Shown here piece after piece: positions 1 through 64,000 of a stretch of 64,000 bases of DNA. The position numbers and the translations under genes were made by a program. This stretch comes from Tabrizicola flagellatus (GTDB taxonomy: Bacteria; Pseudomonadota; Alphaproteobacteria; Rhodobacterales; Rhodobacteraceae): contig NZ_VMDU01000008.1 of the NCBI RefSeq assembly GCF_008271465.1, forward strand, positions 1 to 64,000, read 5' to 3'. Position 1 is the stretch's first letter. Every line of letters starts with the position of its first letter. Under the pieces are notes generated by a model. The model was not told where the DNA came from, ran no database searches, and saw only the letters and a list, made by a program, of their open reading frames with translations.

Positions 1-1648
1 TGGTCGGCAGGCGCAGCTGGCCGCCCTCGATCTCCACGTCCGCCGCGCCGCCGAAGGCCCCGGCATTGTTGAACTGGATCTCCCCCGAGGCGCCACCGGG
101 CGAACCGCCGCCGCCACCGGGCGGGGCTGCCCATGTGCCGTCCGCGCGCAGGAAGTTCGTCGTGCCGCCGCCCGAGGCGGGCGCCAGCCCCTTGGCACCG
201 CTGGTGAAGGTGTCCAGAAGGGCCGTTACCTGCGTTCCGGTCAGGTCCTCCGGGTCTCCCGTGCCCGTGCCGGTGCGCCCCTTGATCGTGCCGCTGGCCA
301 TGTTTGCCAGCTTGTCGTTGCTCACCGCATCAGGGGCAATCGTCGTCGCCCCGTCCCCGGACGAGGTCACATCCCCGGTATGGTTCGGGTGGGCATAGTT
401 GTTGGCGCCCGCCGCGATGCCGTCGAGCTTGGCCTTGTCTGCGGCGGACATGAATCCTGCGGCGCCCGTCGTCGCCGCTGCGTGCAGCGCGCCGCCCGCG
501 CGGTTGCCGTGGGCGGCATCGTCGAACCGCGCGGCCGGCAGCGTGCCCGTCGTCAGGTCGGCGGCCGAGCCGCTGGTGGCCACCGCGGCAAGCCCGGTGA
601 TCGTCGCCGCCGGCTGGGTGCCGGTATGCGTCGCCCGGTCGCGCAGGCTTGCGTCCGGGGCATTTGCGGTCGCTCCGTCCGCCACGTTCAGGATGCCGCG
701 CGCCTGGGCCGGGGTCAGCACCTCGGGCGCTCCGGTCCCGGTGCTGTCGCGGCCAAGAAAGCTGCCGGTCGCGATATCGGCCAGCTTGCCCAGCGTCACC
801 GCGCCCGCGTCGATCGTCCAGACCGTCCCCGACCCCGATACCGTGATGTCGCCCTTGTCGCCATCGCTGACCCCGCCACCGCCCCCGCCTCCGACGACCT
901 GGGTCGTCCCGGCGCTGCGCACCCGGACCTCGCCGGTGGTGGTGTTCAGCCAGATCGTGCCGTCCGCCGGGGCGACCGGATCGCTGGCCTGACCGCCCAG
1001 ATGCAGCGGCTGGGGAAGCGTGACCTCGCCCGTGGCCGCGTCCGAGACCAGCGCGACCGACCAGACCGACCCATCGGCGCTGACCTTGACGCTGAACTCG
1101 TCGCTGCCGGCCGTGCCCATCTCGGCCCGACCGCCGAAGCCCGTCTGGAACAGAAGGCTCGCCGTGTCCGAGGCCACCGCCTTGTTCAGCTTCAGCTGGT
1201 GGCCCGACCCGGCATGGTTCAGCAGCGTCGCGGGAGAGGAGACCGTCAGCCGGTTCGTTGTGTCCGGTGTGGCCGAGATGCCCAGCCGGCCCACCGTGAA
1301 CGGCCCGTCCGACAGGGCTACCCAGGTCAGGCCGTTGAAATAGGCCATCTGGCTTTCGGCCATCACATAGGCCTGCCAGCCCGGCAGCGGTTGGGTGAAC
1401 TGCCAGCCGGCCTCGGTGAACAGCGCGATGCGCCCGGCCTGTCCGACCCAGGGTCCCGTCGCGCCCGTCGCCACGATATGCCGGTCTCCGATCGCGGGCA
1501 GGGCCGGCGGTGTGGTCAGGGTCCGGTTGATGACCGCCAGCTGGACCAGCAGATCCAGCTTCACCAGCGCCTCGTTGTGGGTGACATGTTTCTGCGCCTG
1601 AGCCGGAAGGATCAGGGGCAGCGACAGGATCGTCGTATCGTCGGGCAT
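1..1648 (-). CDS. DUF2793 phage-tail-like protein, C-terminus beyond left edge
   Basis: The minus-strand frame is open from an ATG at 1648 to the window edge (549 codons), so the gene is partial. Residues 15-28 read PAQAQKHVTHNEAL, the signature of the DUF2793 domain found in alphaproteobacterial phage and gene-transfer-agent-like tail proteins. A Gly-rich linker follows near residue 250. Around residues 398-425 there is a phage tail-fibre style repeat, FMSAADKAKLDGIAAG followed by NHTGDV, and then another Gly-rich stretch. The ATG is preceded by CCGGAGG. The layout (N-terminal domain, then low-complexity fibre repeats) suggests a virion or tail surface protein, probably of a prophage remnant or a domesticated particle. 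No other phage gene is visible on this side. Confidence 0.8.
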   Translation of the reverse strand, partial: MPDDTTILSLPLILPAQAQKHVTHNEALVKLDLLVQLAVINRTLTTPPALPAIGDRHIVATGATGPWVGQAGRIALFTEAGWQFTQPLPGWQAYVMAESQMAYFNGLTWVALSDGPFTVGRLGISATPDTTNRLTVSSPATLLNHAGSGHQLKLNKAVASDTASLLFQTGFGGRAEMGTAGSDEFSVKVSADGSVWSVALVSDAATGEVTLPQPLHLGGQASDPVAPADGTIWLNTTTGEVRVRSAGTTQVVGGGGGGGVSDGDKGDITVSGSGTVWTIDAGAVTLGKLADIATGSFLGRDSTGTGAPEVLTPAQARGILNVADGATANAPDASLRDRATHTGTQPAATITGLAAVATSGSAADLTTGTLPAARFDDAAHGNRAGGALHAAATTGAAGFMSAADKAKLDGIAAGANNYAHPNHTGDVTSSGDGATTIAPDAVSNDKLANMASGTIKGRTGTGTGDPEDLTGTQVTALLDTFTSGAKGLAPASGGGTTNFLRADGTWAAPPGGGGGSPGGASGEIQFNNAGAFGGAADVEIEGGQLRLPT

Positions 1649-1849
1649 CAGGAACCTCCGGGGATCGCCTTGGCCCGCGACCCTAGGAAAGCTTCGTTCA
1701 AGGCCCCTCACCACTCCGCGCGCCCTGAACCGACCCGACGCAACGCCCCTCAGACGCGATCGGCAGGGGCACGGACATGCCGCGGCAAGGGTCTTAAGAA
1801 ACCCCTAACGGAAAATTCCAAGCCCATGCTTTAATTTGATTTTCCGACT

Positions 1850-1866
1850 CTGTCCACGGTGGACAG
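1850..1866 (-). repeat. Short inverted repeat downstream of the EamA gene
   Basis: CTGTCCAC, one base, then GTGGACAG form a perfect 8-bp inverted repeat 10 bases past the EamA stop codon. The minus-strand sequence after it is A/T-rich but lacks a clean T run, so it may be a weak terminator or a binding site. Confidence 0.3.
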
Positions 1867-1875
1867 GCCCGCGCC

Positions 1876-2769
1876 TCAAGGCTCGGGCTGGGGCGGAATC
1901 CGGCCCTTGCGGGCCTCGGCCCAGGTGTTCAGGCTGACCGCCCCCACAATCAGCGCCCCGCCCAGGATGACGAAGCCGTCCACCGGCTCGGCAAAGACCA
2001 GCATGCCCAGGAGGGTCGCCCAGAGGATCTGGAGGAAGGTCACCGGCTGGGTGACGGCCAGGGGCGCGGCGCGGAAGGCGCGGGTCATCGTGTAGTGGCC
2101 CAGGGTGGCCAGGGCCGCGACGGCCGCCAGCCAGGCCAGTTGTGCCAGGCTGACCGGTTGCCAGACCCAGGCCGCGATCGGAGCGAGCCCCGCCGCCACC
2201 GTGACCGAGAGGACAGCCACCACCACCGAAGCCGGGGCCATCCCGCTCAGCCGCTTGGCGAAGATGTAGCTGACCGCAAAGCAGAGCGTGGCGGCCAGTT
2301 GCGACAGATGCCCGGCCGTGACCTCGCGCACGCCGGGTCGCAGCACGATCAGCGCTCCGACGAGCGCGACCAGCACGCTGACCACGCGACCGCGCCCCAG
2401 CCCTTCGCCGAGGAACAGACCCGCAATGACCAGCACGATGACCGGGTTCAGGAAGCCGATCGCCGCCATCTCGGCCACCGGCACCCGGGCCATGGCCCAG
2501 AACCAGAGGATCACCGCTGCGACATGCAGCGCCCCGCGCCACAGGAACAGGGGCCAGATCCCCTGCGGCAGGCGCATGCCCCGCATCGACCACAGCGCAG
2601 GGGCAAGGAACAGCAGGCCGAAGGCAAAGCGGATGAAGGCCGACTGCGCCGCCGGCAGCTCGGTGCCCAGATAGCGGACGATCCCGTTGACGCCCACGAA
2701 GGCCAGCGTGGTGGCCAGCATCCACAGAACCCCTTCGACGGGGCGGCCAAGGTCGGTCAGCGCGCGCAT
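1876..2769 (-). CDS. EamA-family (DMT superfamily) permease
   Basis: A 297-residue integral membrane protein with about ten hydrophobic segments in two homologous five-helix halves, the usual size and layout of EamA/RhaT-type drug/metabolite transporters. The first half starts VLWMLATTLAFVGVNGIVRY. The substrate cannot be read from sequence. It lies 21 bases downstream of the ArgO-like exporter in the same direction and is probably the last gene of an ACT protein, exporter, permease transcript. That context hints at export of an amino acid or metabolite, but this is inference. The ATG at 2769 has only a weak ribosome-binding site. Confidence 0.85.
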   Translation of the reverse strand: MRALTDLGRPVEGVLWMLATTLAFVGVNGIVRYLGTELPAAQSAFIRFAFGLLFLAPALWSMRGMRLPQGIWPLFLWRGALHVAAVILWFWAMARVPVAEMAAIGFLNPVIVLVIAGLFLGEGLGRGRVVSVLVALVGALIVLRPGVREVTAGHLSQLAATLCFAVSYIFAKRLSGMAPASVVVAVLSVTVAAGLAPIAAWVWQPVSLAQLAWLAAVAALATLGHYTMTRAFRAAPLAVTQPVTFLQILWATLLGMLVFAEPVDGFVILGGALIVGAVSLNTWAEARKGRIPPQPEP

Positions 2770-2790
2770 CAGCGGACAGAAACCCAGGCG

Positions 2791-3393
2791 TCAGCCAAAG
2801 GCAAGCCCGGCCGCGATCAGCCACATCACGCTCCCCACCCCGATCTCCAGCCAGACCCAGGCCGAGGCGCGCGCGAAGACCGGCGCCAGGAGCCGCGCTC
2901 CGAAGCCCAGCGCCGTGAAGAAGCTCAGGCTGGCCATCGCCGCCGCCACCCCGAAGGCCAGCTGATGCGGCGCATGCTGGGCCGAGATCGACCCGATCAG
3001 CACCACCGTGTCCAGATAGACATGCGGGTTCGCCCAGGTCAGCACCAGACAGGTCGCCAGCACCCGCCCCAGAGGCGCAGGGTCCGAGGCCGAGGGCCGC
3101 AGCGCCTCGCCCCCTCGCGAGGCAGCTCGGAACCGCAGGGCACCATAGACCAGCAGGAAGCCGACCCCCAGCCAGCGCATCGCCGCGCCGAACCAGGGCA
3201 GCGCGGCCGAGATCGCGCCGAACCCGGCCACCCCCGCCGCGATCAGCACCGCGTCGGACAGCGCGCAGACCGCCACCACCGCCGCCACATGTTCCCGGCG
3301 CAACCCCTGGCGCAGCACGAAGGCATTCTGCGCCCCGATCGCCAGGATCAGGCTCAGCGCCACCAGATAGCCGCTCAGCGCCGCCTCAAGCAC
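2791..3393 (-). CDS. argO: LysE/ArgO-family amino acid exporter
   Basis: A 200-residue membrane protein with about six hydrophobic segments. The N-terminal motif LILAIGAQNAFVLRQGLRREH is characteristic of the LysE/ArgO family, which expels excess lysine or arginine through the inner membrane. Further segments include ANPHVYLDTVVLIG, also conserved in the family. It starts at a GTG at 3393 inside the end of the upstream ACT-domain gene (8-base overlap), so the two are translationally coupled. An ArgP-like LysR regulator is divergently encoded just beyond, the same pairing as argP/argO and lysG/lysE elsewhere. Arginine versus lysine specificity cannot be settled from sequence. Confidence 0.88.
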   Translation of the reverse strand: MLEAALSGYLVALSLILAIGAQNAFVLRQGLRREHVAAVVAVCALSDAVLIAAGVAGFGAISAALPWFGAAMRWLGVGFLLVYGALRFRAASRGGEALRPSASDPAPLGRVLATCLVLTWANPHVYLDTVVLIGSISAQHAPHQLAFGVAAAMASLSFFTALGFGARLLAPVFARASAWVWLEIGVGSVMWLIAAGLAFG

Positions 3394-3766
3394 GGCTCAG
3401 AGCCTCCAGCGCGGCCATGGCGTCGAAGCGCCGGTCCCAGGGCACGAACAGGTGGTCGTGATGGAACCCGGCGATCACGTTGCAACTGATGCCCGCCCGG
3501 CCCAGTGCGCCGGCGAAGGCCGCCGTCAGCCCCACGGCTGCGAGGTCCGACTGCACCGTCAGGCTGATCCGCGCCCAAGGGGCCGACTGAAGCCCGGCTG
3601 ACTCCAGATCGGCAAGCACGGCCACCACCGTCATTCCCTCGGCTTCAGCCACCGTGGCAAAGACGGGAAAGAATGGGGGCACATCACAGACGGCATAGCC
3701 GTAGGGGCGCGGAAAGAGCACGGGCTCCATCGTCCGCAAGAGGGTCGCCAGATCGCTTTCGGCCAT
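3386..3766 (-). CDS. ACT-domain protein
   Basis: A 126-residue protein beginning MAESDLATLLRTMEPVL. It resembles the small stand-alone ACT proteins (ACT_3-like/DUF2241) in which YGYAVCDVPPFF opens the first strand and two ACT-like halves follow; GLTAAFAGALGRAGISCNVI is a typical ACT helix-strand pair. ACT domains bind amino acids, which suits its place as first gene of the exporter operon; a ligand-sensing role is inferred. The start at 3766 is preferred over upstream codons because GGGAGG lies about 7 bases before it. The end overlaps the exporter GTG by 8 bases. Confidence 0.8.
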   Translation of the reverse strand: MAESDLATLLRTMEPVLFPRPYGYAVCDVPPFFPVFATVAEAEGMTVVAVLADLESAGLQSAPWARISLTVQSDLAAVGLTAAFAGALGRAGISCNVIAGFHHDHLFVPWDRRFDAMAALEALSRA

Positions 3767-3851
3767 GTCCAATCCTCCCGATCCTGCTTGACCTCGCAGG
3801 GACGATCTCCACAATCAAGTTAATCCTTCTAAGAATGAATTAGCGAAACTG
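3767..3851. promoter_or_regulatory. Divergent control region between ACT/exporter operon and argP-like gene
   Basis: This 85-base spacer separates the divergent operons. Its argP-proximal half is markedly A/T-rich, unlike its surroundings, with an imperfect dyad TTAATCCTTC..GAATGAATTA. LysR-type regulators normally bind such spacers and control both directions. No convincing -35/-10 pair was identified. Confidence 0.45.
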
Positions 3852-4724
3852 ATGCTGGACCCCGCGCAGCTTGCCGCGCTTGCCGCCGTCCACCGGCGCG
3901 GCTCCTTCGAGCTTGCGGCGGCCGAGCTGCATGTCACCCCGTCGGCTGTCAGCCAACGGATCAAGGCGCTGGAAGAGAAGGCCGGCGCGCTTCTGATCCG
4001 CCGGGGTCAGCCCTGCCGGGCGACCGAGGCCGGGCTGCGCCTGATCCGGCATCATGACGAGATAGCACTGCTGGAGCAGACGCTGGCCGAGGATCTGCCT
4101 GGCCTTTCCGCCGGCCCTGCAACGCTGCGGATCGCGGTCAATGCCGACAGCCTTGCGACCTGGGTCCTGCCCGCTCTGGCCGCAACGCCGGGCTTTCTGT
4201 TCGACCTCGTGATCGACGATCAGGACGTCAGCCAGGAGTGGCTAAGGCGCGGCGAAGTCGTGGCGGCGATCACCGCCCATCCCGGCCCGCTGCAAGGCTG
4301 CGACACGATCCCCCTGGGTGCGCTGCGCTATCGGGCCACCGCCTCGCCCGCCTTCATGGCGCGCTGGTTCCCGGACGGCGTGGCCACCGAGACCCTCACC
4401 CGTGCCCCTGCCCTGACTTTTTCCGACAACGACCGCCTGCAGACGCTCTGGGCTGCTGCGCGCGGTCTTGATCCGCCGGTCCTGCCGACCCACCGCATGG
4501 CATCGTCGCAGGCCTTCGTCACCGCCTGCCTGCTGGGAATGGCATGGAGCATGAACCCCGAGCCGCTGGTTGCGCCACATCTGGCCTCGGGGGCGCTGGT
4601 CGAGCTGGTGCCGGGAACGGCGCTGGACGTGGCGCTTTACTGGCAGTTCACCCGCCTTGCCGCCCCGGCGCTGGCGCCGCTGACGCAAGCCGTCCGCCGG
4701 GCGGCGGCAGAGATGCTGGTCTGA
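3852..4724 (+). CDS. argP: LysR-family regulator, ArgP-like
   Basis: A 290-residue LysR-type regulator. The N-terminal winged helix-turn-helix (residues about 3-60) contains FELAAAELHVTPSAVSQRIKALE, which closely follows the ArgP/LysG subgroup, including the AVSQRIKALE recognition helix. The rest is a periplasmic-binding-protein-like effector domain. ArgP senses lysine/arginine and activates the argO/lysE exporter. Its divergent position next to that exporter, 85 bases away, supports the same role here. There is no clear ribosome-binding site before the ATG. A GC-rich hairpin follows the stop. Confidence 0.9.
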   Translation: MLDPAQLAALAAVHRRGSFELAAAELHVTPSAVSQRIKALEEKAGALLIRRGQPCRATEAGLRLIRHHDEIALLEQTLAEDLPGLSAGPATLRIAVNADSLATWVLPALAATPGFLFDLVIDDQDVSQEWLRRGEVVAAITAHPGPLQGCDTIPLGALRYRATASPAFMARWFPDGVATETLTRAPALTFSDNDRLQTLWAAARGLDPPVLPTHRMASSQAFVTACLLGMAWSMNPEPLVAPHLASGALVELVPGTALDVALYWQFTRLAAPALAPLTQAVRRAAAEMLV

Positions 4725-4732
4725 AACGGAAA

Positions 4733-4756
4733 CGGGGGCGGCCTGCGCCACCCCCG
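4733..4756. terminator. Hairpin between convergent argP and csp genes
   Basis: CGGGGGCGGC, loop CTGC, then GCCACCCCCG with one mismatch. It lies 9 bases after the argP stop and 25 bases after the cold-shock gene stop on the other strand. There is no strong T run; a bidirectional terminator is inferred. Confidence 0.45.
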
Positions 4757-4781
4757 GATCGCTCCCGATGAACGGGAATGC

Positions 4782-4988
4782 TTATGCCAGAGCGAGATTC
4801 ACAGCGGATTCCCGACCGTTGCGATCCTGCTCGATGTCATAGGTCACGGCCTGCCCATCAGGCAGCGAGCGGATGCCCGCGCGTTCCAGAGCAGTGATGT
4901 GGACGAAGACGTCCTTCGATCCACCTGCGGGGGCGATGAAGCCGAAACCCTTGGTGGCGTTGAACCATTTCACGGTGCCATTGGCCAT
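4782..4988 (-). CDS. Cold-shock protein (CSD family)
   Basis: A 68-residue single cold-shock domain protein. KWFNATKGFGFIAP carries RNP1 (KGFGFI) and DVFVHI is RNP2, the aromatic nucleic-acid-binding surface. These proteins act as RNA chaperones. The start at 4988 (MANGTVKWF) is chosen because ACAGGAG lies upstream and 68 residues is the family length. About 200 non-coding bases lie before it, as expected for the long structured leaders of csp mRNAs. A second copy at 56121 is identical at 55 of 68 positions. Confidence 0.95.
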   Translation of the reverse strand: MANGTVKWFNATKGFGFIAPAGGSKDVFVHITALERAGIRSLPDGQAVTYDIEQDRNGRESAVNLALA

Positions 4989-5095
4989 CGTGATAACTCC
5001 TGTCATGTTTGCCACCCGCGACATGCGGTGGCCCGGCCCAAGTGTCGTGTCGATCGAAGCTGAAGGCCGAAGCAGACAGAAGACGAAAGAGGAAA

Positions 5096-5128
5096 CCCTG
5101 CCCGATGCGGATGCGCCTTCCGGCAGGG
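5096..5128 (-). terminator. Possible terminator after the cytochrome c gene
   Basis: CCCTGCC and GGCAGGG form a 7-bp stem around a 19-base loop, and the minus strand then reads TTTCCTCTTT. It could end the cytochrome c transcript (stop codon 62 bases upstream) or be part of the csp leader. Confidence 0.35.
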
Positions 5129-5190
5129 GATTGCAAGGACATTCGCAAAGAAAGTTCAACGCTGCCCCGGGCGGACGCGGCGGGCATCGG

Positions 5191-5607
5191 TTACTGCTGG
5201 ATCGTCCGCAACCAGGCCACAAGGTCGGCGATCGGCTGGCTGGTCAGCATCGGCTGGCCCGCGTCGGTGCGCAGCGTCACGTCGCGGCCCTCGAAGAACT
5301 GGCCGTAGATCGGCATGTCGCTGCCGTGCGACACCAGCGGGTCGCGGCCGTCGATCCGCGCGGCCACCCGCTCCAGCGGGAAGGCCCCACCGTGCCGCGC
5401 AGCAAGCGTCGTCAGATCGGCCGGCTGGACCAGAAGCACCGGGGCCATCGGCCCGCGACCATCGGCCTTCGTGCCGTGACAGACCGCACAATGCGCCTGG
5501 TAGAGGGCCTTGCCCGACACCGCATCGCCGACCTGGGTTTCGCCTTCGGCGCAGGCCATGCCGCCCAGCCCGACCAGAACCGCCACCATTCCGATCCCGC
5601 GCATCAT
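5191..5607 (-). CDS. Exported c-type cytochrome
   Basis: A 138-residue protein with an N-terminal hydrophobic signal (residues about 4-20, ending MACA) and one haem c attachment motif, CAVCH, at residues 40-44. A methionine in SDMPIYGQF is a plausible axial ligand. Together these indicate a soluble periplasmic class I cytochrome c; the redox partners are unknown. The start is placed at the tandem ATGs at 5604-5607 because GGGAGGGG lies just upstream; an in-frame upstream extension would disrupt the signal peptide. The gene lies downstream of yebC but is separated from it by a terminator. Confidence 0.85.
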   Translation of the reverse strand: MMRGIGMVAVLVGLGGMACAEGETQVGDAVSGKALYQAHCAVCHGTKADGRGPMAPVLLVQPADLTTLAARHGGAFPLERVAARIDGRDPLVSHGSDMPIYGQFFEGRDVTLRTDAGQPMLTSQPIADLVAWLRTIQQ

Positions 5608-5690
5608 CCCCTCCCGCGTGAAGGCCACCAAAAACAGGATAACGCAACCCGACGGCACGGTCCTTGACGCAGGTCATTCCGGGAAATGCA

Positions 5691-5713
5691 AAGGCCCCCG
5701 TCGAGGGGGCCTT
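5691..5713 (-). terminator. Terminator of yebC
   Basis: AAGGCCCCC, loop GTCGA, GGGGGCCTT: a perfect 9-bp stem. On the minus strand it is followed by TTGCATTT, 22 bases past the yebC stop. Confidence 0.7.
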
Positions 5714-5734
5714 CCGTTGCGGCTTGGCACGCAA

Positions 5735-6475
5735 TCAGAGCTGGGCGGCCACGTCCTCGGGGACGTCGAAGTTGTGCGTCACCGTCTGCACGTCGTCGTC
5801 CTCTTCCAGAAGGTCGATCAGACGCATCAGCTTTTGCGCGGTTTCCAGATCGACCTCGGTCCGGCTTTGCGGTTTCCAGACCAGCTTGGATTCCGTCGAC
5901 TCCCCGAGGGTCTTTTCCAGCGCATCCGAAACCTCGGACAGGTTCTCGACCTTGCAATAGATCCAGTGGCCGTCCTCGTCCGATTCCACGTCGTCGGCGC
6001 CCGCCTCCAGTGCCGCCATCATCACGTCGTCGGCCGAGCCGACCGAAGCCGGATAGGAAATCTCGCCCACCCGGTCGAAGCTGTGGCTGACCGAGCCGGT
6101 CGTCCCAAGGTTGCCGCCGCATTTGGTGAAATAGCTGCGGATGTTCGAGGCGGTGCGATTCAGGTTGTCGGTCATCGCCTCGACGATGATCGCGATGCCG
6201 TTCACGCCATAGCCCTCATAGCGGATCTCGGTGTAGTCGGCCCCGTCGCCCGTCTGGGATTTCTTGATCGCCCGGTCGATCACGTCCTTCGGCATGGAGG
6301 CCGCCTTCGCAGCCTTGACCGCCAGACGCAGGCGCGGGTTCATGTCGGGGTCGGGCATCCCCATCTTGGCCGCGACGGTGATTTCCTTCGACAGCTTGGA
6401 AAACATCTTCGAGCGCAGCTTGTCCTGCTTGCCCTTGCGATGCTGGATGTTCGCCCATTTCGAATGGCCTGCCAT
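5735..6475 (-). CDS. yebC: YebC/PmpR-family protein
   Basis: A 246-residue protein starting [18 protein letters not shown], the diagnostic N-terminus of the YebC/PmpR family (TACO1 homologues). The length is normal. The family was annotated as transcriptional regulators; several members are now known to help ribosomes through difficult sequences such as polyproline. It acts in the cytoplasm. In many proteobacteria yebC lies beside ruvC; here ruvCAB is about 4 kb away. The end of the gene is followed by a strong hairpin. Confidence 0.95.
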
Positions 6476-6633
6476 GGCCCTACCCTCGGTCCCGTTTCGG
6501 TGATGCGCCCCTCTACACCCGGCACGGGCAGAAGGGCAACCCCGGCCCCGGACACCCCCGGGCCGCAGCCGCGGATTGTTCCCGTGACAAGCTTTGGCTT
6601 TGCCAGCTGCGCAGGGGCCTGTATTGCGGAAGG

Positions 6634-7869
6634 ATGACCCGCTCGCTGATGCCCCTTTCGGAGACCCGGACCCTGCCGCGCTGGCAGCGGCCCGAGGCGC
6701 TGCTCTACCTCATGGCCGCGGCGATGCCGCTGAGCTTTGCCACCTGGTCGGCGCTTCTGAACAATTTCGTCATCGAGGTCGCCAGTTTTACCGGAAAGGA
6801 GATCGGCTGGCTGCACACGGTGCGCGAGATTCCGGGCTTCCTGGCCATCGGGGTGATCCTGATCCTTCTGGTCATGCGGGAACAGGTGCTGGCCCTGATC
6901 GCGCTGGCGCTTCTCGGGGCAGCGACGGCGGTCACGGCCTGGTTTCCCTCCTTCACCGGGCTTCTGGTCTGCACGCTCCTGTCCTCGATCGGCTTTCATT
7001 ACTTCGAGACGGTGAACCAGTCGCTGCAACTGCAATGGATCGGCAAGGACCGCGCGCCGATCGTGCTGGGCCGGATCGTGGCGGTGGGCGCGGGTGCGTC
7101 ACTGGCCGCCTATGGTGCGATCGTTGCGCTGTGGGATGCGCTGGGGCTGGATTACAATACGGTCTACCTGGCCTCGGGCGGGCTGACGCTGCTGATCGTG
7201 CTGTTTGCAGCCCTCGCCTACCCGCAGTTCCAGTCGCCGCATCCGCAGCACAGGCACATGGTCCTGCGCCGGCGCTACTGGCTTTACTACGCGCTGCAGT
7301 TCATGGCCGGCGCCCGGCGGCAGATCTTTGTGGTCTTCGCGGGTTTCATGATGGTGGAACGCTTCGGGATGAAGGTTTCCGAGATGACGGCCCTTCTCCT
7401 CGTGAACTACCTCATCAACATGGCGGTGGCCCCGGCGATGGGCCGTGCGCTTGGCCGCTATGGCGAACGCAACGTGATGGGGTTCGAGTACATCGGCCTG
7501 ACGCTGGTGTTCCTGGCCTATGGCGGGCTCTACTGGTTCGGTTGGGGTCTGGTGATCGCCGGGGGGCTCTACATCCTCGATCAGCTCTTCTTTGCCCTGT
7601 CCTTCAGCCTCAAGACCTATTTCCAGAAGATCGCCGATCCGCGCGACATCGCACCCACGGCGGCGGTGGCCTTCACGATCAACCATATCGCGGTCGTGTT
7701 CCTGCCCGCCGCGCTTGGCTATCTCTGGGCCCGTTCGCCCGACAACGTCTTCCTTCTGGGCGCGGGAATGGCCCTGTTCGCCTTTGCCCTGATCTGCCTG
7801 ATCCCCCGGCACCCATCGCCCGGTTACGAGACGGTGTTGTCCCGCGGCCTGCCGCAGCCGGCAGAGTAG
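6634..7869 (+). CDS. Major facilitator superfamily permease
   Basis: A 411-residue protein with about twelve hydrophobic segments in two halves. The loop between helices 2 and 3 is short and lacks a textbook GXXXDRXGRR signature, but [15 protein letters not shown] in the second half is the equivalent of the MFS cytoplasmic loop motif. The substrate is unknown. It starts at an ATG at 6634 directly after GGAAGG; a second in-frame ATG at 6649 is an alternative. It is monocistronic, or is followed 52 bases later by msrA, which appears to have its own promoter. Confidence 0.8.
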
Positions 7870-7870
7870 G

Positions 7871-7899
7871 CTGGCACCCGGACCGGCGCGCCCTATATT
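7871..7899 (+). promoter_or_regulatory. Likely promoter of msrA
   Basis: A -35-like CTGGCA (7871-7876), 17 bases, and a -10-like TATATT (7894-7899), placed 22 bases before the msrA start codon and after the end of the upstream permease gene. Confidence 0.45.
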
Positions 7900-7921
7900 C
7901 GCACGGAAACGGAGGTCCGCC

Positions 7922-8575
7922 ATGTTCTTCACCCGCAAGTCCACCGAAATGGTCACACCGGACAAGGCGCTGCCCGGGCGGGCCGAGCCGATCCCGACGG
8001 CAGAGACGCATTTCCTGTCGGGCATCCCGCTGAAATCGCCGGTGCCCGAGGGCATGTCAGAGGCCATGTTCGGCATGGGCTGCTTCTGGGGGGTCGAGCG
8101 GAAGTTCTGGCAGATACCGGGCGTCTGGCTGACCATGGTCGGCTATGCCGGGGGCTACACGCCGAACCCGACCTACAAGGAAACCTGCACCCAGCTGACC
8201 GGCCACAACGAGGTGGTCCGGCTGATCTACGACCCGGCAGTCGTCAGCTACGAAGACCTGCTCAAGGTGTTCTGGGAAGGCCATGACCCGACTCAGGGCA
8301 TGCGGCAAGGGAACGACGTGGGCTCGACCTACCGCTCGGGGATCTACTGCTACGACGAGGCGCAGATGGCGGCCGCGAAGGCCTCGAAGGCCGTCTATGC
8401 CCAGGCTCTTCGGGCCGCCGGCATGGGTCCGATCACCACCGAGATCCTGCCCGCACCGACCTTCTACTTCGCCGAGGACTACCACCAGCAGTATCTGGCC
8501 AAGAACCCCGGCGGCTATTGCGGCGTCGGCGGCACGGGTGTGACCTGCCCGATCGGGACCGGCGTCCGGGCCTGA
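7922..8575 (+). CDS. msrA: Peptide-methionine (S)-S-oxide reductase MsrA
   Basis: A 217-residue MsrA with the catalytic motif GCFWGVE at residues 53-59 (nucleophile Cys54) and family blocks [20 protein letters not shown] and [12 protein letters not shown]. It reduces the S epimer of methionine sulfoxide in oxidised proteins, using thioredoxin. The N-terminal 45 residues before the catalytic motif ([18 protein letters not shown]) match the longer bacterial MsrA form. The C-terminal [16 protein letters not shown] contains candidate resolving cysteines. GGAGG precedes the ATG. No signal peptide, so cytoplasmic. Confidence 0.96.
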
Positions 8576-8663
8576 CCGGCTCCTCTCGCCGGTCCCCAGG
8601 CCGCTCCGTGCTTGTCTCCCTGCCTTCGGCGGCGTAAGGGCCAAGGCAAAGGAGTGCCTGTCG

Positions 8664-9536
8664 ATGCCCACCTATTCCGCCTTGACGACCCTGCCCGGCG
8701 AAGACCCAGCGCAGGCCCTGGCTGCCGCGATGGAGCGGATGGACCCCGAGCCGACCGGCGTCGGTGTCTTCGAGATCGAGGACGGTTCCGGCCTCTGGGA
8801 AGTCGGCGCCTATTTCCTGGAACCACCGGACGAGGTGATGCTGGAGGTGCTCGCCACCGCTTTCGGCGCCCGGCCGTTTGCGCTGTCCGAACTGCCCGAC
8901 ATCGACTGGGTCGCCAAGGTGCGAAGGGAACTGGCGCCGGTCGATGCCGGGCGTTTCTTCGTCTATGGGTCGCACGACGCCGACAAGGTTCCGGCCGGGC
9001 GGGTGCCGTTGCAGATCGAGGCGACGGTCGCATTCGGAACCGGCCATCATGGCACGACGCTGGGTTGCCTTCTGGCTTTCGACCGCCTGCTGACCGAGGG
9101 ATGGAGTCCTGCGAAGGTAGCCGACATCGGTTGCGGCACCGCCGTCCTGGCCATGGCGGCAGCGGCAACGCTGCCCGACGCGCTGGTGATCGCCAGCGAT
9201 ATCGACCGGGTGGCCGTGGACGTGGCCGAGGCGAATGTTGTGATCAATGGCTTACAGGGTCGCGTGGAGTGCCTGGAGGCCGCTGGCCTGGCTCATCGCA
9301 GGATTGTGGCAGCAGCTCCGTTCGATCTGATCTTCGCCAACATCCTGAAAGGCCCCCTGATCGAACTTGCCCCCGCAATTTCGACTCACCTTGCAACCGG
9401 GGGCAGAGCGATCCTCTCGGGGCTTCTCGCTGTGCAAGCAGATTCGGTCATCGCCGCCTATCAGGCCGCCGGGCTTTGTTTGGAAAATAGGGACGATATC
9501 GGCGAATGGTCCACGCTTGTTCTACAACGGACCTGA
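8664..9536 (+). CDS. prmA: Ribosomal protein L11 methyltransferase
   Basis: A 290-residue class I SAM-dependent methyltransferase. The SAM-binding glycine motif is DIGCGTAVLAMAAAA at about residues 153-167, followed by IASDIDRVAVDVAEANV and the PrmA signature FDLIFANILKGPLIELAP. The N-terminal 120 residues form the L11-recognition domain. PrmA trimethylates ribosomal protein L11 at lysines and its N-terminus. A strong site AAAGGAG lies upstream of the ATG. The gene follows msrA by 88 bases and could share its transcript. Confidence 0.94.
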   Translation: MPTYSALTTLPGEDPAQALAAAMERMDPEPTGVGVFEIEDGSGLWEVGAYFLEPPDEVMLEVLATAFGARPFALSELPDIDWVAKVRRELAPVDAGRFFVYGSHDADKVPAGRVPLQIEATVAFGTGHHGTTLGCLLAFDRLLTEGWSPAKVADIGCGTAVLAMAAAATLPDALVIASDIDRVAVDVAEANVVINGLQGRVECLEAAGLAHRRIVAAAPFDLIFANILKGPLIELAPAISTHLATGGRAILSGLLAVQADSVIAAYQAAGLCLENRDDIGEWSTLVLQRT

Positions 9537-9655
9537 AATCGTGGACAATTCTTGACTCAGCACCGGACTGATCCCAGCCTGACGAATACGCCGCAATTTC
9601 GCCACAAGCATGGGGCAGAAATTGAACATCAGAGCTGCTACTCTGGGTGAGAGAT

Positions 9656-10003
9656 ATGTGGGTTGATCCGAATCTTAATGATTTTTACAGCCGCGTCGCG
9701 CGGATCGAGAAGTCTCACGCCAAGGGCTACGGCTTCGAGGCGGCGGGCACGGTCGGTCGCAAGGCGTCCAGTCGGGGCGGAAGCCGCATTCTGAAACTTG
9801 CCAAACCGGTTCTCCTTGTCCTCGTCATGGGTGTCGGGATTAAGGGCGTGATCCATTACTTCGTAGGCGCACAGACCTACGAGAACCGGGTCAGCGCGCT
9901 GGCAGCGGGTGACGGTTTCGATCCGGTGGGCGCGTGGCTGATGCACGCCGACCCGGTGACTCTGATGGTCTCGTCGCAGTTGCAGTCTCTGCTTCCGCGC
10001 TGA
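9656..10003 (+). CDS. Small single-pass membrane protein, function unknown
   Basis: A 115-residue protein, MWVDPNLNDFYSRVARIEK.., with a basic middle section (GRKASSRGGSR) followed by one hydrophobic segment, LAKPVLLVLVMGVGIKGVIHYF, at about residues 46-67, and a polar C-terminus. I recognise it as the type of short conserved hypothetical protein found across Rhodobacteraceae but know no function. ATG 9656 is preferred to GTG 9647 because GGGTGAG lies at a suitable distance. By the positive-inside rule the basic N-terminus should be cytoplasmic. A perfect terminator hairpin follows. Confidence 0.75.
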   Translation: MWVDPNLNDFYSRVARIEKSHAKGYGFEAAGTVGRKASSRGGSRILKLAKPVLLVLVMGVGIKGVIHYFVGAQTYENRVSALAAGDGFDPVGAWLMHADPVTLMVSSQLQSLLPR

Positions 10004-10037
10004 TCATTCGGTTTTGCTGTAGCGTATTCAGTGACGA

Positions 10038-10063
10038 AGGGCCGCATCTTCCGATGCGGCCCT
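10038..10063. terminator. Strong bidirectional terminator
   Basis: AGGGCCGCATC, loop TTCC, GATGCGGCCCT: a perfect 11-bp stem between the convergent 9656-10003 gene and the DUF1127 gene. The plus strand continues ATTTCCTGT. Confidence 0.8.
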
Positions 10064-10124
10064 ATTTCCTGTATCGGTACGATCGCAGGGCTGGCTGCGC
10101 CAGAGGGCGCCGGCTGTCCTGGCC

Positions 10125-10328
10125 TCAGCGTCCGATGAACTCGATGTCGCCGCGGCACAGGCCGATATCGTCCAGCTCGCGATCGGACAGCTTGTTCAGC
10201 GCCTTGCGGGTGATGCGGGCATCGTTCCAGGCCCGGAACGCCTGCGCGGCGTTCGACAGGGCATTGATGGCACGGTAGGTGGTGATGGCGCCGTAGGGCG
10301 CCGGGCGGGTCGTCTCGACAGCGGCCAT
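10125..10328 (-). CDS. DUF1127 small basic protein
   Basis: A 67-residue protein. The C-terminal half, ARITRKALNKLSDRELDDIGL followed by CRGDIEFIGR, is the DUF1127 (YjiS-like) domain: an amphipathic helix rich in Arg/Lys followed by the L-D-D-IG-L-R signature. DUF1127 proteins are small RNA-binding-like proteins; in Rhodobacter relatives and Agrobacterium some affect phosphate, carbon or stress responses through small RNAs. AAGGAAG lies just before the ATG. It is monocistronic with a strong terminator downstream. Confidence 0.9.
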   Translation of the reverse strand: MAAVETTRPAPYGAITTYRAINALSNAAQAFRAWNDARITRKALNKLSDRELDDIGLCRGDIEFIGR

Positions 10329-10649
10329 GGCGGTTCTTCCTTGTTCACATACTGCTCAGAATGAGGGCTCATTCCCTCACGCATCGCCAGATAGTGTTGC
10401 TGCATGCGCAAAGCAAGCGCGGCCAAGGCAACCCCGCCATGCAGCAGACGCATGACGTGTGGCAAAATTTTGTCAATTTTTTCAGATAGTTCCGAAAGAC
10501 CCCCATCGCTGCGTCGTATTTGTGCGACAGCCAGTCGCATTCTGCAAGTGCAAAATGCAGCAGCCACATCGTGCGGGATCCGCGAAACCCATTGGCGGAT
10601 GTTCCCTTTTCGTGCTAGCCGTTGTGGCAGGCAGGAACGCGGGGACAAG
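10329..10649. other. 321-base divergent intergenic region (DUF1127 / ruvC)
   Basis: The region is more A/T-rich than its surroundings around 10460-10500. The minus strand has a perfect TTGACA at 10471-10476, pointing toward the DUF1127 gene, but no good -10 element sits 16-18 bases downstream. A 66-codon minus-strand frame at 10369-10569 is Cys/Trp-rich and is not judged real. The ruvC promoter was not identified. Confidence 0.4.
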
Positions 10650-11159
10650 ATGCGGGTCATAGGCATCGATCCGGGGCTGAGGAACCTGGGCTGGGGGGTG
10701 ATCGACGTTGCGGGGTCGCGCCTGACGCATGTGGCGAACGGGATCTGTCACTCGGAGGGGTCCGAGGGCGATCTGGCGGCGCGGCTGATGTCGCTGCATG
10801 CCCAGCTGACCGAGGTTCTTCGGCGCTGGCAACCCGGGGCGGCGGCGGTTGAGCATACTTTCGTCAACAAGGATGCAGTGGCGACGCTGAAACTGGGCCA
10901 GGCCCGGGGCATCGCGCTTCTGGTGCCGGCGCAGTTCGGGCTTTCGGTCGGGGAATACGCGCCAAATGCGGTGAAGAAGACGGTGGTGGGCGTGGGGCAT
11001 GCGGCAAAGGTCCAGGTGGATCACATGGTGAAGCTGCATCTGCCGGGGGTGAAGGTCGCCGGGCCGGACGCGGCGGATGCGCTGGCAGTGGCGATCTGCC
11101 ACGCGCATCATCTTCAGTCGCAGGGTAGGCTGGCCGCCGCGTTGAGGGCGGCGGAATGA
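10650..11159 (+). CDS. ruvC: Holliday junction resolvase RuvC
   Basis: A 169-residue endonuclease beginning [17 protein letters not shown]. The acidic catalytic residues of the RNase H-like fold are visible: Asp7 (GIDPG), Glu68 (AVEHTF), and Asp140 and Asp143 (GPDAADAL). RuvC cuts four-way junctions symmetrically during recombinational repair, together with RuvAB. The start at 10650 gives the family length and the [10 protein letters not shown]-terminus; the upstream in-frame extension has no family match. The stop overlaps the ruvA start (ATGA), so translation is coupled. Confidence 0.97.
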
Positions 11160-11830
11160 TCGGGCGCATCTCGGGGCGACTGGACTGGCGGGGGCCGGAC
11201 CATGTGCTCATCGACGTGCGCGGCGTGGGCTACATCGTGCATGTCAGCGAGCGCACGCTGGCCGCCCTGCCGGGTGTGGGCGAGGCGGTCAGCCTCTACA
11301 CCGACCTGCTGGTGCGCGAGGACCTTTTGCAGCTTTTCGGTTTTCCGACGCTGCTGGAGAAGGAATGGCACCGGCTTCTGATGACGGTGCAGGGTGTCGG
11401 GGCGAAGGCCTCGATGGCGATCCTCGGCACGCTGGGCGCCGACGGCGTGGGCAGGGCGATCACTCTGGGCGATGCGCGCAGCGTCCAGGCCGCACCGGGG
11501 GTGGGACCCAAGCTTGCCCAGCGGATCATCCTGGAGCTCAAGGCCAAGGCGCCGGGCATCATGGCTTCGGGTGCCGGGCTGTCCGCCGGGACCGCGACCG
11601 CAGAGCCGGTGTTGGTCGAGGATGCGCCCCGACCGAAGCAGCCCGCAAGGGCCGATGAGGGGGGTGCGCGGCGCGCGGCGGCCTCGGCCGATGCGCTGTC
11701 GGCGCTGGTGAACCTGGGTTATGGCCAGGGCGAGGCGGCGCAGGCGGTGGCCACCGTGGCGGGCGATCTGCCCGAGGCTGACGCGGCCGCGCTGATCCGT
11801 GCCGCGCTGAAACTCATGGCGCCGAAATGA
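11156..11830 (+). CDS. ruvA: Holliday junction DNA helicase subunit RuvA
   Basis: A 224-residue protein beginning [20 protein letters not shown], the OB-fold domain I of RuvA. Two helix-hairpin-helix segments follow ([17 protein letters not shown] and [20 protein letters not shown]), which grip junction DNA, and the C-terminal domain III ([20 protein letters not shown]) contacts RuvB. The linker before domain III is Ala/Pro/Gly-rich and somewhat long. RuvA binds the four-way junction as a tetramer and loads RuvB. Both ends overlap neighbours by 4 bases. Confidence 0.97.
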
Positions 11831-12855
11831 GCTCTGATCCCACCCTGCGGCCCGAGCGGCTGCCCGAGGACACCGACAAGGCCTTGCGGCCGCAGATGCT
11901 GGCCGAATTCATCGGCCAGGCCGAGGCTCGGGCCAATCTGGCGGTGTTCATCGAAAGCGCCCGGATGCGCGGCGAGGCGATGGACCACACGCTGTTCCAC
12001 GGGCCGCCCGGCCTCGGCAAGACGACGCTGGCGCAGATCATGGCGCGGGAACTTGGGGTGGGGTTCCGCATGACCTCTGGCCCCGTGCTGGCCAAACCCG
12101 GGGATCTTGCGGCGATCCTGACCAATCTGGAGCCGCGCGATGTGTTGTTCATCGACGAGATCCACCGCCTGTCCCCGGTGGTGGAGGAAGTGCTTTATCC
12201 CGCGCTGGAGGATTTCGCGCTGGACCTGGTGATTGGCGAGGGACCGGCAGCGCGGACGGTGCGGATCGACCTGCAACCCTTCACACTGGTCGGCGCGACG
12301 ACGCGGCTGGGCTTGCTGACCACGCCCTTGCGGGACCGCTTTGGCATCCCGACGCGGCTGGAATTCTATTCCGAGGCCGAGCTTTACGAGATCGTCGCCC
12401 GGGGTGCCCGGCTTATGGGCCTGACGGCGGACCCCGAGGGCTGTCGCGAGATAGCCCGTCGCGCCCGTGGAACGCCGCGGATCGCCGGGCGGCTGCTGCG
12501 CCGGGTGGCGGATTTCGCGCTGGTCGAGGCCGGAGGCCGGATCAGCCGGGAACTGGCCGACCGGGCGCTGACACGGTTGCAGGTGGATAACCTGGGTCTG
12601 GATGGCGCCGACCGGCGCTACCTGACCTTGCTGGCCGAGAATTACGGCGGCGGACCGGTGGGGGTGGAGACGATCGCGGCGGCGCTGAGCGAACCGAGGG
12701 ACGCGATCGAGGAGGTGATCGAGCCTTACCTCTTGCAGCAGGGCCTCATCCTGCGCACCCCGCGCGGGCGGATGCTGGGGGCGAAAGCCTGGCGGCACCT
12801 GGGGCTGGAAGCTCCGAAGGCCGCGGGTCAGGCGGACCTGTTCGGCGGGAAGTAA
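11827..12855 (+). CDS. ruvB: Holliday junction DNA helicase subunit RuvB
   Basis: A 342-residue AAA+ motor. The Walker A motif is GPPGLGKT at residues 59-66, Walker B is [10 protein letters not shown], and sensor/arginine-finger motifs occur in [18 protein letters not shown]. The C-terminal winged helix ([17 protein letters not shown]) binds DNA. RuvB hexamers pump DNA through the RuvA-bound junction. The ATG overlaps the ruvA stop codon. The gene is probably the last of the ruvCAB operon, since a long GC-rich repeat element follows. Confidence 0.97.
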
Positions 12856-12868
12856 CCGGAGCGCGTGC

Positions 12869-12967
12869 CGCGCAAGCCTTTCTCTCGTCGTCGGGCCGGG
12901 GCCCTCCTCCTCGGCGCCGGGGGCGTCCCGCCCCCGGACCCCCGGGGAGTATTTGGGAAAGGGCAAG
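12869..12967 (+). repeat. Dispersed GC-rich repeat, long form, copy 1
   Basis: A block of about 99 bases with TCTCGTCGTCGGGCC, then CCTCCTCCTCGGC, a 9-bp hairpin (CCGGGGGCG, TCC, CGCCCCCGG at 12917-12937), CGGACCCCCGGGG and finally AGTATTTGGGAAAGGGCAAG. The same order of blocks occurs inverted at 45885-45980, and the 3' part recurs at 28772 and 55826. It lies just after ruvB and could aid termination. Confidence 0.75.
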
Positions 12968-13037
12968 GGCCATGGCGGGGGTTGTCTAGGGGCGGGCGGC
13001 GGTGATAGCCGGGGCGGGCTTGCCTGCGGAGAGGCCA

Positions 13038-13661
13038 ATGGAGCCGCACCAGATCGAGACCCTGTTCACCCGCGGCGACGGCTCGTACCTCTTCGCGCGC
13101 TGGGGTCGGCCGATCGTGCCGGTGGTCTTTGGCGTGGATGATGCGAGCCTGGCCGTGTTCAAGGGCGCATTCGAGGCGGTGGTGGCGCTGGCCGGGCACC
13201 GGATGGCCGAGACCGACCCCGAGCTTGGGGCAAACCTGATGGTGTTCGCGTTCAGGGACTGGGCCGAGCTTCTGGCGGTGAAGGACCTGGACCGCCTGGT
13301 GCCGGACCTTGCGGCCCTCGTCGCGCGGTTGCAGGCGGCGGGGGCGAACCAGTACCGTATCTTCCGTTTCGAACCCGACGGCGCGATCCGGGCGGCCTTC
13401 GTCTTCCTGCGGATGGATGCCGCGCTGGCCGGAATGGAGGCCGAGACGCTGGCCCTGGCCCAGGCGGTGCAGACGGTCCTGTTGTGGTCGGACCGCGCCT
13501 TCGACGGGACCTCGCCGTTGGCACGAGTTGGCGAGCGGGTGATCCTGCGGCCCGAGATCGGGGCGGTGATCCGGGCGGGGTATGATCCGGTGCTGCCCGC
13601 CATGGCGCGGGACGCAAGCCATGCGCTGCGCTTGTCGGCAAGGATCAGCCGCGTGCTCTGA
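13038..13661 (+). CDS. Conserved hypothetical protein
   Basis: A 207-residue soluble protein starting MEPHQIETLFTRGDGSYLFARW. It has no signal peptide, no membrane segment and no motif that I can tie to a catalytic family. It resembles conserved hypothetical proteins of Rhodobacteraceae that follow ruvB. The pattern WGRPIVPVVFGVDDASLAVFKGA and the acidic, Leu-rich helices suggest an alpha/beta fold. Start 13038 was chosen over 13002 because GGAGAGG sits 3 bases upstream. It lies between the recombination and Tol-Pal blocks with no obvious link to either. Confidence 0.7.
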   Translation: MEPHQIETLFTRGDGSYLFARWGRPIVPVVFGVDDASLAVFKGAFEAVVALAGHRMAETDPELGANLMVFAFRDWAELLAVKDLDRLVPDLAALVARLQAAGANQYRIFRFEPDGAIRAAFVFLRMDAALAGMEAETLALAQAVQTVLLWSDRAFDGTSPLARVGERVILRPEIGAVIRAGYDPVLPAMARDASHALRLSARISRVL

Positions 13662-13747
13662 GGTCGAACATTCCGGACATGACGACCCTGCCGCTTTCTG
13701 GCAGACTGGCGGCATTTGATTGCCCATTCTACCGCCAGGATTGCCTC

Positions 13748-14176
13748 ATGCGTTTGCGCAGCCCCAGAGAGCGCCTGATCCAGACCCTTTGCTACGAAGC
13801 CGGCGGACTTCTGTTGTCGGTGCCGCTCTACCTGCTCTACTCGGGACATGAGGCTGGCGATGGCGCGATCCTGATGCTGGCCCTTTCTGGGGCTGTCATG
13901 CTCTGGTCTCCCCTCCACAACACGATCTTCGACTGGACGGATCTGCGCCTGTCCGGCCGGGCGGCCAGCGACCGGCCGCAGGGCTGGCGCATCGTGCATG
14001 CGATCAGCCATGAGGCCACGACCGTAATCGTCACCCTGCCGATCATCGTCTGGCTGGGCGGGCACGGCTGGGGCGAGGCGCTGCTGCTCGACCTGGGGCT
14101 GACACTGCTGTACGCGGTCTATGCCTACGGCTTCCATCTGCTGTACGACCGCATCCGGCCCGTGCGGACGGACTGA
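13748..14176 (+). CDS. PACE-family (AceI-like) efflux transporter
   Basis: A 142-residue protein with four hydrophobic segments arranged as two bacterial-transmembrane-pair repeats. RERLIQTLCYEAGG places a Glu (Glu17) where AceI has its essential membrane-embedded glutamate, and LWSPLHNTIFDW matches the W-x4-N-x2-FD motif of the PACE family; the second pair opens with RIVHAISHEA. PACE pumps export chlorhexidine, acriflavine or short-chain diamines using the proton gradient. The start at 13748 has AGGA 8 bases upstream and gives the normal length; an upstream ATG at 13679 would add a non-family extension. Confidence 0.85.
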   Translation: MRLRSPRERLIQTLCYEAGGLLLSVPLYLLYSGHEAGDGAILMLALSGAVMLWSPLHNTIFDWTDLRLSGRAASDRPQGWRIVHAISHEATTVIVTLPIIVWLGGHGWGEALLLDLGLTLLYAVYAYGFHLLYDRIRPVRTD

Positions 14177-14231
14177 GACTTGCGGCCCGTCCCGGCGCCG
14201 CCTAGCCTGCCCGCTCAAGACTGGAGCCGCC

Positions 14232-14636
14232 ATGACCCCGCACCGTTTCTCGACCCGTGTCTATTACGAGGACACCGACCTTGCGGGCATCGTCTATTAC
14301 GCCAACTACCTCAAGTTCATCGAACGCGCCCGCACCGAATGGGTGGCAAGCCTCGGCGTGGACCAGATGGCGCTGCGGGCGCGGGATGGCATCGTCTTTG
14401 CCGTGCGCCGGGTCGAGGCGGATTTCCTGCGCCCGGCCCGGTTCGGCGACGACCTGGTGGTGGAAACCGTATTGCACAGCCTGGGCGGGGCGCGCATCGT
14501 GCTGGACCAGACCGTGCTGCGCGGGGGCGAGCGGCTGTTCGCGGCCACCGTTACGCTGGTCTGCCTGACCGAGGACGGCCATGCCGCCCGACTGCCTGCT
14601 GACCTGCGGGCCAGGCTGTCGGGGCCGCTGCACTGA
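14232..14636 (+). CDS. ybgC: Tol-Pal-associated acyl-CoA thioesterase YbgC
   Basis: A 134-residue hot-dog-fold thioesterase. RVYYEDTDLAGIVYYANYLKFIERAR (residues 9-34) contains the catalytic Asp16 and the 4-hydroxybenzoyl-CoA thioesterase-like signature. YbgC hydrolyses acyl-CoA or acyl-ACP and is the standard first gene of the tol-pal cluster, as it is here, 150 bases before tolQ. GGAG precedes the ATG. Cytoplasmic. The in-frame region upstream of 14232 has no family similarity. Confidence 0.93.
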   Translation: MTPHRFSTRVYYEDTDLAGIVYYANYLKFIERARTEWVASLGVDQMALRARDGIVFAVRRVEADFLRPARFGDDLVVETVLHSLGGARIVLDQTVLRGGERLFAATVTLVCLTEDGHAARLPADLRARLSGPLH

Positions 14637-14709
14637 GCCGGACGTCGCAGGCCTGGACCGCCACCTCACCTTCGCCAACGCGCGAATCATCGCCGGCCAC
14701 AAGGTTGTG

Positions 14710-14737
14710 TTGGCAATCCCCCTCCAATCTTGATAGA
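14710..14737 (+). promoter_or_regulatory. Possible promoter of tolQ
   Basis: TTGGCA (14710-14715), 16 bases, GATAGA (14732-14737), located in the 150-base ybgC-tolQ spacer about 50 bases before the tolQ start. Confidence 0.3.
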
Positions 14738-14786
14738 AAAGTCGCTAACGGAGCCGGCAACTGGCCCGATCAACAAGAGCAGGCGT

Positions 14787-15482
14787 ATGGAACCCAACAC
14801 CCTTGCGATGGCGCAGGAGATCGATTTCTCCATGTTCGCGCTGTTTGCCCGCGCGACCCTGACGGTCAAGCTGGTCATGATCATGCTTTTCGTCATGTCC
14901 TTCTGGTCATGGGCGATCATCATCCAGAAACACATCATGCTGCGGCGCGCGCAGGGCGAGGCCTCGATCTTCGACCGCGCCTTCTGGTCGGGCGAGCCCC
15001 TGGACGAGCTGTTCGAGCGGATCGGCCCCGACCCGCAGGGATCGTCGGAAAAGATCTTCGCGGCGGGCATGCTGGAATGGCGGCGCAGTCACAAGCAGGA
15101 CGGCGGGCTGATCGCGGGGGCGCAGTCGCGCATCGACCGGGCGATGAACGTGGCCATCGCCCGCGAAAGCGAGGCGATGAACCGGGGGCTGAGCTTCCTG
15201 GCCACCACGGGCTCGACCGCCACCTTCATCGGGCTGTTCGGCACGGTCTGGGGGATCAAGCACAGCTTCGAGCAGATCGCGATCAGCCAGAACACCAGCC
15301 TTGCCGTCGTGGCCCCCGGCATCGCCGAGGCCCTGCTGGCAACCGGCGTGGGCCTCGTGGCGGCCATTCCGGCGGCGGTGTTCTACAACAAGCTGTCGGC
15401 CGACATCGACCGGGTGGTGGGCGGTTACGAGGCCTTTGCCGACGAATTCGCGACCATCCTGTCGCGCCAGCTGGACTCCTGA
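14787..15482 (+). CDS. tolQ: Tol-Pal system motor protein TolQ
   Basis: A 231-residue MotA/TolQ/ExbB-family inner-membrane protein with three hydrophobic segments (LTVKLVMIMLFVMSFWSWAI near residues 24-43, and two in the C-terminal half). FLATTGSTATFIGLFGTVWG is the conserved channel segment. With TolR it forms the proton-driven motor that energises TolA during outer-membrane constriction at division. ATG 14787 gives the family length and has AGAGCAGG upstream; the ATG at 14730 would add 19 atypical residues. It is followed 4 bases later by tolR. Confidence 0.95.
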   Translation: MEPNTLAMAQEIDFSMFALFARATLTVKLVMIMLFVMSFWSWAIIIQKHIMLRRAQGEASIFDRAFWSGEPLDELFERIGPDPQGSSEKIFAAGMLEWRRSHKQDGGLIAGAQSRIDRAMNVAIARESEAMNRGLSFLATTGSTATFIGLFGTVWGIKHSFEQIAISQNTSLAVVAPGIAEALLATGVGLVAAIPAAVFYNKLSADIDRVVGGYEAFADEFATILSRQLDS

Positions 15483-15486
15483 GGCC

Positions 15487-15981
15487 ATGGGGATCGGGGT
15501 TCCGGGACAGGCGGGCGGCGGGCGGCGTCGCCGGCGCGGTGGACGGGCGGCCGCGATGCACGAGATCAACATCACGCCCATGGTGGACGTGATGCTGGTG
15601 CTGCTCATCATCTTCATGGTGGCGGCGCCCATGCTGACGGTCGGCGTTCCGGTGGAATTGCCCAAGACCGCCGCAGCCGCGCTTCCGACCGAACAGGAAG
15701 AGCCGCTGACCGTCACCGTCACCGCCGACGGGCGGCTGGCGATCCAGACCACCGAGATCGCCGATGCCGAACTGCTCCCGAAGCTGACCGCGATCGCGGC
15801 CGAGCGGAAATCGAAGAAGATCTTCCTGCGCGCCGACGGGGCGATCCCCTACGAGCGCGTGGCCCAGGTCATGGGCGCGCTGAACGCGGGCGGCTTCAAC
15901 GAGATCGGCCTCGTCACCGACGGCGAGGGGCCAAGGTTCGGGTCCGGTGCTGCGTCCAACACGGGTAACGGTGGCGGCTGA
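15487..15981 (+). CDS. tolR: Tol-Pal system motor protein TolR
   Basis: A 164-residue ExbD/TolR-family protein. The Arg-rich cytoplasmic start (GGGRRRRRGGRAA) is followed by INITPMVDVMLVLLIIFMV, the single membrane helix with the essential proton-carrying aspartate. The periplasmic domain contains ERKSKKIFLRADGAIPYERV. TolR is the stator partner of TolQ. The C-terminal tail is Gly/Ser-rich (GSGAASNTGNGGG). The start 15487 has TGAGG just before it and lies 4 bases after the tolQ stop. Confidence 0.95.
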   Translation: MGIGVPGQAGGGRRRRRGGRAAAMHEINITPMVDVMLVLLIIFMVAAPMLTVGVPVELPKTAAAALPTEQEEPLTVTVTADGRLAIQTTEIADAELLPKLTAIAAERKSKKIFLRADGAIPYERVAQVMGALNAGGFNEIGLVTDGEGPRFGSGAASNTGNGGG

Positions 15982-15986
15982 GGCGG

Positions 15987-17150
15987 ATGGAGAAGCGCTT
16001 CGAGACTGGAACGGTGGTATCGGCGGCCGGGCACCTTGGGGTCATCCTCTGGGTGCTGGTCGGCGACTGGCTGTTTCCGGCCTCGGCCCCGCCCGAACCG
16101 CTGGTGATGACCGTCTCGACCCTGACCAGCGCCGAGTTCGACGCGCTGCAGGCGGCCTCGACCCCCAATCCGGCAGAAGAGCCCGCCGCCGAAGTGCCGG
16201 CGACGCGACCGGCGGCGCGACCCGAGCCCGCGCCCGAGCCGGCACCTGCGCCCGAGCCGACGCCACAGCCCGAACCGGCCCCTGCCCCGGAGCCGGACCC
16301 CGTCCCGGAACCCGACCCGATGCCCCAGCCGCAGGCCAGCGACCTCGCCCAGGCCCAGACCGAGCAGCTGATCGAGACCGAATCCACTGAGATCCAGCCG
16401 CTGCCCGAGGCCGCGGACATCATCGCCCCCGACCCGGTGCAGCCCGAGACCGAAGCGCCGGTCTCGGACACGCCGGAACCGGCGGTCAGCGAGGACGTGG
16501 CGGCCGACCAGGTGATCCCGCAAGAGCCGACCGAGGCTACGGCGCCGCGCGACACCGGCGACGTGACCCGCACCGAGGCGAACGAAACGCAGACCGCCGA
16601 AACCGGCATGGCCACCTCGCTGCGCCCGCGCGCAAAGCCCTCGCGCCCGGCGCCTGCGCCCGAGCCGGACCCTGCCCCCACGGCCTCGGCCGAGCTGAAC
16701 GTGCAGCCGGTGGACGACCAGGCGACCGAGGATGCCATCGCCGCCCTTCTGGGCGAGGCGGTGGAGACCCCGGTCGAGACCCCCGCAGAACAGCCCGCGA
16801 CCTCGGGCGGGCAGAACCGGCCGCAGGGGCCGCCCTTGACCGGGGGCGAGATGGGCAACATCGCCTCGGCGATCTCGCGCAAGTGGAACCTCGGCGCCTC
16901 CTCGACCGATGCGCTCAGTTCGCTGGTCGTGGTGCGGGTCAGCTTTGCCGCGGACGGCACGCCGACAGGGTTCGAGCTGATCGAGTCGAGCGGGCCGAGC
17001 CAGGGCGGCATCAACACGCTGTATGAAACCGCGCGTCGCGCGGTGAACCGGGCGCATGCGGAAGGCGGACTTCCGCTGCCCCCCGACAAGTACGACACCT
17101 GGCGCGTGTTGGACCTGGTCTTCGATGCCAATGGGATGAGGGCACGATGA
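15987..17150 (+). CDS. tolA: Tol-Pal system protein TolA
   Basis: A 387-residue envelope-spanning protein. One N-terminal membrane helix ([21 protein letters not shown]) is followed by a long Pro/Glu/Ala-rich periplasmic region (residues about 60-280) with many PEPxPEP repeats, and a globular C-terminal TonB/TolA domain ([22 protein letters not shown]). TolA links the TolQR motor to TolB and Pal. The linker is a Pro-rich rod rather than the Ala/Lys-rich helix known from E. coli. It starts 5 bases after tolR. Confidence 0.92.
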
Positions 17151-17232
17151 CGGGAACCGAAGGCGCGCATTTCCCCTTTTCCCCTGCCGGGCAGGCGGGC
17201 AATCCCAATCAAGAGAACGGAGCATGAGGCCG

Positions 17233-18576
17233 ATGACCAGACCCATGAGAACACCCTTCCGCACCCTGCTGGCAGTCGTCCTGGGGATCCTGACGCTCGC
17301 GGCCGCCCCGGTCCTGGCGCAGTCCGGCCCGCCCCGGATCGTCATCGGGCCGGGGGTGATCGAGCCGATGCCGATCGCGGTGCCGACCTTCGTGGACGAG
17401 GGCGGCGCAGGGGACTATGCGCGGCAGATCACCCGGGTGGTGATCTCGGACCTGGAGGGCACCGGCTTCTTCCGCACCATCGGCGAGGATGCGCATATCA
17501 GCCGGATCACCAGCTTCGACGGCGGCATCGCCTTCGAGGACTGGAAGGCGATCAATGCGCAGGTGCTGGTGACGGGCGCGGTCAGCGTGGCCGGCGACCG
17601 GATCACGGTGAAGTTCCGCGCCTATGACGTGTTCAACGGCCAGGTGCTGGACGGCGCGGCGTTGCAGTTCGCGGGCACGACCCAGGGCTGGCGGCGCATG
17701 GCGCACAAGGTGGCCGACGTGGTCTATTCGAAGATCACCGGCGAGGGCGGCTATTTCGACAGCCGCGTGGTCTTCGTCAGCGAAAGCGGCCCGAAGAACG
17801 CCCGCGCCAAGCGGCTGGCGGTCATGGATTACGACGGCGCCAACGTGCAATACCTCACCGATTCGAGCGCGATCGTCCTGGCCCCGCGCTTTTCCCCCAC
17901 CGGCGACCGGATCCTCTACACCAGCTACGAGACCGGCTTCCCCCGGATCACGCTGATGGACGTGGGCTCGCTGCGCCGCCAGACGCTGGAGGAACAGCCC
18001 GGAACGATGACCTTCGCCCCGCGTTTCTCGCCCGACGGGCAGACCGTGGTCTTCAGCCTGGAACGCGGCGGCAACACCGACATCTACGCCCTGTCGCTGG
18101 GCGGAGGCGGGCTGCGGCAGCTGACCAATTCGCCCTCGATCGAGACCGCGCCGTCGTTCAGCCCGGACGGCAGCCAGATCGTGTTCGAAAGCGACCGCAC
18201 CGGCACGCCGCAGATCTACATCATGCCGGCCTCGGGCGGCGAGGGCACGCGGATTTCGGGCGGCGAGGGCCGCTACGGCACCCCGGTCTGGTCCCCGCGC
18301 GGCGACTACATCGCCTTCACCAAGCAGAACGCCGGGCGCTTCCACATCGGCGTGATGCGTACCGACGGGTCGGAGGAACGCCTGCTGACCGCCAGCTTCC
18401 TGGACGAGGGCCCGACCTGGGCGCCGAACGGGCGCGTCCTGATGTTCACCCGCGAGACGGCGGGCGCGGGCGGGCAGACCTCGCTGTGGTCGGTGGACAT
18501 CACCGGACGGAACCTGAAACAGATCCCGACCGAAGGGCCGGCCAGCGACCCTGCCTGGTCGCCGCTTTTGCCGTGA
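17233..18576 (+). CDS. tolB: Tol-Pal system periplasmic protein TolB
   Basis: A 447-residue periplasmic protein with an N-terminal signal ([21 protein letters not shown], cleavage near AQS), an N-terminal alpha/beta domain ([11 protein letters not shown]..) and a six-bladed beta-propeller with repeated F-S-P-D-G motifs such as [15 protein letters not shown] and [16 protein letters not shown]. TolB binds Pal and TolA. Three in-frame ATGs lie at 17224, 17233 and 17242; 17233 is preferred because the GGAG at 17219-17222 ends 10 bases before it but only 1 base before 17224. A hairpin follows the stop. Confidence 0.95.
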
Positions 18577-18584
18577 AATGTGAC

Positions 18585-18609
18585 GCGCCGCCGATTCCCT
18601 CGGCGGCGC
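18585..18609 (+). terminator. Intercistronic hairpin between tolB and pal
   Basis: GCGCCGCCG, loop ATTCCCT, CGGCGGCGC: a perfect 9-bp stem 8 bases after the tolB stop and 57 bases before the pal start. There is no T run after it, so partial attenuation or mRNA end protection is more likely than full termination. Confidence 0.5.
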
Positions 18610-18666
18610 AAAGCTGTTAATCTGAGCCGCAATCGAGCCAACGAACCAACAAGAAGGATGCCCTCC

Positions 18667-19200
18667 ATGAGCCTCGCCGCGAAATCGCTGCTTCTGGTCG
18701 CCGCACTTGCCCTTGCGGCCTGCAACAACCCAGACCGTTACGGCGCCGGCGGCGCGGGCGGTGCCGGTGGTGCCGGCGGCATGGGCGGAGCCGGGATCGA
18801 CACCACCGGCCTTGGCGATCCGAACAACCCGACCTCGATCGCCTATTTCAACCAGCGCGTCGGCGACCGGGTGCTGTTCGCGGTGGACCAGTCCACCCTG
18901 TCACCCGAGGCGCGCCAGATCCTGACCGCCCAGGCGCAATGGCTGAACCAGAATCCCGGTTATGCCGCGATCATCGAGGGCCACGCCGACGAACAGGGCA
19001 CGCGTGAATACAACCTCGCCCTCGGCGCCCGCCGCGCGGCCGCGGTGCAGAACTTCCTGATCAGCCAGGGCGTCGCCGCCAGCCGCATGCGCACCATCAG
19101 CTATGGCAAGGAACGCCCGATCGAGGTCTGCTCGGAAGAGGCCTGCTATGCCAAGAACCGTCGCGCCGTGACCGTGCTGTCGGCAGGCGCCGGGGTCTGA
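18667..19200 (+). CDS. pal: Peptidoglycan-associated lipoprotein Pal
   Basis: A 177-residue outer-membrane lipoprotein. The signal peptide ends in the lipobox LAAC with the acylated cysteine at residue 19. A Gly/Ala linker (GAGGAGGAGGAGG type) follows, then an OmpA-like peptidoglycan-binding domain with AIIEGHADEQGTREYNLALG. Pal holds the outer membrane to the cell wall and is pulled by TolA/TolB. ATG 18667 is chosen because AGAAGGA lies about 5 bases upstream, whereas the ATG at 18658 directly abuts it. The hydrophobic segment also fits this start. Confidence 0.96.
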   Translation: MSLAAKSLLLVAALALAACNNPDRYGAGGAGGAGGAGGMGGAGIDTTGLGDPNNPTSIAYFNQRVGDRVLFAVDQSTLSPEARQILTAQAQWLNQNPGYAAIIEGHADEQGTREYNLALGARRAAAVQNFLISQGVAASRMRTISYGKERPIEVCSEEACYAKNRRAVTVLSAGAGV

Positions 19201-19204
19201 CCGC

Positions 19205-20056
19205 ATGCGGCGCCTTGGTCTGAGCCTGGCCCTCTGTCTGCTGCCGGTTCTGGGTCATGCCCAGGACCGCGCGCAGACCCTGGCCGACATCCGGTCCGAA
19301 CTGGCCGCGCTGGCCGCCGAGTTCAACGCGCTGAAATCCGAGCTGGTCTCGACCGGCGCGATCAGCAGCGGGGCAGCGGGGGGCGATGCGCTGACCCGGA
19401 TGGACACGATCGAGGCGTCGCTGGCCCGGCTGACCGCGCGCACCGAAGAGGTGGAGCTGCGGCTGAACCGGGTTGTCAATGACGGGACCAACCGGATCGG
19501 CGACATCGAATACCGCCTGTGCGAGTTGACCGAGGGCTGCGATCCGGCCAACCTGGGGGCGACCTCGGTGCTGGGCGGCGCCTCGGGCGGGGCGGCGGCT
19601 CCGGCGGTCGCGCCGCCGGTGGCCTCGGGCGGAACAGGCACGGGCACGACGGGCACGGGCGGGGCGGAACTTGCAGTAGCCGAACAGGCAGACTTCGACC
19701 GGGCCAAGGAGGTGCTCGGTCAAGGTGACTTTCAAGGGGCTGCAGCGCTCTTTGCGACCTATGCCCAATCCTATCCTGGCGGGCCGCTGATCCCCGAAGC
19801 GCATTACCTGCGCGGCGAGGCGCTGTCGAAACTGGGTGATACCGGCAACGCGGCGCGGGCCTATCTCGATGCCTTCTCGGCCGCGCCCGAGGGGCCGTTT
19901 GCCCCCGACGCGCTGTTGAAGCTGGGCGAGGGGCTGGGCGCCCTGGGTCAGGTGCAGGAGGCCTGCGTGACCCTGGCCGAGGTCGGCGCGCGCTTCCCGG
20001 GCAGCATGGCCGCGACCCAATCGACGGTGGCGATGCAGGGCTACGGGTGCCAGTAG
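19205..20056 (+). CDS. cpoB: Cell division coordinator CpoB (YbgF)
   Basis: A 283-residue periplasmic protein with a signal peptide (LGLSLALCLLPVLGHAQ), an N-terminal coiled coil (IRSELAALAAEFNALKSELV), an Ala/Gly/Thr-rich linker and a C-terminal TPR domain (FDRAKEVLGQGDFQGAAALF.. HYLRGEALSKLGDTGNAARAYLDAF). It coordinates Tol-mediated outer-membrane constriction with septal peptidoglycan synthesis. It follows pal by 4 bases and its last 10 bases overlap tilS, as in many proteobacterial tol clusters. Confidence 0.92.
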   Translation: MRRLGLSLALCLLPVLGHAQDRAQTLADIRSELAALAAEFNALKSELVSTGAISSGAAGGDALTRMDTIEASLARLTARTEEVELRLNRVVNDGTNRIGDIEYRLCELTEGCDPANLGATSVLGGASGGAAAPAVAPPVASGGTGTGTTGTGGAELAVAEQADFDRAKEVLGQGDFQGAAALFATYAQSYPGGPLIPEAHYLRGEALSKLGDTGNAARAYLDAFSAAPEGPFAPDALLKLGEGLGALGQVQEACVTLAEVGARFPGSMAATQSTVAMQGYGCQ

Positions 20057-21246
20057 GGCAGGATCGGCTTGTCGGCCTGATCCGCGAGGGCCTGCCGCAG
20101 GGCGAGACGGTGGGAATTGCCTTGTCGGGCGGTGGGGATTCCACCGCCCTTCTGCATCTGGCGCTGCGGGCGGGCCTGAGGGTCGAGGCGGTGACGGTGG
20201 ATCACCGACTGCGCCCCGAAAGCGCCGCCGAGGCCCGGACGGTGGCCGCCGCCTGCGCGGCGCTTGGCGTCAGGCACGAGGTCCGGGTCTGGGAACATGG
20301 AGTGATCGCGGGCAACCTGATGGATGCGGCACGGCGGGCGCGGATGGCGCTCATCGCCGGCTGGGCCGCGGCGCGGGGCATCCGCACCGTGGCCCTGGGG
20401 CATACCCGCGACGATCAGGCCGAAACGGTGCTGATGGGTCTGGCCCGCGCGGCGGGGCTTGCCGGTCTGTCCGGGATGCGCCCGGCCTGGCAGGAAGCCG
20501 GGGTCGAGTTCCGCCGCCCGCTCTTGGCAGCCGGACGGGCCGAACTGCGCGACTGGCTGCGCGCAGAGGGCATTGGCTGGATCGACGATCCCACGAACGA
20601 GAACGACCGCTTTGCCCGGACCCGCGCGCGGAAGGCATTGGCGGCCTTAGCGCCTCTGGGCATCACCGCGTCGCGGCTGGCCGAGGTGGCGGGGCATCTC
20701 GCCCGGGTGCAGGAGGCGCTGGAGGTGCAGGTGGCGGCGGCGGCCGCACAGCATGTGGCCGAGCGCGCCGGGGCGCTGCGCTTCGACGCCCGGCTCTGGT
20801 CGGAACCCGCCGAGGTGCAGCGGCAGGTGGTGATTGCCGGGCTGATGTGGCTGTCGCCGTCGGAGTACGCTCCGCGCGCCGCCGAAACCCTGCGCATCGG
20901 ACGGGCGCTGTCGGCGGGGGGAGATGCGACGCTGGCCGGGTGCCGGGCCCGGTCCGGCTGGCTGATGCGCGAGCCGCGCGCTGTGGGCGGCGCGGTTCCG
21001 GTCGGCGCGCTCTGGGACGGGCGCTGGCGGGTCGATGGGCCGGAGGGCGAGGTGCGCGTGCTGGGGGCCGAGGGGCTGCGGCAGCTGCGGGACTGGCGGG
21101 CGACGGGCCTGCCGCGCGAGGTGCTGCTGGTGACACCCGGGGTCTGGCAAGGCGAACGGCTGCTTGCCGCGCCGCTTGCCGGGTGCGGCGAAGGGTGGCA
21201 GGCGAAACTGGACCGACCGTTTCACCTTTTCGGACTGAGTGATTGA
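20047..21246 (+). CDS. tilS: tRNA(Ile)-lysidine synthase TilS
   Basis: A 399-residue N-type ATP pyrophosphatase. SGGGDS at residues 27-32 is the PP-loop and LGHTRDDQAETVLM is the conserved TilS motif. It attaches lysine to C34 of the tRNA(Ile) that reads AUA, changing both codon and amino-acid identity; it is essential. The C-terminal half is divergent and Arg/Gly-rich. The GTG start overlaps cpoB by 10 bases, so it is probably expressed with the Tol-Pal operon. Confidence 0.94.
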   Translation: MPVGQDRLVGLIREGLPQGETVGIALSGGGDSTALLHLALRAGLRVEAVTVDHRLRPESAAEARTVAAACAALGVRHEVRVWEHGVIAGNLMDAARRARMALIAGWAAARGIRTVALGHTRDDQAETVLMGLARAAGLAGLSGMRPAWQEAGVEFRRPLLAAGRAELRDWLRAEGIGWIDDPTNENDRFARTRARKALAALAPLGITASRLAEVAGHLARVQEALEVQVAAAAAQHVAERAGALRFDARLWSEPAEVQRQVVIAGLMWLSPSEYAPRAAETLRIGRALSAGGDATLAGCRARSGWLMREPRAVGGAVPVGALWDGRWRVDGPEGEVRVLGAEGLRQLRDWRATGLPREVLLVTPGVWQGERLLAAPLAGCGEGWQAKLDRPFHLFGLSD

Positions 21247-21330
21247 ACCCGGGCCGCAAAGGTTTATCTTAGGCCCAAAGTCGCCTTGGCCCCATGGGGG
21301 GCCGACGGCGCATTCGGGAGATCCCTTACC

Positions 21331-23256
21331 TTGGGCAACGCGCGCAATATCGCCTTCTGGGTCGTGCTTCTGATTCTGGTCATGGCGCTGTTCCAGCTGT
21401 TTTCGGGCAACCAGACCACGATGTCGTCGCGGTCGCTCACCTATTCCGACTTCATCGAGAGGGTCGAGGCCGGACAGGTCTCGAAGGTCGTGCTGGATGG
21501 CGAGCGGGTCGTGGTGATCGGCAAGGACGGCAATTCCTATGTCACCATCAAGCCGCCGGGCGACATCGTGACCGACAACCTCTCGCGCGAGCTGATCGCC
21601 AAGGGTGTCGAGGTCCAGGCCGAGCCGCAGGCGCAGTCGGGCTTCGTCTCGGTCCTCCTGTCCTTCCTGCCCTTCCTCTTGCTGATCGGGGTCTGGATCT
21701 ACTTCATGAACCGGATGCAGGGCGGCGGGCGCGGCGGCGCCATGGGCTTCGGCAAGAGCCGGGCAAAGCTTCTGACCGAAAAGCAGGGTCGCGTCACCTT
21801 CGACGACGTGGCGGGCATCGACGAGGCCAAGGAAGAGCTGGAAGAAATCGTCGAGTTCCTGCGCAACCCGCAGAAGTTCAGCCGGCTCGGTGGCAAGATC
21901 CCGAAGGGCGCGCTGCTGGTCGGCCCGCCCGGCACCGGCAAGACGCTGCTCGCCCGCGCCATTGCGGGCGAGGCGGGGGTGCCGTTCTTCACCATCTCGG
22001 GCTCGGATTTCGTGGAAATGTTCGTGGGCGTGGGTGCCTCCCGCGTGCGCGACATGTTCGAGCAGGCCAAGAAGAACGCGCCCTGCATCGTATTCATCGA
22101 CGAGATCGACGCCGTGGGCCGCGCGCGCGGCGTGGGCATCGGTGGCGGCAACGACGAACGCGAGCAGACGCTGAACCAATTGCTGGTCGAGATGGACGGC
22201 TTCGAGGCGAACGAGGGCGTCATCATCATCGCCGCCACCAACCGAAAGGACGTGCTGGACCCCGCACTGCTGCGTCCCGGCCGCTTTGACCGGCAGATCC
22301 ATGTGCCGAACCCCGACATCAAGGGCCGCGAGAAGATCCTCTCGGTCCATGCCCGCAAGGTTCCGCTGGGGCCGGATGTCGATCTGCGGACCATCGCCCG
22401 CGGCTCGCCGGGCTTCTCGGGTGCCGACCTGATGAACCTGGTGAACGAGGCCGCGCTGATGGCCGCGCGCGCGGGGCGGCGGTTCGTGACCATGGTCGAT
22501 TTCGAGAATGCCAAGGACAAGGTCATGATGGGGGCGGAACGCCGCAGCATGGTGCTGACCCCCGAACAGAAGGAGATGACCGCCTATCACGAGGCCGGTC
22601 ACGCCATCGTCGGCATGTCCCTGCCGAAATGCGACCCGGTCTACAAGGCGACCATCATCCCGCGCGGCGGGGCGCTTGGCATGGTGATGAGCCTGCCGGA
22701 AATGGACCGGCTGAACTGGCACAAGGATCAGTGCGAGCAGCGCATCGCCATGACCATGGCCGGCAAGGCCGCCGAGATCATCAAGTACGGCGAGGACGCG
22801 GTGTCGAACGGCCCCTCGGGCGACATCCAGCAGGCCAGCGCCCTGGCACGGGCCATGGTCCTGCGCTGGGGGATGTCGGAAGTCGTCGGCAACATCGACT
22901 ATGCCGAGGCGCATGAAGGATATCAGGGCAATGCCGGGGGCTTCTCGGTCAGCGCCGAGACGAAGAAGCTGATCGAACAGGAAGTGAAGCGCTTCATCGA
23001 CGAGGGCTACGAGACCGCGCGCCGCATCCTGCTGGAAAAGCGCGATGAATGGGAACGGCTGGCCAAGGGCCTTCTGGAATACGAGACCCTGACCGGTGAC
23101 GAGATCCGCAAGGTCATCGCGGGCGAACCTCTCGGGGGTGACGACAAGGCCGATACGCCCCCTTCGGGCGGCGGCACCGCCTCGGTCGCGGCGATTCCCA
23201 AGACCAAGTCGCGGGCCAAGAAGCCGGGACCCGAGCCCGAACCGGCGCCTTTGTGA
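21331..23256 (+). CDS. ftsH: ATP-dependent zinc metalloprotease FtsH
   Basis: A 641-residue membrane-bound AAA+ protease. Two hydrophobic segments ([19 protein letters not shown] and [20 protein letters not shown]) flank a periplasmic domain. Walker A GPPGTGKT lies near residue 198, Walker B is [12 protein letters not shown], the second region of homology follows ([20 protein letters not shown]), and the zinc motif HEAGH lies near residue 420. It degrades misassembled membrane proteins and short-lived regulators. The start is taken as TTG 21331 ([11 protein letters not shown]) because GGGAG lies 10 bases upstream and relatives begin [10 protein letters not shown]. The ATG at 21286 has no ribosome-binding site. 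A strong terminator follows. Confidence 0.96.
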
Positions 23257-23265
23257 CCGAAGAAC

Positions 23266-23290
23266 GGCCCCGCGATCACGGGGCCTTTTT
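23266..23290 (+). terminator. Terminator of ftsH
   Basis: GGCCCCG, loop CGATCA, CGGGGCC, then TTTTTCTTGT. A classical intrinsic terminator 10 bases after the ftsH stop, closing the tol-tilS-ftsH block. Confidence 0.88.
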
Positions 23291-23341
23291 CTTGTGATCC
23301 GCCGCCGGTAGTCTGACCGCCGGAACGACAGGAGCAGCGGT

Positions 23342-24319
23342 GTGATCACGGCATATGTTTCCCAGGGCAGCCGGCTGGCCAGGCTGTCCGACCAGCATCA
23401 GCACCTGGGCGAGGCGGTCTGGATCGATCTCGAGGCGCCAACCGTGGCCGAGGAGGATGCGGTCGAGGCGGCAGTCGGGATCGACATCCCCACGCGCGAG
23501 GACATGCAGGAGATCGAGGTCTCCTCACGGATCTACCGCGAGGACGGCGCGCTGTTCCTGACCGCCCAGGTGGTGGCGACCGATGCAGAGCAAAAGATCA
23601 GCATAGGCCCGGTGACCTTTGTGGTGCTGCCCGATCGGCTGGTCACCGTGCATTACCACCATCCCGGCTCCTTCGCCCATTTCGCGGACTGGGCCGCGCG
23701 CCACGACACGCCGATCCGCTGCGGGGTCGATGCGCTGCTTGGCCTCCTGGAGGCGGTGGTGGACCGCCTGGCCGACATCCTGGAGGGCGAGGCGCGCCGG
23801 CTGGACGTGCTGTCGAAGTCGCTGTTCGGCGCCGAACGCGTCCAGGAAGAGGCAGATGGCCTGTCCGACGTGCTGCGCCGGATCGGCCAGGCCGAGGATG
23901 TGAACGCCAAGGTCAACGAAAGCCTGGGCACGCTCGTGCGGCTCGTGGGTTATCTGACCGCCGACAAGGAAAGCCATTCGCCGCTGCGCATGGCACAGGC
24001 CACGCGGACCCAGGCCAAGACCCTGCTCCAGGACATCCGCAGCCTGCGCGAGGTCGCGGCCACCCAGGCGGACAAGGTCCGCTTTCTGCTCGACGCGACG
24101 CTGGGCGTCATCAACATCCGCCAGTCGGACGTGATCAAGATCTTCTCGGTCGTGGCTTTCGTCTTCCTGCCGCCGACCTTGATCGCCAGCATCTACGGGA
24201 TGAACTTCGAACACATGCCGGAACTGTCCTGGACCTGGGGCTATCCCATGGCGCTGGGGCTGATGGTCGTCTCGGCCGTGGTGCCCTGGCTGATCTTCCG
24301 CTGGAAGAAGTGGCTCTGA
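23342..24319 (+). CDS. corA: CorA-family divalent cation transporter
   Basis: A 325-residue CorA/ZntB-family channel. A long N-terminal cytoplasmic domain with predicted stalk helices (residues about 140-260) is followed by two C-terminal membrane helices. The selectivity motif GMN is at residues 286-288 (SIYGMNFEHMPEL). This motif is shared by Mg2+, Co2+ and Zn2+ members, so the metal is not certain. The C-terminus RWKKWL is typically basic. The start is GTG 23342, 3 bases after GGAGCAGC. It stands alone after the ftsH terminator, 13 bases before the MOSC gene. Confidence 0.9.
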   Translation: MITAYVSQGSRLARLSDQHQHLGEAVWIDLEAPTVAEEDAVEAAVGIDIPTREDMQEIEVSSRIYREDGALFLTAQVVATDAEQKISIGPVTFVVLPDRLVTVHYHHPGSFAHFADWAARHDTPIRCGVDALLGLLEAVVDRLADILEGEARRLDVLSKSLFGAERVQEEADGLSDVLRRIGQAEDVNAKVNESLGTLVRLVGYLTADKESHSPLRMAQATRTQAKTLLQDIRSLREVAATQADKVRFLLDATLGVINIRQSDVIKIFSVVAFVFLPPTLIASIYGMNFEHMPELSWTWGYPMALGLMVVSAVVPWLIFRWKKWL

Positions 24320-24332
24320 CAAGGAAAACGCG

Positions 24333-24941
24333 ATGCCCGCCCTGATCCCGACCGATTTCACCGCCCGGGTCGTCTGGCTGGGCTACCAGCCCGTGCCTGT
24401 GGAGAAGCTGGTCATCACCGCCGTCCCCCTGGCCGAGATGCCGCTGAGCTTCGCCGGCTACGCGGGCGAGGTCCATGCCGGGCTGACGCGCCCCTCGTGC
24501 AGCCGGGTGCTGAAGCAGCACCCGAGGGACACCGAGATCCGCAACGTGCGCCAGCTTTGCGTGGTCAGCGCCGAGGAGATGGCCGAGGTCGCCCGCGACA
24601 TGGGTCTTGCGGCGATGGATTACGCCTGGGTCGGCGCCTCGCTGGTGCTGGAGGGCATCCCCGACCTCACCCACCTGCCCCCCTCCAGCCGGTTGCAGGG
24701 GCCAGACGGGGTGACGCTGGTGGTGGACATGGAAAACCTGCCCTGCCAGGAGCCCGCGGTCACCATTGAGAAGGCGTTGCCGGGACAGGGCAAGGGCTTC
24801 AAGCGGGCGGCCGAGGGCAAGCGGGGCGTCACCGCCTGGGTGGAACGCGAGGGCGTGCTGCGGCTGGGAGACGAGATGCGGTTGCATGTCCCGGCGCAGC
24901 GGGCCTGGCAGTCAAAGCAGACGCAGCGGAAAATTAATTAA
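24333..24941 (+). CDS. MOSC-domain protein
   Basis: A 202-residue protein with the MOSC (molybdenum cofactor sulfurase C-terminal) fold: GYAGEVHAGLTRPSCSRV contains the conserved cysteine, and RNVRQLCVVSAEEM and LGASLVLEGIPDLTHLPPSSRL-like segments follow. Stand-alone MOSC proteins are thought to handle sulfur or metal-sulfur groups, for example in N-hydroxylated base reduction by YiiM/YcbX relatives; the substrate is unknown here. No signal peptide. It sits 13 bases after corA in the same direction. The stop lies in an A/T-rich stretch (AATTAATTAATC). Confidence 0.82.
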   Translation: MPALIPTDFTARVVWLGYQPVPVEKLVITAVPLAEMPLSFAGYAGEVHAGLTRPSCSRVLKQHPRDTEIRNVRQLCVVSAEEMAEVARDMGLAAMDYAWVGASLVLEGIPDLTHLPPSSRLQGPDGVTLVVDMENLPCQEPAVTIEKALPGQGKGFKRAAEGKRGVTAWVEREGVLRLGDEMRLHVPAQRAWQSKQTQRKIN

Positions 24942-25097
24942 TCCGGGGGAAAATTTCGCTCTGCCAGCGGCGGGTTTCTTATCGGAAACGCGGCAAGGCG
25001 ATTTTCGCGGTCTTTAGGTCGCAAAACGCCTTCGGCAGGTGCCTTCAGCCCGGTATCACGTCGCAAACGGAACACTCTGCCCCGTGGGAGACGCGAC

Positions 25098-26774
25098 ATG
25101 GCCTTCAAGACCGACATCGAGATTGCGCGCGAAGCGAAGAAGAAGCCAATCATGGAGATCGGGGCCAAGCTAGGCATCCCGTCAGAGCATCTGCTGCCCT
25201 ATGGCCATGACAAGGCCAAGGTGAGCCAGGAGTTCATCAAGAGCCTCGCCGGCAAACCCGACGGCAAGCTGGTCCTCGTCACCGCGATCAACCCGACGCC
25301 GGCGGGTGAGGGCAAGACCACGACCACGGTTGGTCTGGGCGACGGGCTGAACCGGATCGGCAAGAAGGCGGTGATCTGCATCCGCGAGGCGTCCCTTGGC
25401 CCGAACTTCGGGATGAAGGGCGGGGCCGCGGGCGGCGGGATGGCCCAGGTCGTGCCGATGGAGGAGATGAACCTTCACTTCACCGGCGACTTCCACGCCA
25501 TCACCTCGGCCCACAACCTGCTGTCGGCGATGATCGACAACCACATCTACTGGGGCAACGACCTGGGCATCGACGAGCGTCGGGTCGTCTGGCGCCGGGT
25601 GATGGACATGAACGACCGCGCGCTGCGCGACATCGTGGTCAGCCTCGGCGGGGTGTCGAACGGCTTCCCGCGCCAGACCGGGTTCGACATCACCGTCGCC
25701 TCGGAAGTCATGGCGATCCTCTGCCTGTCCAATGACCTGGAAGACCTGCAGAAGCGGCTGGGCGACATCGTGGTGGCCTATACCCGCGACAAGAAGCCGA
25801 TCTACTGCCGCGACATCAAGGCCGACGGCGCGATGACGGTGCTGCTGAAGGACGCGATGCAGCCGAACCTGGTGCAGACGCTGGAAAACAACCCGGCCTT
25901 CGTGCACGGCGGCCCCTTCGCCAACATCGCCCATGGCTGCAACTCGGTCATCGCCACGAAGACCGCGCTGAAGCTGGGCGAGTATGTGGTGACCGAAGCC
26001 GGGTTCGGGGCCGACCTCGGGGCCGAGAAGTTCTTCGACATCAAGTGCCGCAAGGCGGGGCTTAAGCCGGCGGCGGCGGTGATCGTGGCCACGGTGCGCG
26101 CGATGAAGATGAACGGCGGCGTCGCCAAGGCCGACCTCGGCGCCGAAAACGTGGAGGCCGTGAAGAAGGGCTGCCCGAACCTCGGCCGCCACATCGCCAA
26201 CGTGAAGAGCTTCGGCGTGCCGGTCGTCGTGGCGATCAACCACTTCTACAGCGACACCGACGCCGAGATTGCGGCCGTGAAGGCCTATGTCGCCGAACAG
26301 GGCGCCGAGGCGGTGCTGTGCAAGCACTGGGCGCAGGGCTCTGCCGGGATCGAGGACCTGGCGCATGCCGTGGTAAAGCTGGCGGAAAGCGGGGCGTCCA
26401 ACTTTGCTCCGCTCTATCCCGACGAGATGCCGCTGTTCCAGAAGGTCGAGACCATCGCCAAGCGCATCTATCACGCCGACGAGGTTCTGGCCGACAAGTC
26501 GATCCGCGACCAGCTGAAGGCCTGGGAAGCCGCAGGCTATGGCCACCTGCCGATCTGCATGGCCAAGACCCAGTACAGCTTCACCACCGACCCGAACGTC
26601 CGCGGCGCGCCGACCGGCCATTCGGTTCCGGTGCGCGAGGTGCGGCTCTCGGCCGGCGCCGGCTTCATCGTGGTGATCTGCGGCGAGATCATGACCATGC
26701 CCGGCCTGCCCAAGGTGCCGAGCGCCGAGGTGATCCGCCTGAATGACGCAGGCCAGGTCGAGGGCCTGTTCTAA
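25098..26774 (+). CDS. fhs: Formate-tetrahydrofolate ligase
   Basis: A 558-residue enzyme of normal length that makes 10-formyl-THF from formate, THF and ATP. The P-loop-like motif [19 protein letters not shown] spans residues 66-84, and [25 protein letters not shown] is the family signature. With folD downstream it connects formate oxidation state with methylene-THF for purine and thymidylate synthesis or serine metabolism. GGGAG precedes the ATG. About 156 non-coding bases lie upstream with no recognised riboswitch. Confidence 0.97.
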
Positions 26775-26839
26775 GCGGTCGCATTGCCTAAGGCGGGGCT
26801 TCCCCTTATCTCGGGGGGGCCTCGCCGAAGGAGAAGACG

Positions 26840-27151
26840 ATGCGAAAGCCCGCCGACTGCACGACCATGGCCCATATCCGGGCCGAGATCGATCGGCTGG
26901 ACGAGGATCTCGTCCGGCTGTTCGCGGAGCGGGCGGCCTATATCGACCGCGCGGCCGAGATCAAGGCAGAGGTTGACCTGCCCGCCCGGATCGAGGCCCG
27001 CGTCGAGGAAGTGGTGCGAAACGTCCGCCGCCACGCCGACACCTACGGGCTGCCGCCCGATCTGGTGGAAAAGCTGTGGCGGCGGCTGATCGACTGGTCC
27101 ATCGCGCGCGAGGAAAGCAAGCTTGGACCTGACAGTCTTCGGAAGGGATAG
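26840..27151 (+). CDS. AroQ-class chorismate mutase
   Basis: A 103-residue all-helical protein matching the short stand-alone AroQ/PchB-like chorismate mutases: MAHIRAEIDRLDEDLVRLFAERAAYIDRAAEIK forms the long first helix with the active-site Arg/Lys pattern, and PPDLVEKLWRRLIDWSIAREE the last. It would convert chorismate to prephenate for Phe/Tyr synthesis, or act as an isochorismate pyruvate lyase-like enzyme. The start has AAGGAGAAG upstream. Its position between fhs and folD (3-base gap to folD) is a recurrent arrangement in Rhodobacteraceae. Confidence 0.88.
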   Translation: MRKPADCTTMAHIRAEIDRLDEDLVRLFAERAAYIDRAAEIKAEVDLPARIEARVEEVVRNVRRHADTYGLPPDLVEKLWRRLIDWSIAREESKLGPDSLRKG

Positions 27152-27154
27152 GAC

Positions 27155-28045
27155 ATGACGGCCAAGGTGATCGACGGCAAGGCTTTCGCGGCGGGGGTGC
27201 GGGCGCAGGTTGCCGAGCATGTGGCGCGGCTGAAGGAAGAGAACGGCCTTCAGCCGGGCCTTGCGGTGGTGCTGGTCGGCGAAGACCCGGCCTCCAAGGT
27301 CTATGTGAAGAACAAGCATGCCTCGACCATCGAGGTCGGAATGGCATCCTTCGAACATCGCCTGCCGGCCGAGACCTCGGAGGCCGACCTTCTGGCCCTG
27401 ATCGACCGGCTCAACGCGGACCCGAAGGTGCATGGGATTCTGGTGCAATTGCCCCTGCCCGGCCATCTGAACTCGGAGCTGGTAATCAACCGGATCAACC
27501 CTGCCAAGGACGTGGACGGGTTCCACATTTCGAACGTCGGGCTTCTGGGCACCGGGCAGAAGTCGATGGTGCCCTGCACGCCGCTCGGCTGCCTGATGAT
27601 GCTGCGCAATCACCATGGCAAGCTTGCCGGGCTGGAGGCGGTAGTCGTCGGCCGGTCGAACATCGTTGGCAAGCCGATGGCGCAGCTACTCCTCGGTGAC
27701 AGCTGCACCGTGACGATCGCCCACAGCCGGACAAGGGACCTGGCAGCGGTCTGCCGCCGCGCGGATATCCTGGTGGCGGCGGTCGGCCGGCCCGAGATGA
27801 TTACCGGCGACATGGTGAAACCCGGCGCCACGGTGATCGATGTCGGCATCAACCGGATCGAGCGGGACGGCAAAGGCAAGCTGGTCGGCGACGTGCACTA
27901 CGAAAGCGCGGCGGCGGTCGCGGGGGCGATCACGCCGGTGCCGGGCGGGGTCGGGCCGATGACGATTGCCTGCCTTCTGGCGAATACCCTGACCGCCTGC
28001 TGCCGGGCACACGGGCTGGCGGAGCCCGAGGGGCTGACGGCCTGA
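27155..28045 (+). CDS. folD: Bifunctional methylene-THF dehydrogenase/cyclohydrolase FolD
   Basis: A 296-residue FolD of normal length. The active-site lysine lies in [13 protein letters not shown], and the NAD(P)-binding domain contains [17 protein letters not shown] and [15 protein letters not shown]. It interconverts 5,10-methylene-THF and 10-formyl-THF, linking directly with fhs upstream. It is probably the third gene of an fhs, chorismate mutase, folD operon. A palindromic hairpin follows before the convergent pdeM gene. Confidence 0.97.
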
Positions 28046-28051
28046 CGGCAA

Positions 28052-28080
28052 CCCAAGAATTTTCGTCGAAAATTCCTGGG
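28052..28080. repeat. A/T-stem palindrome, copy 1 (folD/pdeM junction)
   Basis: CCCA, A, GAATTTTC, loop GTC, GAAAATTC, C, TGGG: an 8-bp plus 4-bp stem with one mismatch. It lies 6 bases after the folD stop and 1 base after the pdeM stop (convergent), so a bidirectional terminator is plausible. It belongs to the family also at 31388, 57819 and 58716. Confidence 0.75.
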
Positions 28081-28081
28081 C

Positions 28082-28729
28082 TCAGCGTGGCATGGGAATG
28101 GCGAGAACACGCGGGCCGGTCAGGATGGCCAGCGCGTCCTTGGCCATAAGCGCGGCAAGCGCCGGGTCGGTGCAGCTCAGCCCCCCGGTATAGGCACCAT
28201 AGGCGGGCAGGATCAGCCGGTCGGCATCGGCGAGGAAACAGGGCCTCGACTGGCCGGCAAGCCGCGCCTTGGGGTGGTAATGCCCCGAAATCTCGGCGCT
28301 TTGCGCCGGGTCGGCGATGTGGCGGAACGTAAAGGGGGCCAGCGGCAGTTCGGCCCGGTGGGTGCCCCCGATCTCGATCGGCCCCGGATCGTGATTTCCG
28401 GTGATCCAGGTCCAGTCGCGCCCGGCCATCAACCGGATCAGCCAGAGGCGTGAGGCTTCCTCGATCCCGTCCAGCGCCGCAAGGTCGTCGAAACTGTCGC
28501 CGAGGCAGATGACCTTCTCGGCCCTTGTCGCTTCGAGGTCGTGGTCCAGCTTTTCCAGCGTGGCCTGCGTCTCATAGGGGGGCAGCAGCGCCCCGCCGCG
28601 CCGGGCAAGACGTTCGGATTTGCCCAGATGCAGGTCCGAAACGGCGAGCGTCGCCCTAGCCGGCCAGAACAGGGCGCCGGACGGCATGAGGTGCAGGGTC
28701 TCGCCTTGCAAGAGAAGCCTGTGGTGCAT
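28082..28729 (-). CDS. pdeM: Ligase-associated DNA damage response endonuclease PdeM
   Basis: A 215-residue calcineurin-like metallophosphoesterase. Metal-binding motifs are visible in order: VSDLHLGKSERLARRGG (D-x-H), LGDSFDD (GDxxDD), TGNHD (GNHD) and SGHYHPKA (GHxH). PdeM is the single-strand DNA endonuclease of the ligase-associated repair gene set. The Lhr-like helicase gene lies upstream on the same strand, separated by a dispersed repeat. The ATP-dependent ligase and beta-lactamase-fold exonuclease usually present are absent from this window. Confidence 0.9.
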   Translation of the reverse strand: MHHRLLLQGETLHLMPSGALFWPARATLAVSDLHLGKSERLARRGGALLPPYETQATLEKLDHDLEATRAEKVICLGDSFDDLAALDGIEEASRLWLIRLMAGRDWTWITGNHDPGPIEIGGTHRAELPLAPFTFRHIADPAQSAEISGHYHPKARLAGQSRPCFLADADRLILPAYGAYTGGLSCTDPALAALMAKDALAILTGPRVLAIPMPR

Positions 28730-28771
28730 GGCGCCTGATTGCCCGAGGCCGATGCCGCTGGCAAGCGCGGT

Positions 28772-28803
28772 GCCTCCGGCGGGAGTATTTGCAAAGGGGC
28801 AAG
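28772..28803 (+). repeat. Dispersed GGGAGTATTT repeat, copy 2 (short form)
   Basis: GCCTCCGGCGGGAGTATTT, then GCAAAGGGGCAAG. It is located in the spacer between the Lhr-like helicase and pdeM, and is nearly identical to 55826-55857. Confidence 0.75.
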
Positions 28804-28806
28804 AGC

Positions 28807-31194
28807 TCAGGTCAGGCCCGCGGCCTCCATCAGGGCCTGGGCCTGGGCCGAGGCCAGACGGTCACGTCCCTCGCCTTGCACGGGGATGCGACCGGGTTCG
28901 AAGAACAGCGGCGCCGCAAGGGGTGTGACCCTGTTCAGCCGGACCAGGTCGATGCGGCCTTCGATCCGGGCCAGCATGGCCTCGATGCGGGAAAAGTCGA
29001 TGAGGCCGCGCAGGGCCTCTTCCCGCGTGATCTGCAACAGGAGATGGTCGGGGTCGTAGCGCCGCAGCGTGTCGTAGAGGATGTCGGAGGAGAAGGTCGC
29101 CTGCCGACCGGTCTTGCGGCGGCCCTGGTGGGAGCGTTCGATCAGCCCGGCGATGATGGCGGTGGACCGGAAGGTGCGCTTCATCACCGCGTTGCCGGCA
29201 AGCCAGGTGTCCAGGCCGTCGCGCAGCGTGGCCAGGTCGAACAGCGGGGCGGGATCGGTCACGGGGTCGAGGCCCCAGATCAAGGTTGCGTAGTCGGTGG
29301 CAACGAAGCCCAACGGTGCAAGCCCTTGCGATTCCATCTGTTTGGTGACGAGAAGGCCGAGGGTCTGCTGGGCATTGCGTCCCGCGAAGCCATAGATCAC
29401 CAGGTGTTCGCGGCCGTCGTGGGGGAAGGACTCCAGGAGCAGGGACCGCGGGTCGGGCAGGCGCGAGACCTCGCGCTGTCTCGCAAGCCACCAGGCGGTG
29501 TGCGCGGGGAGATCGGGCCAGCTTTCCTGCTGGAAGATCTGGAGAATCCGGTCGGTGAGGAGGGTGGAGGTCGCGAACTTGGTGCCGTTGAAGACGGCAA
29601 CCTTCGGGTCGCGCCCGGAACTGCGCGAGACCTCGACGGTCATTTCGCGCAAGGATTCGTAGCGGACGATCTGGCCGCCGATCAGGAAAGTGTCGCCGGG
29701 GGTGAGGGTGGCGGCGAAGCTTTCCTCGACCTCGCCAAGCGGCGCACCCTGGCCGCGGAGGCGGACCTTGAGCGTCTCGATGTCGATGATGGTGCCCAGG
29801 TTCTGCCGGATCAGCGCCGCGGCGCGAGGGTCGCGCAGGTGCCATTTGCCGTTCGTCTGCTTCAGGCGCTGCCAGCGGTCATAGGCCCGCAGCGCGTAGC
29901 CTCCGGTGGCCACGAAATCGAGGCAGGCGTCGAATTCCTCTTTAGTCAGAAGAGCATAGGGGCCGGCGGTGATGACCTCAGCGTAAAACTCGTCCGCATC
30001 GAAGGGGCCGGCGCAGGCGGTGGCGAGAATGTGCTGGCAGAGGACATCGCGGGGTCCGGGGCCGCGGGGTTCGCCGTCGAGGCTGTGGGCGCGGACGGCG
30101 TCGAGGGCGGCCTGGCACTCGACCACTTCGAAACGGTTGGCGGGCACGAGGAGTGCCTTCGAGGGCGCGTTGTAGCGGTGGTTGGCACGGCCGATGCGCT
30201 GGACGAGGCGCTTGACGTTCTTCGGCGCGCCGACCTGGATCACCAGGTCAACGTCGCCCCAGTCGATGCCGAGATCGAGCGACCCCGTGCAGACCACCGC
30301 GCGTAACTGCCCGTCGGACATGGCTTTTTCCACCCTTTCGCGGCTTTCCCGCGAGAGCGAGCCGTGGTGGATGCCGATGGGCAGGTCCTGGGTGTTCTGA
30401 AGCCAGAGGTCGTGGAAGAAAAGCTCGGCCTGGGCGCGGGTGTTGTGGAAGATGAGCGTGGTCTTGTGGCGGGTGATCTCGTTCAGGATCGCCGGGATGG
30501 CATAGCGACCGCCGCCGCCGCTCCAAGGCGGGTGCGCCTCGGTCTCCAGCATCGAGATGTCGGGGTCGGGACCGGGGTCGGCCTGCAGGATCGTGGTCTG
30601 CGGCGCGAGGAAGCGGGCGAGGGCCGGGGGATTCTCGACCGTGGCGGACAGGCCCACCAGGCGGAGCGCGGGGTTGCGCGACCGGAGGCGGGCGAGTTGC
30701 AGGACAAGCTGGTCGCCGCGCTTCGATTCGGCCAGGGCGTGAATCTCGTCCACGATAACCCTTTGCAATCCCTGAAAGATCCGCGGGGCATCCTCGTAGC
30801 TGAGTAGCAGCGCAAGGCTTTCCGGCGTCGTCAGCAGGATATGCGGTGGATCGGCGCGCTGACGGCGACGCTGGGTCCAGGAGGTGTCGCCGGTGCGGTC
30901 CTCGACCCGGATCTTCAGGCCCGCGCCCTCGATCGGGCGGCCCAGGTTACGGCGGATGTCGGCGGTCAGCGCCTTCAACGGCGAGACATAGAGGGTGTGC
31001 AGGCCGGGCGGGGGTGCCTCGCCCAGCTCGGCCAGGCTGGGCAAGAAGCCGGCAAGCGTCTTGCCGCCGCCGGTGGGCGCGATGAGGAGCGTGGCGGGAT
31101 CCTGCGCCCGGTCGAGCATCGCCAGCTGGTGGGGATGCAGCGTCCAGCCCTGGGCAGCGAACCAGGCGGAAAGGGCTGGGGGAAGCGTCATCAT
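28807..31194 (-). CDS. Ligase-associated DEXH-box helicase (Lhr-like)
   Basis: A 795-residue superfamily 2 helicase. Walker A APTGGGKT is at residues 39-46, the DEIH box (VIVDEIHAL) lies near residue 148, and motif VI-like HRIGRANHR (Q-x-x-GR-x-x-R) is in RLVQRIGRANHRYNAPSKA. The C-terminal part is the Lhr core winged helix and DUF-type region (DILYDTLRRYDPDHLLLQITREEALRGL). It belongs to the ligase-associated DNA damage response helicases, which work with PdeM and an ATP-dependent ligase. The start is ATG 31194 or 31191; TTG 31200 is also in frame. Confidence 0.92.
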   Translation of the reverse strand: MMTLPPALSAWFAAQGWTLHPHQLAMLDRAQDPATLLIAPTGGGKTLAGFLPSLAELGEAPPPGLHTLYVSPLKALTADIRRNLGRPIEGAGLKIRVEDRTGDTSWTQRRRQRADPPHILLTTPESLALLLSYEDAPRIFQGLQRVIVDEIHALAESKRGDQLVLQLARLRSRNPALRLVGLSATVENPPALARFLAPQTTILQADPGPDPDISMLETEAHPPWSGGGGRYAIPAILNEITRHKTTLIFHNTRAQAELFFHDLWLQNTQDLPIGIHHGSLSRESRERVEKAMSDGQLRAVVCTGSLDLGIDWGDVDLVIQVGAPKNVKRLVQRIGRANHRYNAPSKALLVPANRFEVVECQAALDAVRAHSLDGEPRGPGPRDVLCQHILATACAGPFDADEFYAEVITAGPYALLTKEEFDACLDFVATGGYALRAYDRWQRLKQTNGKWHLRDPRAAALIRQNLGTIIDIETLKVRLRGQGAPLGEVEESFAATLTPGDTFLIGGQIVRYESLREMTVEVSRSSGRDPKVAVFNGTKFATSTLLTDRILQIFQQESWPDLPAHTAWWLARQREVSRLPDPRSLLLESFPHDGREHLVIYGFAGRNAQQTLGLLVTKQMESQGLAPLGFVATDYATLIWGLDPVTDPAPLFDLATLRDGLDTWLAGNAVMKRTFRSTAIIAGLIERSHQGRRKTGRQATFSSDILYDTLRRYDPDHLLLQITREEALRGLIDFSRIEAMLARIEGRIDLVRLNRVTPLAAPLFFEPGRIPVQGEGRDRLASAQAQALMEAAGLT

Positions 31195-31535
31195 GAACAA
31201 AGAGATAATGTGGCGGCCGGGATTGGGGAACGGGTCGGGGCGAACTGTGCGTTAACCCGCTGATCCGGCTGAAAAATCCGGGGCTGCTTTGCGTCGGCTT
31301 CCTGTCTGGCATGCGTCGGGCATCCGTCGGGCGGAGCGAATGGCGGGCCTCGCGTTAACCAAGTGCCGCGAATCGTGCGGCGGGGGCGAAGAATTTTCGG
31401 CGAAAATTCTTCTTTCCGGGCGGTTTTCCCGATGCCGCGAGTCAAGCGAGGAGCATGGGCTTTTCGGTGTGTTTTCTCCTCTGAAGCCTGCCAATTCACT
31501 TGCCGGCGGACGCCCCCCCGCCTAATCCAAGCGAC
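31195..31535. other. 341-base divergent intergenic region
   Basis: It separates the minus-strand helicase and the plus-strand phosphoesterase. It contains a perfect palindrome at 31388-31412 and two GTTAACC motifs (near 31240 and 31353). No gene or recognised RNA was found; promoters for both directions are expected but not identified. Confidence 0.5.
31388..31412. repeat. A/T-stem palindrome, copy 2 (between divergent genes)
   Basis: GAAGAATTTTC, loop GGC, GAAAATTCTTC: a perfect 11-bp stem followed on the plus strand by TTTCC. Unlike the other copies it lies between divergent genes, so it ends neither transcript. Confidence 0.78.
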
Positions 31536-32348
31536 ATGAGACTGCTATTCCTTGGCGATGTCGTGGGCCGGTCCGGCCGTGCTGCGGTAACTGGTCGGCT
31601 GCCCGGTCTGCGGGAGGCCTGGGGCCTGGATTTCGTCGTGGTCAACGGCGAGAACGCGAGCCAGGGGGCGGGGATCACCGGCGAGCATGCCAGGGAACTT
31701 CTGGCGGCGGGGGCGGATTGCCTGACGCTTGGCGATCATGCCTTCGATCAGAAGGACATGCTGACCTTCATCGAACAGGAACCGCGGATCGTGCGGCCCC
31801 TGAACTTCTCGAAGGTCGCGCCGGGCCGGGGCGCCCGGGTGTTCGAGGCGACGCAGGGCCGCAAGGTGCTGGTGACGCAGGCCCTGGGGCAGGTATTCAT
31901 GAAGCGGCCCTTCGATGACCCGTTCTCGGCGCTGGAAAACGTCCTGAAGGCGCACAGGCTGGGCGGCGTGGTGCAGGCGGCCATCGTCGATGTCCATGCC
32001 GAGGCCACGTCGGAGAAGATGGGCATGGGCCACTGGTGCGACGGGATGGCGAGCCTGGTAGTCGGCACGCATACCCATGTTCCCACCGGCGACGCCATGA
32101 TCCTGCCCAAGGGGACCGCCTACCAGTCGGATGCGGGAATGTGCGGCGATTACGACAGCGTGATCGGGATGGAAAAGCTCGAACCCCTGCGCCGCTTTGT
32201 CACCGGCATGGCGAAGGGCCGGTTCGAGCCTGCCGGGGGCGAGGCGACCCTGTCGGGGGTCTATGTCGAGACCGACGACCGGACCGGACTGGCGACACGG
32301 GTGCGGATGATCCGGTTAGGCGGACGCCTGCAGGAGGCAACGCCGTGA
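31536..32348 (+). CDS. YmdB-like metallophosphoesterase (TIGR00282 family)
   Basis: A 270-residue protein with the motifs LFLGDVVGRSGR (residues 3-14), VVVNGENASQGAGIT (N-G-E-N), LGDHAFDQ and GTHTHVPTGD. This is the two-metal phosphoesterase family that includes B. subtilis YmdB, a 2',3'-cyclic nucleotide phosphodiesterase that affects biofilm and RNA turnover. It is expected in the cytoplasm. Its stop overlaps the GTG of the next gene (GTGA), so translation is coupled with the transporter downstream. Confidence 0.9.
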   Translation: MRLLFLGDVVGRSGRAAVTGRLPGLREAWGLDFVVVNGENASQGAGITGEHARELLAAGADCLTLGDHAFDQKDMLTFIEQEPRIVRPLNFSKVAPGRGARVFEATQGRKVLVTQALGQVFMKRPFDDPFSALENVLKAHRLGGVVQAAIVDVHAEATSEKMGMGHWCDGMASLVVGTHTHVPTGDAMILPKGTAYQSDAGMCGDYDSVIGMEKLEPLRRFVTGMAKGRFEPAGGEATLSGVYVETDDRTGLATRVRMIRLGGRLQEATP

Positions 32349-33307
32349 GCGGACCGGATGCCGCGGCGCCGGCGGTCTCCCGGCCGAAGGGCACCGGGCG
32401 CGATGGGCAACCCGGTCGCTGGCTGTTCGTTGGCATCCTTCTGTGGCTGGGGATCGGCTGGGGGTCCACGCAGCCGCTCGGCAAGATCGCGACACAAGGC
32501 GGCGCTGGCGCGCTTGGGCTGACCTTCTGGCAGGCAGTGATCTGCACTGTGGTTCTGGGGATGATCTCGCTGGCACGTGGGCGGGGGCTGGTCCTTACCC
32601 GCCGGGCGCTGACCTTCTACGGGATTGTGGCGGTCCTGGGCACGGTCCTGCCCGGGTTGACCTTCTACACCTCGGCCGAGCGGTTGCCCTCGGGGATCAT
32701 GTCGATCATCATCTCGACGATCCCGATGATGGCTTTCCCGCTTGCTCTTGTCCTTGGCATGGAGCGGTTCGACGGTATGCGGTTCCTCGGGCTGATCCTC
32801 GGGCTTGTCGCGGTGGTGCTGATCGCGCTGCCCTCGACCAGCCTGCCGGACCGCGGGATGATCGCCTTCCTGCCGCTCGCCTTGTGCGGGCCGCTGCTCT
32901 ACGCGGTCGAGGCAACCTTCGTGGCGCGGTTCGGCATGGCGGGGATGGACCCGGTTCAGGCGATGTTCGGGGTCAGCCTGACGGCGGCCATCCTGACATT
33001 GCCGCTGATGCTGGCGACCGGCCAGACCTATGTGCCCTGGCCGGTCGGGCGCGAAGAGGCGGCGCTGGCCCTGTCCTCGGCTCTGCATGGCCTTCTGTAC
33101 GCCACCTATGTCTGGCTGGCGGCGCGGGCCGGATCGGTCTTTGCGGCGCAGTCGAGCTATCTGGTGACGGCGGCGGGGATGATCTGGGCGATGGTGCTTC
33201 TGGGAGAGCGCCCCGCCCCCACCGTGTGGCTGGCAGTGGCCGTGATGCTGACCGGCGTCGCGCTGGTCCAGTCCCGTCAGCGCATCGCGCGGAAGGCGAC
33301 GGACTGA
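32345..33307 (+). CDS. DMT-superfamily (EamA) permease
   Basis: A 320-residue membrane protein with about ten hydrophobic segments in two EamA-like halves, beginning after a 25-residue polar N-terminus (WLFVGILLWLGIGWGSTQPLGK). The motif SIIISTIPMMAFPLALVLGMERFDG marks the end of the first half. The substrate is unknown. It starts with a GTG at 32345 overlapping the phosphoesterase stop, and its own stop overlaps the ATG of the next transporter by 1 base, giving a tightly coupled three-gene unit. Confidence 0.82.
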   Translation: MSGPDAAAPAVSRPKGTGRDGQPGRWLFVGILLWLGIGWGSTQPLGKIATQGGAGALGLTFWQAVICTVVLGMISLARGRGLVLTRRALTFYGIVAVLGTVLPGLTFYTSAERLPSGIMSIIISTIPMMAFPLALVLGMERFDGMRFLGLILGLVAVVLIALPSTSLPDRGMIAFLPLALCGPLLYAVEATFVARFGMAGMDPVQAMFGVSLTAAILTLPLMLATGQTYVPWPVGREEAALALSSALHGLLYATYVWLAARAGSVFAAQSSYLVTAAGMIWAMVLLGERPAPTVWLAVAVMLTGVALVQSRQRIARKATD

Positions 33308-35085
33308 TGTTCGGAATCGAGCTGCCCGCCACCGCCGAACCATGGGTCGCCTTGACCATCCTGGTGGTGATGTTCGTCCTGTTCGTGCTGGAACGCATCC
33401 CGGTCGAGGTGACGGCGATCGCCGGGGCCGCGCTGATGCTGATCCTGGGCATCCTGCCGGTGAAGGAGGCGACCGCGGTGCTGGCCAACCCGGCACCCTG
33501 GACCATCGCGATGCTGTTCCTGGTGATGGGCGGCCTGGTGCGGACCGGCGCGGTCGAGGCCGTCGTGGCCGAGGTTACCCGCCATGCGGGGAATCGCCCC
33601 GGGCTGACGGTCGCGGTGCTGATCGGGGCCGTCGCGCTGGCCTCGGCCTTCATGAACAACACGCCGCTCGTCGCGGTGATGATCCCGGTGGTGATCCAGC
33701 TGGCGATCAAGATCGGGACGGCCCCGTCGAAACTGCTGATCCCGCTCAGCTACATGACGGTGATGGGCGGCATGATCACGCTGATCGGCACCTCGACCAA
33801 CCTCCTGGTGGACGGGGTGGCGGCCGACAAGGGGCTGGCGCATTTCGGCCTGTTCGAGATCGCGCCGCTGGGGATCGCGGTGACGCTGGTCGGCGGGGCG
33901 TTCCTGGCGCTGTTCGGCAACCGGCTATTGCCGGCGCGGCAGTCGATGGGGGTGCTGCTGAGCGATAAGCGCAAGATGAAGTTCTTCACCGAGGTCGCGG
34001 TGCCCGAGGGCAGCACGCTCATTGGCCAGCCGGTGCTGGACATCGACCTGTTCAAGCGCGACGGGGTGCGGGTGATCGACGTGCTGCGGGGCGATGCCAG
34101 CCTGCGCCGCGATCTGGCGGCGGTGACGCTGGAGGCCGGGGACCGGGTGGTCCTGCGCACCGAGATGACCGAGCTGATGGGCCTGCACGCACGCAAGGAC
34201 GTGCATCTGGTGGACAAGCTCTCGTCGGTCAAGACCGAGACGGTGGAGGTGCTGATCGGGCCGGGTTGCCGGATGGAGGGGCACCGGCTGGGCGACCTGC
34301 GGCTGCGGCGGCGCTACGGGGTCTATGTGCTGGCGGTGCACCGGCACAACCAGAACATCGGCCGGCAGCTTGACGACCTGATCGTGCGGGTGGGCGACAC
34401 GCTGCTTCTGGAAGGCACGATCGAGGACATCCAGCGGCTGGCGGCGGACATGAACCTTCTGGACATCAACCGCCCCCGGGTGATGGCCTTCCGCCGGTCC
34501 AAGGCGCCGATCGCGCTGGCGGCGATCGCGCTGATCGTGACGCTGTCGGGGCTGGAGGTGGCACCGATCCTGCCGCTGACCGTGATCGCCGTGGCGGGCA
34601 TCCTGGTCACCCGCTGCGTGGACAGCGACGAGGCGTTCTCCTTCGTGGACGGGCGCCTCCTGGCGATGATCTTCGCCATGCTTGCAGTCGGCGAGGGGCT
34701 GGACAATTCCGGTGCGGTCGAGCTTCTGGTGGCGGCCGTCGCGCCCTGGATGGAGAACCTCGGCCCCTTCACCCTGATCCTCGTGGTCTATTTCATCGGC
34801 CTGGTGCTGACCGAGTTCCTGTCGAACAACGCGGTGGCCGTGATCTACACGCCGGTCGCGATCCGGCTGGCCGAGAACCTGGGCCACGACCCGCGTCCCT
34901 TTGTCGTGGCGGTGATGTTCTCGGCCACGCTCGCCTTCGCGACGCCGGTGGGCTATCAGACCAACATGATGGTCTATGGCCCGGGGGGCTACAGGTTCTC
35001 GGACTTCGCGCGGGTGGGCGTTCCGCTGAACATCCTACTGATGCTGGTGGTCTGCGCGCTGATCCCGCTGATCTGGCCTTTGTAG
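33307..35085 (+). CDS. SLC13/DASS-family permease with two TrkA-C domains
   Basis: A 592-residue anion/Na+ symporter-like permease. The N-terminal half holds several membrane segments and the family motif FMNNTPLVAVMIPVV (a helical hairpin SNNTP-like site), and the C-terminal half repeats it as FLSNNAVAVIYTPVAI. Between them lie two soluble TrkA-C (RCK-C) regulatory domains at about residues 215-385 (VRVIDVLRGDASLRRDLAAV.. and GVYVLAVHRHN..). Such proteins carry sulfate, dicarboxylates or similar anions; the substrate is not readable. TrkA-C domains usually bind small ligands that gate transport. Confidence 0.87.
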   Translation: MFGIELPATAEPWVALTILVVMFVLFVLERIPVEVTAIAGAALMLILGILPVKEATAVLANPAPWTIAMLFLVMGGLVRTGAVEAVVAEVTRHAGNRPGLTVAVLIGAVALASAFMNNTPLVAVMIPVVIQLAIKIGTAPSKLLIPLSYMTVMGGMITLIGTSTNLLVDGVAADKGLAHFGLFEIAPLGIAVTLVGGAFLALFGNRLLPARQSMGVLLSDKRKMKFFTEVAVPEGSTLIGQPVLDIDLFKRDGVRVIDVLRGDASLRRDLAAVTLEAGDRVVLRTEMTELMGLHARKDVHLVDKLSSVKTETVEVLIGPGCRMEGHRLGDLRLRRRYGVYVLAVHRHNQNIGRQLDDLIVRVGDTLLLEGTIEDIQRLAADMNLLDINRPRVMAFRRSKAPIALAAIALIVTLSGLEVAPILPLTVIAVAGILVTRCVDSDEAFSFVDGRLLAMIFAMLAVGEGLDNSGAVELLVAAVAPWMENLGPFTLILVVYFIGLVLTEFLSNNAVAVIYTPVAIRLAENLGHDPRPFVVAVMFSATLAFATPVGYQTNMMVYGPGGYRFSDFARVGVPLNILLMLVVCALIPLIWPL

Positions 35086-35099
35086 AAGGGAGAGCGCGG

Positions 35100-35465
35100 A
35101 TGCGCCGTTTGCTGATCGTTGGACTTCTGGCGGGCTGCGTCGCGACGGGCGGGGCGCCCGTGCCGCAGGCGGCGCGGCTGTCGGCGGATGTGCTGACGCT
35201 GACCCTGTCGGACGGCACCACCTGCCGCGCCCGCTGGGCCGAGGCCGGGGGCACCGGCCGGATGGAGAATTGCGGACCCGGCTTCGGCTATGCGGTCCGG
35301 GTGGTCGAGAACCCGAACCTCCTGCGCCAGCTGTTCACCGGGCTGACCTCGGCGCTCGGTGCCGAGGGCGCCGTCGCGCCGATGGCCGAGGTTGTGATCA
35401 CCGACGCCACGGGGCGGGACCATGTCTTCGTCTCGCCCCCGCCGGTGGACATGTCGGACGACTGA
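35100..35465 (+). CDS. Small predicted lipoprotein
   Basis: A 121-residue protein with a lipoprotein signal: MRRLLIVGLLAGC, cysteine 13 following LLAG. The mature part is Ala/Gly-rich at first and then contains two cysteines (TTCRARW and MENCGPG), which may form a disulfide, and an acidic C-terminus (VDMSDD). I recognise no family. GGGAG precedes the ATG, and the gene follows the SLC13-like permease by 14 bases, so it may belong to the same transcript. Confidence 0.68.
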   Translation: MRRLLIVGLLAGCVATGGAPVPQAARLSADVLTLTLSDGTTCRARWAEAGGTGRMENCGPGFGYAVRVVENPNLLRQLFTGLTSALGAEGAVAPMAEVVITDATGRDHVFVSPPPVDMSDD

Positions 35466-35540
35466 GAACGGGCTCGTCGTGCGACTTCGCCTTCTCCTCG
35501 CGGGACCCGCGACGAGCGACGAAGTCGCCGAGGAGCGTTC
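35466..35540. repeat. 33-bp dispersed element, copy 1, inside nested hairpins
   Basis: 35472-35504 reads GCTCGTCGTGCGACTTCGCC then TTCTCCTCGCGGG and matches 30 of 33 bases of the inverted copy at 41055-41087. Here it sits in nested stems: GAACG/CGTTC outside, GCGACTTCG/CGAAGTCGC (35481-35489 with 35520-35528), and CGCGG/CCGCG inside. It lies between convergent genes (lipoprotein and transaldolase). Confidence 0.75.
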
Positions 35541-35546
35541 CGGGGG

Positions 35547-36200
35547 TCAGAGGATCTTCTGCCCGGTCTTGGCCCAGTCCTTCAGGAACTGGTCGAGACC
35601 CTTGTCGGTCAGGACATGGCTCGCCAGCGCCTTGATCACCGCCGGCGGCGCCGTGACCACGTCCGCGCCGATCATCGCGCAGTCCTTCACATGGTTCGGC
35701 GAGCGGATCGAGGCGGCGAGGATCTGGGTCTTGAAGTCGTAGTTGTCGTAGATCGTGCGGATGTCGCCGATCAGGTCGAGGCCATCCAGGTTGATGTCGT
35801 CGAGCCGCCCGATGAAGGGCGAGATGAACGTCGCCCCCGCCTTGGCGGCCAGCAGCGCCTGGTTCGCGCTGAAGCAGAGCGTGACGTTGACCATGAAGCC
35901 TTCCGAGGTCAGCACCTTGCAGGTCTTGAGCCCGTCCCAGGTCAGCGGCACCTTCACCGCGATGTTCGGGGCGATGGCGGCCAGCTTGCGGCCCTCGGCG
36001 ATCATCTCGTCGGCCTTGACCGCCACCACCTCGGCCGAGACCGGGCCGGTCACGAAGGAGCAGATCTCCTTCGTGACCTCGAGGATGTCGCGGCCCGATT
36101 TCAGGATCAGCGAGGGGTTGGTGGTCACGCCGTCCACCATGCCGAGGTCGTGCAACTCGCGGATCGCGTCAACGTCGGCGGTGTCGATGAAGAATTTCAT
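35547..36200 (-). CDS. tal: Transaldolase, small type
   Basis: A 217-residue transaldolase of the short bacterial (TalC/fructose-6-phosphate aldolase-like) class. [16 protein letters not shown] is the family N-terminus, GVTTNPSLI follows, and the Schiff-base lysine is Lys83 in NIAVKVPLT. It moves a dihydroxyacetone unit between sedoheptulose-7-P/fructose-6-P and glyceraldehyde-3-P/erythrose-4-P in the pentose phosphate pathway. The start at 36200 has GGAGGACC upstream. It is monocistronic and divergent from priA. Confidence 0.95.
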
Positions 36201-36299
36201 GGGGTCCTCCCTGGTGCGGTTGCGGGGAGCGCAACGGCGGGGTTGAATGCTCTCGGTGGGCGGTTTACCCGAAACCCTGGGCAAGCGAAAGGTTGCAGC

Positions 36300-38507
36300 T
36301 TGGGCGAACGGGTCTATCGTGCGGGCGACCTGGTGGGGGTGCTGCTTGCGGAAGCCCTGGGCGGCGCGCTGGGGGGGCGGCTGCTGGACTATCGCGCGCC
36401 CGAGGGCGGCTGCGGCGACGGGGATTTCGTCGAAGTGCCGCTGGGGCCTCGCCGGGTGCTGGGCGTGGTCTGGGGGCCGGGCGAAGGCGGGTTCGACCCC
36501 GCGAAGATCCGCCCCGTCACAAGGGTGCTGGAGGCGCGGCCGATGCGGGCGGAACTGCGCGCCTTCCTCGCGCGGGCAGCCGACTACACGCTGACCCCCC
36601 TGCCCGCCATGCTGCGGCTTGCCACCCGCGCGCCGGGACTGGGCGACCCGCCCTCCACCCGGCGGGTCTACCGGCTGGCCGGCCCAGTCCCGAACCAGCT
36701 GACCGAGGCGCGGCACCGGGTGATCGAGGCCCTGCGCGACTACGGCGGCGCGCCGGTCACGCTGGGGGAGCTGGCCGAGGCGGCCGGCTGCGGGGCAGGC
36801 GTCGTCAAGGGGCTGGTGAAGCTGGGCGTGGTGGCCGAGGAGGACGCCCCCCGCGACACGCCCTATCCGCGCTTGCGCGCCGATATGGGGATGCGGCTGC
36901 AGGGCGATCAGGTGGCGGCGGGGGATGCGCTGGTCGCCGATGTCGCGCGCGGGGAGTATGCGGCGACGCTCTTGAAAGGCGTCACCGGGTCGGGCAAGAC
37001 CGAGGTCTATCTGGAGGCGGTGGCCGAATGTCTGCGCCAGGGGCGGCAGGCGCTGGTGCTGTTGCCCGAGATCGCGCTGACCGCCGAGTTCCTGACCCGC
37101 GTCGAAGCCCGTTTCGGTGCGCGTCCGGCCGAGTGGCATTCCGGCGTCACCATGACGGAACGTCGCCGGCTCTGGCGCATGGCGGCCGAAGGCGAGGCGG
37201 GGCTGGTGGTGGGCGCCCGGTCCGCCCTGTTCCTGCCGTTCCGGGACCTTGGTCTGATCGTCGTCGATGAGGAGCACGACACCTCGTACAAGCAGGAGGA
37301 TGGCGTCCTCTACAACGCCCGCGACATGGCGGTGCTGCGCGCGGCGATCTGCGGCTGCCCGGTGGTGCTGGCCAGCGCCACGCCCAGCCTCGAGACCTGG
37401 GCGAATGTCGAGGCGGGGAAGTATCGGCGGCTGGATCTGGGCGCGCGCTTCGGCGCGGCGGAGATGCCCGAGATGCGGGCGATCGACATGCGGGCCGAGA
37501 AGCTGCCGGGGGACCGCTGGATTTCCGAGACGCTGGCCGGGAAGGTCGGCGCCGTGGTGGCGCGGGGAGAGCAGGCGCTTCTGTTCCTGAACCGGCGCGG
37601 GTTCGCGCCCGTTACGCTCTGCCGGGCCTGCGGGCATCAGGTGGGCTGCGACCACTGCGATGCCCGGATGGTGGAGCACCGGTTCCAGAAGCGGCTGGTC
37701 TGCCACCAGTGCGGGGCGACGAAGCCGGTGCCGGTGGCCTGTCCTTCCTGCGGGGTCGAGGGCCGGATGGCCGCCGTGGGTCCGGGGGTGGAGCGGCTGG
37801 CCGAGGAAGTGGCGGCGCGGTTTCCCGAGGCTCGGGTGGCGGTGCTGTCCTCGGACCTGTTCGGATCGGCGCGGGCGCTGAAGGAGAAGATCGCCGAGAT
37901 TTCGGCCGGCGGGGCGGATATCATCATCGGCACGCAGATCGTGGCCAAGGGGCACAACTTTCCGCTCCTGACGCTGGTGGGCGTGATCGATGCCGATCTC
38001 GGGTTGCAGGGGTCCGACCTGCGGGCGGCGGAGCGGACCTTCCAGCTGATGCGGCAGGTCGCGGGGCGGGCGGGGCGGACGGCGGAACGGCGGGGCGAGG
38101 CCTGGCTCCAGACGCATCAGCCCGAGCATCCGGTGATCCGCGCGATCCTCGGGGGCGACGAGGAGGCCTTCTGGCGGGCCGAGGCGGCCGAGCGCCGCGC
38201 CTCGGGCGTTCCGCCCTATGGGCGGATGGCGGGGATCATCCTGTCCTCGCCCGATGTGGCGCAGGTCTTCGACTTCGGGGCCGAGCTGGCGCGCCGGTCG
38301 GAGCCCCTGAGGCGGATCGGGGCCGAGGTCTGGGGTCCGGCTCCGGCGCCGATCGCAAGGGTGCGGGGCCGGCACCGGGTGCGGCTTCTGGTGAAGGCGG
38401 AAAAGGGCGCGCCGTTGCAGGCGGCGCTGGCGGAATGGCTGGCGCAGGTCAGGGTGCCGAAGGATCTGCGGCTGGCGGTGGACATCGATCCGCAGAGTTT
38501 CTTGTAG
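36300..38507 (+). CDS. priA: Primosomal replication protein N' (PriA helicase)
   Basis: A 735-residue superfamily 2 helicase that restarts stalled replication forks. The N-terminal DNA-binding domain contains LDYRAPEGG and [17 protein letters not shown]. Walker A (GVTGSGKTE) lies near residue 227, the DEEH box ([13 protein letters not shown]) follows, and zinc cysteines CRACGH, CDHC, CHQCG and CPSCG lie at about residues 440-485. [12 protein letters not shown] and GRAGR are helicase motifs. No ATG lies near; TTG 36300 is chosen because GAAAGG ends 7 bases upstream and the length is right. Confidence 0.93.
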
Positions 38508-38624
38508 GCGGCTGTTGCAGGGATCGCACATCCCGCCCGGCGCGGCCGTGTTGACTGTCGCCAGAACCCGCGGCTTCGGCCTATAGTCCCGGACACAGAT
38601 GCAAGAACCGCCCGAGACCCGCCG

Positions 38625-39323
38625 ATGATCGAACCCGACCTGCGCGCGCGCATCCTTGCCGAGCCGGAGCGCCTTCTGGACGACCGCGACGTGATGAACG
38701 CCCTCGTGGCCGCCAATGAACGCGCGCTCGGCGAGAATGTCGTGGACCTGCGCGGCATCGCCATGCAGCGGCTGGAGGCGCGGCTCGACCGGCTGGAGGA
38801 CACCCACCGGTCCGTCATCGCCGCGGCCTACGAGAACCTCGCCGGCACCAACCAGGTTCATCGCGCGGTGCTGCAGATGCTGGAGCCCACGGATTTCGAG
38901 GCCTTCATCGCCAGCCTGACCGGCGAGGTGGCGCAGATCCTGCGGGTGGACCATGTGCGGCTGGTGCTGGAGACCTTGCAGGAGGACGGCGAGTCCGACC
39001 CGGTGCTGCGCCGGCTGGGCGAGGTGCTGCAGGTGGTCCCGCAGGGCTTTGTCGGCCATTACCTGACGAATGGCCGCAACGGGCCGGGGCGGCCGGTGGT
39101 GCTGCGCGCGGTCACGGGGCTGGCGGCGGCCTTCTACGGGCCGCGCGCCGACGACATCCGCTCGGAGGCACTGATGAAGCTGGACCTCGGGCCGGGGCGG
39201 CTGCCGGGGATGCTGGTCTTCGCCTCGGAGGATCCGAACCAGTTCAAGGCCACCCATGGCACCGACCTGCTGGCCTTCTTCGCCGGGGTCTTCGAGCGGG
39301 CGATGCGCCGGTGGCTGGGGTGA
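38625..39323 (+). CDS. DUF484 (GAF-like) protein
   Basis: A 232-residue protein of the DUF484 family: [13 protein letters not shown]-like N-terminus ([27 protein letters not shown]), a coiled-coil segment with [21 protein letters not shown], then a GAF-like domain. Function unknown; the family is nearly always encoded just upstream of xerC, as here, with its stop codon inside the XerC start (4-base GTGA overlap). A TATAGT at 38582-38587 could be a -10 element, but no matching -35 was found. Confidence 0.9.
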
Positions 39324-40246
39324 GCGACCCCTTCCTGCCCCCCGCGCTGGGGGCGGCGCTGGCGCAATGGCTGTCGCAGCTGGCCGCGCTGGAAGGGGCG
39401 GCGGCGAACACCATCGAGGCCTATCGCCGCGACGTGGCGCGCTATCTGAAGTTCCTGACCGCCCATCGCGGCGGGGCCGAGGGCATCGCCTCGGTCGCGC
39501 GCGCCAGCCAGTCCGACCTGCGCGCCTGGATGGCCGAGGAGCGCGGGCGCGGCCTGTCGGCCCGCTCGCTGGCCCGCGCGCTGTCGGCGGTCAAGGGCTT
39601 CACCGCCTGGGCGGCCGACCGCAGCGGGGCGGATGCGGCCACGGTCCTGTCGGCCCGCGCCCCGAAGTTCCGCCGCAAGCTGCCCCGCCCGCTGAGCGAG
39701 GAGGGCGCCGGGGCGATCCTGACCGAGATCGGTGCCGATGCGCGCGAGGACTGGATCGCCGCGCGCGACACGGCGATCGCCACGCTGCTTTACGGCCTCG
39801 GACTGCGGATTTCCGAGGCGCTGGCACTGACCGGCGCCGACCATCCGCTGCCCGGCGTGCTGCGGATCACCGGCAAGGGCGGCAAGACGCGGATCGTCCC
39901 GGTCATACCGGCGGCGGCGCAGGCGGTGGCGGACTATGTGGCCCGCTGCCCCTTCGAGCCTGCGCCCGACGCCCCGCTGTTCCGCGGCGCGCGAGGGGGC
40001 GCGGTGAACCCCCGCCTGATCCAGGCGGCGATGGAGCGCGCGCGCCTGCGCCTCGGCCTGCCCGCCACCGCCACGCCGCATGCGCTGCGCCACAGCTTTG
40101 CCACGCATCTGCTGTCGGCCGGGGGCGACCTGCGCGCGATCCAGGAACTTCTGGGCCATGCCTCCCTGTCCACCACCCAGGCCTATACCGCCGTCGATGC
40201 CGCGCGGCTGATGGAGGTCTATGAAAAAGCCCACCCCCGCGCCTGA
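39320..40246 (+). CDS. xerC: Tyrosine recombinase XerC
   Basis: A 308-residue tyrosine recombinase. The N-terminal core-binding SAM-like domain ([26 protein letters not shown]) precedes the catalytic domain, whose Arg lies in [11 protein letters not shown], Lys in [13 protein letters not shown], the HxxR box in [12 protein letters not shown], and the nucleophile Tyr in [16 protein letters not shown]. XerC with XerD resolves chromosome dimers at dif. The start GTG at 39320 ([11 protein letters not shown]) overlaps the DUF484 stop; GTG 39311 is possible. Confidence 0.95.
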
Positions 40247-40296
40247 GCCGCGCGGCCCCTGTTGCGCCCTGCCCTGTAATCGGCCATCAAGTCCCC

Positions 40297-41001
40297 ATGA
40301 GTCCACACCTGAAAGCCCTGTCCGTCCACCTGCTGACCGCCACCGGTGCGGTGCTGGCGATGTTCGCCATGCTGGCCGCGGTGAAGGAGGACTGGAGCCT
40401 GATGTTCCTCTGGCTGGTGGTGGCGCTGATCGTGGACGGGATCGACGGGCCGCTGGCGCGCAGGTTCGACGTGCGGAAAAACTGGCCCACCTATGACGGG
40501 GTCCTGATGGACCTGATCGTCGATTACCTGACCTATGTCTTCATCCCGGCCTTCGCGCTGTTCCAGTCGGGCCTGCTGCCGGGCTGGACGGGATGGCTGG
40601 CGATCATCGTGATCTGCTACGGATCCGTGGTCTATTTCGCCGACACGCGGATGAAGACCAAGGACAAGAGCTTTGCCGGCTTTCCGGCCTGCTGGAACAT
40701 GGTGGTGCTGGTCCTGTTCGCGACCCAGCCCAGCCAGACGGTGATCCTTCTGGTGGTGATCCTGTTGACGGTGACCATGTTCACCAACCTCAAGTTCATC
40801 CATCCGGTGCGCACGAGCCGCTGGTACGAGATCTCGCTGGCCGTCTGCATCGCCTGGATCGCGCTTGCGGCCTGGGCGGCCTGGTGGGATTTCCAGGAGG
40901 GACCGGTGGCCGAGTGGCTTCTGGTGCTGACCTCGCTTTACCTCGCGCTGGCCGGGATCGCGCAGCAGATCCTGCCCGAAGGGATCCGGCGGGTGCGCTG
41001 A
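40297..41001 (+). CDS. pcs: Phosphatidylcholine synthase
   Basis: A 234-residue CDP-alcohol phosphatidyltransferase with about seven hydrophobic segments. The catalytic motif DGIDGPLAR, twelve residues, GVLMDLIVD fits the family pattern D-x2-DG-x2-AR-x12-G-x3-D-x3-D. Later LKFIHPVRTSRWYEIS is typical of Pcs. It condenses choline with CDP-diacylglycerol to give phosphatidylcholine in the inner membrane, a pathway found in alphaproteobacteria. It stands between xerC and a convergent EamA gene. Confidence 0.93.
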   Translation: MSPHLKALSVHLLTATGAVLAMFAMLAAVKEDWSLMFLWLVVALIVDGIDGPLARRFDVRKNWPTYDGVLMDLIVDYLTYVFIPAFALFQSGLLPGWTGWLAIIVICYGSVVYFADTRMKTKDKSFAGFPACWNMVVLVLFATQPSQTVILLVVILLTVTMFTNLKFIHPVRTSRWYEISLAVCIAWIALAAWAAWWDFQEGPVAEWLLVLTSLYLALAGIAQQILPEGIRRVR

Positions 41002-41002
41002 G

Positions 41003-41092
41003 GGGCCGCTCGTCGGGGACTGCGTCCCTCCTCGCTGCACCTGCGCGCCTGCTCCCCGCGAGGAGAAGTCGAAGACGAACGACGAGCGCCGG
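41003..41092. repeat. 33-bp dispersed element, copy 2, inside nested hairpins
   Basis: The minus-strand copy at 41055-41087 matches 30 of 33 bases of 35472-35504. The region forms nested stems CGCTCGTCG/CGACGAGCG (outer), CTCCTCGC/GCGAGGAG, and a small GGGAC/GTCCC hairpin. As for copy 1 it fills the gap between two convergent genes (pcs and EamA). Confidence 0.75.
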
Positions 41093-41093
41093 T

Positions 41094-41930
41094 CTAGAGC
41101 CGGGTCAGGATCACCCCGGCAACGATGACCAGGGCGGCAACGGCCTTTTCCGCGTTCATCCGCTCGCCGAAGGCCAGCCAGCCGATCAGCACGGCGAAGA
41201 GGATCGAGGTCTCGCGCAGGGCCGCGACCACCGCGATGGGCGCGAGCGTCATGGCCCAGATCGACACCGCATAGGCGCCGTAGCTTGCCACCGAAGCGAC
41301 CGTTCCCATCCGCCAAGCGTGCCAGCTCCGCGGGATCACGTCCCAGCCGCGCAGCGCCAGCATGCCGAGGGTGAAGAAAGTCCCGTCCGCGACGAAGACC
41401 CACGCCACATAGGCCGCCGGCGCGCCCGAGACCCGCGCCCCCATCCCGTCGATCAGCGTGTAGGTTGCGGTGGCGCAGGCCGAGCCGATGGCGAAGGGCA
41501 GAAGCCTGCGGTCCTCGCCGCTGGAAAAGACGCCGCGCGCCATCAGCAGGATCCCGGCGGCCAGCACGGCGATGGCCAGGTATTCCTGCCCGGTGACCGC
41601 ATCGGCCAGGAAGACCGCGCCCACCAGCGCCACGATCATCGGCGCGGCGCCGCGGGCGATGGGATAGACCCGGCTCAGGTCGCCGCGGTCATAGGCATAG
41701 GTCAGGAAGAACTTGTAGGCGAAATGTGTGCAGCCCGCCGCGATCACCCAGGGGATCGCCGCAGGGTCGATGGCGGGGCTCAGCGTCACGACGGCAAGGC
41801 CGATCGGCACCTCGACGATGGACAGGATCACCATCCCGCCGACCTTGGAGGTGCCCAGCTTGATCAGCGCATTCCACAGCGCATGCAGGAAGGCCGCGCC
41901 AAGGACGGCCAGGAAGACGCCAAGGGTCAA
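41094..41930 (-). CDS. EamA-family (DMT superfamily) permease
   Basis: A 278-residue membrane protein with about ten hydrophobic segments. ALWNALIKLGTSKVGGMVILS and YPIARGAAPMIVALVGAVFL are conserved EamA-type motifs (SMR/EamA half-repeats). The substrate is unknown. It appears to start with TTG 41930: AGGTG lies 5 bases upstream, the only nearby ATG (41944) is out of frame, and the next in-frame ATG would delete the first helix. A purine-rich G tract lies in the upstream spacer. Confidence 0.8.
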   Translation of the reverse strand: MTLGVFLAVLGAAFLHALWNALIKLGTSKVGGMVILSIVEVPIGLAVVTLSPAIDPAAIPWVIAAGCTHFAYKFFLTYAYDRGDLSRVYPIARGAAPMIVALVGAVFLADAVTGQEYLAIAVLAAGILLMARGVFSSGEDRRLLPFAIGSACATATYTLIDGMGARVSGAPAAYVAWVFVADGTFFTLGMLALRGWDVIPRSWHAWRMGTVASVASYGAYAVSIWAMTLAPIAVVAALRETSILFAVLIGWLAFGERMNAEKAVAALVIVAGVILTRL

Positions 41931-42061
41931 GACGCACCTGTCATGAAACCGTTACCGACTGGCTAGGCCTTTGCGTGCGGCGCGACAAGCCGGGCGGTAA
42001 GTCCAGACTACCGGTTTCTGTAGACCACGCGATCGGCAAGGGCACCTCCTCTCGCCCGTGT

Positions 42062-42081
42062 GGGGAGGGGAGGGGGGAGGG
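42062..42081 (+). other. G-tract with G-quadruplex potential
   Basis: GGGG, A, GGGG, A, GGGGGG, A, GGG: four G runs of three or more separated by single A residues. It is in the 165-base spacer between the EamA and DUF3253 genes (both minus strand), so the G-rich strand is the non-transcribed strand for neither gene product but lies downstream of DUF3253. Confidence 0.6.
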
Positions 42082-42095
42082 CGCACCGGTCATAG

Positions 42096-42323
42096 TCACC
42101 GCAGCCGCAGCCGGATCGGCCCCTTTGCCTCGACCGGATCGACCTCGGCCCCGCCCTGGGTCGCCATGATCTCGGGCATGGTGGCGGCCACGGCTCGCAC
42201 CTCCTGCATCAGGGGCCGCCAGTCCGCCGCCAGCGCCCTTGCCACCTCGGAGGGGCAAAGCGACCGGTCCCGCCCCCGGGCCAGGGCCAGATCGAGGATC
42301 GCGGCGCGGATGCGCTCGGTCAC
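42096..42323 (-). CDS. DUF3253 protein
   Basis: A 75-residue protein, TERIRAAILDLALARGRDRSL.. with PSEVARALAADWRPLMQEVR. This is the DUF3253 family, a small winged-helix-like fold of unknown function, often near S-methyltransferase or nucleotide genes. The region RGRDRSLCPSEVAR may form the recognition helix, but DNA binding is inferred. Its start overlaps the ogt stop by 4 bases, so the two are translationally coupled. Confidence 0.8.
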   Translation of the reverse strand: MTERIRAAILDLALARGRDRSLCPSEVARALAADWRPLMQEVRAVAATMPEIMATQGGAEVDPVEAKGPIRLRLR

Positions 42324-42781
42324 AGGAGTAGCGCCCCCTCATGGCGCAGCAATGCGGCCTTGGTCTCGACACCGCCCGGGGCGGAGAAGCCGCCGAACCA
42401 GCCGGTGCCGGTGACCCGGTGACAGGGGATCAGGATCGGCAGCGGGTTTGCCCCGCAAGCCTGCCCCACGGCCTGCGCCGGTGCGCCCAGCGCCTTGGCG
42501 ATCTGGCCGTAGGTCCGGGTATCACCCATCGGTATCCCGGCCATCGCCCGGCGAACGGCGGCGTCAAGCCCCTCGCCCCAGTCCAGGGGCAGGTCGAACC
42601 GCGTGAGGCGCCGGTCGAAGTAGGCGCGCACCTGCCGCGCCGCCTCTTGCAGAAGCGGCGTGGAGTCGCCCGGGTCGTCGCGCCAGTCGAGGCCCGCGAG
42701 ACGCCCGCCGCGCTCGACCAGCGTGACCGGCCCGAAAGGCGTCGGGACGGAGATCCGCGTAGGGTGGGCAATCCTGCCCAC
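42320..42781 (-). CDS. ogt: Methylated-DNA-protein-cysteine methyltransferase
   Basis: A 153-residue O6-alkylguanine-DNA alkyltransferase. The active-site motif PCHR (residues 119-122) has the acceptor Cys120, and VGQACGANPLPILIPCHRV and GDTRTYGQIAKALGAP are the usual flanking signatures. It removes alkyl groups from O6-guanine by a suicide transfer. The only conventional start near the conserved N-terminus (ISVPTPFGPVTL) is GTG 42781, which lies in an 18-base dispersed hairpin just after the ileS stop. Confidence 0.9.
   Translation of the reverse strand: MGRIAHPTRISVPTPFGPVTLVERGGRLAGLDWRDDPGDSTPLLQEAARQVRAYFDRRLTRFDLPLDWGEGLDAAVRRAMAGIPMGDTRTYGQIAKALGAPAQAVGQACGANPLPILIPCHRVTGTGWFGGFSAPGGVETKAALLRHEGALLL
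42764..42781. repeat. Small dispersed hairpin containing the ogt start
   Basis: GTGGGCA, ATCC, TGCCCAC: a perfect 7-bp stem, flanked by CGTAGG on the plus-strand side. The motif resembles a short dispersed element I know from alphaproteobacterial intergenic regions. It spans the first six codons of ogt and sits 5 bases from the ileS stop. Confidence 0.6.
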
Positions 42782-42785
42782 AGGC

Positions 42786-45701
42786 TCAGCCCAGCGCGTC
42801 GTTGCAGCGCTGGCAGGTGCCGGGGTGCCTGTGCGTGCCAACGTCGGGCAGAACCTTCCAGCAGCGTTCGCATTTCGCGCCCGCGGCCGGGTGGAACAGC
42901 ACGGCCACCCCTGGCACATCGGCCAGCCGGAAGGCGCCTTCCGCCGGTTCGCCTGTCCGAAGGGTAAGGTCCGAGGTGATGCAGGTCTCGGCGAAATCGA
43001 CGCTGCCGAGGATCGCGGCCATGGCGGGTGAGACGAAGACCTCGGGCGCGGCCTCGAGGCTGGCGCCGATCACCTTCGCGGTCCGCTGCACCTCGAGCGC
43101 CCCGGTCACCACCCGCCGCGCGTCGCGGATCGTGTCCCATTTCTCGGCCAACGCCGGATCGCGCCAGCTTGCCGGGGTCTCGGGGAAATCGACCAGGTGG
43201 ACCGAGCTGTCCTCGCCGGGGAAGCGTTCCAGCCAGACCTCCTCCATGGTGAAGACGAGGATCGGCGCGAGCCAGGTGGTCAGGCGGTGGAAGAGCAGGT
43301 CCATCACCGTCCGGCAGGCGCGGCGGCGCAGCGCGCCGGGCGCGTCGCAGTAGAGCGCGTCCTTGCGGATGTCGAAGTAGATCGACGACAGGTCCGTGGT
43401 GCAGAAGGTGAAGAGCTTCTGGAACACGCCCTGGAAGTCGTAGGCGGCATAGCCCTTGCGCACCTCGGCATCGAGTTCGGCGAGGCGATGCAACACCCAG
43501 CGTTCCAGCTCCGGCATCTCGGCGGGCTCGACCCGCTCGGCCTCGGTGAAGCCCGACAGCGCGCCCAGCATGTAACGCATGGTGTTGCGCAGCCGCCGGT
43601 AGCTGTCGGCCACGCCCTTCAGGATCTCCTTCCCGATGCGCAGGTCCACGGTGTAGTCGGACTGGGCCACCCAGAGCCGCAGGATGTCGGCGCCGTAATC
43701 CTGGATCACCTCCTGCGGGGCGACGGTGTTGCCCAGCGACTTGGACATCTTCATGCCCTTCTCGTCGAGCGTGAAGCCGTGGGTCAGAACCCCGCGATAG
43801 GGCGCGCGGCCCTTGGTGCCGCAGGCTTGCAGCATCGAGGAATGGAACCAGCCGCGATGCTGGTCGGTGCCTTCCAGATACAGGTCCGCGATCCCGTCCG
43901 GGCTGCCGTCCTCGCGGTCGCGCAGGACGAAGGCATGGGTGGAGCCGCTATCGAACCAGACGTCCAGCACGTCATAGACCTGTTCATAATCCGACGGATC
44001 GACGATGCCGGACAGCACCTTTTCCTTGAATCCTTGCACATACCAGACATCGGCGCCTTCCGCCTCGAAGGCCGCCCTGATCCGGGCGTTCACCTCGGCG
44101 TTCTTCAGCAGGAAGTCCGGCGCATCCGGCCGTGCCCCCTTCTTGACGAAACAGGTCAGCGGCACGCCCCAGGCGCGCTGGCGCGACAGCACCCAGTCGG
44201 GCCGCGCCTCGATCATCGAATGTAGCCGGTTGCGACCCGTGGCGGGGGTCCATTCGACAAGCTGATTGATCGAGTTCAGCGCCCGCTTGCGGATCGTGTC
44301 GCCATAGGTGGACATCCCGTCATCGAGCGCCTTGTCGATGGCGACGAACCACTGCGGCGTGTTGCGGTAGATCACCGGGGCCTTGGACCGCCAGGAATGC
44401 GGATACTGGTGCTTGAACTTGCCCTTGGCGAACAGCGCGCCCGTGTAGGCCAGCTGCTTGATGACCGACACGTTCGCCGGTCCTTCCTTCCCGTCCGGGG
44501 TGATGATGTGCTGCCCGCCGAACAGCGGCAGGTCGGCGCGGTAGGAGCCATCGGCCTCGACGTTGTAGGTCATCGGCAGGCCGAACTTCACGCCCAGCTG
44601 ATAGTCGTCGTCGCCGTGGCTGGGAGCCGTATGCACGAACCCCGTGCCGGCGTCGTCGGTGACATGCTCGCCCGGCAGCATGGGCACGTCGTAGTCCCAT
44701 TCGCCCTTGCCGCCTTCGACGCCCCGGAAGGGATGCGCCATGACCATGCCCTTCAGGTCCGCCGCCGAGACGTCACCCAGCCGCCGCACCATCTCCGGCC
44801 CGACCAGCCTCGCCTGCCCGAACACCGCCTCGGCCAGCTTGTCGGCGACGATCACCCGATGACCGATGGTCGCGCTGCTGTCCTCGGGCCGCCCGATGAT
44901 CTCGTAAAGCCCGTAGGCGATCTCGGGTCCGAAGGCGACGGCCCGGTTCTGCGGGATGGTCCATGGCGTCGTGGTCCAGATCACCACGTCCGTCGGCGTC
45001 CGGGTGAACAGCGCATCGCCATGGATCACCCGGAACCGCACCCAAACCTGATGCGAGGTATGGTCGTGATACTCCACCTCCGCCTCGGCCAGCGCGGTCT
45101 TCTCGACCGGAGACCACATAACCGGCTTCGAGCCCTGGTAGAGCGTCCCGTTCATCAGGAACTTCATGAACTCGTCGGCGATCACCGCCTCGGCGTGGTA
45201 GTCCATGGTCAGATAGGGCCGGTCCCACTTGCCGGTGACGCCCAGCCGCTTGAACTCCTCGCGCTGGACGTCGATCCAGCCCTCGGCAAAGCGGCGGCAT
45301 TCCTGACGGAAGGCAACGGTGTCCACATCGTCCTTGTTCAGGCCCTTCGCCCGATACTGCTCCTCGATCTTCCATTCGATCGGGAGGCCATGGCAGTCCC
45401 AGCCCGGCACATAGCGCGCGTCGCGGCCCATCATCTGCTGGGACCGCACCACCATGTCCTTCAGGACCTTGTTCAGCGCATGGCCGATGTGCAGGTGGCC
45501 GTTGGCGTAAGGCGGGCCATCGTGCAGCACGAAGGGTGCGCGGCCAGCCGCGCGCTCCCGCAAGCGGTCATAGACCCCGATCCGCTCCCACCGGGCCAAC
45601 CAGTCGGGCTCGCGCTGGGGAAGCCCCGCGCGCATCGGGAAGGCGGTCTCGGGCAGGAAGACGGTGTCGCGGTAGTCAACAGCGGCGGTATCGGCGCACA
45701 T
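42786..45701 (-). CDS. ileS: Isoleucyl-tRNA synthetase
   Basis: A 971-residue class I synthetase. HIGH lies at residues 71-74 (YANGHLHIGHALNK), KMSKS (MKMSKSLGNTVAP) near residue 652, and the editing CP1 domain in between. The C-terminus has a zinc-binding motif CERCW..CQRCNDALG. It charges tRNA(Ile) and edits valine. The start at 45701 has GAGG upstream. The stop lies 5 bases before the ogt GTG, so the two may be cotranscribed. Confidence 0.96.
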   Translation of the reverse strand: MCADTAAVDYRDTVFLPETAFPMRAGLPQREPDWLARWERIGVYDRLRERAAGRAPFVLHDGPPYANGHLHIGHALNKVLKDMVVRSQQMMGRDARYVPGWDCHGLPIEWKIEEQYRAKGLNKDDVDTVAFRQECRRFAEGWIDVQREEFKRLGVTGKWDRPYLTMDYHAEAVIADEFMKFLMNGTLYQGSKPVMWSPVEKTALAEAEVEYHDHTSHQVWVRFRVIHGDALFTRTPTDVVIWTTTPWTIPQNRAVAFGPEIAYGLYEIIGRPEDSSATIGHRVIVADKLAEAVFGQARLVGPEMVRRLGDVSAADLKGMVMAHPFRGVEGGKGEWDYDVPMLPGEHVTDDAGTGFVHTAPSHGDDDYQLGVKFGLPMTYNVEADGSYRADLPLFGGQHIITPDGKEGPANVSVIKQLAYTGALFAKGKFKHQYPHSWRSKAPVIYRNTPQWFVAIDKALDDGMSTYGDTIRKRALNSINQLVEWTPATGRNRLHSMIEARPDWVLSRQRAWGVPLTCFVKKGARPDAPDFLLKNAEVNARIRAAFEAEGADVWYVQGFKEKVLSGIVDPSDYEQVYDVLDVWFDSGSTHAFVLRDREDGSPDGIADLYLEGTDQHRGWFHSSMLQACGTKGRAPYRGVLTHGFTLDEKGMKMSKSLGNTVAPQEVIQDYGADILRLWVAQSDYTVDLRIGKEILKGVADSYRRLRNTMRYMLGALSGFTEAERVEPAEMPELERWVLHRLAELDAEVRKGYAAYDFQGVFQKLFTFCTTDLSSIYFDIRKDALYCDAPGALRRRACRTVMDLLFHRLTTWLAPILVFTMEEVWLERFPGEDSSVHLVDFPETPASWRDPALAEKWDTIRDARRVVTGALEVQRTAKVIGASLEAAPEVFVSPAMAAILGSVDFAETCITSDLTLRTGEPAEGAFRLADVPGVAVLFHPAAGAKCERCWKVLPDVGTHRHPGTCQRCNDALG

Positions 45702-46053
45702 GGGAGGAGAACCTCAGGAATTCAGGGGCAGGTCGGCCCGTCACGGGCCAGCGGCAAGACGACGAACCCGGCCGGGCCTCAGCCCGCCGGGCAAGTAATT
45801 CGCGCGCGAAGAACCCGGCCCATCAGCATGGCGGCCTTATAGACAAAGGCCGCCGAAGGGTCCAGCCCGCCCCGATACCCATTCGCCTGTCTGCAAATAT
45901 CCCGGGGGTCCGGGGGCAGCGCCCCCGCAGGCCGAGGAGGAGGCGAGGCCCGACGACGAGACGGGGGCTTGCGCCGCAAGGCGCTCCGTTCGGAAACCGC
46001 CCCGCGACACCGCAGCCCTTGCCAGAGCGAGACTACGCTGCCACCCATGCTCC
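45702..46053. other. 352-base divergent intergenic region
   Basis: Between divergent ileS and the flavin monooxygenase. It contains the long-form dispersed repeat (45885-45980, minus orientation). Otherwise GC-rich with no gene and no recognised promoter. Confidence 0.5.
45885..45980 (-). repeat. Dispersed GC-rich repeat, long form, copy 3
   Basis: On the minus strand it reads GGCGCAAGCC, TCTCGTCGTCGGGCC, CCTCCTCCTCGGCC, a GGGGGC/GCCCCC hairpin, CGGACCCCCGGGATATTTG, in the same order as 12869-12967. Confidence 0.75.
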
Positions 46054-47208
46054 ATGACCTGCCGCATCGCCATCGCCGGGGCCGGGATCGGCGGCCTCGC
46101 CGCCGCAACCCTTCTCGCCCGGGAGGGCCACAGCGTCACAGTCTTCGAACGGTTCGAGACGCCGAGACCGCTCGGCTCCGGCCTGGTCGTCCAGCCCGTC
46201 GGCCTTGCCGTGCTCGATGCCATCGGCGCCGGGGACGAGGCCCGTCGCCTCGGCGCCCCGCTCACCCGGATGCTCGGCCACTCCGGGCGAAAGGTCGCGC
46301 TGGATGTCGCCTACCGACCGCAGGCACCCGGCCTTGCCATGCACCGCGCGGCGCTGTTCCACATCCTGTGGCAGACCGCCACCCGTGCCGGGGTCCACCC
46401 TGTCACCGGCCATACCGCCACCGGCACCCGCGCAACGCCGGACGCGATCCATCTGGTCACCGACCGGGGCGAGCTTGGCCCCTTCGACCTGATCGTCGAC
46501 GCCTCCGGCGCGGGCTCCCGCCTTGCCCCCCTCACCGCCCGGGCGCTGCCGTTCGGCGCGGTCTGGGCCCATGTCCCCTGGCCCGCGACCGACCTTCCCC
46601 TGACCGAGCTGCGCCAGCGCTACCACCGCGCCTCGCGCATGGCCGGCATCCTGCCGATCGGGTGCCTGCCCGATGATCCGACGCCCCGGGCCGCCATCTT
46701 CTGGTCGCTGTCGGCGGCCGAGCTTGACGAATGGCCTGCGAAACCCCTGCACCGCTGGCAGGCCGAGGTCGCAGCCTTCTGGCCCGCGATGACCCCGTTT
46801 CTCGACCTGATCGCCGACAAGACCCAGCTTTCCCCGGCCCGCTACAGTCACGGGACGCTCCGCCGCCCCTACAGCCGGCGCCTCGTCCACATCGGCGACG
46901 CAGCCCACCGGGCCAGCCCCCAGCTTGGCCAGGGCGCCAACATGGCGCTGCTCGATGCCCAGGCGCTTGCCCGGGCCCTGCGCCTGCCGCTGGATGAGGC
47001 GCTGCCGGCCTACCATCGGGCGCGCCGCTGGCATCTTGGCCTCTACCAGGCCCTCTCGGCCGCCTTCACCCCGCAGTACCAGTCGCACAGCCGGCTGCTG
47101 CCGGTCCTGCGCGACCACCTGCTTGCGCCGCTGTCCCGGCTCTGGCCCTTGCCCCACGTGCTGACGGCGCTCGTCTCGGGCGACCTGATCCCCCCGCATC
47201 GCCTGTAG
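46054..47208 (+). CDS. FAD-dependent monooxygenase
   Basis: A 384-residue group A flavoprotein hydroxylase. The nucleotide-binding glycines are in GAGIGGLAAATLLAREG (residues 9-25), the second FAD motif is RLVHIGDAAHRASPQLGQGAN, and FDLIVDASGAGSRL corresponds to the DG motif. UbiH/salicylate-hydroxylase-like enzymes of this type use NAD(P)H to hydroxylate aromatic rings; the substrate is not readable. The start at 46054 is the first in-frame ATG; the ribosome-binding site is weak. It is separated from a secreted hypothetical protein by 100 bases. Confidence 0.85.
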   Translation: MTCRIAIAGAGIGGLAAATLLAREGHSVTVFERFETPRPLGSGLVVQPVGLAVLDAIGAGDEARRLGAPLTRMLGHSGRKVALDVAYRPQAPGLAMHRAALFHILWQTATRAGVHPVTGHTATGTRATPDAIHLVTDRGELGPFDLIVDASGAGSRLAPLTARALPFGAVWAHVPWPATDLPLTELRQRYHRASRMAGILPIGCLPDDPTPRAAIFWSLSAAELDEWPAKPLHRWQAEVAAFWPAMTPFLDLIADKTQLSPARYSHGTLRRPYSRRLVHIGDAAHRASPQLGQGANMALLDAQALARALRLPLDEALPAYHRARRWHLGLYQALSAAFTPQYQSHSRLLPVLRDHLLAPLSRLWPLPHVLTALVSGDLIPPHRL

Positions 47209-47308
47209 GCGGGTCCGGTTGCCCTCTTGCGGGGGTGCGGAGATCCCCACTCGACATCTCGGCCCACACGGGCTCAGGTTCCGGCATCCGCCCGATGGAG
47301 CCCTGCCC

Positions 47309-48133
47309 GTGTCGTTCCGCCCTGCCCTTGCCGCAAGCCTCGCCCTCGCCGTACCCGCGCTGGCCGAAGCCCCCCTTTCCTCGCAGATCCCCGGCCTCGA
47401 CATCGTGGCACTGGATCGCCTGCCCGCCGCGCCGACGAAACCGGGGGATGTCGCGTTCTGCGAGCATCTGGCCATCACGCCCGGAACCGCGGCCGGACGC
47501 GCCGCACAGGCCCTTGGCTGGACGGTCACGGCCGAGATCCCGTTCGGCGACCTGACCGCCGTCAGCTTTGTCGGCAGCTTCGTGCAAGGCACTTCGGGCA
47601 CCTGCCTGCGCCAGGATGGCAACGTCGGGTTCTTCCGTGGCGACCGCCTGACCGCACTGATCTACGCCACCGACGCGGAGCAGCTGCCGATCGGCTTTGT
47701 CGCACCCTTTGCCGACACCGGGCTCCGGCTCTGGTCGGGCGATTTCCTGCCGATGCCGCTTGCCGACATCCGGCCCCAGGGGACGGATGGCATCGCCGTC
47801 GTGCCGCTCGCCGCATCCGAGCCGGTCTGCAACGGGGCCGCCGAGGTGCCGCTGATCTACGGCCTTCCCATCGACATCGCACGCGAAAGGCTGGCCGGGG
47901 CCGGCTGGCAACCGCAGCCCCATGTCGGCGACCGGAGCGGCAGCATGGGCCTCGACGCCGAGATCGCCGCGCGTGGCGTGCCAGAGGTCGATGACTGTTC
48001 CGGCACCGGCTTCGGCTTTTGCGGCTATGCCTATGCCGGCCCGGCAGGCAGCCTCGGTGTCACCACCATGGGCGAATTCGGCGAGGACGGCAGCTTTCCG
48101 GTCGTCGCGGACTACGGGGTGGACTGTCGCTAG
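47309..48133 (+). CDS. Exported hypothetical protein
   Basis: A 274-residue protein with a signal peptide (FRPALAASLALAVPALA-EAP) and six cysteines or more, suggesting a disulfide-bonded periplasmic or secreted protein. A segment GLPIDIARERLAGAGWQPQ resembles a PASTA-like L-x6-A-G-W repeat, but the assignment is weak. No catalytic motif was recognised. The start is GTG 47309: GATGGAG ends 8 bases upstream and it opens the signal peptide, whereas ATG 47219 would place about 30 polar residues before it. Confidence 0.65.
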   Translation: MSFRPALAASLALAVPALAEAPLSSQIPGLDIVALDRLPAAPTKPGDVAFCEHLAITPGTAAGRAAQALGWTVTAEIPFGDLTAVSFVGSFVQGTSGTCLRQDGNVGFFRGDRLTALIYATDAEQLPIGFVAPFADTGLRLWSGDFLPMPLADIRPQGTDGIAVVPLAASEPVCNGAAEVPLIYGLPIDIARERLAGAGWQPQPHVGDRSGSMGLDAEIAARGVPEVDDCSGTGFGFCGYAYAGPAGSLGVTTMGEFGEDGSFPVVADYGVDCR

Positions 48134-48251
48134 CCATCGGTTGAGCCTTCCTGATTGCCCGCAGACAACATATTGATTTCATTGGGGTGGGAGAGGCTGT
48201 CCACCGGGAACGCCACTGGACAGCGGCCGCCCGACCTGCCATTCTTTGCCG

Positions 48252-48620
48252 ATGAAGCTTCCCTCGCTCAATGTCCTTGGCCAGCCGCTCGAGCCCTGCT
48301 CCACCGACCCGGTGACCGGCTTCTTCCGCGACGGCTGCTGCAACACCGGCCCGATGGACCGCGGCCTGCACACCGTCTGCGCGCTGATGACGGCCGAGTT
48401 CCTGGCGCTCTCGAAGTATCTGGGCAACGACCTGTCCACCCCTCGGCCGGAATACGGCTTCGCGGGGCTGAAACCCGGCGACCAGTGGTGCCTTTGCGCC
48501 AGCCGCTTCCTGCAAGCACACGAGGAAGGCGCGGCACCGCAAGTCAGGCTTGCAGCCACGCATCAGGCAACCCTGGCCGTGGTCCCGCTCGAGATCCTGC
48601 GGCAGCACGCCAGCGATTGA
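48252..48620 (+). CDS. DUF2237 protein
   Basis: A 122-residue protein of the DUF2237 family: MKLPSLNVLGQPLEPCSTDPVTGFFRDGCCNTGPMDRGLHTVCA, then MTAEFLALSKYLGNDLSTPRPEYGFAGLKPGDQWCLCASRFLQA. Several conserved cysteines (CSTD, GCCNTG, WCLC) suggest a metal site or redox role; function unknown. The start 48252 is chosen over TTG 48246. Gene context gives no further clue. Confidence 0.8.
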   Translation: MKLPSLNVLGQPLEPCSTDPVTGFFRDGCCNTGPMDRGLHTVCALMTAEFLALSKYLGNDLSTPRPEYGFAGLKPGDQWCLCASRFLQAHEEGAAPQVRLAATHQATLAVVPLEILRQHASD

Positions 48621-48629
48621 CCTGTCAGC

Positions 48630-49166
48630 CTACTTGACCGGCACGGTGGCGTCCGGCGCGGCCTCCGGCATCGGGCGGATCGCCCCGTCGTCCCGCATGA
48701 GATCCTCGATGAACAGCGACAGAAGCTGCGGCCGCCCGGTCACTCCGGCCTTGCGATAGATCGCGTTGGTCTGCGCCTTCACCGTGCCCTCGCTGGTCGA
48801 GCGCAACTGCGCGATCTCGGCCGTCGACATCCCCTTGATCGCGAACAGTGCGACGTCCTTTTCCGAAGGGGTCAGCCTCCATTCCTCGAACCGTTCGCGC
48901 AGAAGGTCTGCGAAGGCACCTGATGCTCTCCGCAGCTGCTCCTCGGCCCGGTGCCGGTCGCGCAGAGCCCGCCGCAGCATGACCCCGCCAACCACCACGC
49001 CGAGGACCAGCCCGAAAGCCGCACCGATCTCCAGCGCCTCGCGCATCTCCCAGCTGATCGGAGTGCTGCGGATACCCACGACGGAAGACAGGATGTCGGA
49101 CACGAAGAAAAAGGCGCAGAGCGCCTGAACCAACAGGATCGCGATGTATGGCGCGGCGCGTTTCAC
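48630..49166 (-). CDS. Membrane-anchored LuxR-type HTH regulator
   Basis: A 178-residue protein with two hydrophobic segments (residues about 6-30, AILLVQALCAFFFVSDILSSVV, and 45-65, LEIGAAFGLVLGVVVGGVML), a short linker predicted to be helical, and a C-terminal LuxR-type helix-turn-helix (residues about 98-158): LTPSEKDVALFAIKGMSTAEIAQLRSTSEGTVKAQTNAIYRKAGV. There is no receiver, PAS or autoinducer domain. The protein is therefore predicted to place a DNA-binding domain on the cytoplasmic face of the membrane. The start is GTG 49166. It lies 27 bases downstream of the polyaspartate protein gene at 49194-49589, same strand. Confidence 0.82.
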   Translation of the reverse strand: MKRAAPYIAILLVQALCAFFFVSDILSSVVGIRSTPISWEMREALEIGAAFGLVLGVVVGGVMLRRALRDRHRAEEQLRRASGAFADLLRERFEEWRLTPSEKDVALFAIKGMSTAEIAQLRSTSEGTVKAQTNAIYRKAGVTGRPQLLSLFIEDLMRDDGAIRPMPEAAPDATVPVK

Positions 49167-49193
49167 TCGGAAACCATGGAACGGCGGGCCCGA

Positions 49194-49589
49194 TCAATCG
49201 TCATCATCGTCGTCGTCATCATCGTCGTCATCATCATCGTCGTCATCATCATCGCCGTCGTCGTCGTCACGGCCTCCGCTGCCGCTGCCGTCGCTACCAC
49301 CGCTATCCCGATCGTCGATGATGGTGACGGAACTCTTTCCCGTGACCTTCGGGATCCAGAGGTCGCGCAGAATCTCGCCGGTCTTGGGATTGACGATGAT
49401 TTCGCGGACGCCATCCCTGCGGCTGGCGATGATCCGGATGCGACCCAGAAGGGTCCGCTCCTCGCTGATGGAACGGAACCCGAGCCGGCGGAGCTGCCGC
49501 ACGATGCTTGCGACAACCTCCTCGGCAAAAACGGGTGCCCCGAGGAAAACACCTGTGGCAATCCCGGCAAGAAACGCACGCCGTCTCAT
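49194..49589 (-). CDS. Exported PepSY-like protein with 19-Asp tail
   Basis: A 131-residue protein. The signal peptide MRRRAFLAGIATGVFLGAPVFA has a twin-arginine-like RRAFLA start, so Tat export is possible. The core (residues about 23-85) reads IVRQLRRLGFRSISEERTLL then GRIRIIASRRDGVREIIVNP and KTGEILRD, a PepSY-like beta-alpha pattern ending in the typical TGEIL. A Ser/Gly/Asp linker follows, then 4 Asp, Gly and 19 consecutive Asp at the C-terminus (codons GAT and GAC mixed, 49197-49253). The extreme negative charge suggests binding of Ca2+ or other cations or of basic proteins; this is inference. Confidence 0.8.
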   Translation of the reverse strand: MRRRAFLAGIATGVFLGAPVFAEEVVASIVRQLRRLGFRSISEERTLLGRIRIIASRRDGVREIIVNPKTGEILRDLWIPKVTGKSSVTIIDDRDSGGSDGSGSGGRDDDDGDDDDDDDDDDDDDDDDDDD

Positions 49590-49630
49590 TCTTCCACTCC
49601 TGGGTCAGCCCCGGCAGTATGTGCGACGCC

Positions 49631-49657
49631 GAAAGCCCCGGCAATACCGGGGCTTTC
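49631..49657 (-). terminator. Terminator between the two polyaspartate genes
   Basis: GAAAGCCCCGG, loop CAATA, CCGGGGCTTTC: a perfect 11-bp stem, 22 bases after the stop of the upstream gene (49680) and 41 bases before the start of the next. The T-containing arm ends the stem, with no separate T run. Confidence 0.7.
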
Positions 49658-49679
49658 CACCTGGACGGATCTGCAGGGT

Positions 49680-50132
49680 TCAGTCGTCGTCACCATCACC
49701 GCCCTTGCCGCCGTCATCATCGTCGTCATCGTCATCATCGTCGTCATCGTGGTCGTCAGACCTGTCGTCGTCATCGGACTCGTCGTCATCGGATCCGTCG
49801 CGGCCCTTCCGACCGCGGTCGCCATCATCGTCGAAGTCGTCCCCGGACATCCGCACCTTCGAGCCGGTCCGGCCCTGATCCCTGGAGTCTGCGGCCTCTT
49901 CCTCGCTCTTGATCACCTGCATCGTCTCGTTGTCGTAGACGACCTCGATCTTGACGCCGCCCTTGATGGCCTCGACCTTGGTCTGCTTCGGGCCGACCGT
50001 GACCTCGACATAGCTGAAGCCTTCGGCCAGATACTGGTCAGCCAGCGATTGGCCTTCGACGGCAGCAAAGGCCGCGCTGGCGGACAGGACAGCGGCGGCG
50101 GTGTAGCAGAGCAACCTGGTTTTCAGTTTCAT
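49680..50132 (-). CDS. Exported PepSY-like protein with acidic tail
   Basis: A 150-residue protein with a Sec-type signal peptide (MKLKTRLLCYTAAAVLSASAAFA) and a PepSY-like core (residues about 24-75): LADQYLAEGFSYVEVTVGP, then KQTKVEAIKGGVKIEVVYDN and ETMQVIKSEE. The rest is acidic and disordered: an RG/KG stretch with Asp, then DDHD followed by 12 consecutive Asp (12 in all) and a GGKGGDGDDD end. GAGGAG precedes the ATG. It is homologous in layout to the neighbour at 49194-49589 although the tails differ. Role unknown; cation binding inferred from charge. Confidence 0.8.
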   Translation of the reverse strand: MKLKTRLLCYTAAAVLSASAAFAAVEGQSLADQYLAEGFSYVEVTVGPKQTKVEAIKGGVKIEVVYDNETMQVIKSEEEAADSRDQGRTGSKVRMSGDDFDDDGDRGRKGRDGSDDDESDDDDRSDDHDDDDDDDDDDDDGGKGGDGDDD

Positions 50133-50331
50133 GATGGATCTCCTCGGATTGTTTCCCTCGCACCGGCAAACCGCGATAGCCGCCGGGTGCATGAGATCCG
50201 CAATGCCGCAGCGGATGGTCCAAGGCCATTTGCCGGGGGTTTAGTCCCGGCCTCGTAATCATTCCGTTGGTTGGCCTAAACGATAGTTTATGCCGCAGAC
50301 CCGGCCTAGGCGGGCCGGGCTGCTCTGGTGG

Positions 50332-51564
<1,233 letters not shown>

Positions 51565-51618
51565 GCTGCACCCCCGTTGCTCCCTGAGGGATGTAGCGCC
51601 ATTGCCTGATCGGGAAAA

Positions 51619-51642
51619 GCCGGAGTTTTCGAAAACTCCGGC
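51619..51642 (-). terminator. Palindromic terminator between trpF and trpB
   Basis: GCCGGAGTTTTC followed at once by GAAAACTCCGGC: a perfect 24-base palindrome. On the minus strand it is followed by TTTTCCC, 7 bases past the trpF stop, so it looks like an intrinsic terminator or attenuator upstream of trpB. Confidence 0.68.
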
Positions 51643-51648
51643 GCGGCT

Positions 51649-52317
51649 TCAGCGCAGGATCGGCACGCCGCCCTTCACGCCCTGGGCCGCCTCGACGAAT
51701 GCGGCGATCCGCGCGGCATCCTTCACCCCCGGCGCGCTTTCCACGCCCGAGGCCACATCGACCTGTCGCGCTCCCGTGCGCTGGATGGCCTGCCCGACGT
51801 TTTCCGGCGTCAAACCGCCCGCCAGCATCCAGGGCTTCAGCCACTTGCGTCCGACCAGAAGCCGCCAGTCGAAGGTCAGCCCGTTGCCCCCCGGCAGGAC
51901 CGCCCCCTTGGGAGCCTTGGCGTCCACCAGGATCTGATCGGCGACCAGCTGGAAGTCGAGAAGCCCCGCGAGGTCGGCCTCTTCGGCCACGCCGATCACC
52001 TTCATCACCGGCAGGCCGTAGCGGGCCTTCACCTCGGCCACACGCGCAGGCGTCTCGTGACCGTGCAGTTGCAGCATGTCGAGCGGGACCTCGGCCACGA
52101 TCGCATCCAGCGTTGCGTCATCGGCATCGACCACCAGCGCGACCTTGCACAGCCCGTCCGGCGCGACCAGGGCCAGCGCCCTGGCCTGTTCGGGCGTGAC
52201 ATGACGCGGCGACCTGGGGAAGAAGTTGAAGCCCGCATAGGCCGCCCCGGCCGCGGCCGTCGCAGCGACATCGGCGGGCGACTTCAACCCGCAGATCTTG
52301 ACGCGGACATCCCGCAT
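51649..52317 (-). CDS. trpF: Phosphoribosylanthranilate isomerase
   Basis: A 222-residue (beta/alpha)8 enzyme beginning [20 protein letters not shown], with the catalytic Cys (KICGLK) and ending blocks [11 protein letters not shown] and [16 protein letters not shown], where the catalytic Asp lies in DVASGVE. It isomerises N-(5-phosphoribosyl)anthranilate in tryptophan synthesis. Its ATG overlaps the lapA stop by 1 base (TGATG). The in-frame sequence upstream of 52317 is unrelated. Confidence 0.95.
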
Positions 52318-52670
52318 CACCGCTTTTCCAGGAGCGCCAGCACCTCGTCCTTCGGCGGGACCGAGGTGGCATCCTTGAGCACCGCAAGTTCCCGCTCCAG
52401 CCGCGCCACCTCGCGCGCCTTCTGGCTGGCGGTGGCGCGGTGGCCGTGTTCGCGGAACCATTCCCAGACGAAGCCGATCAGCACCCCCGCGATGATCGCG
52501 GCGAAGATCACCAGGAACAGCGGCAGCTCCATCCCCCAGGTCAGCCCGGTCAGCGCCGCCAGGTCGGGCGGCAGCAGGCGCACCGGCACCGCTGTCCGGT
52601 TCGCCAGCGCGACGGTCAGCAGGCCAAGGCCGAGAAGGCCCAGGAAGATCAGTCGAAGATAGCGGATCAT
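52317..52670 (-). CDS. lapA: LapA-domain membrane protein
   Basis: A 117-residue protein with two hydrophobic segments, [18 protein letters not shown] at the start and [23 protein letters not shown] at about residues 48-70, then a coiled coil ([18 protein letters not shown]). This is the LapA/DUF1049 family (lipopolysaccharide assembly protein A domain), commonly encoded next to ihfB. The role is unclear; in enteric bacteria LapA is linked to LPS control. It ends 1 base into the trpF start codon. Confidence 0.82.
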
Positions 52671-52741
52671 GCCAAGCGAGCCCCAGGGGTTCCGCAGTCA
52701 CTATCGGCCCGAACCGCCCCGGGTGCAAGGCATAGGGCCGT

Positions 52742-53023
52742 CTACTTGCCGTTCAGCCGGTCACGCAACAGCTTGCCGGTCTTGAAAAAGGGAACCTTCT
52801 TGTCCTCGACCTTGACCGCCTCGCCCGTGCGGGGGTTGCGGCCGACGCGCGCGTCACGCGCCTTGACCGAGAAGGCGCCGAAGCCGCGAAGTTCCACCCG
52901 ATCGCCCTTGGCCAGCGCCTCGATGATCTCCTCGAAGACCGTGTTCACGATCCGCTCGACATGCCGCTGGGTCAAATGCGGGTTCTCATCCGCGATCTTC
53001 TGGATCAGTTCCGAACGGATCAT
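52742..53023 (-). CDS. ihfB: Integration host factor beta subunit
   Basis: A 93-residue nucleoid protein of the DNABII family starting [55 protein letters not shown] includes the beta-arm whose conserved Pro (GRNPRTG) inserts into DNA to bend it. With IhfA it is needed for recombination, replication and many sigma-54 promoters. GGGGGGA precedes the ATG, and the rpsA terminator lies upstream, with a separate promoter in between. Confidence 0.95.
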
Positions 53024-53084
53024 CCGTAGTCCCCCCTGTGGTTCGGTCGCTGGCAGGCGGCCGCCACGCTGTTGTTCTGGCAGG

Positions 53085-53114
53085 ACTATAGCGGCAGGAT
53101 TTGGCTTCGGGCAA
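53085..53114 (-). promoter_or_regulatory. Likely ihfB promoter
   Basis: On the minus strand TTGCCC (53109-53114), 18 bases and TATAGT (53085-53090), 62 bases before the ihfB start and downstream of the rpsA terminator. Confidence 0.45.
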
Positions 53115-53141
53115 ACAAAAACGGGGACTTGGCGCAAAGGA

Positions 53142-53168
53142 AAAGGCCCCGCTAGCGGCGGGGCCTTT
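53142..53168 (-). terminator. Terminator of rpsA
   Basis: AAAGGCCCCGC, loop TAGCG, GCGGGGCCTTT on the plus strand: a perfect 11-bp stem 30 bases after the rpsA stop, with TTT completing the minus-strand 3' arm and CC after it. Confidence 0.85.
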
Positions 53169-53197
53169 CCATTCAATCGCAAGTTCGGCTACCGTCC

Positions 53198-54877
53198 TCA
53201 GCGGCGGTCCTTCAGGGCCGCGCCCAGGATGTCGCCCAGCGAGGCGCCCGAATCGGACGAGCCATACTGTTCGACGGCTTCCTTTTCTTCGGCGATCTCG
53301 CGCGCCTTGATCGACAGGCCCAGCTTGCGGGTCTTGGGGTCGATGTTGGTCACGCGGACATCCACCTTGTCGCCCACCTGGAAGCGCTCGGGCCGCTGGT
53401 CGGCACGGTCGCGGGCCAGGTCGGACCGGCGGATGAACGACTTCTGGCCGTTGTATTCCACCTCGATCCCGCCGTCCTCGATCGCGCTGACGGTCACGGT
53501 GATCACCGCGCCGCGCTTCACGCCGTCAACGGCTTCCGAGAAGGTGTCGTCGCCCAGAGCCTTGATCGAAAGCGAGATGCGCTCCTTCTCGACATCCACC
53601 TCGGTGACCGCGGCCTTGACCACGTCGCCCTTGCGGTAGTTCTGGATCGCTTCCTCGCCACGCTGATCCCAGCTGAGGTCGGAGAGATGCACCATCCCGT
53701 CGATGTCGTTCTCGAGCCCGACGAACAGACCGAATTCGGTGATGTTCTTGACTTCGCCCTCGATGGCCGACCCGATCGGGTGGTTCTCGGCAAAGACTTC
53801 CCACGGGTTGCGCTGGGTCTGCTTCAGGCCAAGCGAAACACGACGCTTGGCGCTGTCGATTTCCAGAACCATGACGTCAACCTCCTGCGAGGTCGAGACG
53901 ATCTTGCCGGGGTGCACGTTCTTCTTGGTCCAGGACATCTCGCTGACATGGACCAGGCCCTCGACGCCGGCTTCCAGCTCCACGAAGGCGCCGTAGTCGG
54001 TGATGTTGGTGACGCGGCCCTTGTGGACCGAACCGATGGGATACATCTTCTCGACGGCATCCCACGGGTCGGACTGAAGCTGCTTCATGCCCAGCGAAAT
54101 GCGGTGGGTTTCCTTGTTGATCTTGATGACCTGAACCTTGACGGTCTCGCCGATCGACAGGATTTCCGACGGATGGTTGACGCGGCGCCAGGCCATGTCG
54201 GTGACGTGCAGGAGGCCGTCAACGCCGCCAAGATCAACGAACGCACCGTATTCGGTAATGTTCTTGACCACGCCATCCACGACCTGGCCTTCGACCAGGT
54301 TGCCGATGACTTCGGCGCGCTGTTCGGCGCGGCTTTCCTCCAGGATCGCGCGGCGCGAGACGACGATGTTGCCGCGGCGACGGTCCATCTTCAGGATCTG
54401 GAACGGCTGCTTCATGCCCATCAGCGGGCCGGCATCGCGCACCGGACGGACGTCAACCTGCGAACCGGGCAGGAAGGCCACGGCGCCACCCAGGTCGACC
54501 GTGAAGCCGCCCTTGACGCGGCCGAAGATCGCGCCCTCGACACGCTGCTCGGCGGCATAGGCTTTTTCCAGACGGTCCCAGGCTTCCTCGCGGCGGGCCT
54601 TTTCCCGGCTGATCTGGGCTTCGCCGCGGGCGTTTTCCACGCGATCCAGATAGACCTCGACGGTGTCGCCCACGTTGATGTTCGGGGCCTCGCCGGGGTT
54701 TGCGAATTCCTTCAGGTCGATGCGGCCTTCCATCTTGTAGCCGACATCGATGATGGCCTGGCCCGCCTCGATGGCGATGACCTTGCCCTTGACGACAGTG
54801 CCCTCTTCGGGGGTGTCGATCTCGAAGCTTTCCTTCAGGAGGGCTTCGAATTCGTCCATGGATGCTTTAGCGCACAT
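53198..54877 (-). CDS. rpsA: 30S ribosomal protein S1
   Basis: A 559-residue S1 with six S1-type OB-fold repeats, as in other Rhodobacteraceae (for example VKGKVIAIEAGQAIIDVGYKMEGRIDLKEF, VEGQVVDGVVKNITEYGAFVDL and EGEVKNITEFGLFVGLENDIDG). It recruits mRNA to the 30S subunit. The start at 54877 (MCAKASMDEFEALLKESFEID) is preferred; AAGGA lies about 11 bases upstream, and longer starts (54898) have no better support. Preceded by a promoter near 55002-55030 and followed by a terminator. Confidence 0.96.
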   Translation of the reverse strand: MCAKASMDEFEALLKESFEIDTPEEGTVVKGKVIAIEAGQAIIDVGYKMEGRIDLKEFANPGEAPNINVGDTVEVYLDRVENARGEAQISREKARREEAWDRLEKAYAAEQRVEGAIFGRVKGGFTVDLGGAVAFLPGSQVDVRPVRDAGPLMGMKQPFQILKMDRRRGNIVVSRRAILEESRAEQRAEVIGNLVEGQVVDGVVKNITEYGAFVDLGGVDGLLHVTDMAWRRVNHPSEILSIGETVKVQVIKINKETHRISLGMKQLQSDPWDAVEKMYPIGSVHKGRVTNITDYGAFVELEAGVEGLVHVSEMSWTKKNVHPGKIVSTSQEVDVMVLEIDSAKRRVSLGLKQTQRNPWEVFAENHPIGSAIEGEVKNITEFGLFVGLENDIDGMVHLSDLSWDQRGEEAIQNYRKGDVVKAAVTEVDVEKERISLSIKALGDDTFSEAVDGVKRGAVITVTVSAIEDGGIEVEYNGQKSFIRRSDLARDRADQRPERFQVGDKVDVRVTNIDPKTRKLGLSIKAREIAEEKEAVEQYGSSDSGASLGDILGAALKDRR

Positions 54878-55199
54878 GTAGATCAGTTTCCTTTTCATCT
54901 GTTTCACTGGCCAGACGGTTGGCTCCGCCGGTCTTGGCCCCGAACGAAAAAATCCTTCCGTCCGGCAAACCGGCGGCTGGACGTCCATTCGGGATGGGCG
55001 CGCTATAGTTGGAAATCCGCGCCGGGGCAAGGGAAAGCCTGACCTGGCGCCTCAGCCGGCGCCGTCCGGCCCGGATGACGGCGGATCGTCGCCGCCGCCT
55101 CGCCCGGACGGAAAGAGAAACGCCACCCCGTCAGCCTCCTGCCTTTGCCGTTCGGCGCCGGACTGCCGCATCCCCCCGCGCCTGCAAACCCGGGCTGCC
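54878..55199. other. 322-base intergenic region (rpsA leader to cmk)
   Basis: Contains the predicted rpsA promoter (55002-55030) and about 120 bases of rpsA leader, then a GC-rich spacer before the cmk stop. No gene or recognised leader structure was seen. Confidence 0.5.
55002..55030 (-). promoter_or_regulatory. Likely rpsA promoter
   Basis: On the minus strand TTGCCC (55025-55030), 17 bases and TATAGC (55002-55007). Transcription would start near 54994, giving a leader of about 120 bases. Confidence 0.5.
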
Positions 55200-55790
55200 T
55201 CAGCGCGGCGGCAGCCGGTCCGCCACGACCGCGCAGGCCGCGGCCACGGCCTCGTCGATCCCCATGGCGCTGGTGTCGATCAGCACGGCATCCGCCGCCG
55301 GTTTCAGCGGAGCATCCGCCCGGCCCATGTCGCGGGCATCACGTTCCTTCACCTCGGCCAGGACGCGCGCCTCGTCGCCCCCGACCTCGAGCCAGCGGCG
55401 ATGCGCGCGGACCTCCGGGCTGGCGGTGACGTAGAGTTTCACCTCGGCCTCGGGGCAGATCACCGTGCCGATGTCACGGCCGTCGAGGACCGCCCCGCCC
55501 TCGGCCCTTGCGAAGCGGCGCTGGAAGTCGAGCAGCGCCGCGCGCACCTCGGGAATTGCAGCGACCCGGCTGGCGGCCTGCCCGGCCTGAAGCGTGCGCA
55601 GGTCGTCGCGGGCAAGGTCCTCGGGACGCAGCGCGCGCGCGGCGGCGACGGGATCGCCGCCGATGACGCCGACCGCGCGATAGAGGAGGCCCGTGTCGAG
55701 GTGCCGGAATCCGAAGCGGTCCGCCACGGCACGGCCGATCGTGCCCTTGCCGGCCGCCGCCGGCCCGTCGATTGCCACCGTGAAGATCAT
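55200..55790 (-). CDS. cmk: Cytidylate kinase
   Basis: A 196-residue CMP kinase. The P-loop is GPAAAGKGT at residues 9-17 ([19 protein letters not shown]), LDTGLLYRA is the nucleoside site, and [24 protein letters not shown] is the family block. It phosphorylates CMP/dCMP with ATP. The start 55790 gives this N-terminus with GGGAAAG upstream; a longer frame back to 55856 only translates the dispersed repeat. aroA, which precedes cmk in many relatives, is not adjacent here. Confidence 0.95.
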
Positions 55791-55825
55791 CTTTCCCGTC
55801 CCTGCGCCCCTGTCCGGCGGCGGAT

Positions 55826-55857
55826 GCCTCCGGCGGGAGTATTTCGAAAAGGGCAAG
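55826..55857 (+). repeat. Dispersed GGGAGTATTT repeat, copy 4 (short form)
   Basis: GCCTCCGGCGGGAGTATTT, then CGAAAAGGGCAAG, nearly identical to the copy at 28772. It lies just upstream of cmk, at the point where the usual aroA neighbour is missing. Confidence 0.75.
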
Positions 55858-55969
55858 CCGAAAAGAGGTTTCGCACGCAGCAGGCGGCAAGACAGGCCCG
55901 ACGGTTTTCAAGCCGTTGATATCATTATCCGGAATCGGACGCCCGGCGGGGTTATCCGCAGTTTGCCGC

Positions 55970-55998
55970 TTGGAATCGAAGGCGGTTTCGCCTATGTT
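55970..55998 (+). promoter_or_regulatory. Possible promoter of the second csp gene
   Basis: TTGGAA (55970-55975), 17 bases, TATGTT (55993-55998). The implied mRNA leader is about 115 bases, as usual for cold-shock mRNAs. Confidence 0.4.
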
Positions 55999-56120
55999 CG
56001 GCCTGCGACGTTATCTTTTCGACCACTGTCTCCGACCATCGGCCACAGCAATCGACTACAGCTGACGGGGCCAAGCCGCCGCACTTCCGCGGGCGGGCAT
56101 ACTAGACAGGAGACTTCACG

Positions 56121-56327
56121 ATGGCCAAGGGCACCGTGAAATGGTTCAATGAAACCAAAGGCTACGGCTTCATTGCCCCGGAAGGCGGCAAGAAGGACGT
56201 GTTCGTGCACATCACCGCGCTGGAACGCGCCGGGCTGCGCAGCCTGAAGGACGGCCAGCCGGTCACCTTCGATATCGAAGCCGGCCGCGACGGGCGCGAA
56301 TCCGCGACCAACCTGGCTCTCGCCTGA
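56121..56327 (+). CDS. Cold-shock protein (CSD family), second copy
   Basis: A 68-residue cold-shock domain protein (MAKGTVKWFNETKGYGFIAP, RNP1 KGYGFI; DVFVHI RNP2). It differs from the copy at 4782 at 13 of 68 positions; the changes are mostly at the edges of the barrel and include F15Y in RNP1. AGGAG precedes the ATG. A GC-rich hairpin follows the stop. Confidence 0.96.
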   Translation: MAKGTVKWFNETKGYGFIAPEGGKKDVFVHITALERAGLRSLKDGQPVTFDIEAGRDGRESATNLALA

Positions 56328-56337
56328 GCCGATCGTT

Positions 56338-56359
56338 CGGGGGCGGTCCGCCGCCCCCG
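56338..56359. terminator. Hairpin after the second csp gene
   Basis: CGGGGGCGG, loop TCCG, CCGCCCCCG: a perfect 9-bp stem between the csp stop and the stop of the convergent gene at 56368. No T run. Confidence 0.6.
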
Positions 56360-56367
56360 GCACCCCG

Positions 56368-56799
56368 TCAGTTCATGGTGACGGCCGCCCGGTCCCGCAG
56401 GACATGGTCGAAGCCGATGCGGAAACTCGCATCCGAGACGTCGTCGGGCAGGCAGACCGCGGTGCGGCGCCCCAAGGGATAGACCGGCACGTCGAAATCC
56501 CGGCTGACGAGCATCACCCGCATCTTCGCATCGCCCGCGATCAGCGCCGAGATCGCCTGTTCGGCCCCGGCAATCCCGCCGAATCCGTCGCAGTCCATCA
56601 CGAAGAGATCGTAGCCGAACCGATCGTTCAGGATCCCGGCCACCGCATCCTCCAGCACGTTCGCGACATCGACCTGGCTGCCATAGCCGGCTAGGCGCTG
56701 CGCTGTGGGGCTGTCGCTCTGATCCGTCAGCAGCATCACCCTGACACCCAGGGTGTGCGAGGCGATGTTCTGGCGGTTGGTCTGGATGAAAGTCTGCAC
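56368..56799 (-). CDS. Hypothetical protein, receiver-like
   Basis: A 143-residue soluble protein. It has an alternating strand-helix pattern: VRVMLLTDQSDSPTAQRLAGYG, then a strand with VDVANVLEDA, YDLFVMDCDGFGG (an Asp-containing strand like a receiver phosphoacceptor site) and MRVMLVSRDFDVPVYPLG. This suggests a degenerate CheY-like fold, but the key residues are not clearly conserved. The start GTG 56799 is chosen because GGAGGA ends 6 bases upstream; ATG 56832 lacks this. No partner kinase is nearby. Confidence 0.6.
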   Translation of the reverse strand: MQTFIQTNRQNIASHTLGVRVMLLTDQSDSPTAQRLAGYGSQVDVANVLEDAVAGILNDRFGYDLFVMDCDGFGGIAGAEQAISALIAGDAKMRVMLVSRDFDVPVYPLGRRTAVCLPDDVSDASFRIGFDHVLRDRAAVTMN

Positions 56800-57059
56800 G
56801 CGCACTCCTCCAATATCCCTTGCCAGTGACATCAACAATGCGGAGAGCTTTTGCCGGAATAAAGGAAAGTTGCAGGAAAATCCCCGTTAACCTGCCACAT
56901 TCAAGCCAGAGTTGCCCTCCGCGGCCCTCTGCTGCACTTCCTGGTTGAGAACCGGGTCCGTCCAGTAGCTGTGATCCGGACACTCAGTCTGTTAACCTAT
57001 TTCGCGGGGAAAAGCAGCCCTTTGTCTGCTGAAGGTCCGATTCGCGGCGAGGGGACGTC

Positions 57060-57806
57060 ATGAACCGTCACATCAACCTGACACATATCGATCTGCGGCA
57101 GGATCTGGCGGCCGCGTTCCGCTGGGCGGTGCGGCTGAACCTGCACGAGGCGGTGGCCAATCATTTCTCGCTGGCGGTGAACCCGGAGGGCACGCGGTTC
57201 CTGATCAATCCGAACGGGCGGCATTTCAGTCGGATCACCGCCTCGTCCCTGGTCGAGATCGACGCGAACGACCCCGCGACCATGCGTCGCCCTGACGCCC
57301 CCGACCCGACCGCCTGGGGCCTGCACGGCGCGATCCACCGTGCCTGCCCCCACGCGGTCTGCGTGATGCATGTCCATTCCGCCCATGCCACGGTCCTGGC
57401 CAGCCTCGCCGATTCGCGCTTGCCGGCGATCGACCAGAACACCGCGATGTTCCACAACCGGCATGTGGTGGATGACCATTACGGCGGCATGGCCTTCGAG
57501 GCCGAGGGCGAACGCTGCGCGCGGCTTCTGGCAGACCCGAAGATCACCGCCATGGTGATGGGCAACCACGGCGTCCTGGTGATCGGGCGGACCGTGGCCG
57601 AGGCCTTCAACCGGCTCTACTATTTCGAGCGTGCGGCCGAGACCTACATCCGGGCGCTGCAGACGGGGCGCCCCCTGCGCATCCTGCCCGAGGAGATCGC
57701 CGAGAAGACCGCCCGGGAATGGGAGGACTATCCGGGCTTCGCCGCGGCGCATCTGCGCGAGCTGCGGGCGATCCTCGACGCCGAGGATCCCGGCTACGCC
57801 GACTAG
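57060..57806 (+). CDS. Class II aldolase/adducin family protein
   Basis: A 248-residue protein of the class II aldolase fold. The zinc-binding histidines are His104 and His106 in CVMHVHSAHATVL, with a further His in MVMGNHGVLVIG; NHFSLAVNPEG and FLINPNGRHFSRITASSLVEID are the family signature blocks, and YYFERAAETYIRALQTG near the end. Members cleave or isomerise sugar phosphates such as fuculose-1-P; the substrate is not known here. GAGGGGA precedes the ATG. A palindrome follows 13 bases after the stop. Confidence 0.86.
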   Translation: MNRHINLTHIDLRQDLAAAFRWAVRLNLHEAVANHFSLAVNPEGTRFLINPNGRHFSRITASSLVEIDANDPATMRRPDAPDPTAWGLHGAIHRACPHAVCVMHVHSAHATVLASLADSRLPAIDQNTAMFHNRHVVDDHYGGMAFEAEGERCARLLADPKITAMVMGNHGVLVIGRTVAEAFNRLYYFERAAETYIRALQTGRPLRILPEEIAEKTAREWEDYPGFAAAHLRELRAILDAEDPGYAD

Positions 57807-57818
57807 CGGGGCGGGGAA

Positions 57819-57849
57819 GCCCAAGATTTTTCGCCGAAAAATCTTGGGC
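57819..57849. repeat. A/T-stem palindrome, copy 3
   Basis: GCCCAAGATTTTTC, loop GCC, GAAAAATCTTGGGC: a perfect 14-bp stem. It lies between two same-strand genes (aldolase and HIG1 protein) and has no T run after it. Confidence 0.78.
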
Positions 57850-57922
57850 CGGGCGACGGCGGAATTTTCGGCTTCGCTTTTGGGTCTCGCTGGCCTAGAT
57901 CACCGCAAAAGGGAGTGCGCCC

Positions 57923-58126
57923 ATGCTGTCCGATCCGCTGTTCATCTTCGCCGCCGTGGCCTGTTTCGTGGTGCTCGGCATCCTGTTGTTCGGGATCGGC
58001 ACCTTCGCCCGGGGCGGCGAGTTCAACAAGCGCAACGCCAACCGCATCATGCGCTGGCGGCTGGGGGTGCAGTTCGTGGCGGTGGTGGCCATCGTCGCCT
58101 TCGCCTGGCTCCGCGCGAGGGCCTGA
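57923..58126 (+). CDS. Small HIG1-like two-helix membrane protein
   Basis: A 67-residue protein with two hydrophobic segments (LFIFAAVACFVVLGILLFGIG and WRLGVQFVAVVAIVAFAWL) separated by RGGEFNKRNANRIMRWR, a HIG1-type (hypoxia-induced gene 1) layout. HIG1 proteins stabilise cytochrome oxidase assembly in mitochondria; bacterial members are less studied. GGGAG precedes the ATG. It ends 2 bases before the cobalamin adenosyltransferase, with which it is commonly paired in Rhodobacteraceae. Confidence 0.78.
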   Translation: MLSDPLFIFAAVACFVVLGILLFGIGTFARGGEFNKRNANRIMRWRLGVQFVAVVAIVAFAWLRARA

Positions 58127-58128
58127 GC

Positions 58129-58701
58129 ATGGTCGTCCTGTCGAAGATCTACACCAAGACCGGCGATGCCGGCGAAACCGCCCTGGGCAACGGCGCACGG
58201 GTCGCCAAGCATTCGCTGCGCGTCTCGGCCTATGGCACGGTGGACGAGACCAATGCCACGGTGGGCCTCGCGCGGCTGCATGCCAGCGGCGAGATGGCCG
58301 AGGCGCTGACGCGGATCTCGAACGATCTTTTCGACCTTGGCGCCGATCTCTGCACGCCCGACCGGCATCTGGACGCGACCCTGTCCTACACGCCCCTGCG
58401 GATGATCGAGGGACAGGTCACCCGGCTGGAACGCGAGATCGACGCGATGAACGACCGCCTGACGCCGTTGCGCAGCTTCATCCTGCCGGGCGGATCGGTG
58501 CTGGCGGCGCAGCTGCACCTGTGCCGCACCGTCTGCCGCCGGGCCGAGCGCCTGGTGGTCGAACTCGCCACGATGGAGGACGTGAACCCCGAAGCGGTGC
58601 GCTATCTCAACCGCCTGTCGGATTGGTTCTTCGTCGCCGGGCGCATCGCCAACGACGACGGCAAGGCCGATGTGCTCTGGGTACCGGGCCTGACCCGCTG
58701 A
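58129..58701 (+). CDS. cobO: Cob(I)alamin adenosyltransferase, PduO type
   Basis: A 190-residue enzyme of the PduO class: SKIYTKTGDAGETALGNGARVAK (residues 5-27), then SAYGTVDETNATVGLA and LNRLSDWFFVAGR, which are the ATP- and corrinoid-binding blocks. It transfers the 5'-deoxyadenosyl group to Co(I)-corrinoid to make adenosylcobalamin. The gene symbol is uncertain (PduO-type ATR). It is preceded by a HIG1-like gene and followed by a palindromic hairpin and etfBA. Confidence 0.92.
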   Translation: MVVLSKIYTKTGDAGETALGNGARVAKHSLRVSAYGTVDETNATVGLARLHASGEMAEALTRISNDLFDLGADLCTPDRHLDATLSYTPLRMIEGQVTRLEREIDAMNDRLTPLRSFILPGGSVLAAQLHLCRTVCRRAERLVVELATMEDVNPEAVRYLNRLSDWFFVAGRIANDDGKADVLWVPGLTR

Positions 58702-58715
58702 TCCGCCGGGCGCGG

Positions 58716-58744
58716 GCCAAAATTCTTCGGCGAAGAATTTTGGC
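58716..58744. repeat. A/T-stem palindrome, copy 4
   Basis: GCCAAAATTCTTC, loop GGC, GAAGAATTTTGGC: a perfect 13-bp stem 14 bases after the adenosyltransferase stop and upstream of etfB. Confidence 0.78.
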
Positions 58745-58859
58745 GGTCGGCGCGGCGCTGATCGCCCCGGACGATCAAAACGCGGCGTCGCGTCGCGCCA
58801 ACCTGTCGCATTTGCTCTGTTGCGAAGCCCGTCCTTCCGGTAACAGGCGGGCAGCGGCT

Positions 58860-58880
58860 TGCGCGCCCCAGGGGCGCGCA
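58860..58880 (+). promoter_or_regulatory. Perfect inverted repeat upstream of etfB
   Basis: TGCGCGCCCC, A, GGGGCGCGCA: 10-bp arms around a single base, ending 19 bases before the etfB ATG and just ahead of the GGGAG site. It could be an operator or an mRNA hairpin near the ribosome-binding site. Confidence 0.5.
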
Positions 58881-58899
58881 TCGGATAGGGAGTGCGGCC

Positions 58900-59661
58900 A
58901 TGAAGGTATTGGTCCCGGTCAAGCGGGTGATCGACTACAACGTCAAGGTGCGGGTCAAGGCGGACGGCTCGGGGGTTGACCTCGCCAACGTCAAGATGAG
59001 CATGAACCCCTTCGACGAGATCGCGGTGGAAGAGGCGATCCGCCTGAAGGAGAAGGGCGTGGCGACCGAGGTCGTCGTCGTCTCGATCGGCGTCAAGCAG
59101 GCGCAGGAAACGCTGCGCAACGCGCTGGCCATGGGGGCGGACCGCGCCATCCTGATCGAGGCCGCAACGGATGTGCATACCGACATCGAGCCCCTGGCCG
59201 TGGCCAAGCTCCTGGCCGCCGTGGTGAAGGAAGAGGCGCCGGGTCTGGTGCTTTGCGGCAAGCAGGCCATCGACAACGACATGAACGCCACCGGCCAGAT
59301 GCTGGCCGCTCTGCTGGGCTGGAGCCAGGCGACCTTCGCCAGCGAGATCGCCATCGAGGGCGACAGCGCCAAGGTCACCCGGGAAGTGGACGGCGGTCTG
59401 CAGACCATCGCGGTGAAGATGCCGACGATCATCACCGTCGACCTGCGCCTGAACGAGCCGCGCTATGCGAGCCTGCCGAACATCATGAAGGCCAAGGCCA
59501 AGCCGCTGGCCACCAAGACCCCGGCCGATTACGGCGTGGATGTCTCGCCGCGGCTGTCGGTGGTCAAGACCGTGGAGCCTGCGGGTCGCAAGGCGGGCGT
59601 GAAGGTCGGTTCGGTGGCCGAACTGATCCAGAAACTGAAAGACGAAGCGGGGGTGATCTGA
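58900..59661 (+). CDS. etfB: Electron transfer flavoprotein beta subunit
   Basis: A 253-residue EtfB with the family start [19 protein letters not shown] and the adenine-nucleotide region [26 protein letters not shown]. The signature [24 protein letters not shown] binds partner dehydrogenases through its recognition loop. ETF carries electrons from acyl-CoA and other dehydrogenases to ETF-ubiquinone oxidoreductase. etfA starts 1 base after its stop. Confidence 0.96.
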
Positions 59662-59662
59662 G

Positions 59663-60589
59663 ATGGCCGTTCTTCTTCTTGCCGATGTGGTCGATGGCAA
59701 ACTGGCGACCGATCAGGTGGCCAAGGCACTGACCGCGGTGAAATCGCTGGGCCCGGTGACGGTGCTGGTTGCCGGCCCCGATGCCGGTGCGGCAGCGACC
59801 GAGGCCGCGACGCTGGACGGCGTGGCCAAGGTGCTCCTGGCCGAGGACGGGGCCTATGCGCATGGCCTGTCGGAGCCGACCGCAGCGCTGATCGTGTCGC
59901 TGGCGGGCGATTACGAGCATATCGTCGCTGCCTCGGGTGCCCTGTCGAAATCGGTGCTGCCGCGCGTGGCGGCGCTCCTCGACGTGATGGTGATCTCGGA
60001 AGTGCTGGCCGTGCATGACGCCGCGACCTTCGACCGTCCGATCTATGCCGGCAACGCGATCCAGACGGTCAGGACCTCGGACGCGAAGAAGGTCATGACC
60101 ATCCGCACTGCGACCTTCGATGCCGCAGGCAAGGGCGGCAACGCACCGGTCGAGAAGGTCTCGGCCAGCGTGGACGGCAGCCTCTCGGCCTGGGTCGAGG
60201 ACAAGGTGGCCTCGTCGGACCGCCCCGAGCTGACCTCGGCCGGGATCGTGGTCTCGGGCGGGCGCGGCGTGGGGTCGAAGGAAAGCTTCGACCTGATCGA
60301 GAAGCTGGCCGACAAGCTGAACGCCGCGGTCGGCGCCTCACGCGCTGCCGTTGACAGCGGCTATGCGCCGAACGACTGGCAGGTCGGCCAGACCGGCAAG
60401 GTCGTGGCGCCGGATCTTTACGTCGCGGTCGGCATCTCGGGTGCGATCCAGCACCTTGCCGGGATGAAGGATTCCAAGGTCATCGTCGCGATCAACAAGG
60501 ACGAAGAGGCGCCGATCTTCCAGGTCGCCGACTACGGCCTGGTCGCCGACCTGTTCACCGCCGTGCCGGAGATGATCGAAAAGCTCTGA
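59663..60589 (+). CDS. etfA: Electron transfer flavoprotein alpha subunit
   Basis: A 308-residue EtfA. The C-terminal FAD-binding domain is clear: [63 protein letters not shown] and [28 protein letters not shown]. It pairs with EtfB as a soluble heterodimer. It is followed by a strong bidirectional terminator. A short-chain 3-hydroxyacyl-CoA dehydrogenase gene lies 1 kb downstream, fitting a fatty-acid/PHB oxidation neighbourhood. Confidence 0.96.
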
Positions 60590-60614
60590 CGCCGTGCGAC
60601 GGCTGTCGCCTGGC

Positions 60615-60642
60615 AAAGGGCCGCCCGCCCGGGCGGCCCTTT
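60615..60642. terminator. Bidirectional terminator between etfA and DUF6473 genes
   Basis: AAAGGGCCGCCC, loop GCCC, GGGCGGCCCTTT: a perfect 12-bp stem 25 bases after the etfA stop; the convergent gene's stop codon directly abuts it at 60643. Confidence 0.82.
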
Positions 60643-61476
60643 CTACATCAGTTCCGCGACCTTTGGCACCAGCCGCGCCGCCACCTCCGCATGGACTGCC
60701 GCGCCCGGCAGGCAGGCGGCCTGGGCGGCCTCGGTCTCGGGGTAGATCATGTCCAGCCGGGCCATCGTGCGCGCCTGCGGGCTGGAGACAAGCTCGACGA
60801 TCCCCGATACCTCGCCGGCCAGCACCTCGACCAGGGCCCGGTCGATCGAAACGGGGGCCCGGTCCGGCCAGCCGGCGCGGGACGGCAGCGCGGGTTCGGT
60901 CAGCCAGAGCAGGAGTCGCCGCTCGGGCAACCGGGCCAGCAGCAGGCGCATCCGGTCGACCCAGGTCCGGCGCAGCGCCTCGCTCACCACGGAACAGCGC
61001 ATAGGGTCGGCGCGGTGCAGTACCGACAGCAGATGGCGGGTGAAATGGATCTCGGCGAAATCCACCTCGGGGAACAGGGCACGAAGCGCAGGCGTCGCGG
61101 CCACGAACCGGTCATTGCGCCGGGCATGGACAGTGTAGAAGGGGTTCGACAGCGCCTCGGCCCCCGTCACCTGGACCACCGCCACCCGGGCGCGCGCAGC
61201 CACGTCGAGCGCGGCGGGGTCCGACAGGTAGAAATCCGGCCCGGCATTCTGCCCTGCCAGGTTGACGACCGCCCGCCCCAGCCCGGCTTCGACCAGCGCC
61301 GGCCAGGGCTGCGCAACATATTTGCCAAAGCTTTCCGATCCGCCCAGCACCGCCACATAGGGCTGCGACAGATCGCGCGCCGGTCCCCGGAACAGCGCAC
61401 GCGACGCGCCATAGCGGCACGGAGAATAGTCGAGCGCCCGCGCGCCCGCATCGAGATGCAGCATCACACCACCCAT
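60643..61476 (-). CDS. DUF6473 family protein
   Basis: A 277-residue protein of the DUF6473 family found in Rhodobacteraceae: [77 protein letters not shown] and [19 protein letters not shown] are the conserved blocks. The GGSESFGK and NLAGQNAG motifs look like an SGNH-hydrolase/sulfotransferase-neighbour fold, but no activity is established. Start ATG 61476; ATG 61464 (MLHLDAG) is also possible. No signal peptide. Confidence 0.78.
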
Positions 61477-61623
61477 TTGCAGTCACCCGGAAGGCACTGT
61501 GGCGGAGGCTGGTTGCCGAATGGCTAAAATCGGGCGATTGCGTAAAAGCCGGTGCATTTTCCCCCGGCTTGCGCGGGCCGGACGGGGCGGGCATAAGCGG
61601 GACGTCAGACGGAGGTTGCGGCG

Positions 61624-62499
61624 ATGGAGATCAAGCGGGTGGGCGTCGTGGGCGCCGGGCAGATGGGCAACGGGATCGCCCATGTCTTCGCGCTTGCAGG
61701 CTACGACGTGCTTCTGACCGACGTCTCCGAGGACAGCCTGACCAAGGCGCTCGCCACCATCGAGAAGAACATCGACCGCCAGGTCGCGCGCGGCAAGGTG
61801 CTGCCTGCCGACAAGCGCGCCGCGCTGGAGCGGATCAAGACCACGCTGAAGCTGGCCGACCTTGGCCAGTGCGACCTGATCATCGAGGCCGCGACGGAAC
61901 GCGAGACGGTGAAGCAGGCAATCTTCGAGGACCTTGTGCCGCATCTGAAGCCCACCACGATCCTGACCTCGAACACCTCGTCCATTTCCATCACGCGGCT
62001 GGCCAGCCGCACCGACCGGCCGGAAAGGTTCATGGGCTTCCACTTCATGAACCCCGTGCCGGTGATGCAGCTGGTGGAGCTGATCCGGGGGATCGCCACC
62101 GACCAGGAGACCTGGGAGACGCTGCACGAGGTGGTGAGGAAGCTCGGCAAGACCGCTTCCAGTTCCGAGGATTTCCCGGGCTTCATCGTCAACCGCATCC
62201 TGATGCCGATGATCAACGAGGCGGTCTATACGCTGTACGAAGGCGTGGGCTCGGTGCAGTCGATCGACCAGTCGCTGAAGCTGGGCGCCAATCACCCGAT
62301 GGGGCCGCTGGAGCTGGCGGATTTCATCGGGCTGGACACCTGCCTGTCGATCATGAACGTGCTGCACGAGGGGCTGGCGGATACGAAGTACCGGCCTTGC
62401 CCGCTGCTGACGAAATACGTCGAGGCCGGGTGGCTGGGCCGGAAGACGCAGCGGGGGTTCTACGACTACCGGGGCGAAGTGCCGGTGCCGACGCGGTGA
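61624..62499 (+). CDS. 3-hydroxybutyryl-CoA dehydrogenase
   Basis: A 291-residue short-type 3-hydroxyacyl-CoA dehydrogenase. The NAD-binding motif GAGQMGNG is at residues 10-17, IIEAATERETVKQAIFEDL follows, the catalytic His lies in RFMGFHFMNPVPVMQLVE, and NHPMGPLELADFIGLDTCLSIMNVLHE closes the domain. It oxidises 3-hydroxybutyryl-CoA (butanoate/PHB metabolism), its electrons passing through etfBA nearby. GGAGG precedes the ATG. Confidence 0.94.
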   Translation: MEIKRVGVVGAGQMGNGIAHVFALAGYDVLLTDVSEDSLTKALATIEKNIDRQVARGKVLPADKRAALERIKTTLKLADLGQCDLIIEAATERETVKQAIFEDLVPHLKPTTILTSNTSSISITRLASRTDRPERFMGFHFMNPVPVMQLVELIRGIATDQETWETLHEVVRKLGKTASSSEDFPGFIVNRILMPMINEAVYTLYEGVGSVQSIDQSLKLGANHPMGPLELADFIGLDTCLSIMNVLHEGLADTKYRPCPLLTKYVEAGWLGRKTQRGFYDYRGEVPVPTR

Positions 62500-62553
62500 C
62501 GGTCCTTGGGTGAAGGCAGCGCCTCGGGAGTCCGGCGGCCTTGCTTAGCAGGC

Positions 62554-63172
62554 ATGGTCATGCGAATGCCCGGCTACATTGCCGTTCTTTGCCTTGCCAC
62601 GACAGCGTATCTGATCCTGACCAGGGCAACAGTGGTGTATCGTGTCGATGGCTGGTGCCTTTCCTACCAGCGTGATGCCGTCACCCTTGCTACCGAGAAC
62701 TCAGCGTCCAACCGCCCGATGCCGTTCTTCCTGGTGCCTTCAGACGTTCCGAGATCCAGCATTCTTGATGGGCCGGATGCAACCGGATGGACCGTCCGCT
62801 ATTGGAAGCGGAACATGTCAGGCTTTCCTAGAAATCGGGATGAGAGCTGTGGAACGCCAGATCCCGGAATCGGTGTTGTTCGATTTCCTCCAAGGACTTC
62901 CGGCGAAGACGGCAGACCGGCGATCTGCCCCGGGGTTGACAGCCGCCGAACTCCTGTTGCCCGATGCGTCAGACCCGCTTGCGTCCCGTGTCCGGATCAC
63001 CTGCTCCGTCAATCCGAGGGTGCCGAACTGCCTGATGGTAGACCTCATGCCGAATGGGTGGCAGGCCAACATCAGCTTGCCAAAGACCCATGTGGCCCGT
63101 TGGCGGGATGCAAGCGCGGACGCGCGTGCCTTTCTTGATAGCCACCTGACCGACTGTTCAACGAGCAATTAG
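62554..63172 (+). pseudogene. Probable frameshifted gene for a small exported or membrane protein
   Basis: The plausible coding signal changes frame. The first part (62554 to about 62840) encodes MVMRMPGYIAVLCLATTAYL.. with an N-terminal hydrophobic segment and then RVDGWCLSYQRDAVTLATEN. The second part, one frame further on (to the TAG at 63172), encodes QIPESVLFDFLQGLPAK, then SRVRITCSVNPRVPNCLMVDL and DARAFLDSHLTDC, ending with paired cysteines like a small secreted protein. Together they would form one protein of about 200 residues interrupted by a net +1 shift. Base composition is less GC-rich than nearby. No family recognised; a sequencing indel is also possible. Confidence 0.45.
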
Positions 63173-63204
63173 CTGTTGCGAGGGCGATCCAGACAGTGTG
63201 ATCG

Positions 63205-64000
63205 TCAAGCCCGGTCCTTCAACGCCAGCGTATGCTCCCGCAGCCAGGCCAGGAACCCGCGCGGGTTGCCTTCCCACTTCTTCAGCTCTTCCGCCGGGAT
63301 CGGCGCGCCGATCACCGGGCGCGTGGGCTTGAAGAGGCAGCGCTTGATCTCGTAGAGCAAAAGCCCCTGCCGCAGGGTGTCCGACAGCTGGTTGGCGATC
63401 TGGAACCAGCGGCTGTTCTGGCCGGGGAAGTAGATCGGCAGGATCGTCGCCCCGGTGGACTTGACGATCTTGTGGGTGAAGACGTTCCATTCGCCTTCCA
63501 CCGCGGGGCCCCACCAGCCTTCGGACATCGCCACCTTTCCGGCCGGGAAGAGGATGATGGCCCCGCCGGCTTTCAGGTGCTTCATCGTCTCGTCCCGCAT
63601 CTGCAGGCCCAGTTCCCGGGCATTGTCCTCGTGCGGGAAGGGCACGGGGATCATGAATTCCTCGACCTCGGGGATGCCGGTCAGCAGGCTGCGGGTCAGG
63701 ATCTTGAAGTCGGACCGCACGCGGTTGACCATCTCGGCCAGCACCATTCCATCCACCAGGCCCGAGGGGTGGTTCGATACCACGACCAGAGGGCCGGTCG
63801 GCGGTATCAGGGCGATCTCCTCGGGCGGGGTCTCGATGCGGATGCCCATGTGGCGGATCGCCTTGGGCCAGAACGGAGCGCCGAAGGGGGCGCCGGACTT
63901 CTCGAAACTGCGGATCAGGCGCAGAAGCTGGACCTTGGCGGTCAGCCATTCGATGGTGCGGATCGTGCCGGCCTTGAACGGGTTCTTGAAGGTGCCCGCA
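63205..64000 (-). CDS. Lysophospholipid acyltransferase family protein, N-terminus beyond right edge
   Basis: The minus-strand frame continues from the stop at 63205 through an internal ATG (63849) to the window edge without a stop, reading TIRTIEWLTAKVQLLRLIRS and GAPFGAPFWPKAIRHMGI before the first ATG, so the start lies outside the window. The PlsC-type motif is NHPSGLVDG, followed by IPVPFPHEDNAREL and IILFPAGKVAMSEGWWGPAVEG (the EGxxx-like acyltransferase block III: FPAG). Members acylate lysophosphatidic acid or lyso-ornithine lipid at the inner membrane. Confidence 0.85.
   Translation of the reverse strand, partial: AGTFKNPFKAGTIRTIEWLTAKVQLLRLIRSFEKSGAPFGAPFWPKAIRHMGIRIETPPEEIALIPPTGPLVVVSNHPSGLVDGMVLAEMVNRVRSDFKILTRSLLTGIPEVEEFMIPVPFPHEDNARELGLQMRDETMKHLKAGGAIILFPAGKVAMSEGWWGPAVEGEWNVFTHKIVKSTGATILPIYFPGQNSRWFQIANQLSDTLRQGLLLYEIKRCLFKPTRPVIGAPIPAEELKKWEGNPRGFLAWLREHTLALKDRA

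Follow-up and report, generated by a model that had tools for sequence, protein, structure and literature searches.

A regulator that places a LuxR-type helix-turn-helix (HTH) behind two membrane helices and carries no sensor domain raises the question of where its signal comes from. Such a gene (LuxR below) follows two genes for small exported acidic proteins, A and B, in a window of 64,000 nucleotides, the whole stretch of DNA analysed here (contig C8, positions 1-64000), from the 3.6-Mb genome of Tabrizicola flagellatus. The original prediction was that the three same-strand genes make up an envelope-to-DNA signalling unit. Their positions were confirmed: A, B and LuxR are consecutive on the minus strand behind trpB (50332-51564), with gaps of 90 bp between A and B and 27 bp between B and LuxR, and nothing but these three genes lies between trpB and a downstream gene of 124 aa. 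As closest named relatives, Tabrizicola and Rhodobacter species and MAGs came up (LuxR identity 78-90% in the first dozen matches).

For comparison, 171 loci (166 distinct) with any LuxR of the family were fetched. Those with a LuxR of at least 160 bits (122 loci, 117 distinct) are treated as orthologs, and the 49 distinct loci below that score are treated as paralogs and stand outside the 122/117 counts. The features of the window locus are as follows.

49680..50132, minus strand: gene A, exported PepSY-like protein of 150 aa with a Sec-type signal peptide and an acidic poly-D tail; a second PepSY match fills this slot in 88/122 ortholog loci
49194..49589, minus strand: gene B, exported PepSY-like protein of 131 aa with a twin-arginine-like signal peptide and an acidic poly-D tail; adjoins the LuxR gene in 120/122 ortholog loci
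48630..49166, minus strand: membrane-anchored LuxR/NarL-type regulator of 178 aa, with TM1 at about residues 8-28, a periplasmic segment at about 30-44, TM2 at about 45-66, a helical stalk to 95 and the HTH at 98-156
50275..50292, minus strand: putative operator palindrome CATAAAC-TATC-GTTTAGG, 142 bp 5' of the start of A, its core kept in 96/117 distinct ortholog loci
50277-50290, minus strand: exact core TAAAC-N4-GTTTA, the sole exact core in its own genome
50228..50243, minus strand: imperfect downstream copy of the putative operator half-site, TAAACCCCCGGCAAAT, 47 bp past the first palindrome

A membrane-held regulator and two exported proteins

LuxR starts with GTG. Its GerE HTH (residues 98-150, E = 2.1e-7) scores above the Pfam cut-off and has a NarL/LuxR-type fold, which places the protein in the LuxR/NarL type; the structural neighbours of the HTH among solved structures are StyR, RcsB, NarL and VraR, and a sequence search of solved structures with the LuxR profile gave no match. 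Hydrophobic segments were found at 8-26 and 45-63 (Kyte-Doolittle), and the AlphaFold2 model (mean pLDDT 85.9) has helices at 5-30 and 39-95 and a C-terminal HTH region at 100-162, in agreement with the predicted order of two membrane helices and an HTH with no sensor domain. The membrane-spanning helices, which had been named as a point to check, were also found widely: among 66 aligned LuxRs (the window protein and 65 relatives), exactly two hydrophobic segments are predicted in 57/66 and three in 9/66. The net charge is +2 in the N-terminal segment, +3 in the segment after TM2 and 0 in the loop, so by the positive-inside rule the HTH should be cytoplasmic. Pfam and NCBIfam scans of LuxR found no autoinducer-binding domain and a Pfam scan no receiver domain, the N-terminal part consisting of the two transmembrane helices and the stalk. 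LuxR is thus neither an acyl-homoserine-lactone receptor nor a NarL-type response regulator, and its periplasmic segment is short and holds no domain. The best NCBIfam match is the LIC13292 family transcriptional regulator (NF047608, residues 72-159, E = 4.6e-17), which is alike in length; LuxR, at 62.6 bits, stays under the cut-off of 200 and was not assigned to that family, and a literature search under the name LIC13292 found nothing.

Across the 66 aligned LuxRs no variation was seen at Q14, W39, E43, G52 or G60, and conservation reaches 98% at D24, P36, E46 and G56. In TM2, G52/G56/G60 have glycine-zipper spacing, which could suit packing of this helix into a dimer.

In the PepSY fold, a single helix leads into an antiparallel sheet of four strands. 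Both exported proteins had been described as PepSY-like, a label that the window proteins alone do not earn, since their cores score 13.6 bits (B) and 14.2 bits (A) against Pfam cut-offs of 24 and 24.3, and their scores over all scans lie at 12-14 bits. It is drawn from their relatives, in which weak PepSY_2 matches (E <= 0.1) were found for 15/27 B members (best 0.0021) and 14/26 A members (best 1.3e-5), and from the predicted structure of B, a helix and four strands (core pLDDT 96-98, tail of low confidence). Among the structural neighbours of B, entries that presumably bear PepSY domains appear at middling Z, tied with unrelated folds, and the top neighbour is a Mediator chain. A sequence search of solved structures with the B profile returned chance-level matches only (best E = 0.28). 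Neither Cys nor His is conserved in B. A profile match of A to ribosomal uS3 (1.2e-5) covers a short stretch and was judged to be due to chance.

The twin-arginine motif is RRx followed by a hydrophobic residue, situated in the n-region of the signal. B begins with MRRRAFLAG, which is twin-arginine-like (RRRAF), and the motif was present in 77/110 distinct B proteins with a usable start and in 0/81 A proteins; B is a candidate for export by this route. At the other end, the tail of A is acidic with a D run of 12, and B ends in a long D run. The Asp codons GAC and GAT are mixed in both tails (GAC/GAT 13/13 in B and 22/12 in A), so the poly-D run is not a plain trinucleotide repeat. Among relatives (113 B and 84 A tails, with L045, L198 and L149 left out), the net charge is at or below -0.2 per residue in 86/113 B and 79/84 A tails, and D runs of at least eight occur in 43 B and 34 A tails; the tails vary, and 6/113 B tails have a net charge above -0.1 per residue. 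The predicted polyaspartate tails stand for A and B of the window, and, judged from the aligned sequences, poly-D is the extreme end of a tail that is generally acidic.

Linkage of the exported proteins to LuxR

B adjoins LuxR in 120 of the 122 ortholog loci, the two exceptions being a contig end (L058) and L073, where another protein takes its place. In 88/122 there is a second PepSY match, counted as A, still farther upstream and at no more than about 2.1 kb, and the proposed pair of PepSY proteins is not the rule. A and B were told apart here by position, because the iterated profile, grown on frames near these very LuxRs, does not separate A, B and other PepSY types; it was used in place of a regular expression for B, which recovered 16/80.

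An independent check of linkage was made with a B-only profile on whole genomes. In 100 genomes of the family, compared against 58 typed LuxR places (the 56 strongest and two weaker ones added), the B-core profile gave 72 matches, 68 of them within 2.5 kb upstream of a family LuxR on the same strand. All matches with E < 1e-15 (47/47) were so placed, and the four away from LuxR were all weak. Counted per genome, LuxR and B were both present in 41, LuxR only in two, B only in four and neither in 53. How often the genes occur together or apart had been set beforehand as a test of the prediction, and among 394 genomes they were together far oftener than apart: LuxR (E <= 1e-40) was found in 213 and B (E <= 1e-12) in 178, with both in 176, B only in 2 and LuxR only in 37. 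In the whole-genome B searches, 58 or 14 first-look candidates per genome were scored, a subset of all, and distant B relatives elsewhere may escape these counts. Of the two B-only genomes, G011 has its LuxR in two broken pieces and G109 has a diverged LuxR (E = 3.3e-40). Nineteen genomes, 17 with LuxR only and both with B only, were inspected closely; most of their weaker LuxRs have another PepSY protein, several of them with a cytochrome b561-like gene between.

A few loci depart from this arrangement. An A-type PepSY protein stands alone with LuxR in L212; other small exported proteins lie beside LuxR in L213, L215, L216, L082 and L083, the two tested having no Pfam match; no partner was found beside LuxR in L214; and in L218 an A-type PepSY core lies in a frame that lacks a signal as assembled, with a shortened LuxR.

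A putative operator palindrome

A shared upstream motif had been proposed as a further check, and one was found. The palindrome CATAAACYNNRGTTTATG precedes the operon, and its core occurs within 2.2 kb before LuxR in 96/117 distinct ortholog loci. The exact core had no match in the other 21/117, a few of whose contigs end too near. The consensus of the 96 sites is C(A/C)TAAAC(T/C)NN(G/A)GTTTA(T/G)(G), and the shorter pattern TAAA-N6-TTTA is present in 68/85 distinct regions 5' of A, compared with 0.0 in shuffles. The core is largely private to this position: 98 of 104 cores in 1.16 Mb fall within 2.2 kb before LuxR, mostly 120-170 bp before A, and it was found in 1/49 paralog loci. Imperfect copies often accompany it. 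A strict pattern, TAAAC-N7-CAAT, finds one 46 to 48 bp past the palindrome in 35/68 palindrome-bearing regions, the window copy (CAAAT) being a variant that the strict pattern missed; by eye, further imperfect copies lie at about +23, and copies are often about 23 bp apart.

In the 3.6-Mb genome of the window, the exact core occurs once, before the A-B-LuxR operon. At least one core was present in 147/171 genomes with a LuxR at E <= 1e-64, in 15/38 with a LuxR between 1e-60 and 1e-40, and in 63/181 with none at E <= 1e-40 (394 genomes, of which four with a LuxR between 1e-64 and 1e-60 fall in no class); the commonest number in the 171 genomes of the first class is one (96/171). A search for a wider regulon in the genome of the window gave six more sites with one mismatch, which lie near unrelated genes and are fewer than those of a reversed control pattern (37); a wider regulon, though possible, was set aside for this genome.

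LuxR would be the obvious binder of the palindrome, and because the palindrome precedes the operon and its exact core occurs once in the genome, LuxR most likely regulates its own operon. In the comparisons of loci and genomes, A, B and LuxR stay together as a conserved set of genes with a single conserved palindrome in front. The functional unit that had been proposed from adjacency is thus supported beyond adjacency by co-occurrence, by the predicted helices and by the common motif.

Partner exchange and the likely input

In L073, the place of B is taken by a protein that is likewise exported and bears an EF-hand-like loop, DRNDDGQLDRGEL, a second loop that resembles it, DRDGSGGIGLSE, and, after these, a poly-D tail like those of A and B; its start lies about 150 bp past the palindrome. 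The EF-hand_6 match is below the Pfam cut-off (17.3 against 25 bits, E = 0.0039). A search for EF-hands near LuxRs gave 5/15781 frames, among which L073 is the only case upstream of LuxR, and no second case was found in the genus of L073 (LuxR in 1/2 genomes). The LuxR of L073 keeps W39, E43 and E46; D24 is replaced by T and R42 by Q, and the alignment has a gap at P36.

W39 and E43 are both present in 117/117 LuxRs of the B group (the window and 116 of the 122 loci, with L044, L045, L058, L059, L073 and L198 left out and a few duplicate genomes remaining). In LuxRs with a small non-PepSY partner, W39 is kept in 1/5 and E43 in 1/5, and the compared HTH positions are unchanged; the LuxR of L214 keeps W39. 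In paralogs paired with a short PepSY protein (6 rows) or with PepSY and cytochrome b561 (9 rows), W39 is missing and E43 mostly missing, and D24 is kept in all 15. Since W39 and E43 are also missing from these PepSY-paired paralogs, they are a mark of the B type and not of PepSY partners in general. Almost every LuxR compared has Q14. In a tree of 67 LuxRs, including 45 B-group loci drawn at random, the swapped LuxRs fall, at low resolution, inside the B-type group and partner types cluster by LuxR clade, so the change in residues and the change in partner may merely share ancestry. Over 93 distinct sets with TrpB, distance in the B core, given TrpB, correlated at 0.405 with the membrane part of LuxR and at 0.243 with the HTH, neither value being reached by 999 permutations; the lower value may be noise, the HTH being so conserved.

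PepSY proteins also accompany the paralogs. A PepSY profile match lies upstream on the same strand in 35/49 paralog loci and is missing in 14, one of which, from the genome of the window, does carry PepSY by Pfam. In this second family unit (contig C28), a PepSY protein that passes the Pfam cut-off at 34.3 bits is encoded with a cytochrome b561 and with a LuxR whose GerE score, 23.0 bits, falls just short of the cut-off of 23.5; the LuxR gene overlaps that of the cytochrome. The same order of PepSY, cytochrome b561 and LuxR was established in two tested paralog units, this one included (PF01292, E = 8.2e-21 and 1.1e-23).

The closest published parallel found for the arrangement is the DbfQ-DbfRS module of Vibrio cholerae, in which a small exported PepSY gene lies directly 5' of a membrane signalling gene and DbfQ tunes the histidine kinase DbfS, the output being followed through a reporter fused to the promoter of the module itself; in some modules of this type two PepSY proteins lie upstream (PMC12714742). 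In both systems an exported PepSY protein is encoded in front of its membrane partner. That partner is, in V. cholerae, a histidine kinase that has a sensory domain in the periplasm and acts with a response regulator, whereas here it is a single 178-aa LuxR that has no kinase, receiver or periplasmic domain; the window locus accordingly shares the PepSY adjacency and has no histidine kinase and response regulator genes beside it. As described in the accessible text, the survey of PepSY neighbourhoods took kinase and receiver domains only (PMC12714742), so a LuxR-PepSY unit would have escaped it. In PA2658/PA2659-BqsRS of Pseudomonas aeruginosa, two PepSY genes precede the signalling genes and the nearer alone is a predicted sensor binder (ipTM 0.89 vs 0.11; PMC12714742). 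Here B is likewise the nearer to LuxR, and is more constant than A; that system differs in being two-component, and the accessible part of its account does not mention poly-D tails. UipA and LanPepSY are PepSY proteins that bind uranyl/iron or lanthanides through a negatively charged face or acidic residues, and the UipA gene lies by the two-component system UipRS (PMC8963506, PMC11845868). Their metal is held, as described there, by PepSY tandems and not by a disordered poly-D tail. The literature searches found nothing on PepSY with LuxR and Rhodobacter or on PepSY with cytochrome b561; those on membrane LuxRs gave other systems only (Eggerthella/Gordonibacter), and in looser ones, which say little, PepSY was absent among the matches listed. 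No published account of a membrane LuxR with exported acidic partners and one shared putative operator turned up in these searches.

In ToxR/CadC-type regulators, too, a DNA-binding domain is held at the inner membrane, and ToxR has a neighbouring partner protein, ToxS; their DNA-binding part is a winged helix at the N terminus, and they have a domain in the periplasm. LuxR of the window differs from them in its C-terminal GerE HTH, two helices and short loop.

Taking the evidence together, we favour, with moderate confidence, a self-contained membrane circuit in which PepSY proteins provide a DbfQ-like tuning input to a one-component LuxR that regulates its own operon. A LuxR dimer would bind CATAAACYNNRGTTTATG, often with further imperfect copies, and would control its own operon and probably little else, as the position and rarity of the palindrome strongly argue. 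B, and A where present, are probably periplasmic and may set how active LuxR is, by way of its membrane helices and of the short segment exposed to the periplasm, in the manner of DbfQ and the histidine kinase DbfS, with a one-component regulator as target. The conserved D24, P36, W39, E43 and E46 are candidate input residues in LuxR, and the G52/G56/G60 spacing could pack TM2 into a dimer. More speculatively, the acidic tails might bind cations, with occupancy of the tail or the PepSY core as the signal and more A and B as the response, closing a feedback loop. Direct contact between PepSY and LuxR is plausible, and so is a cation signal, a fair guess from the acidic tails, the one EF-hand-like swap and the metal-binding PepSY proteins in print (PMC8963506, PMC11845868). 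The original idea that the acidic proteins would report cation or protein status to LuxR has one more hint in the partner-linked change at periplasm-side residues, which has its counter-cases. If the circuit is real, PepSY function could be studied in a much smaller system, in which a 178-aa regulator has a defined operator and its partners are swapped in nature, comparison of partner types would offer a route to reading the signal, and the export of extreme poly-aspartate tails would be tied to regulation.

The main competitor, which we regard as possible and less likely, makes the acidic proteins output only: an autoregulated LuxR would sense membrane state or a ligand by itself and induce exported cation buffers, with no contact to PepSY. 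The palindrome precedes A and B, the acidic tails fit a cation sink, and the near-constant Q14 and the D24 of 15/15 compared paralogs look as if the membrane helices sense. The loss of W39 and E43 in PepSY-bearing paralogs also makes this explanation somewhat stronger and the membrane circuit somewhat weaker. It accounts less well for B staying with LuxR although the tails vary and A comes and goes, and for the ortholog clade, where periplasm-side residues differ with other partners and the HTH does not. Improbable in our judgement is redox reporting, by which the ancestral input of the family is an electron carrier or a redox metal such as iron and the trpB-linked unit retains that kind of input without the cytochrome. 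Cytochrome b561 does lie between PepSY and LuxR in the two paralog units tested, and BqsS, termed a DbfS ortholog, is described as iron-responsive; yet the trpB-linked unit has no cytochrome gene, B offers no conserved Cys or His, and the V. cholerae DbfQRS reporter, in the part of its account that was accessible, is unchanged by Fe.

Regulated proteolysis, in which a protease frees LuxR from the membrane and the PepSY proteins are protease inhibitors, seems to us quite improbable. An older proposal links PepSY domains to protease inhibition (PMC12714742), and a membrane-held HTH could be set free; no protease gene lies between trpB and LuxR in the window, and the long helix of TM2 and stalk, with its glycine spacing, fits a dimer held in the membrane. 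Mere hitch-hiking, in which the genes would be adjacent through synteny of the trpB region and share no function, is the explanation we disfavour most and consider very improbable: trpB does lie upstream of the LuxR unit in 101/122 ortholog loci, but B adjoins LuxR in all 11 loci that have more than 3.5 kb upstream and no trpB match (two being from the same genome), PepSY precedes LuxR in the 35/49 paralog loci, and the palindrome is private to the unit.

Beyond this clade we offer, tentatively and as a rather doubtful generalization, that the membrane circuit belongs to an undescribed class of one-component systems, mainly of Alphaproteobacteria, in which a membrane LuxR is paired with an exchangeable exported sensor (acidic-tailed PepSY, PepSY with cytochrome b561, EF-hand-like proteins or small proteins that have no assignment). 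In the clade of the window it would have become a closed cation homeostat, acting on its own operon only, typically with one operator per genome. A search of the class found LuxR (E <= 1e-25) in 14/279 genomes, four from the family of the window and 10 from outside it. No PepSY profile match was found within about 1.5 kb in six of the 17 class-search loci examined (L247, L250-L254). Several loci outside the family have PepSY upstream, two of which (L258 and L259) carry B-type motifs, and a search of the phylum found LuxR (E <= 1e-18) in 19/299 genomes.

Neighborhood and antisense strand of the operon

The LuxR gene of the window operon is followed by an opposite-strand gene, which we take to belong to the family named DUF2237, and this gene was found in the same downstream, opposite-strand position in 96 of the 122 loci with a LuxR of 160 bits or more.

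48246-48620, plus strand: gene of 124 aa, oriented convergently to LuxR
48951-50258, plus strand: long open frame antisense to the A, B and LuxR genes
49144-49878, plus strand: long open frame antisense to the three operon genes

The two antisense frames are most likely not genes; they are Ile/Val- or Ser-rich because poly-Asp codons are read backwards.

A second unit and paired LuxR genes

The window's genome (G000) carries a second unit of the family on another contig, C28, encoding a 91-aa PepSY protein, a 214-aa cytochrome b561 and a 170-aa 2TM-LuxR that shares 41% identity with the window LuxR.

L097:6260-7690 (G000:C28), minus strand: PepSY, cytochrome b561 and 2TM-LuxR unit
G300:C1:753714-756328: tandem LuxR orthologs, ~2 kb apart
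G179:C6:152072-154669: tandem LuxR orthologs, ~2 kb apart
G295:C4:247064-248070: two family LuxRs, end-to-end, facing one another

B matches lie beside the tandem LuxRs; among the matches listed are both for G300 and one of the two for G179. In G295 each facing LuxR has a PepSY gene upstream on its own strand.

Additional palindromes and variant loci

At five LuxR loci (L148, L149, L161, L167 and L180), an extra palindrome lies ~1.6-2.2 kb farther upstream, before an additional PepSY gene, which in L149 is divergent. It looks as though a gene copy had carried the operator along. In L191, only the far-upstream palindrome site was detected. Paralog loci such as L085, L086, L088, L090 and similar ones encode an additional exported protein, often Ala/Gly-rich, before the B-like PepSY. 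The LuxR gene is interrupted, as assembled, in L218 and G011:C11:41595-42070, and so is the A-type gene of L218.
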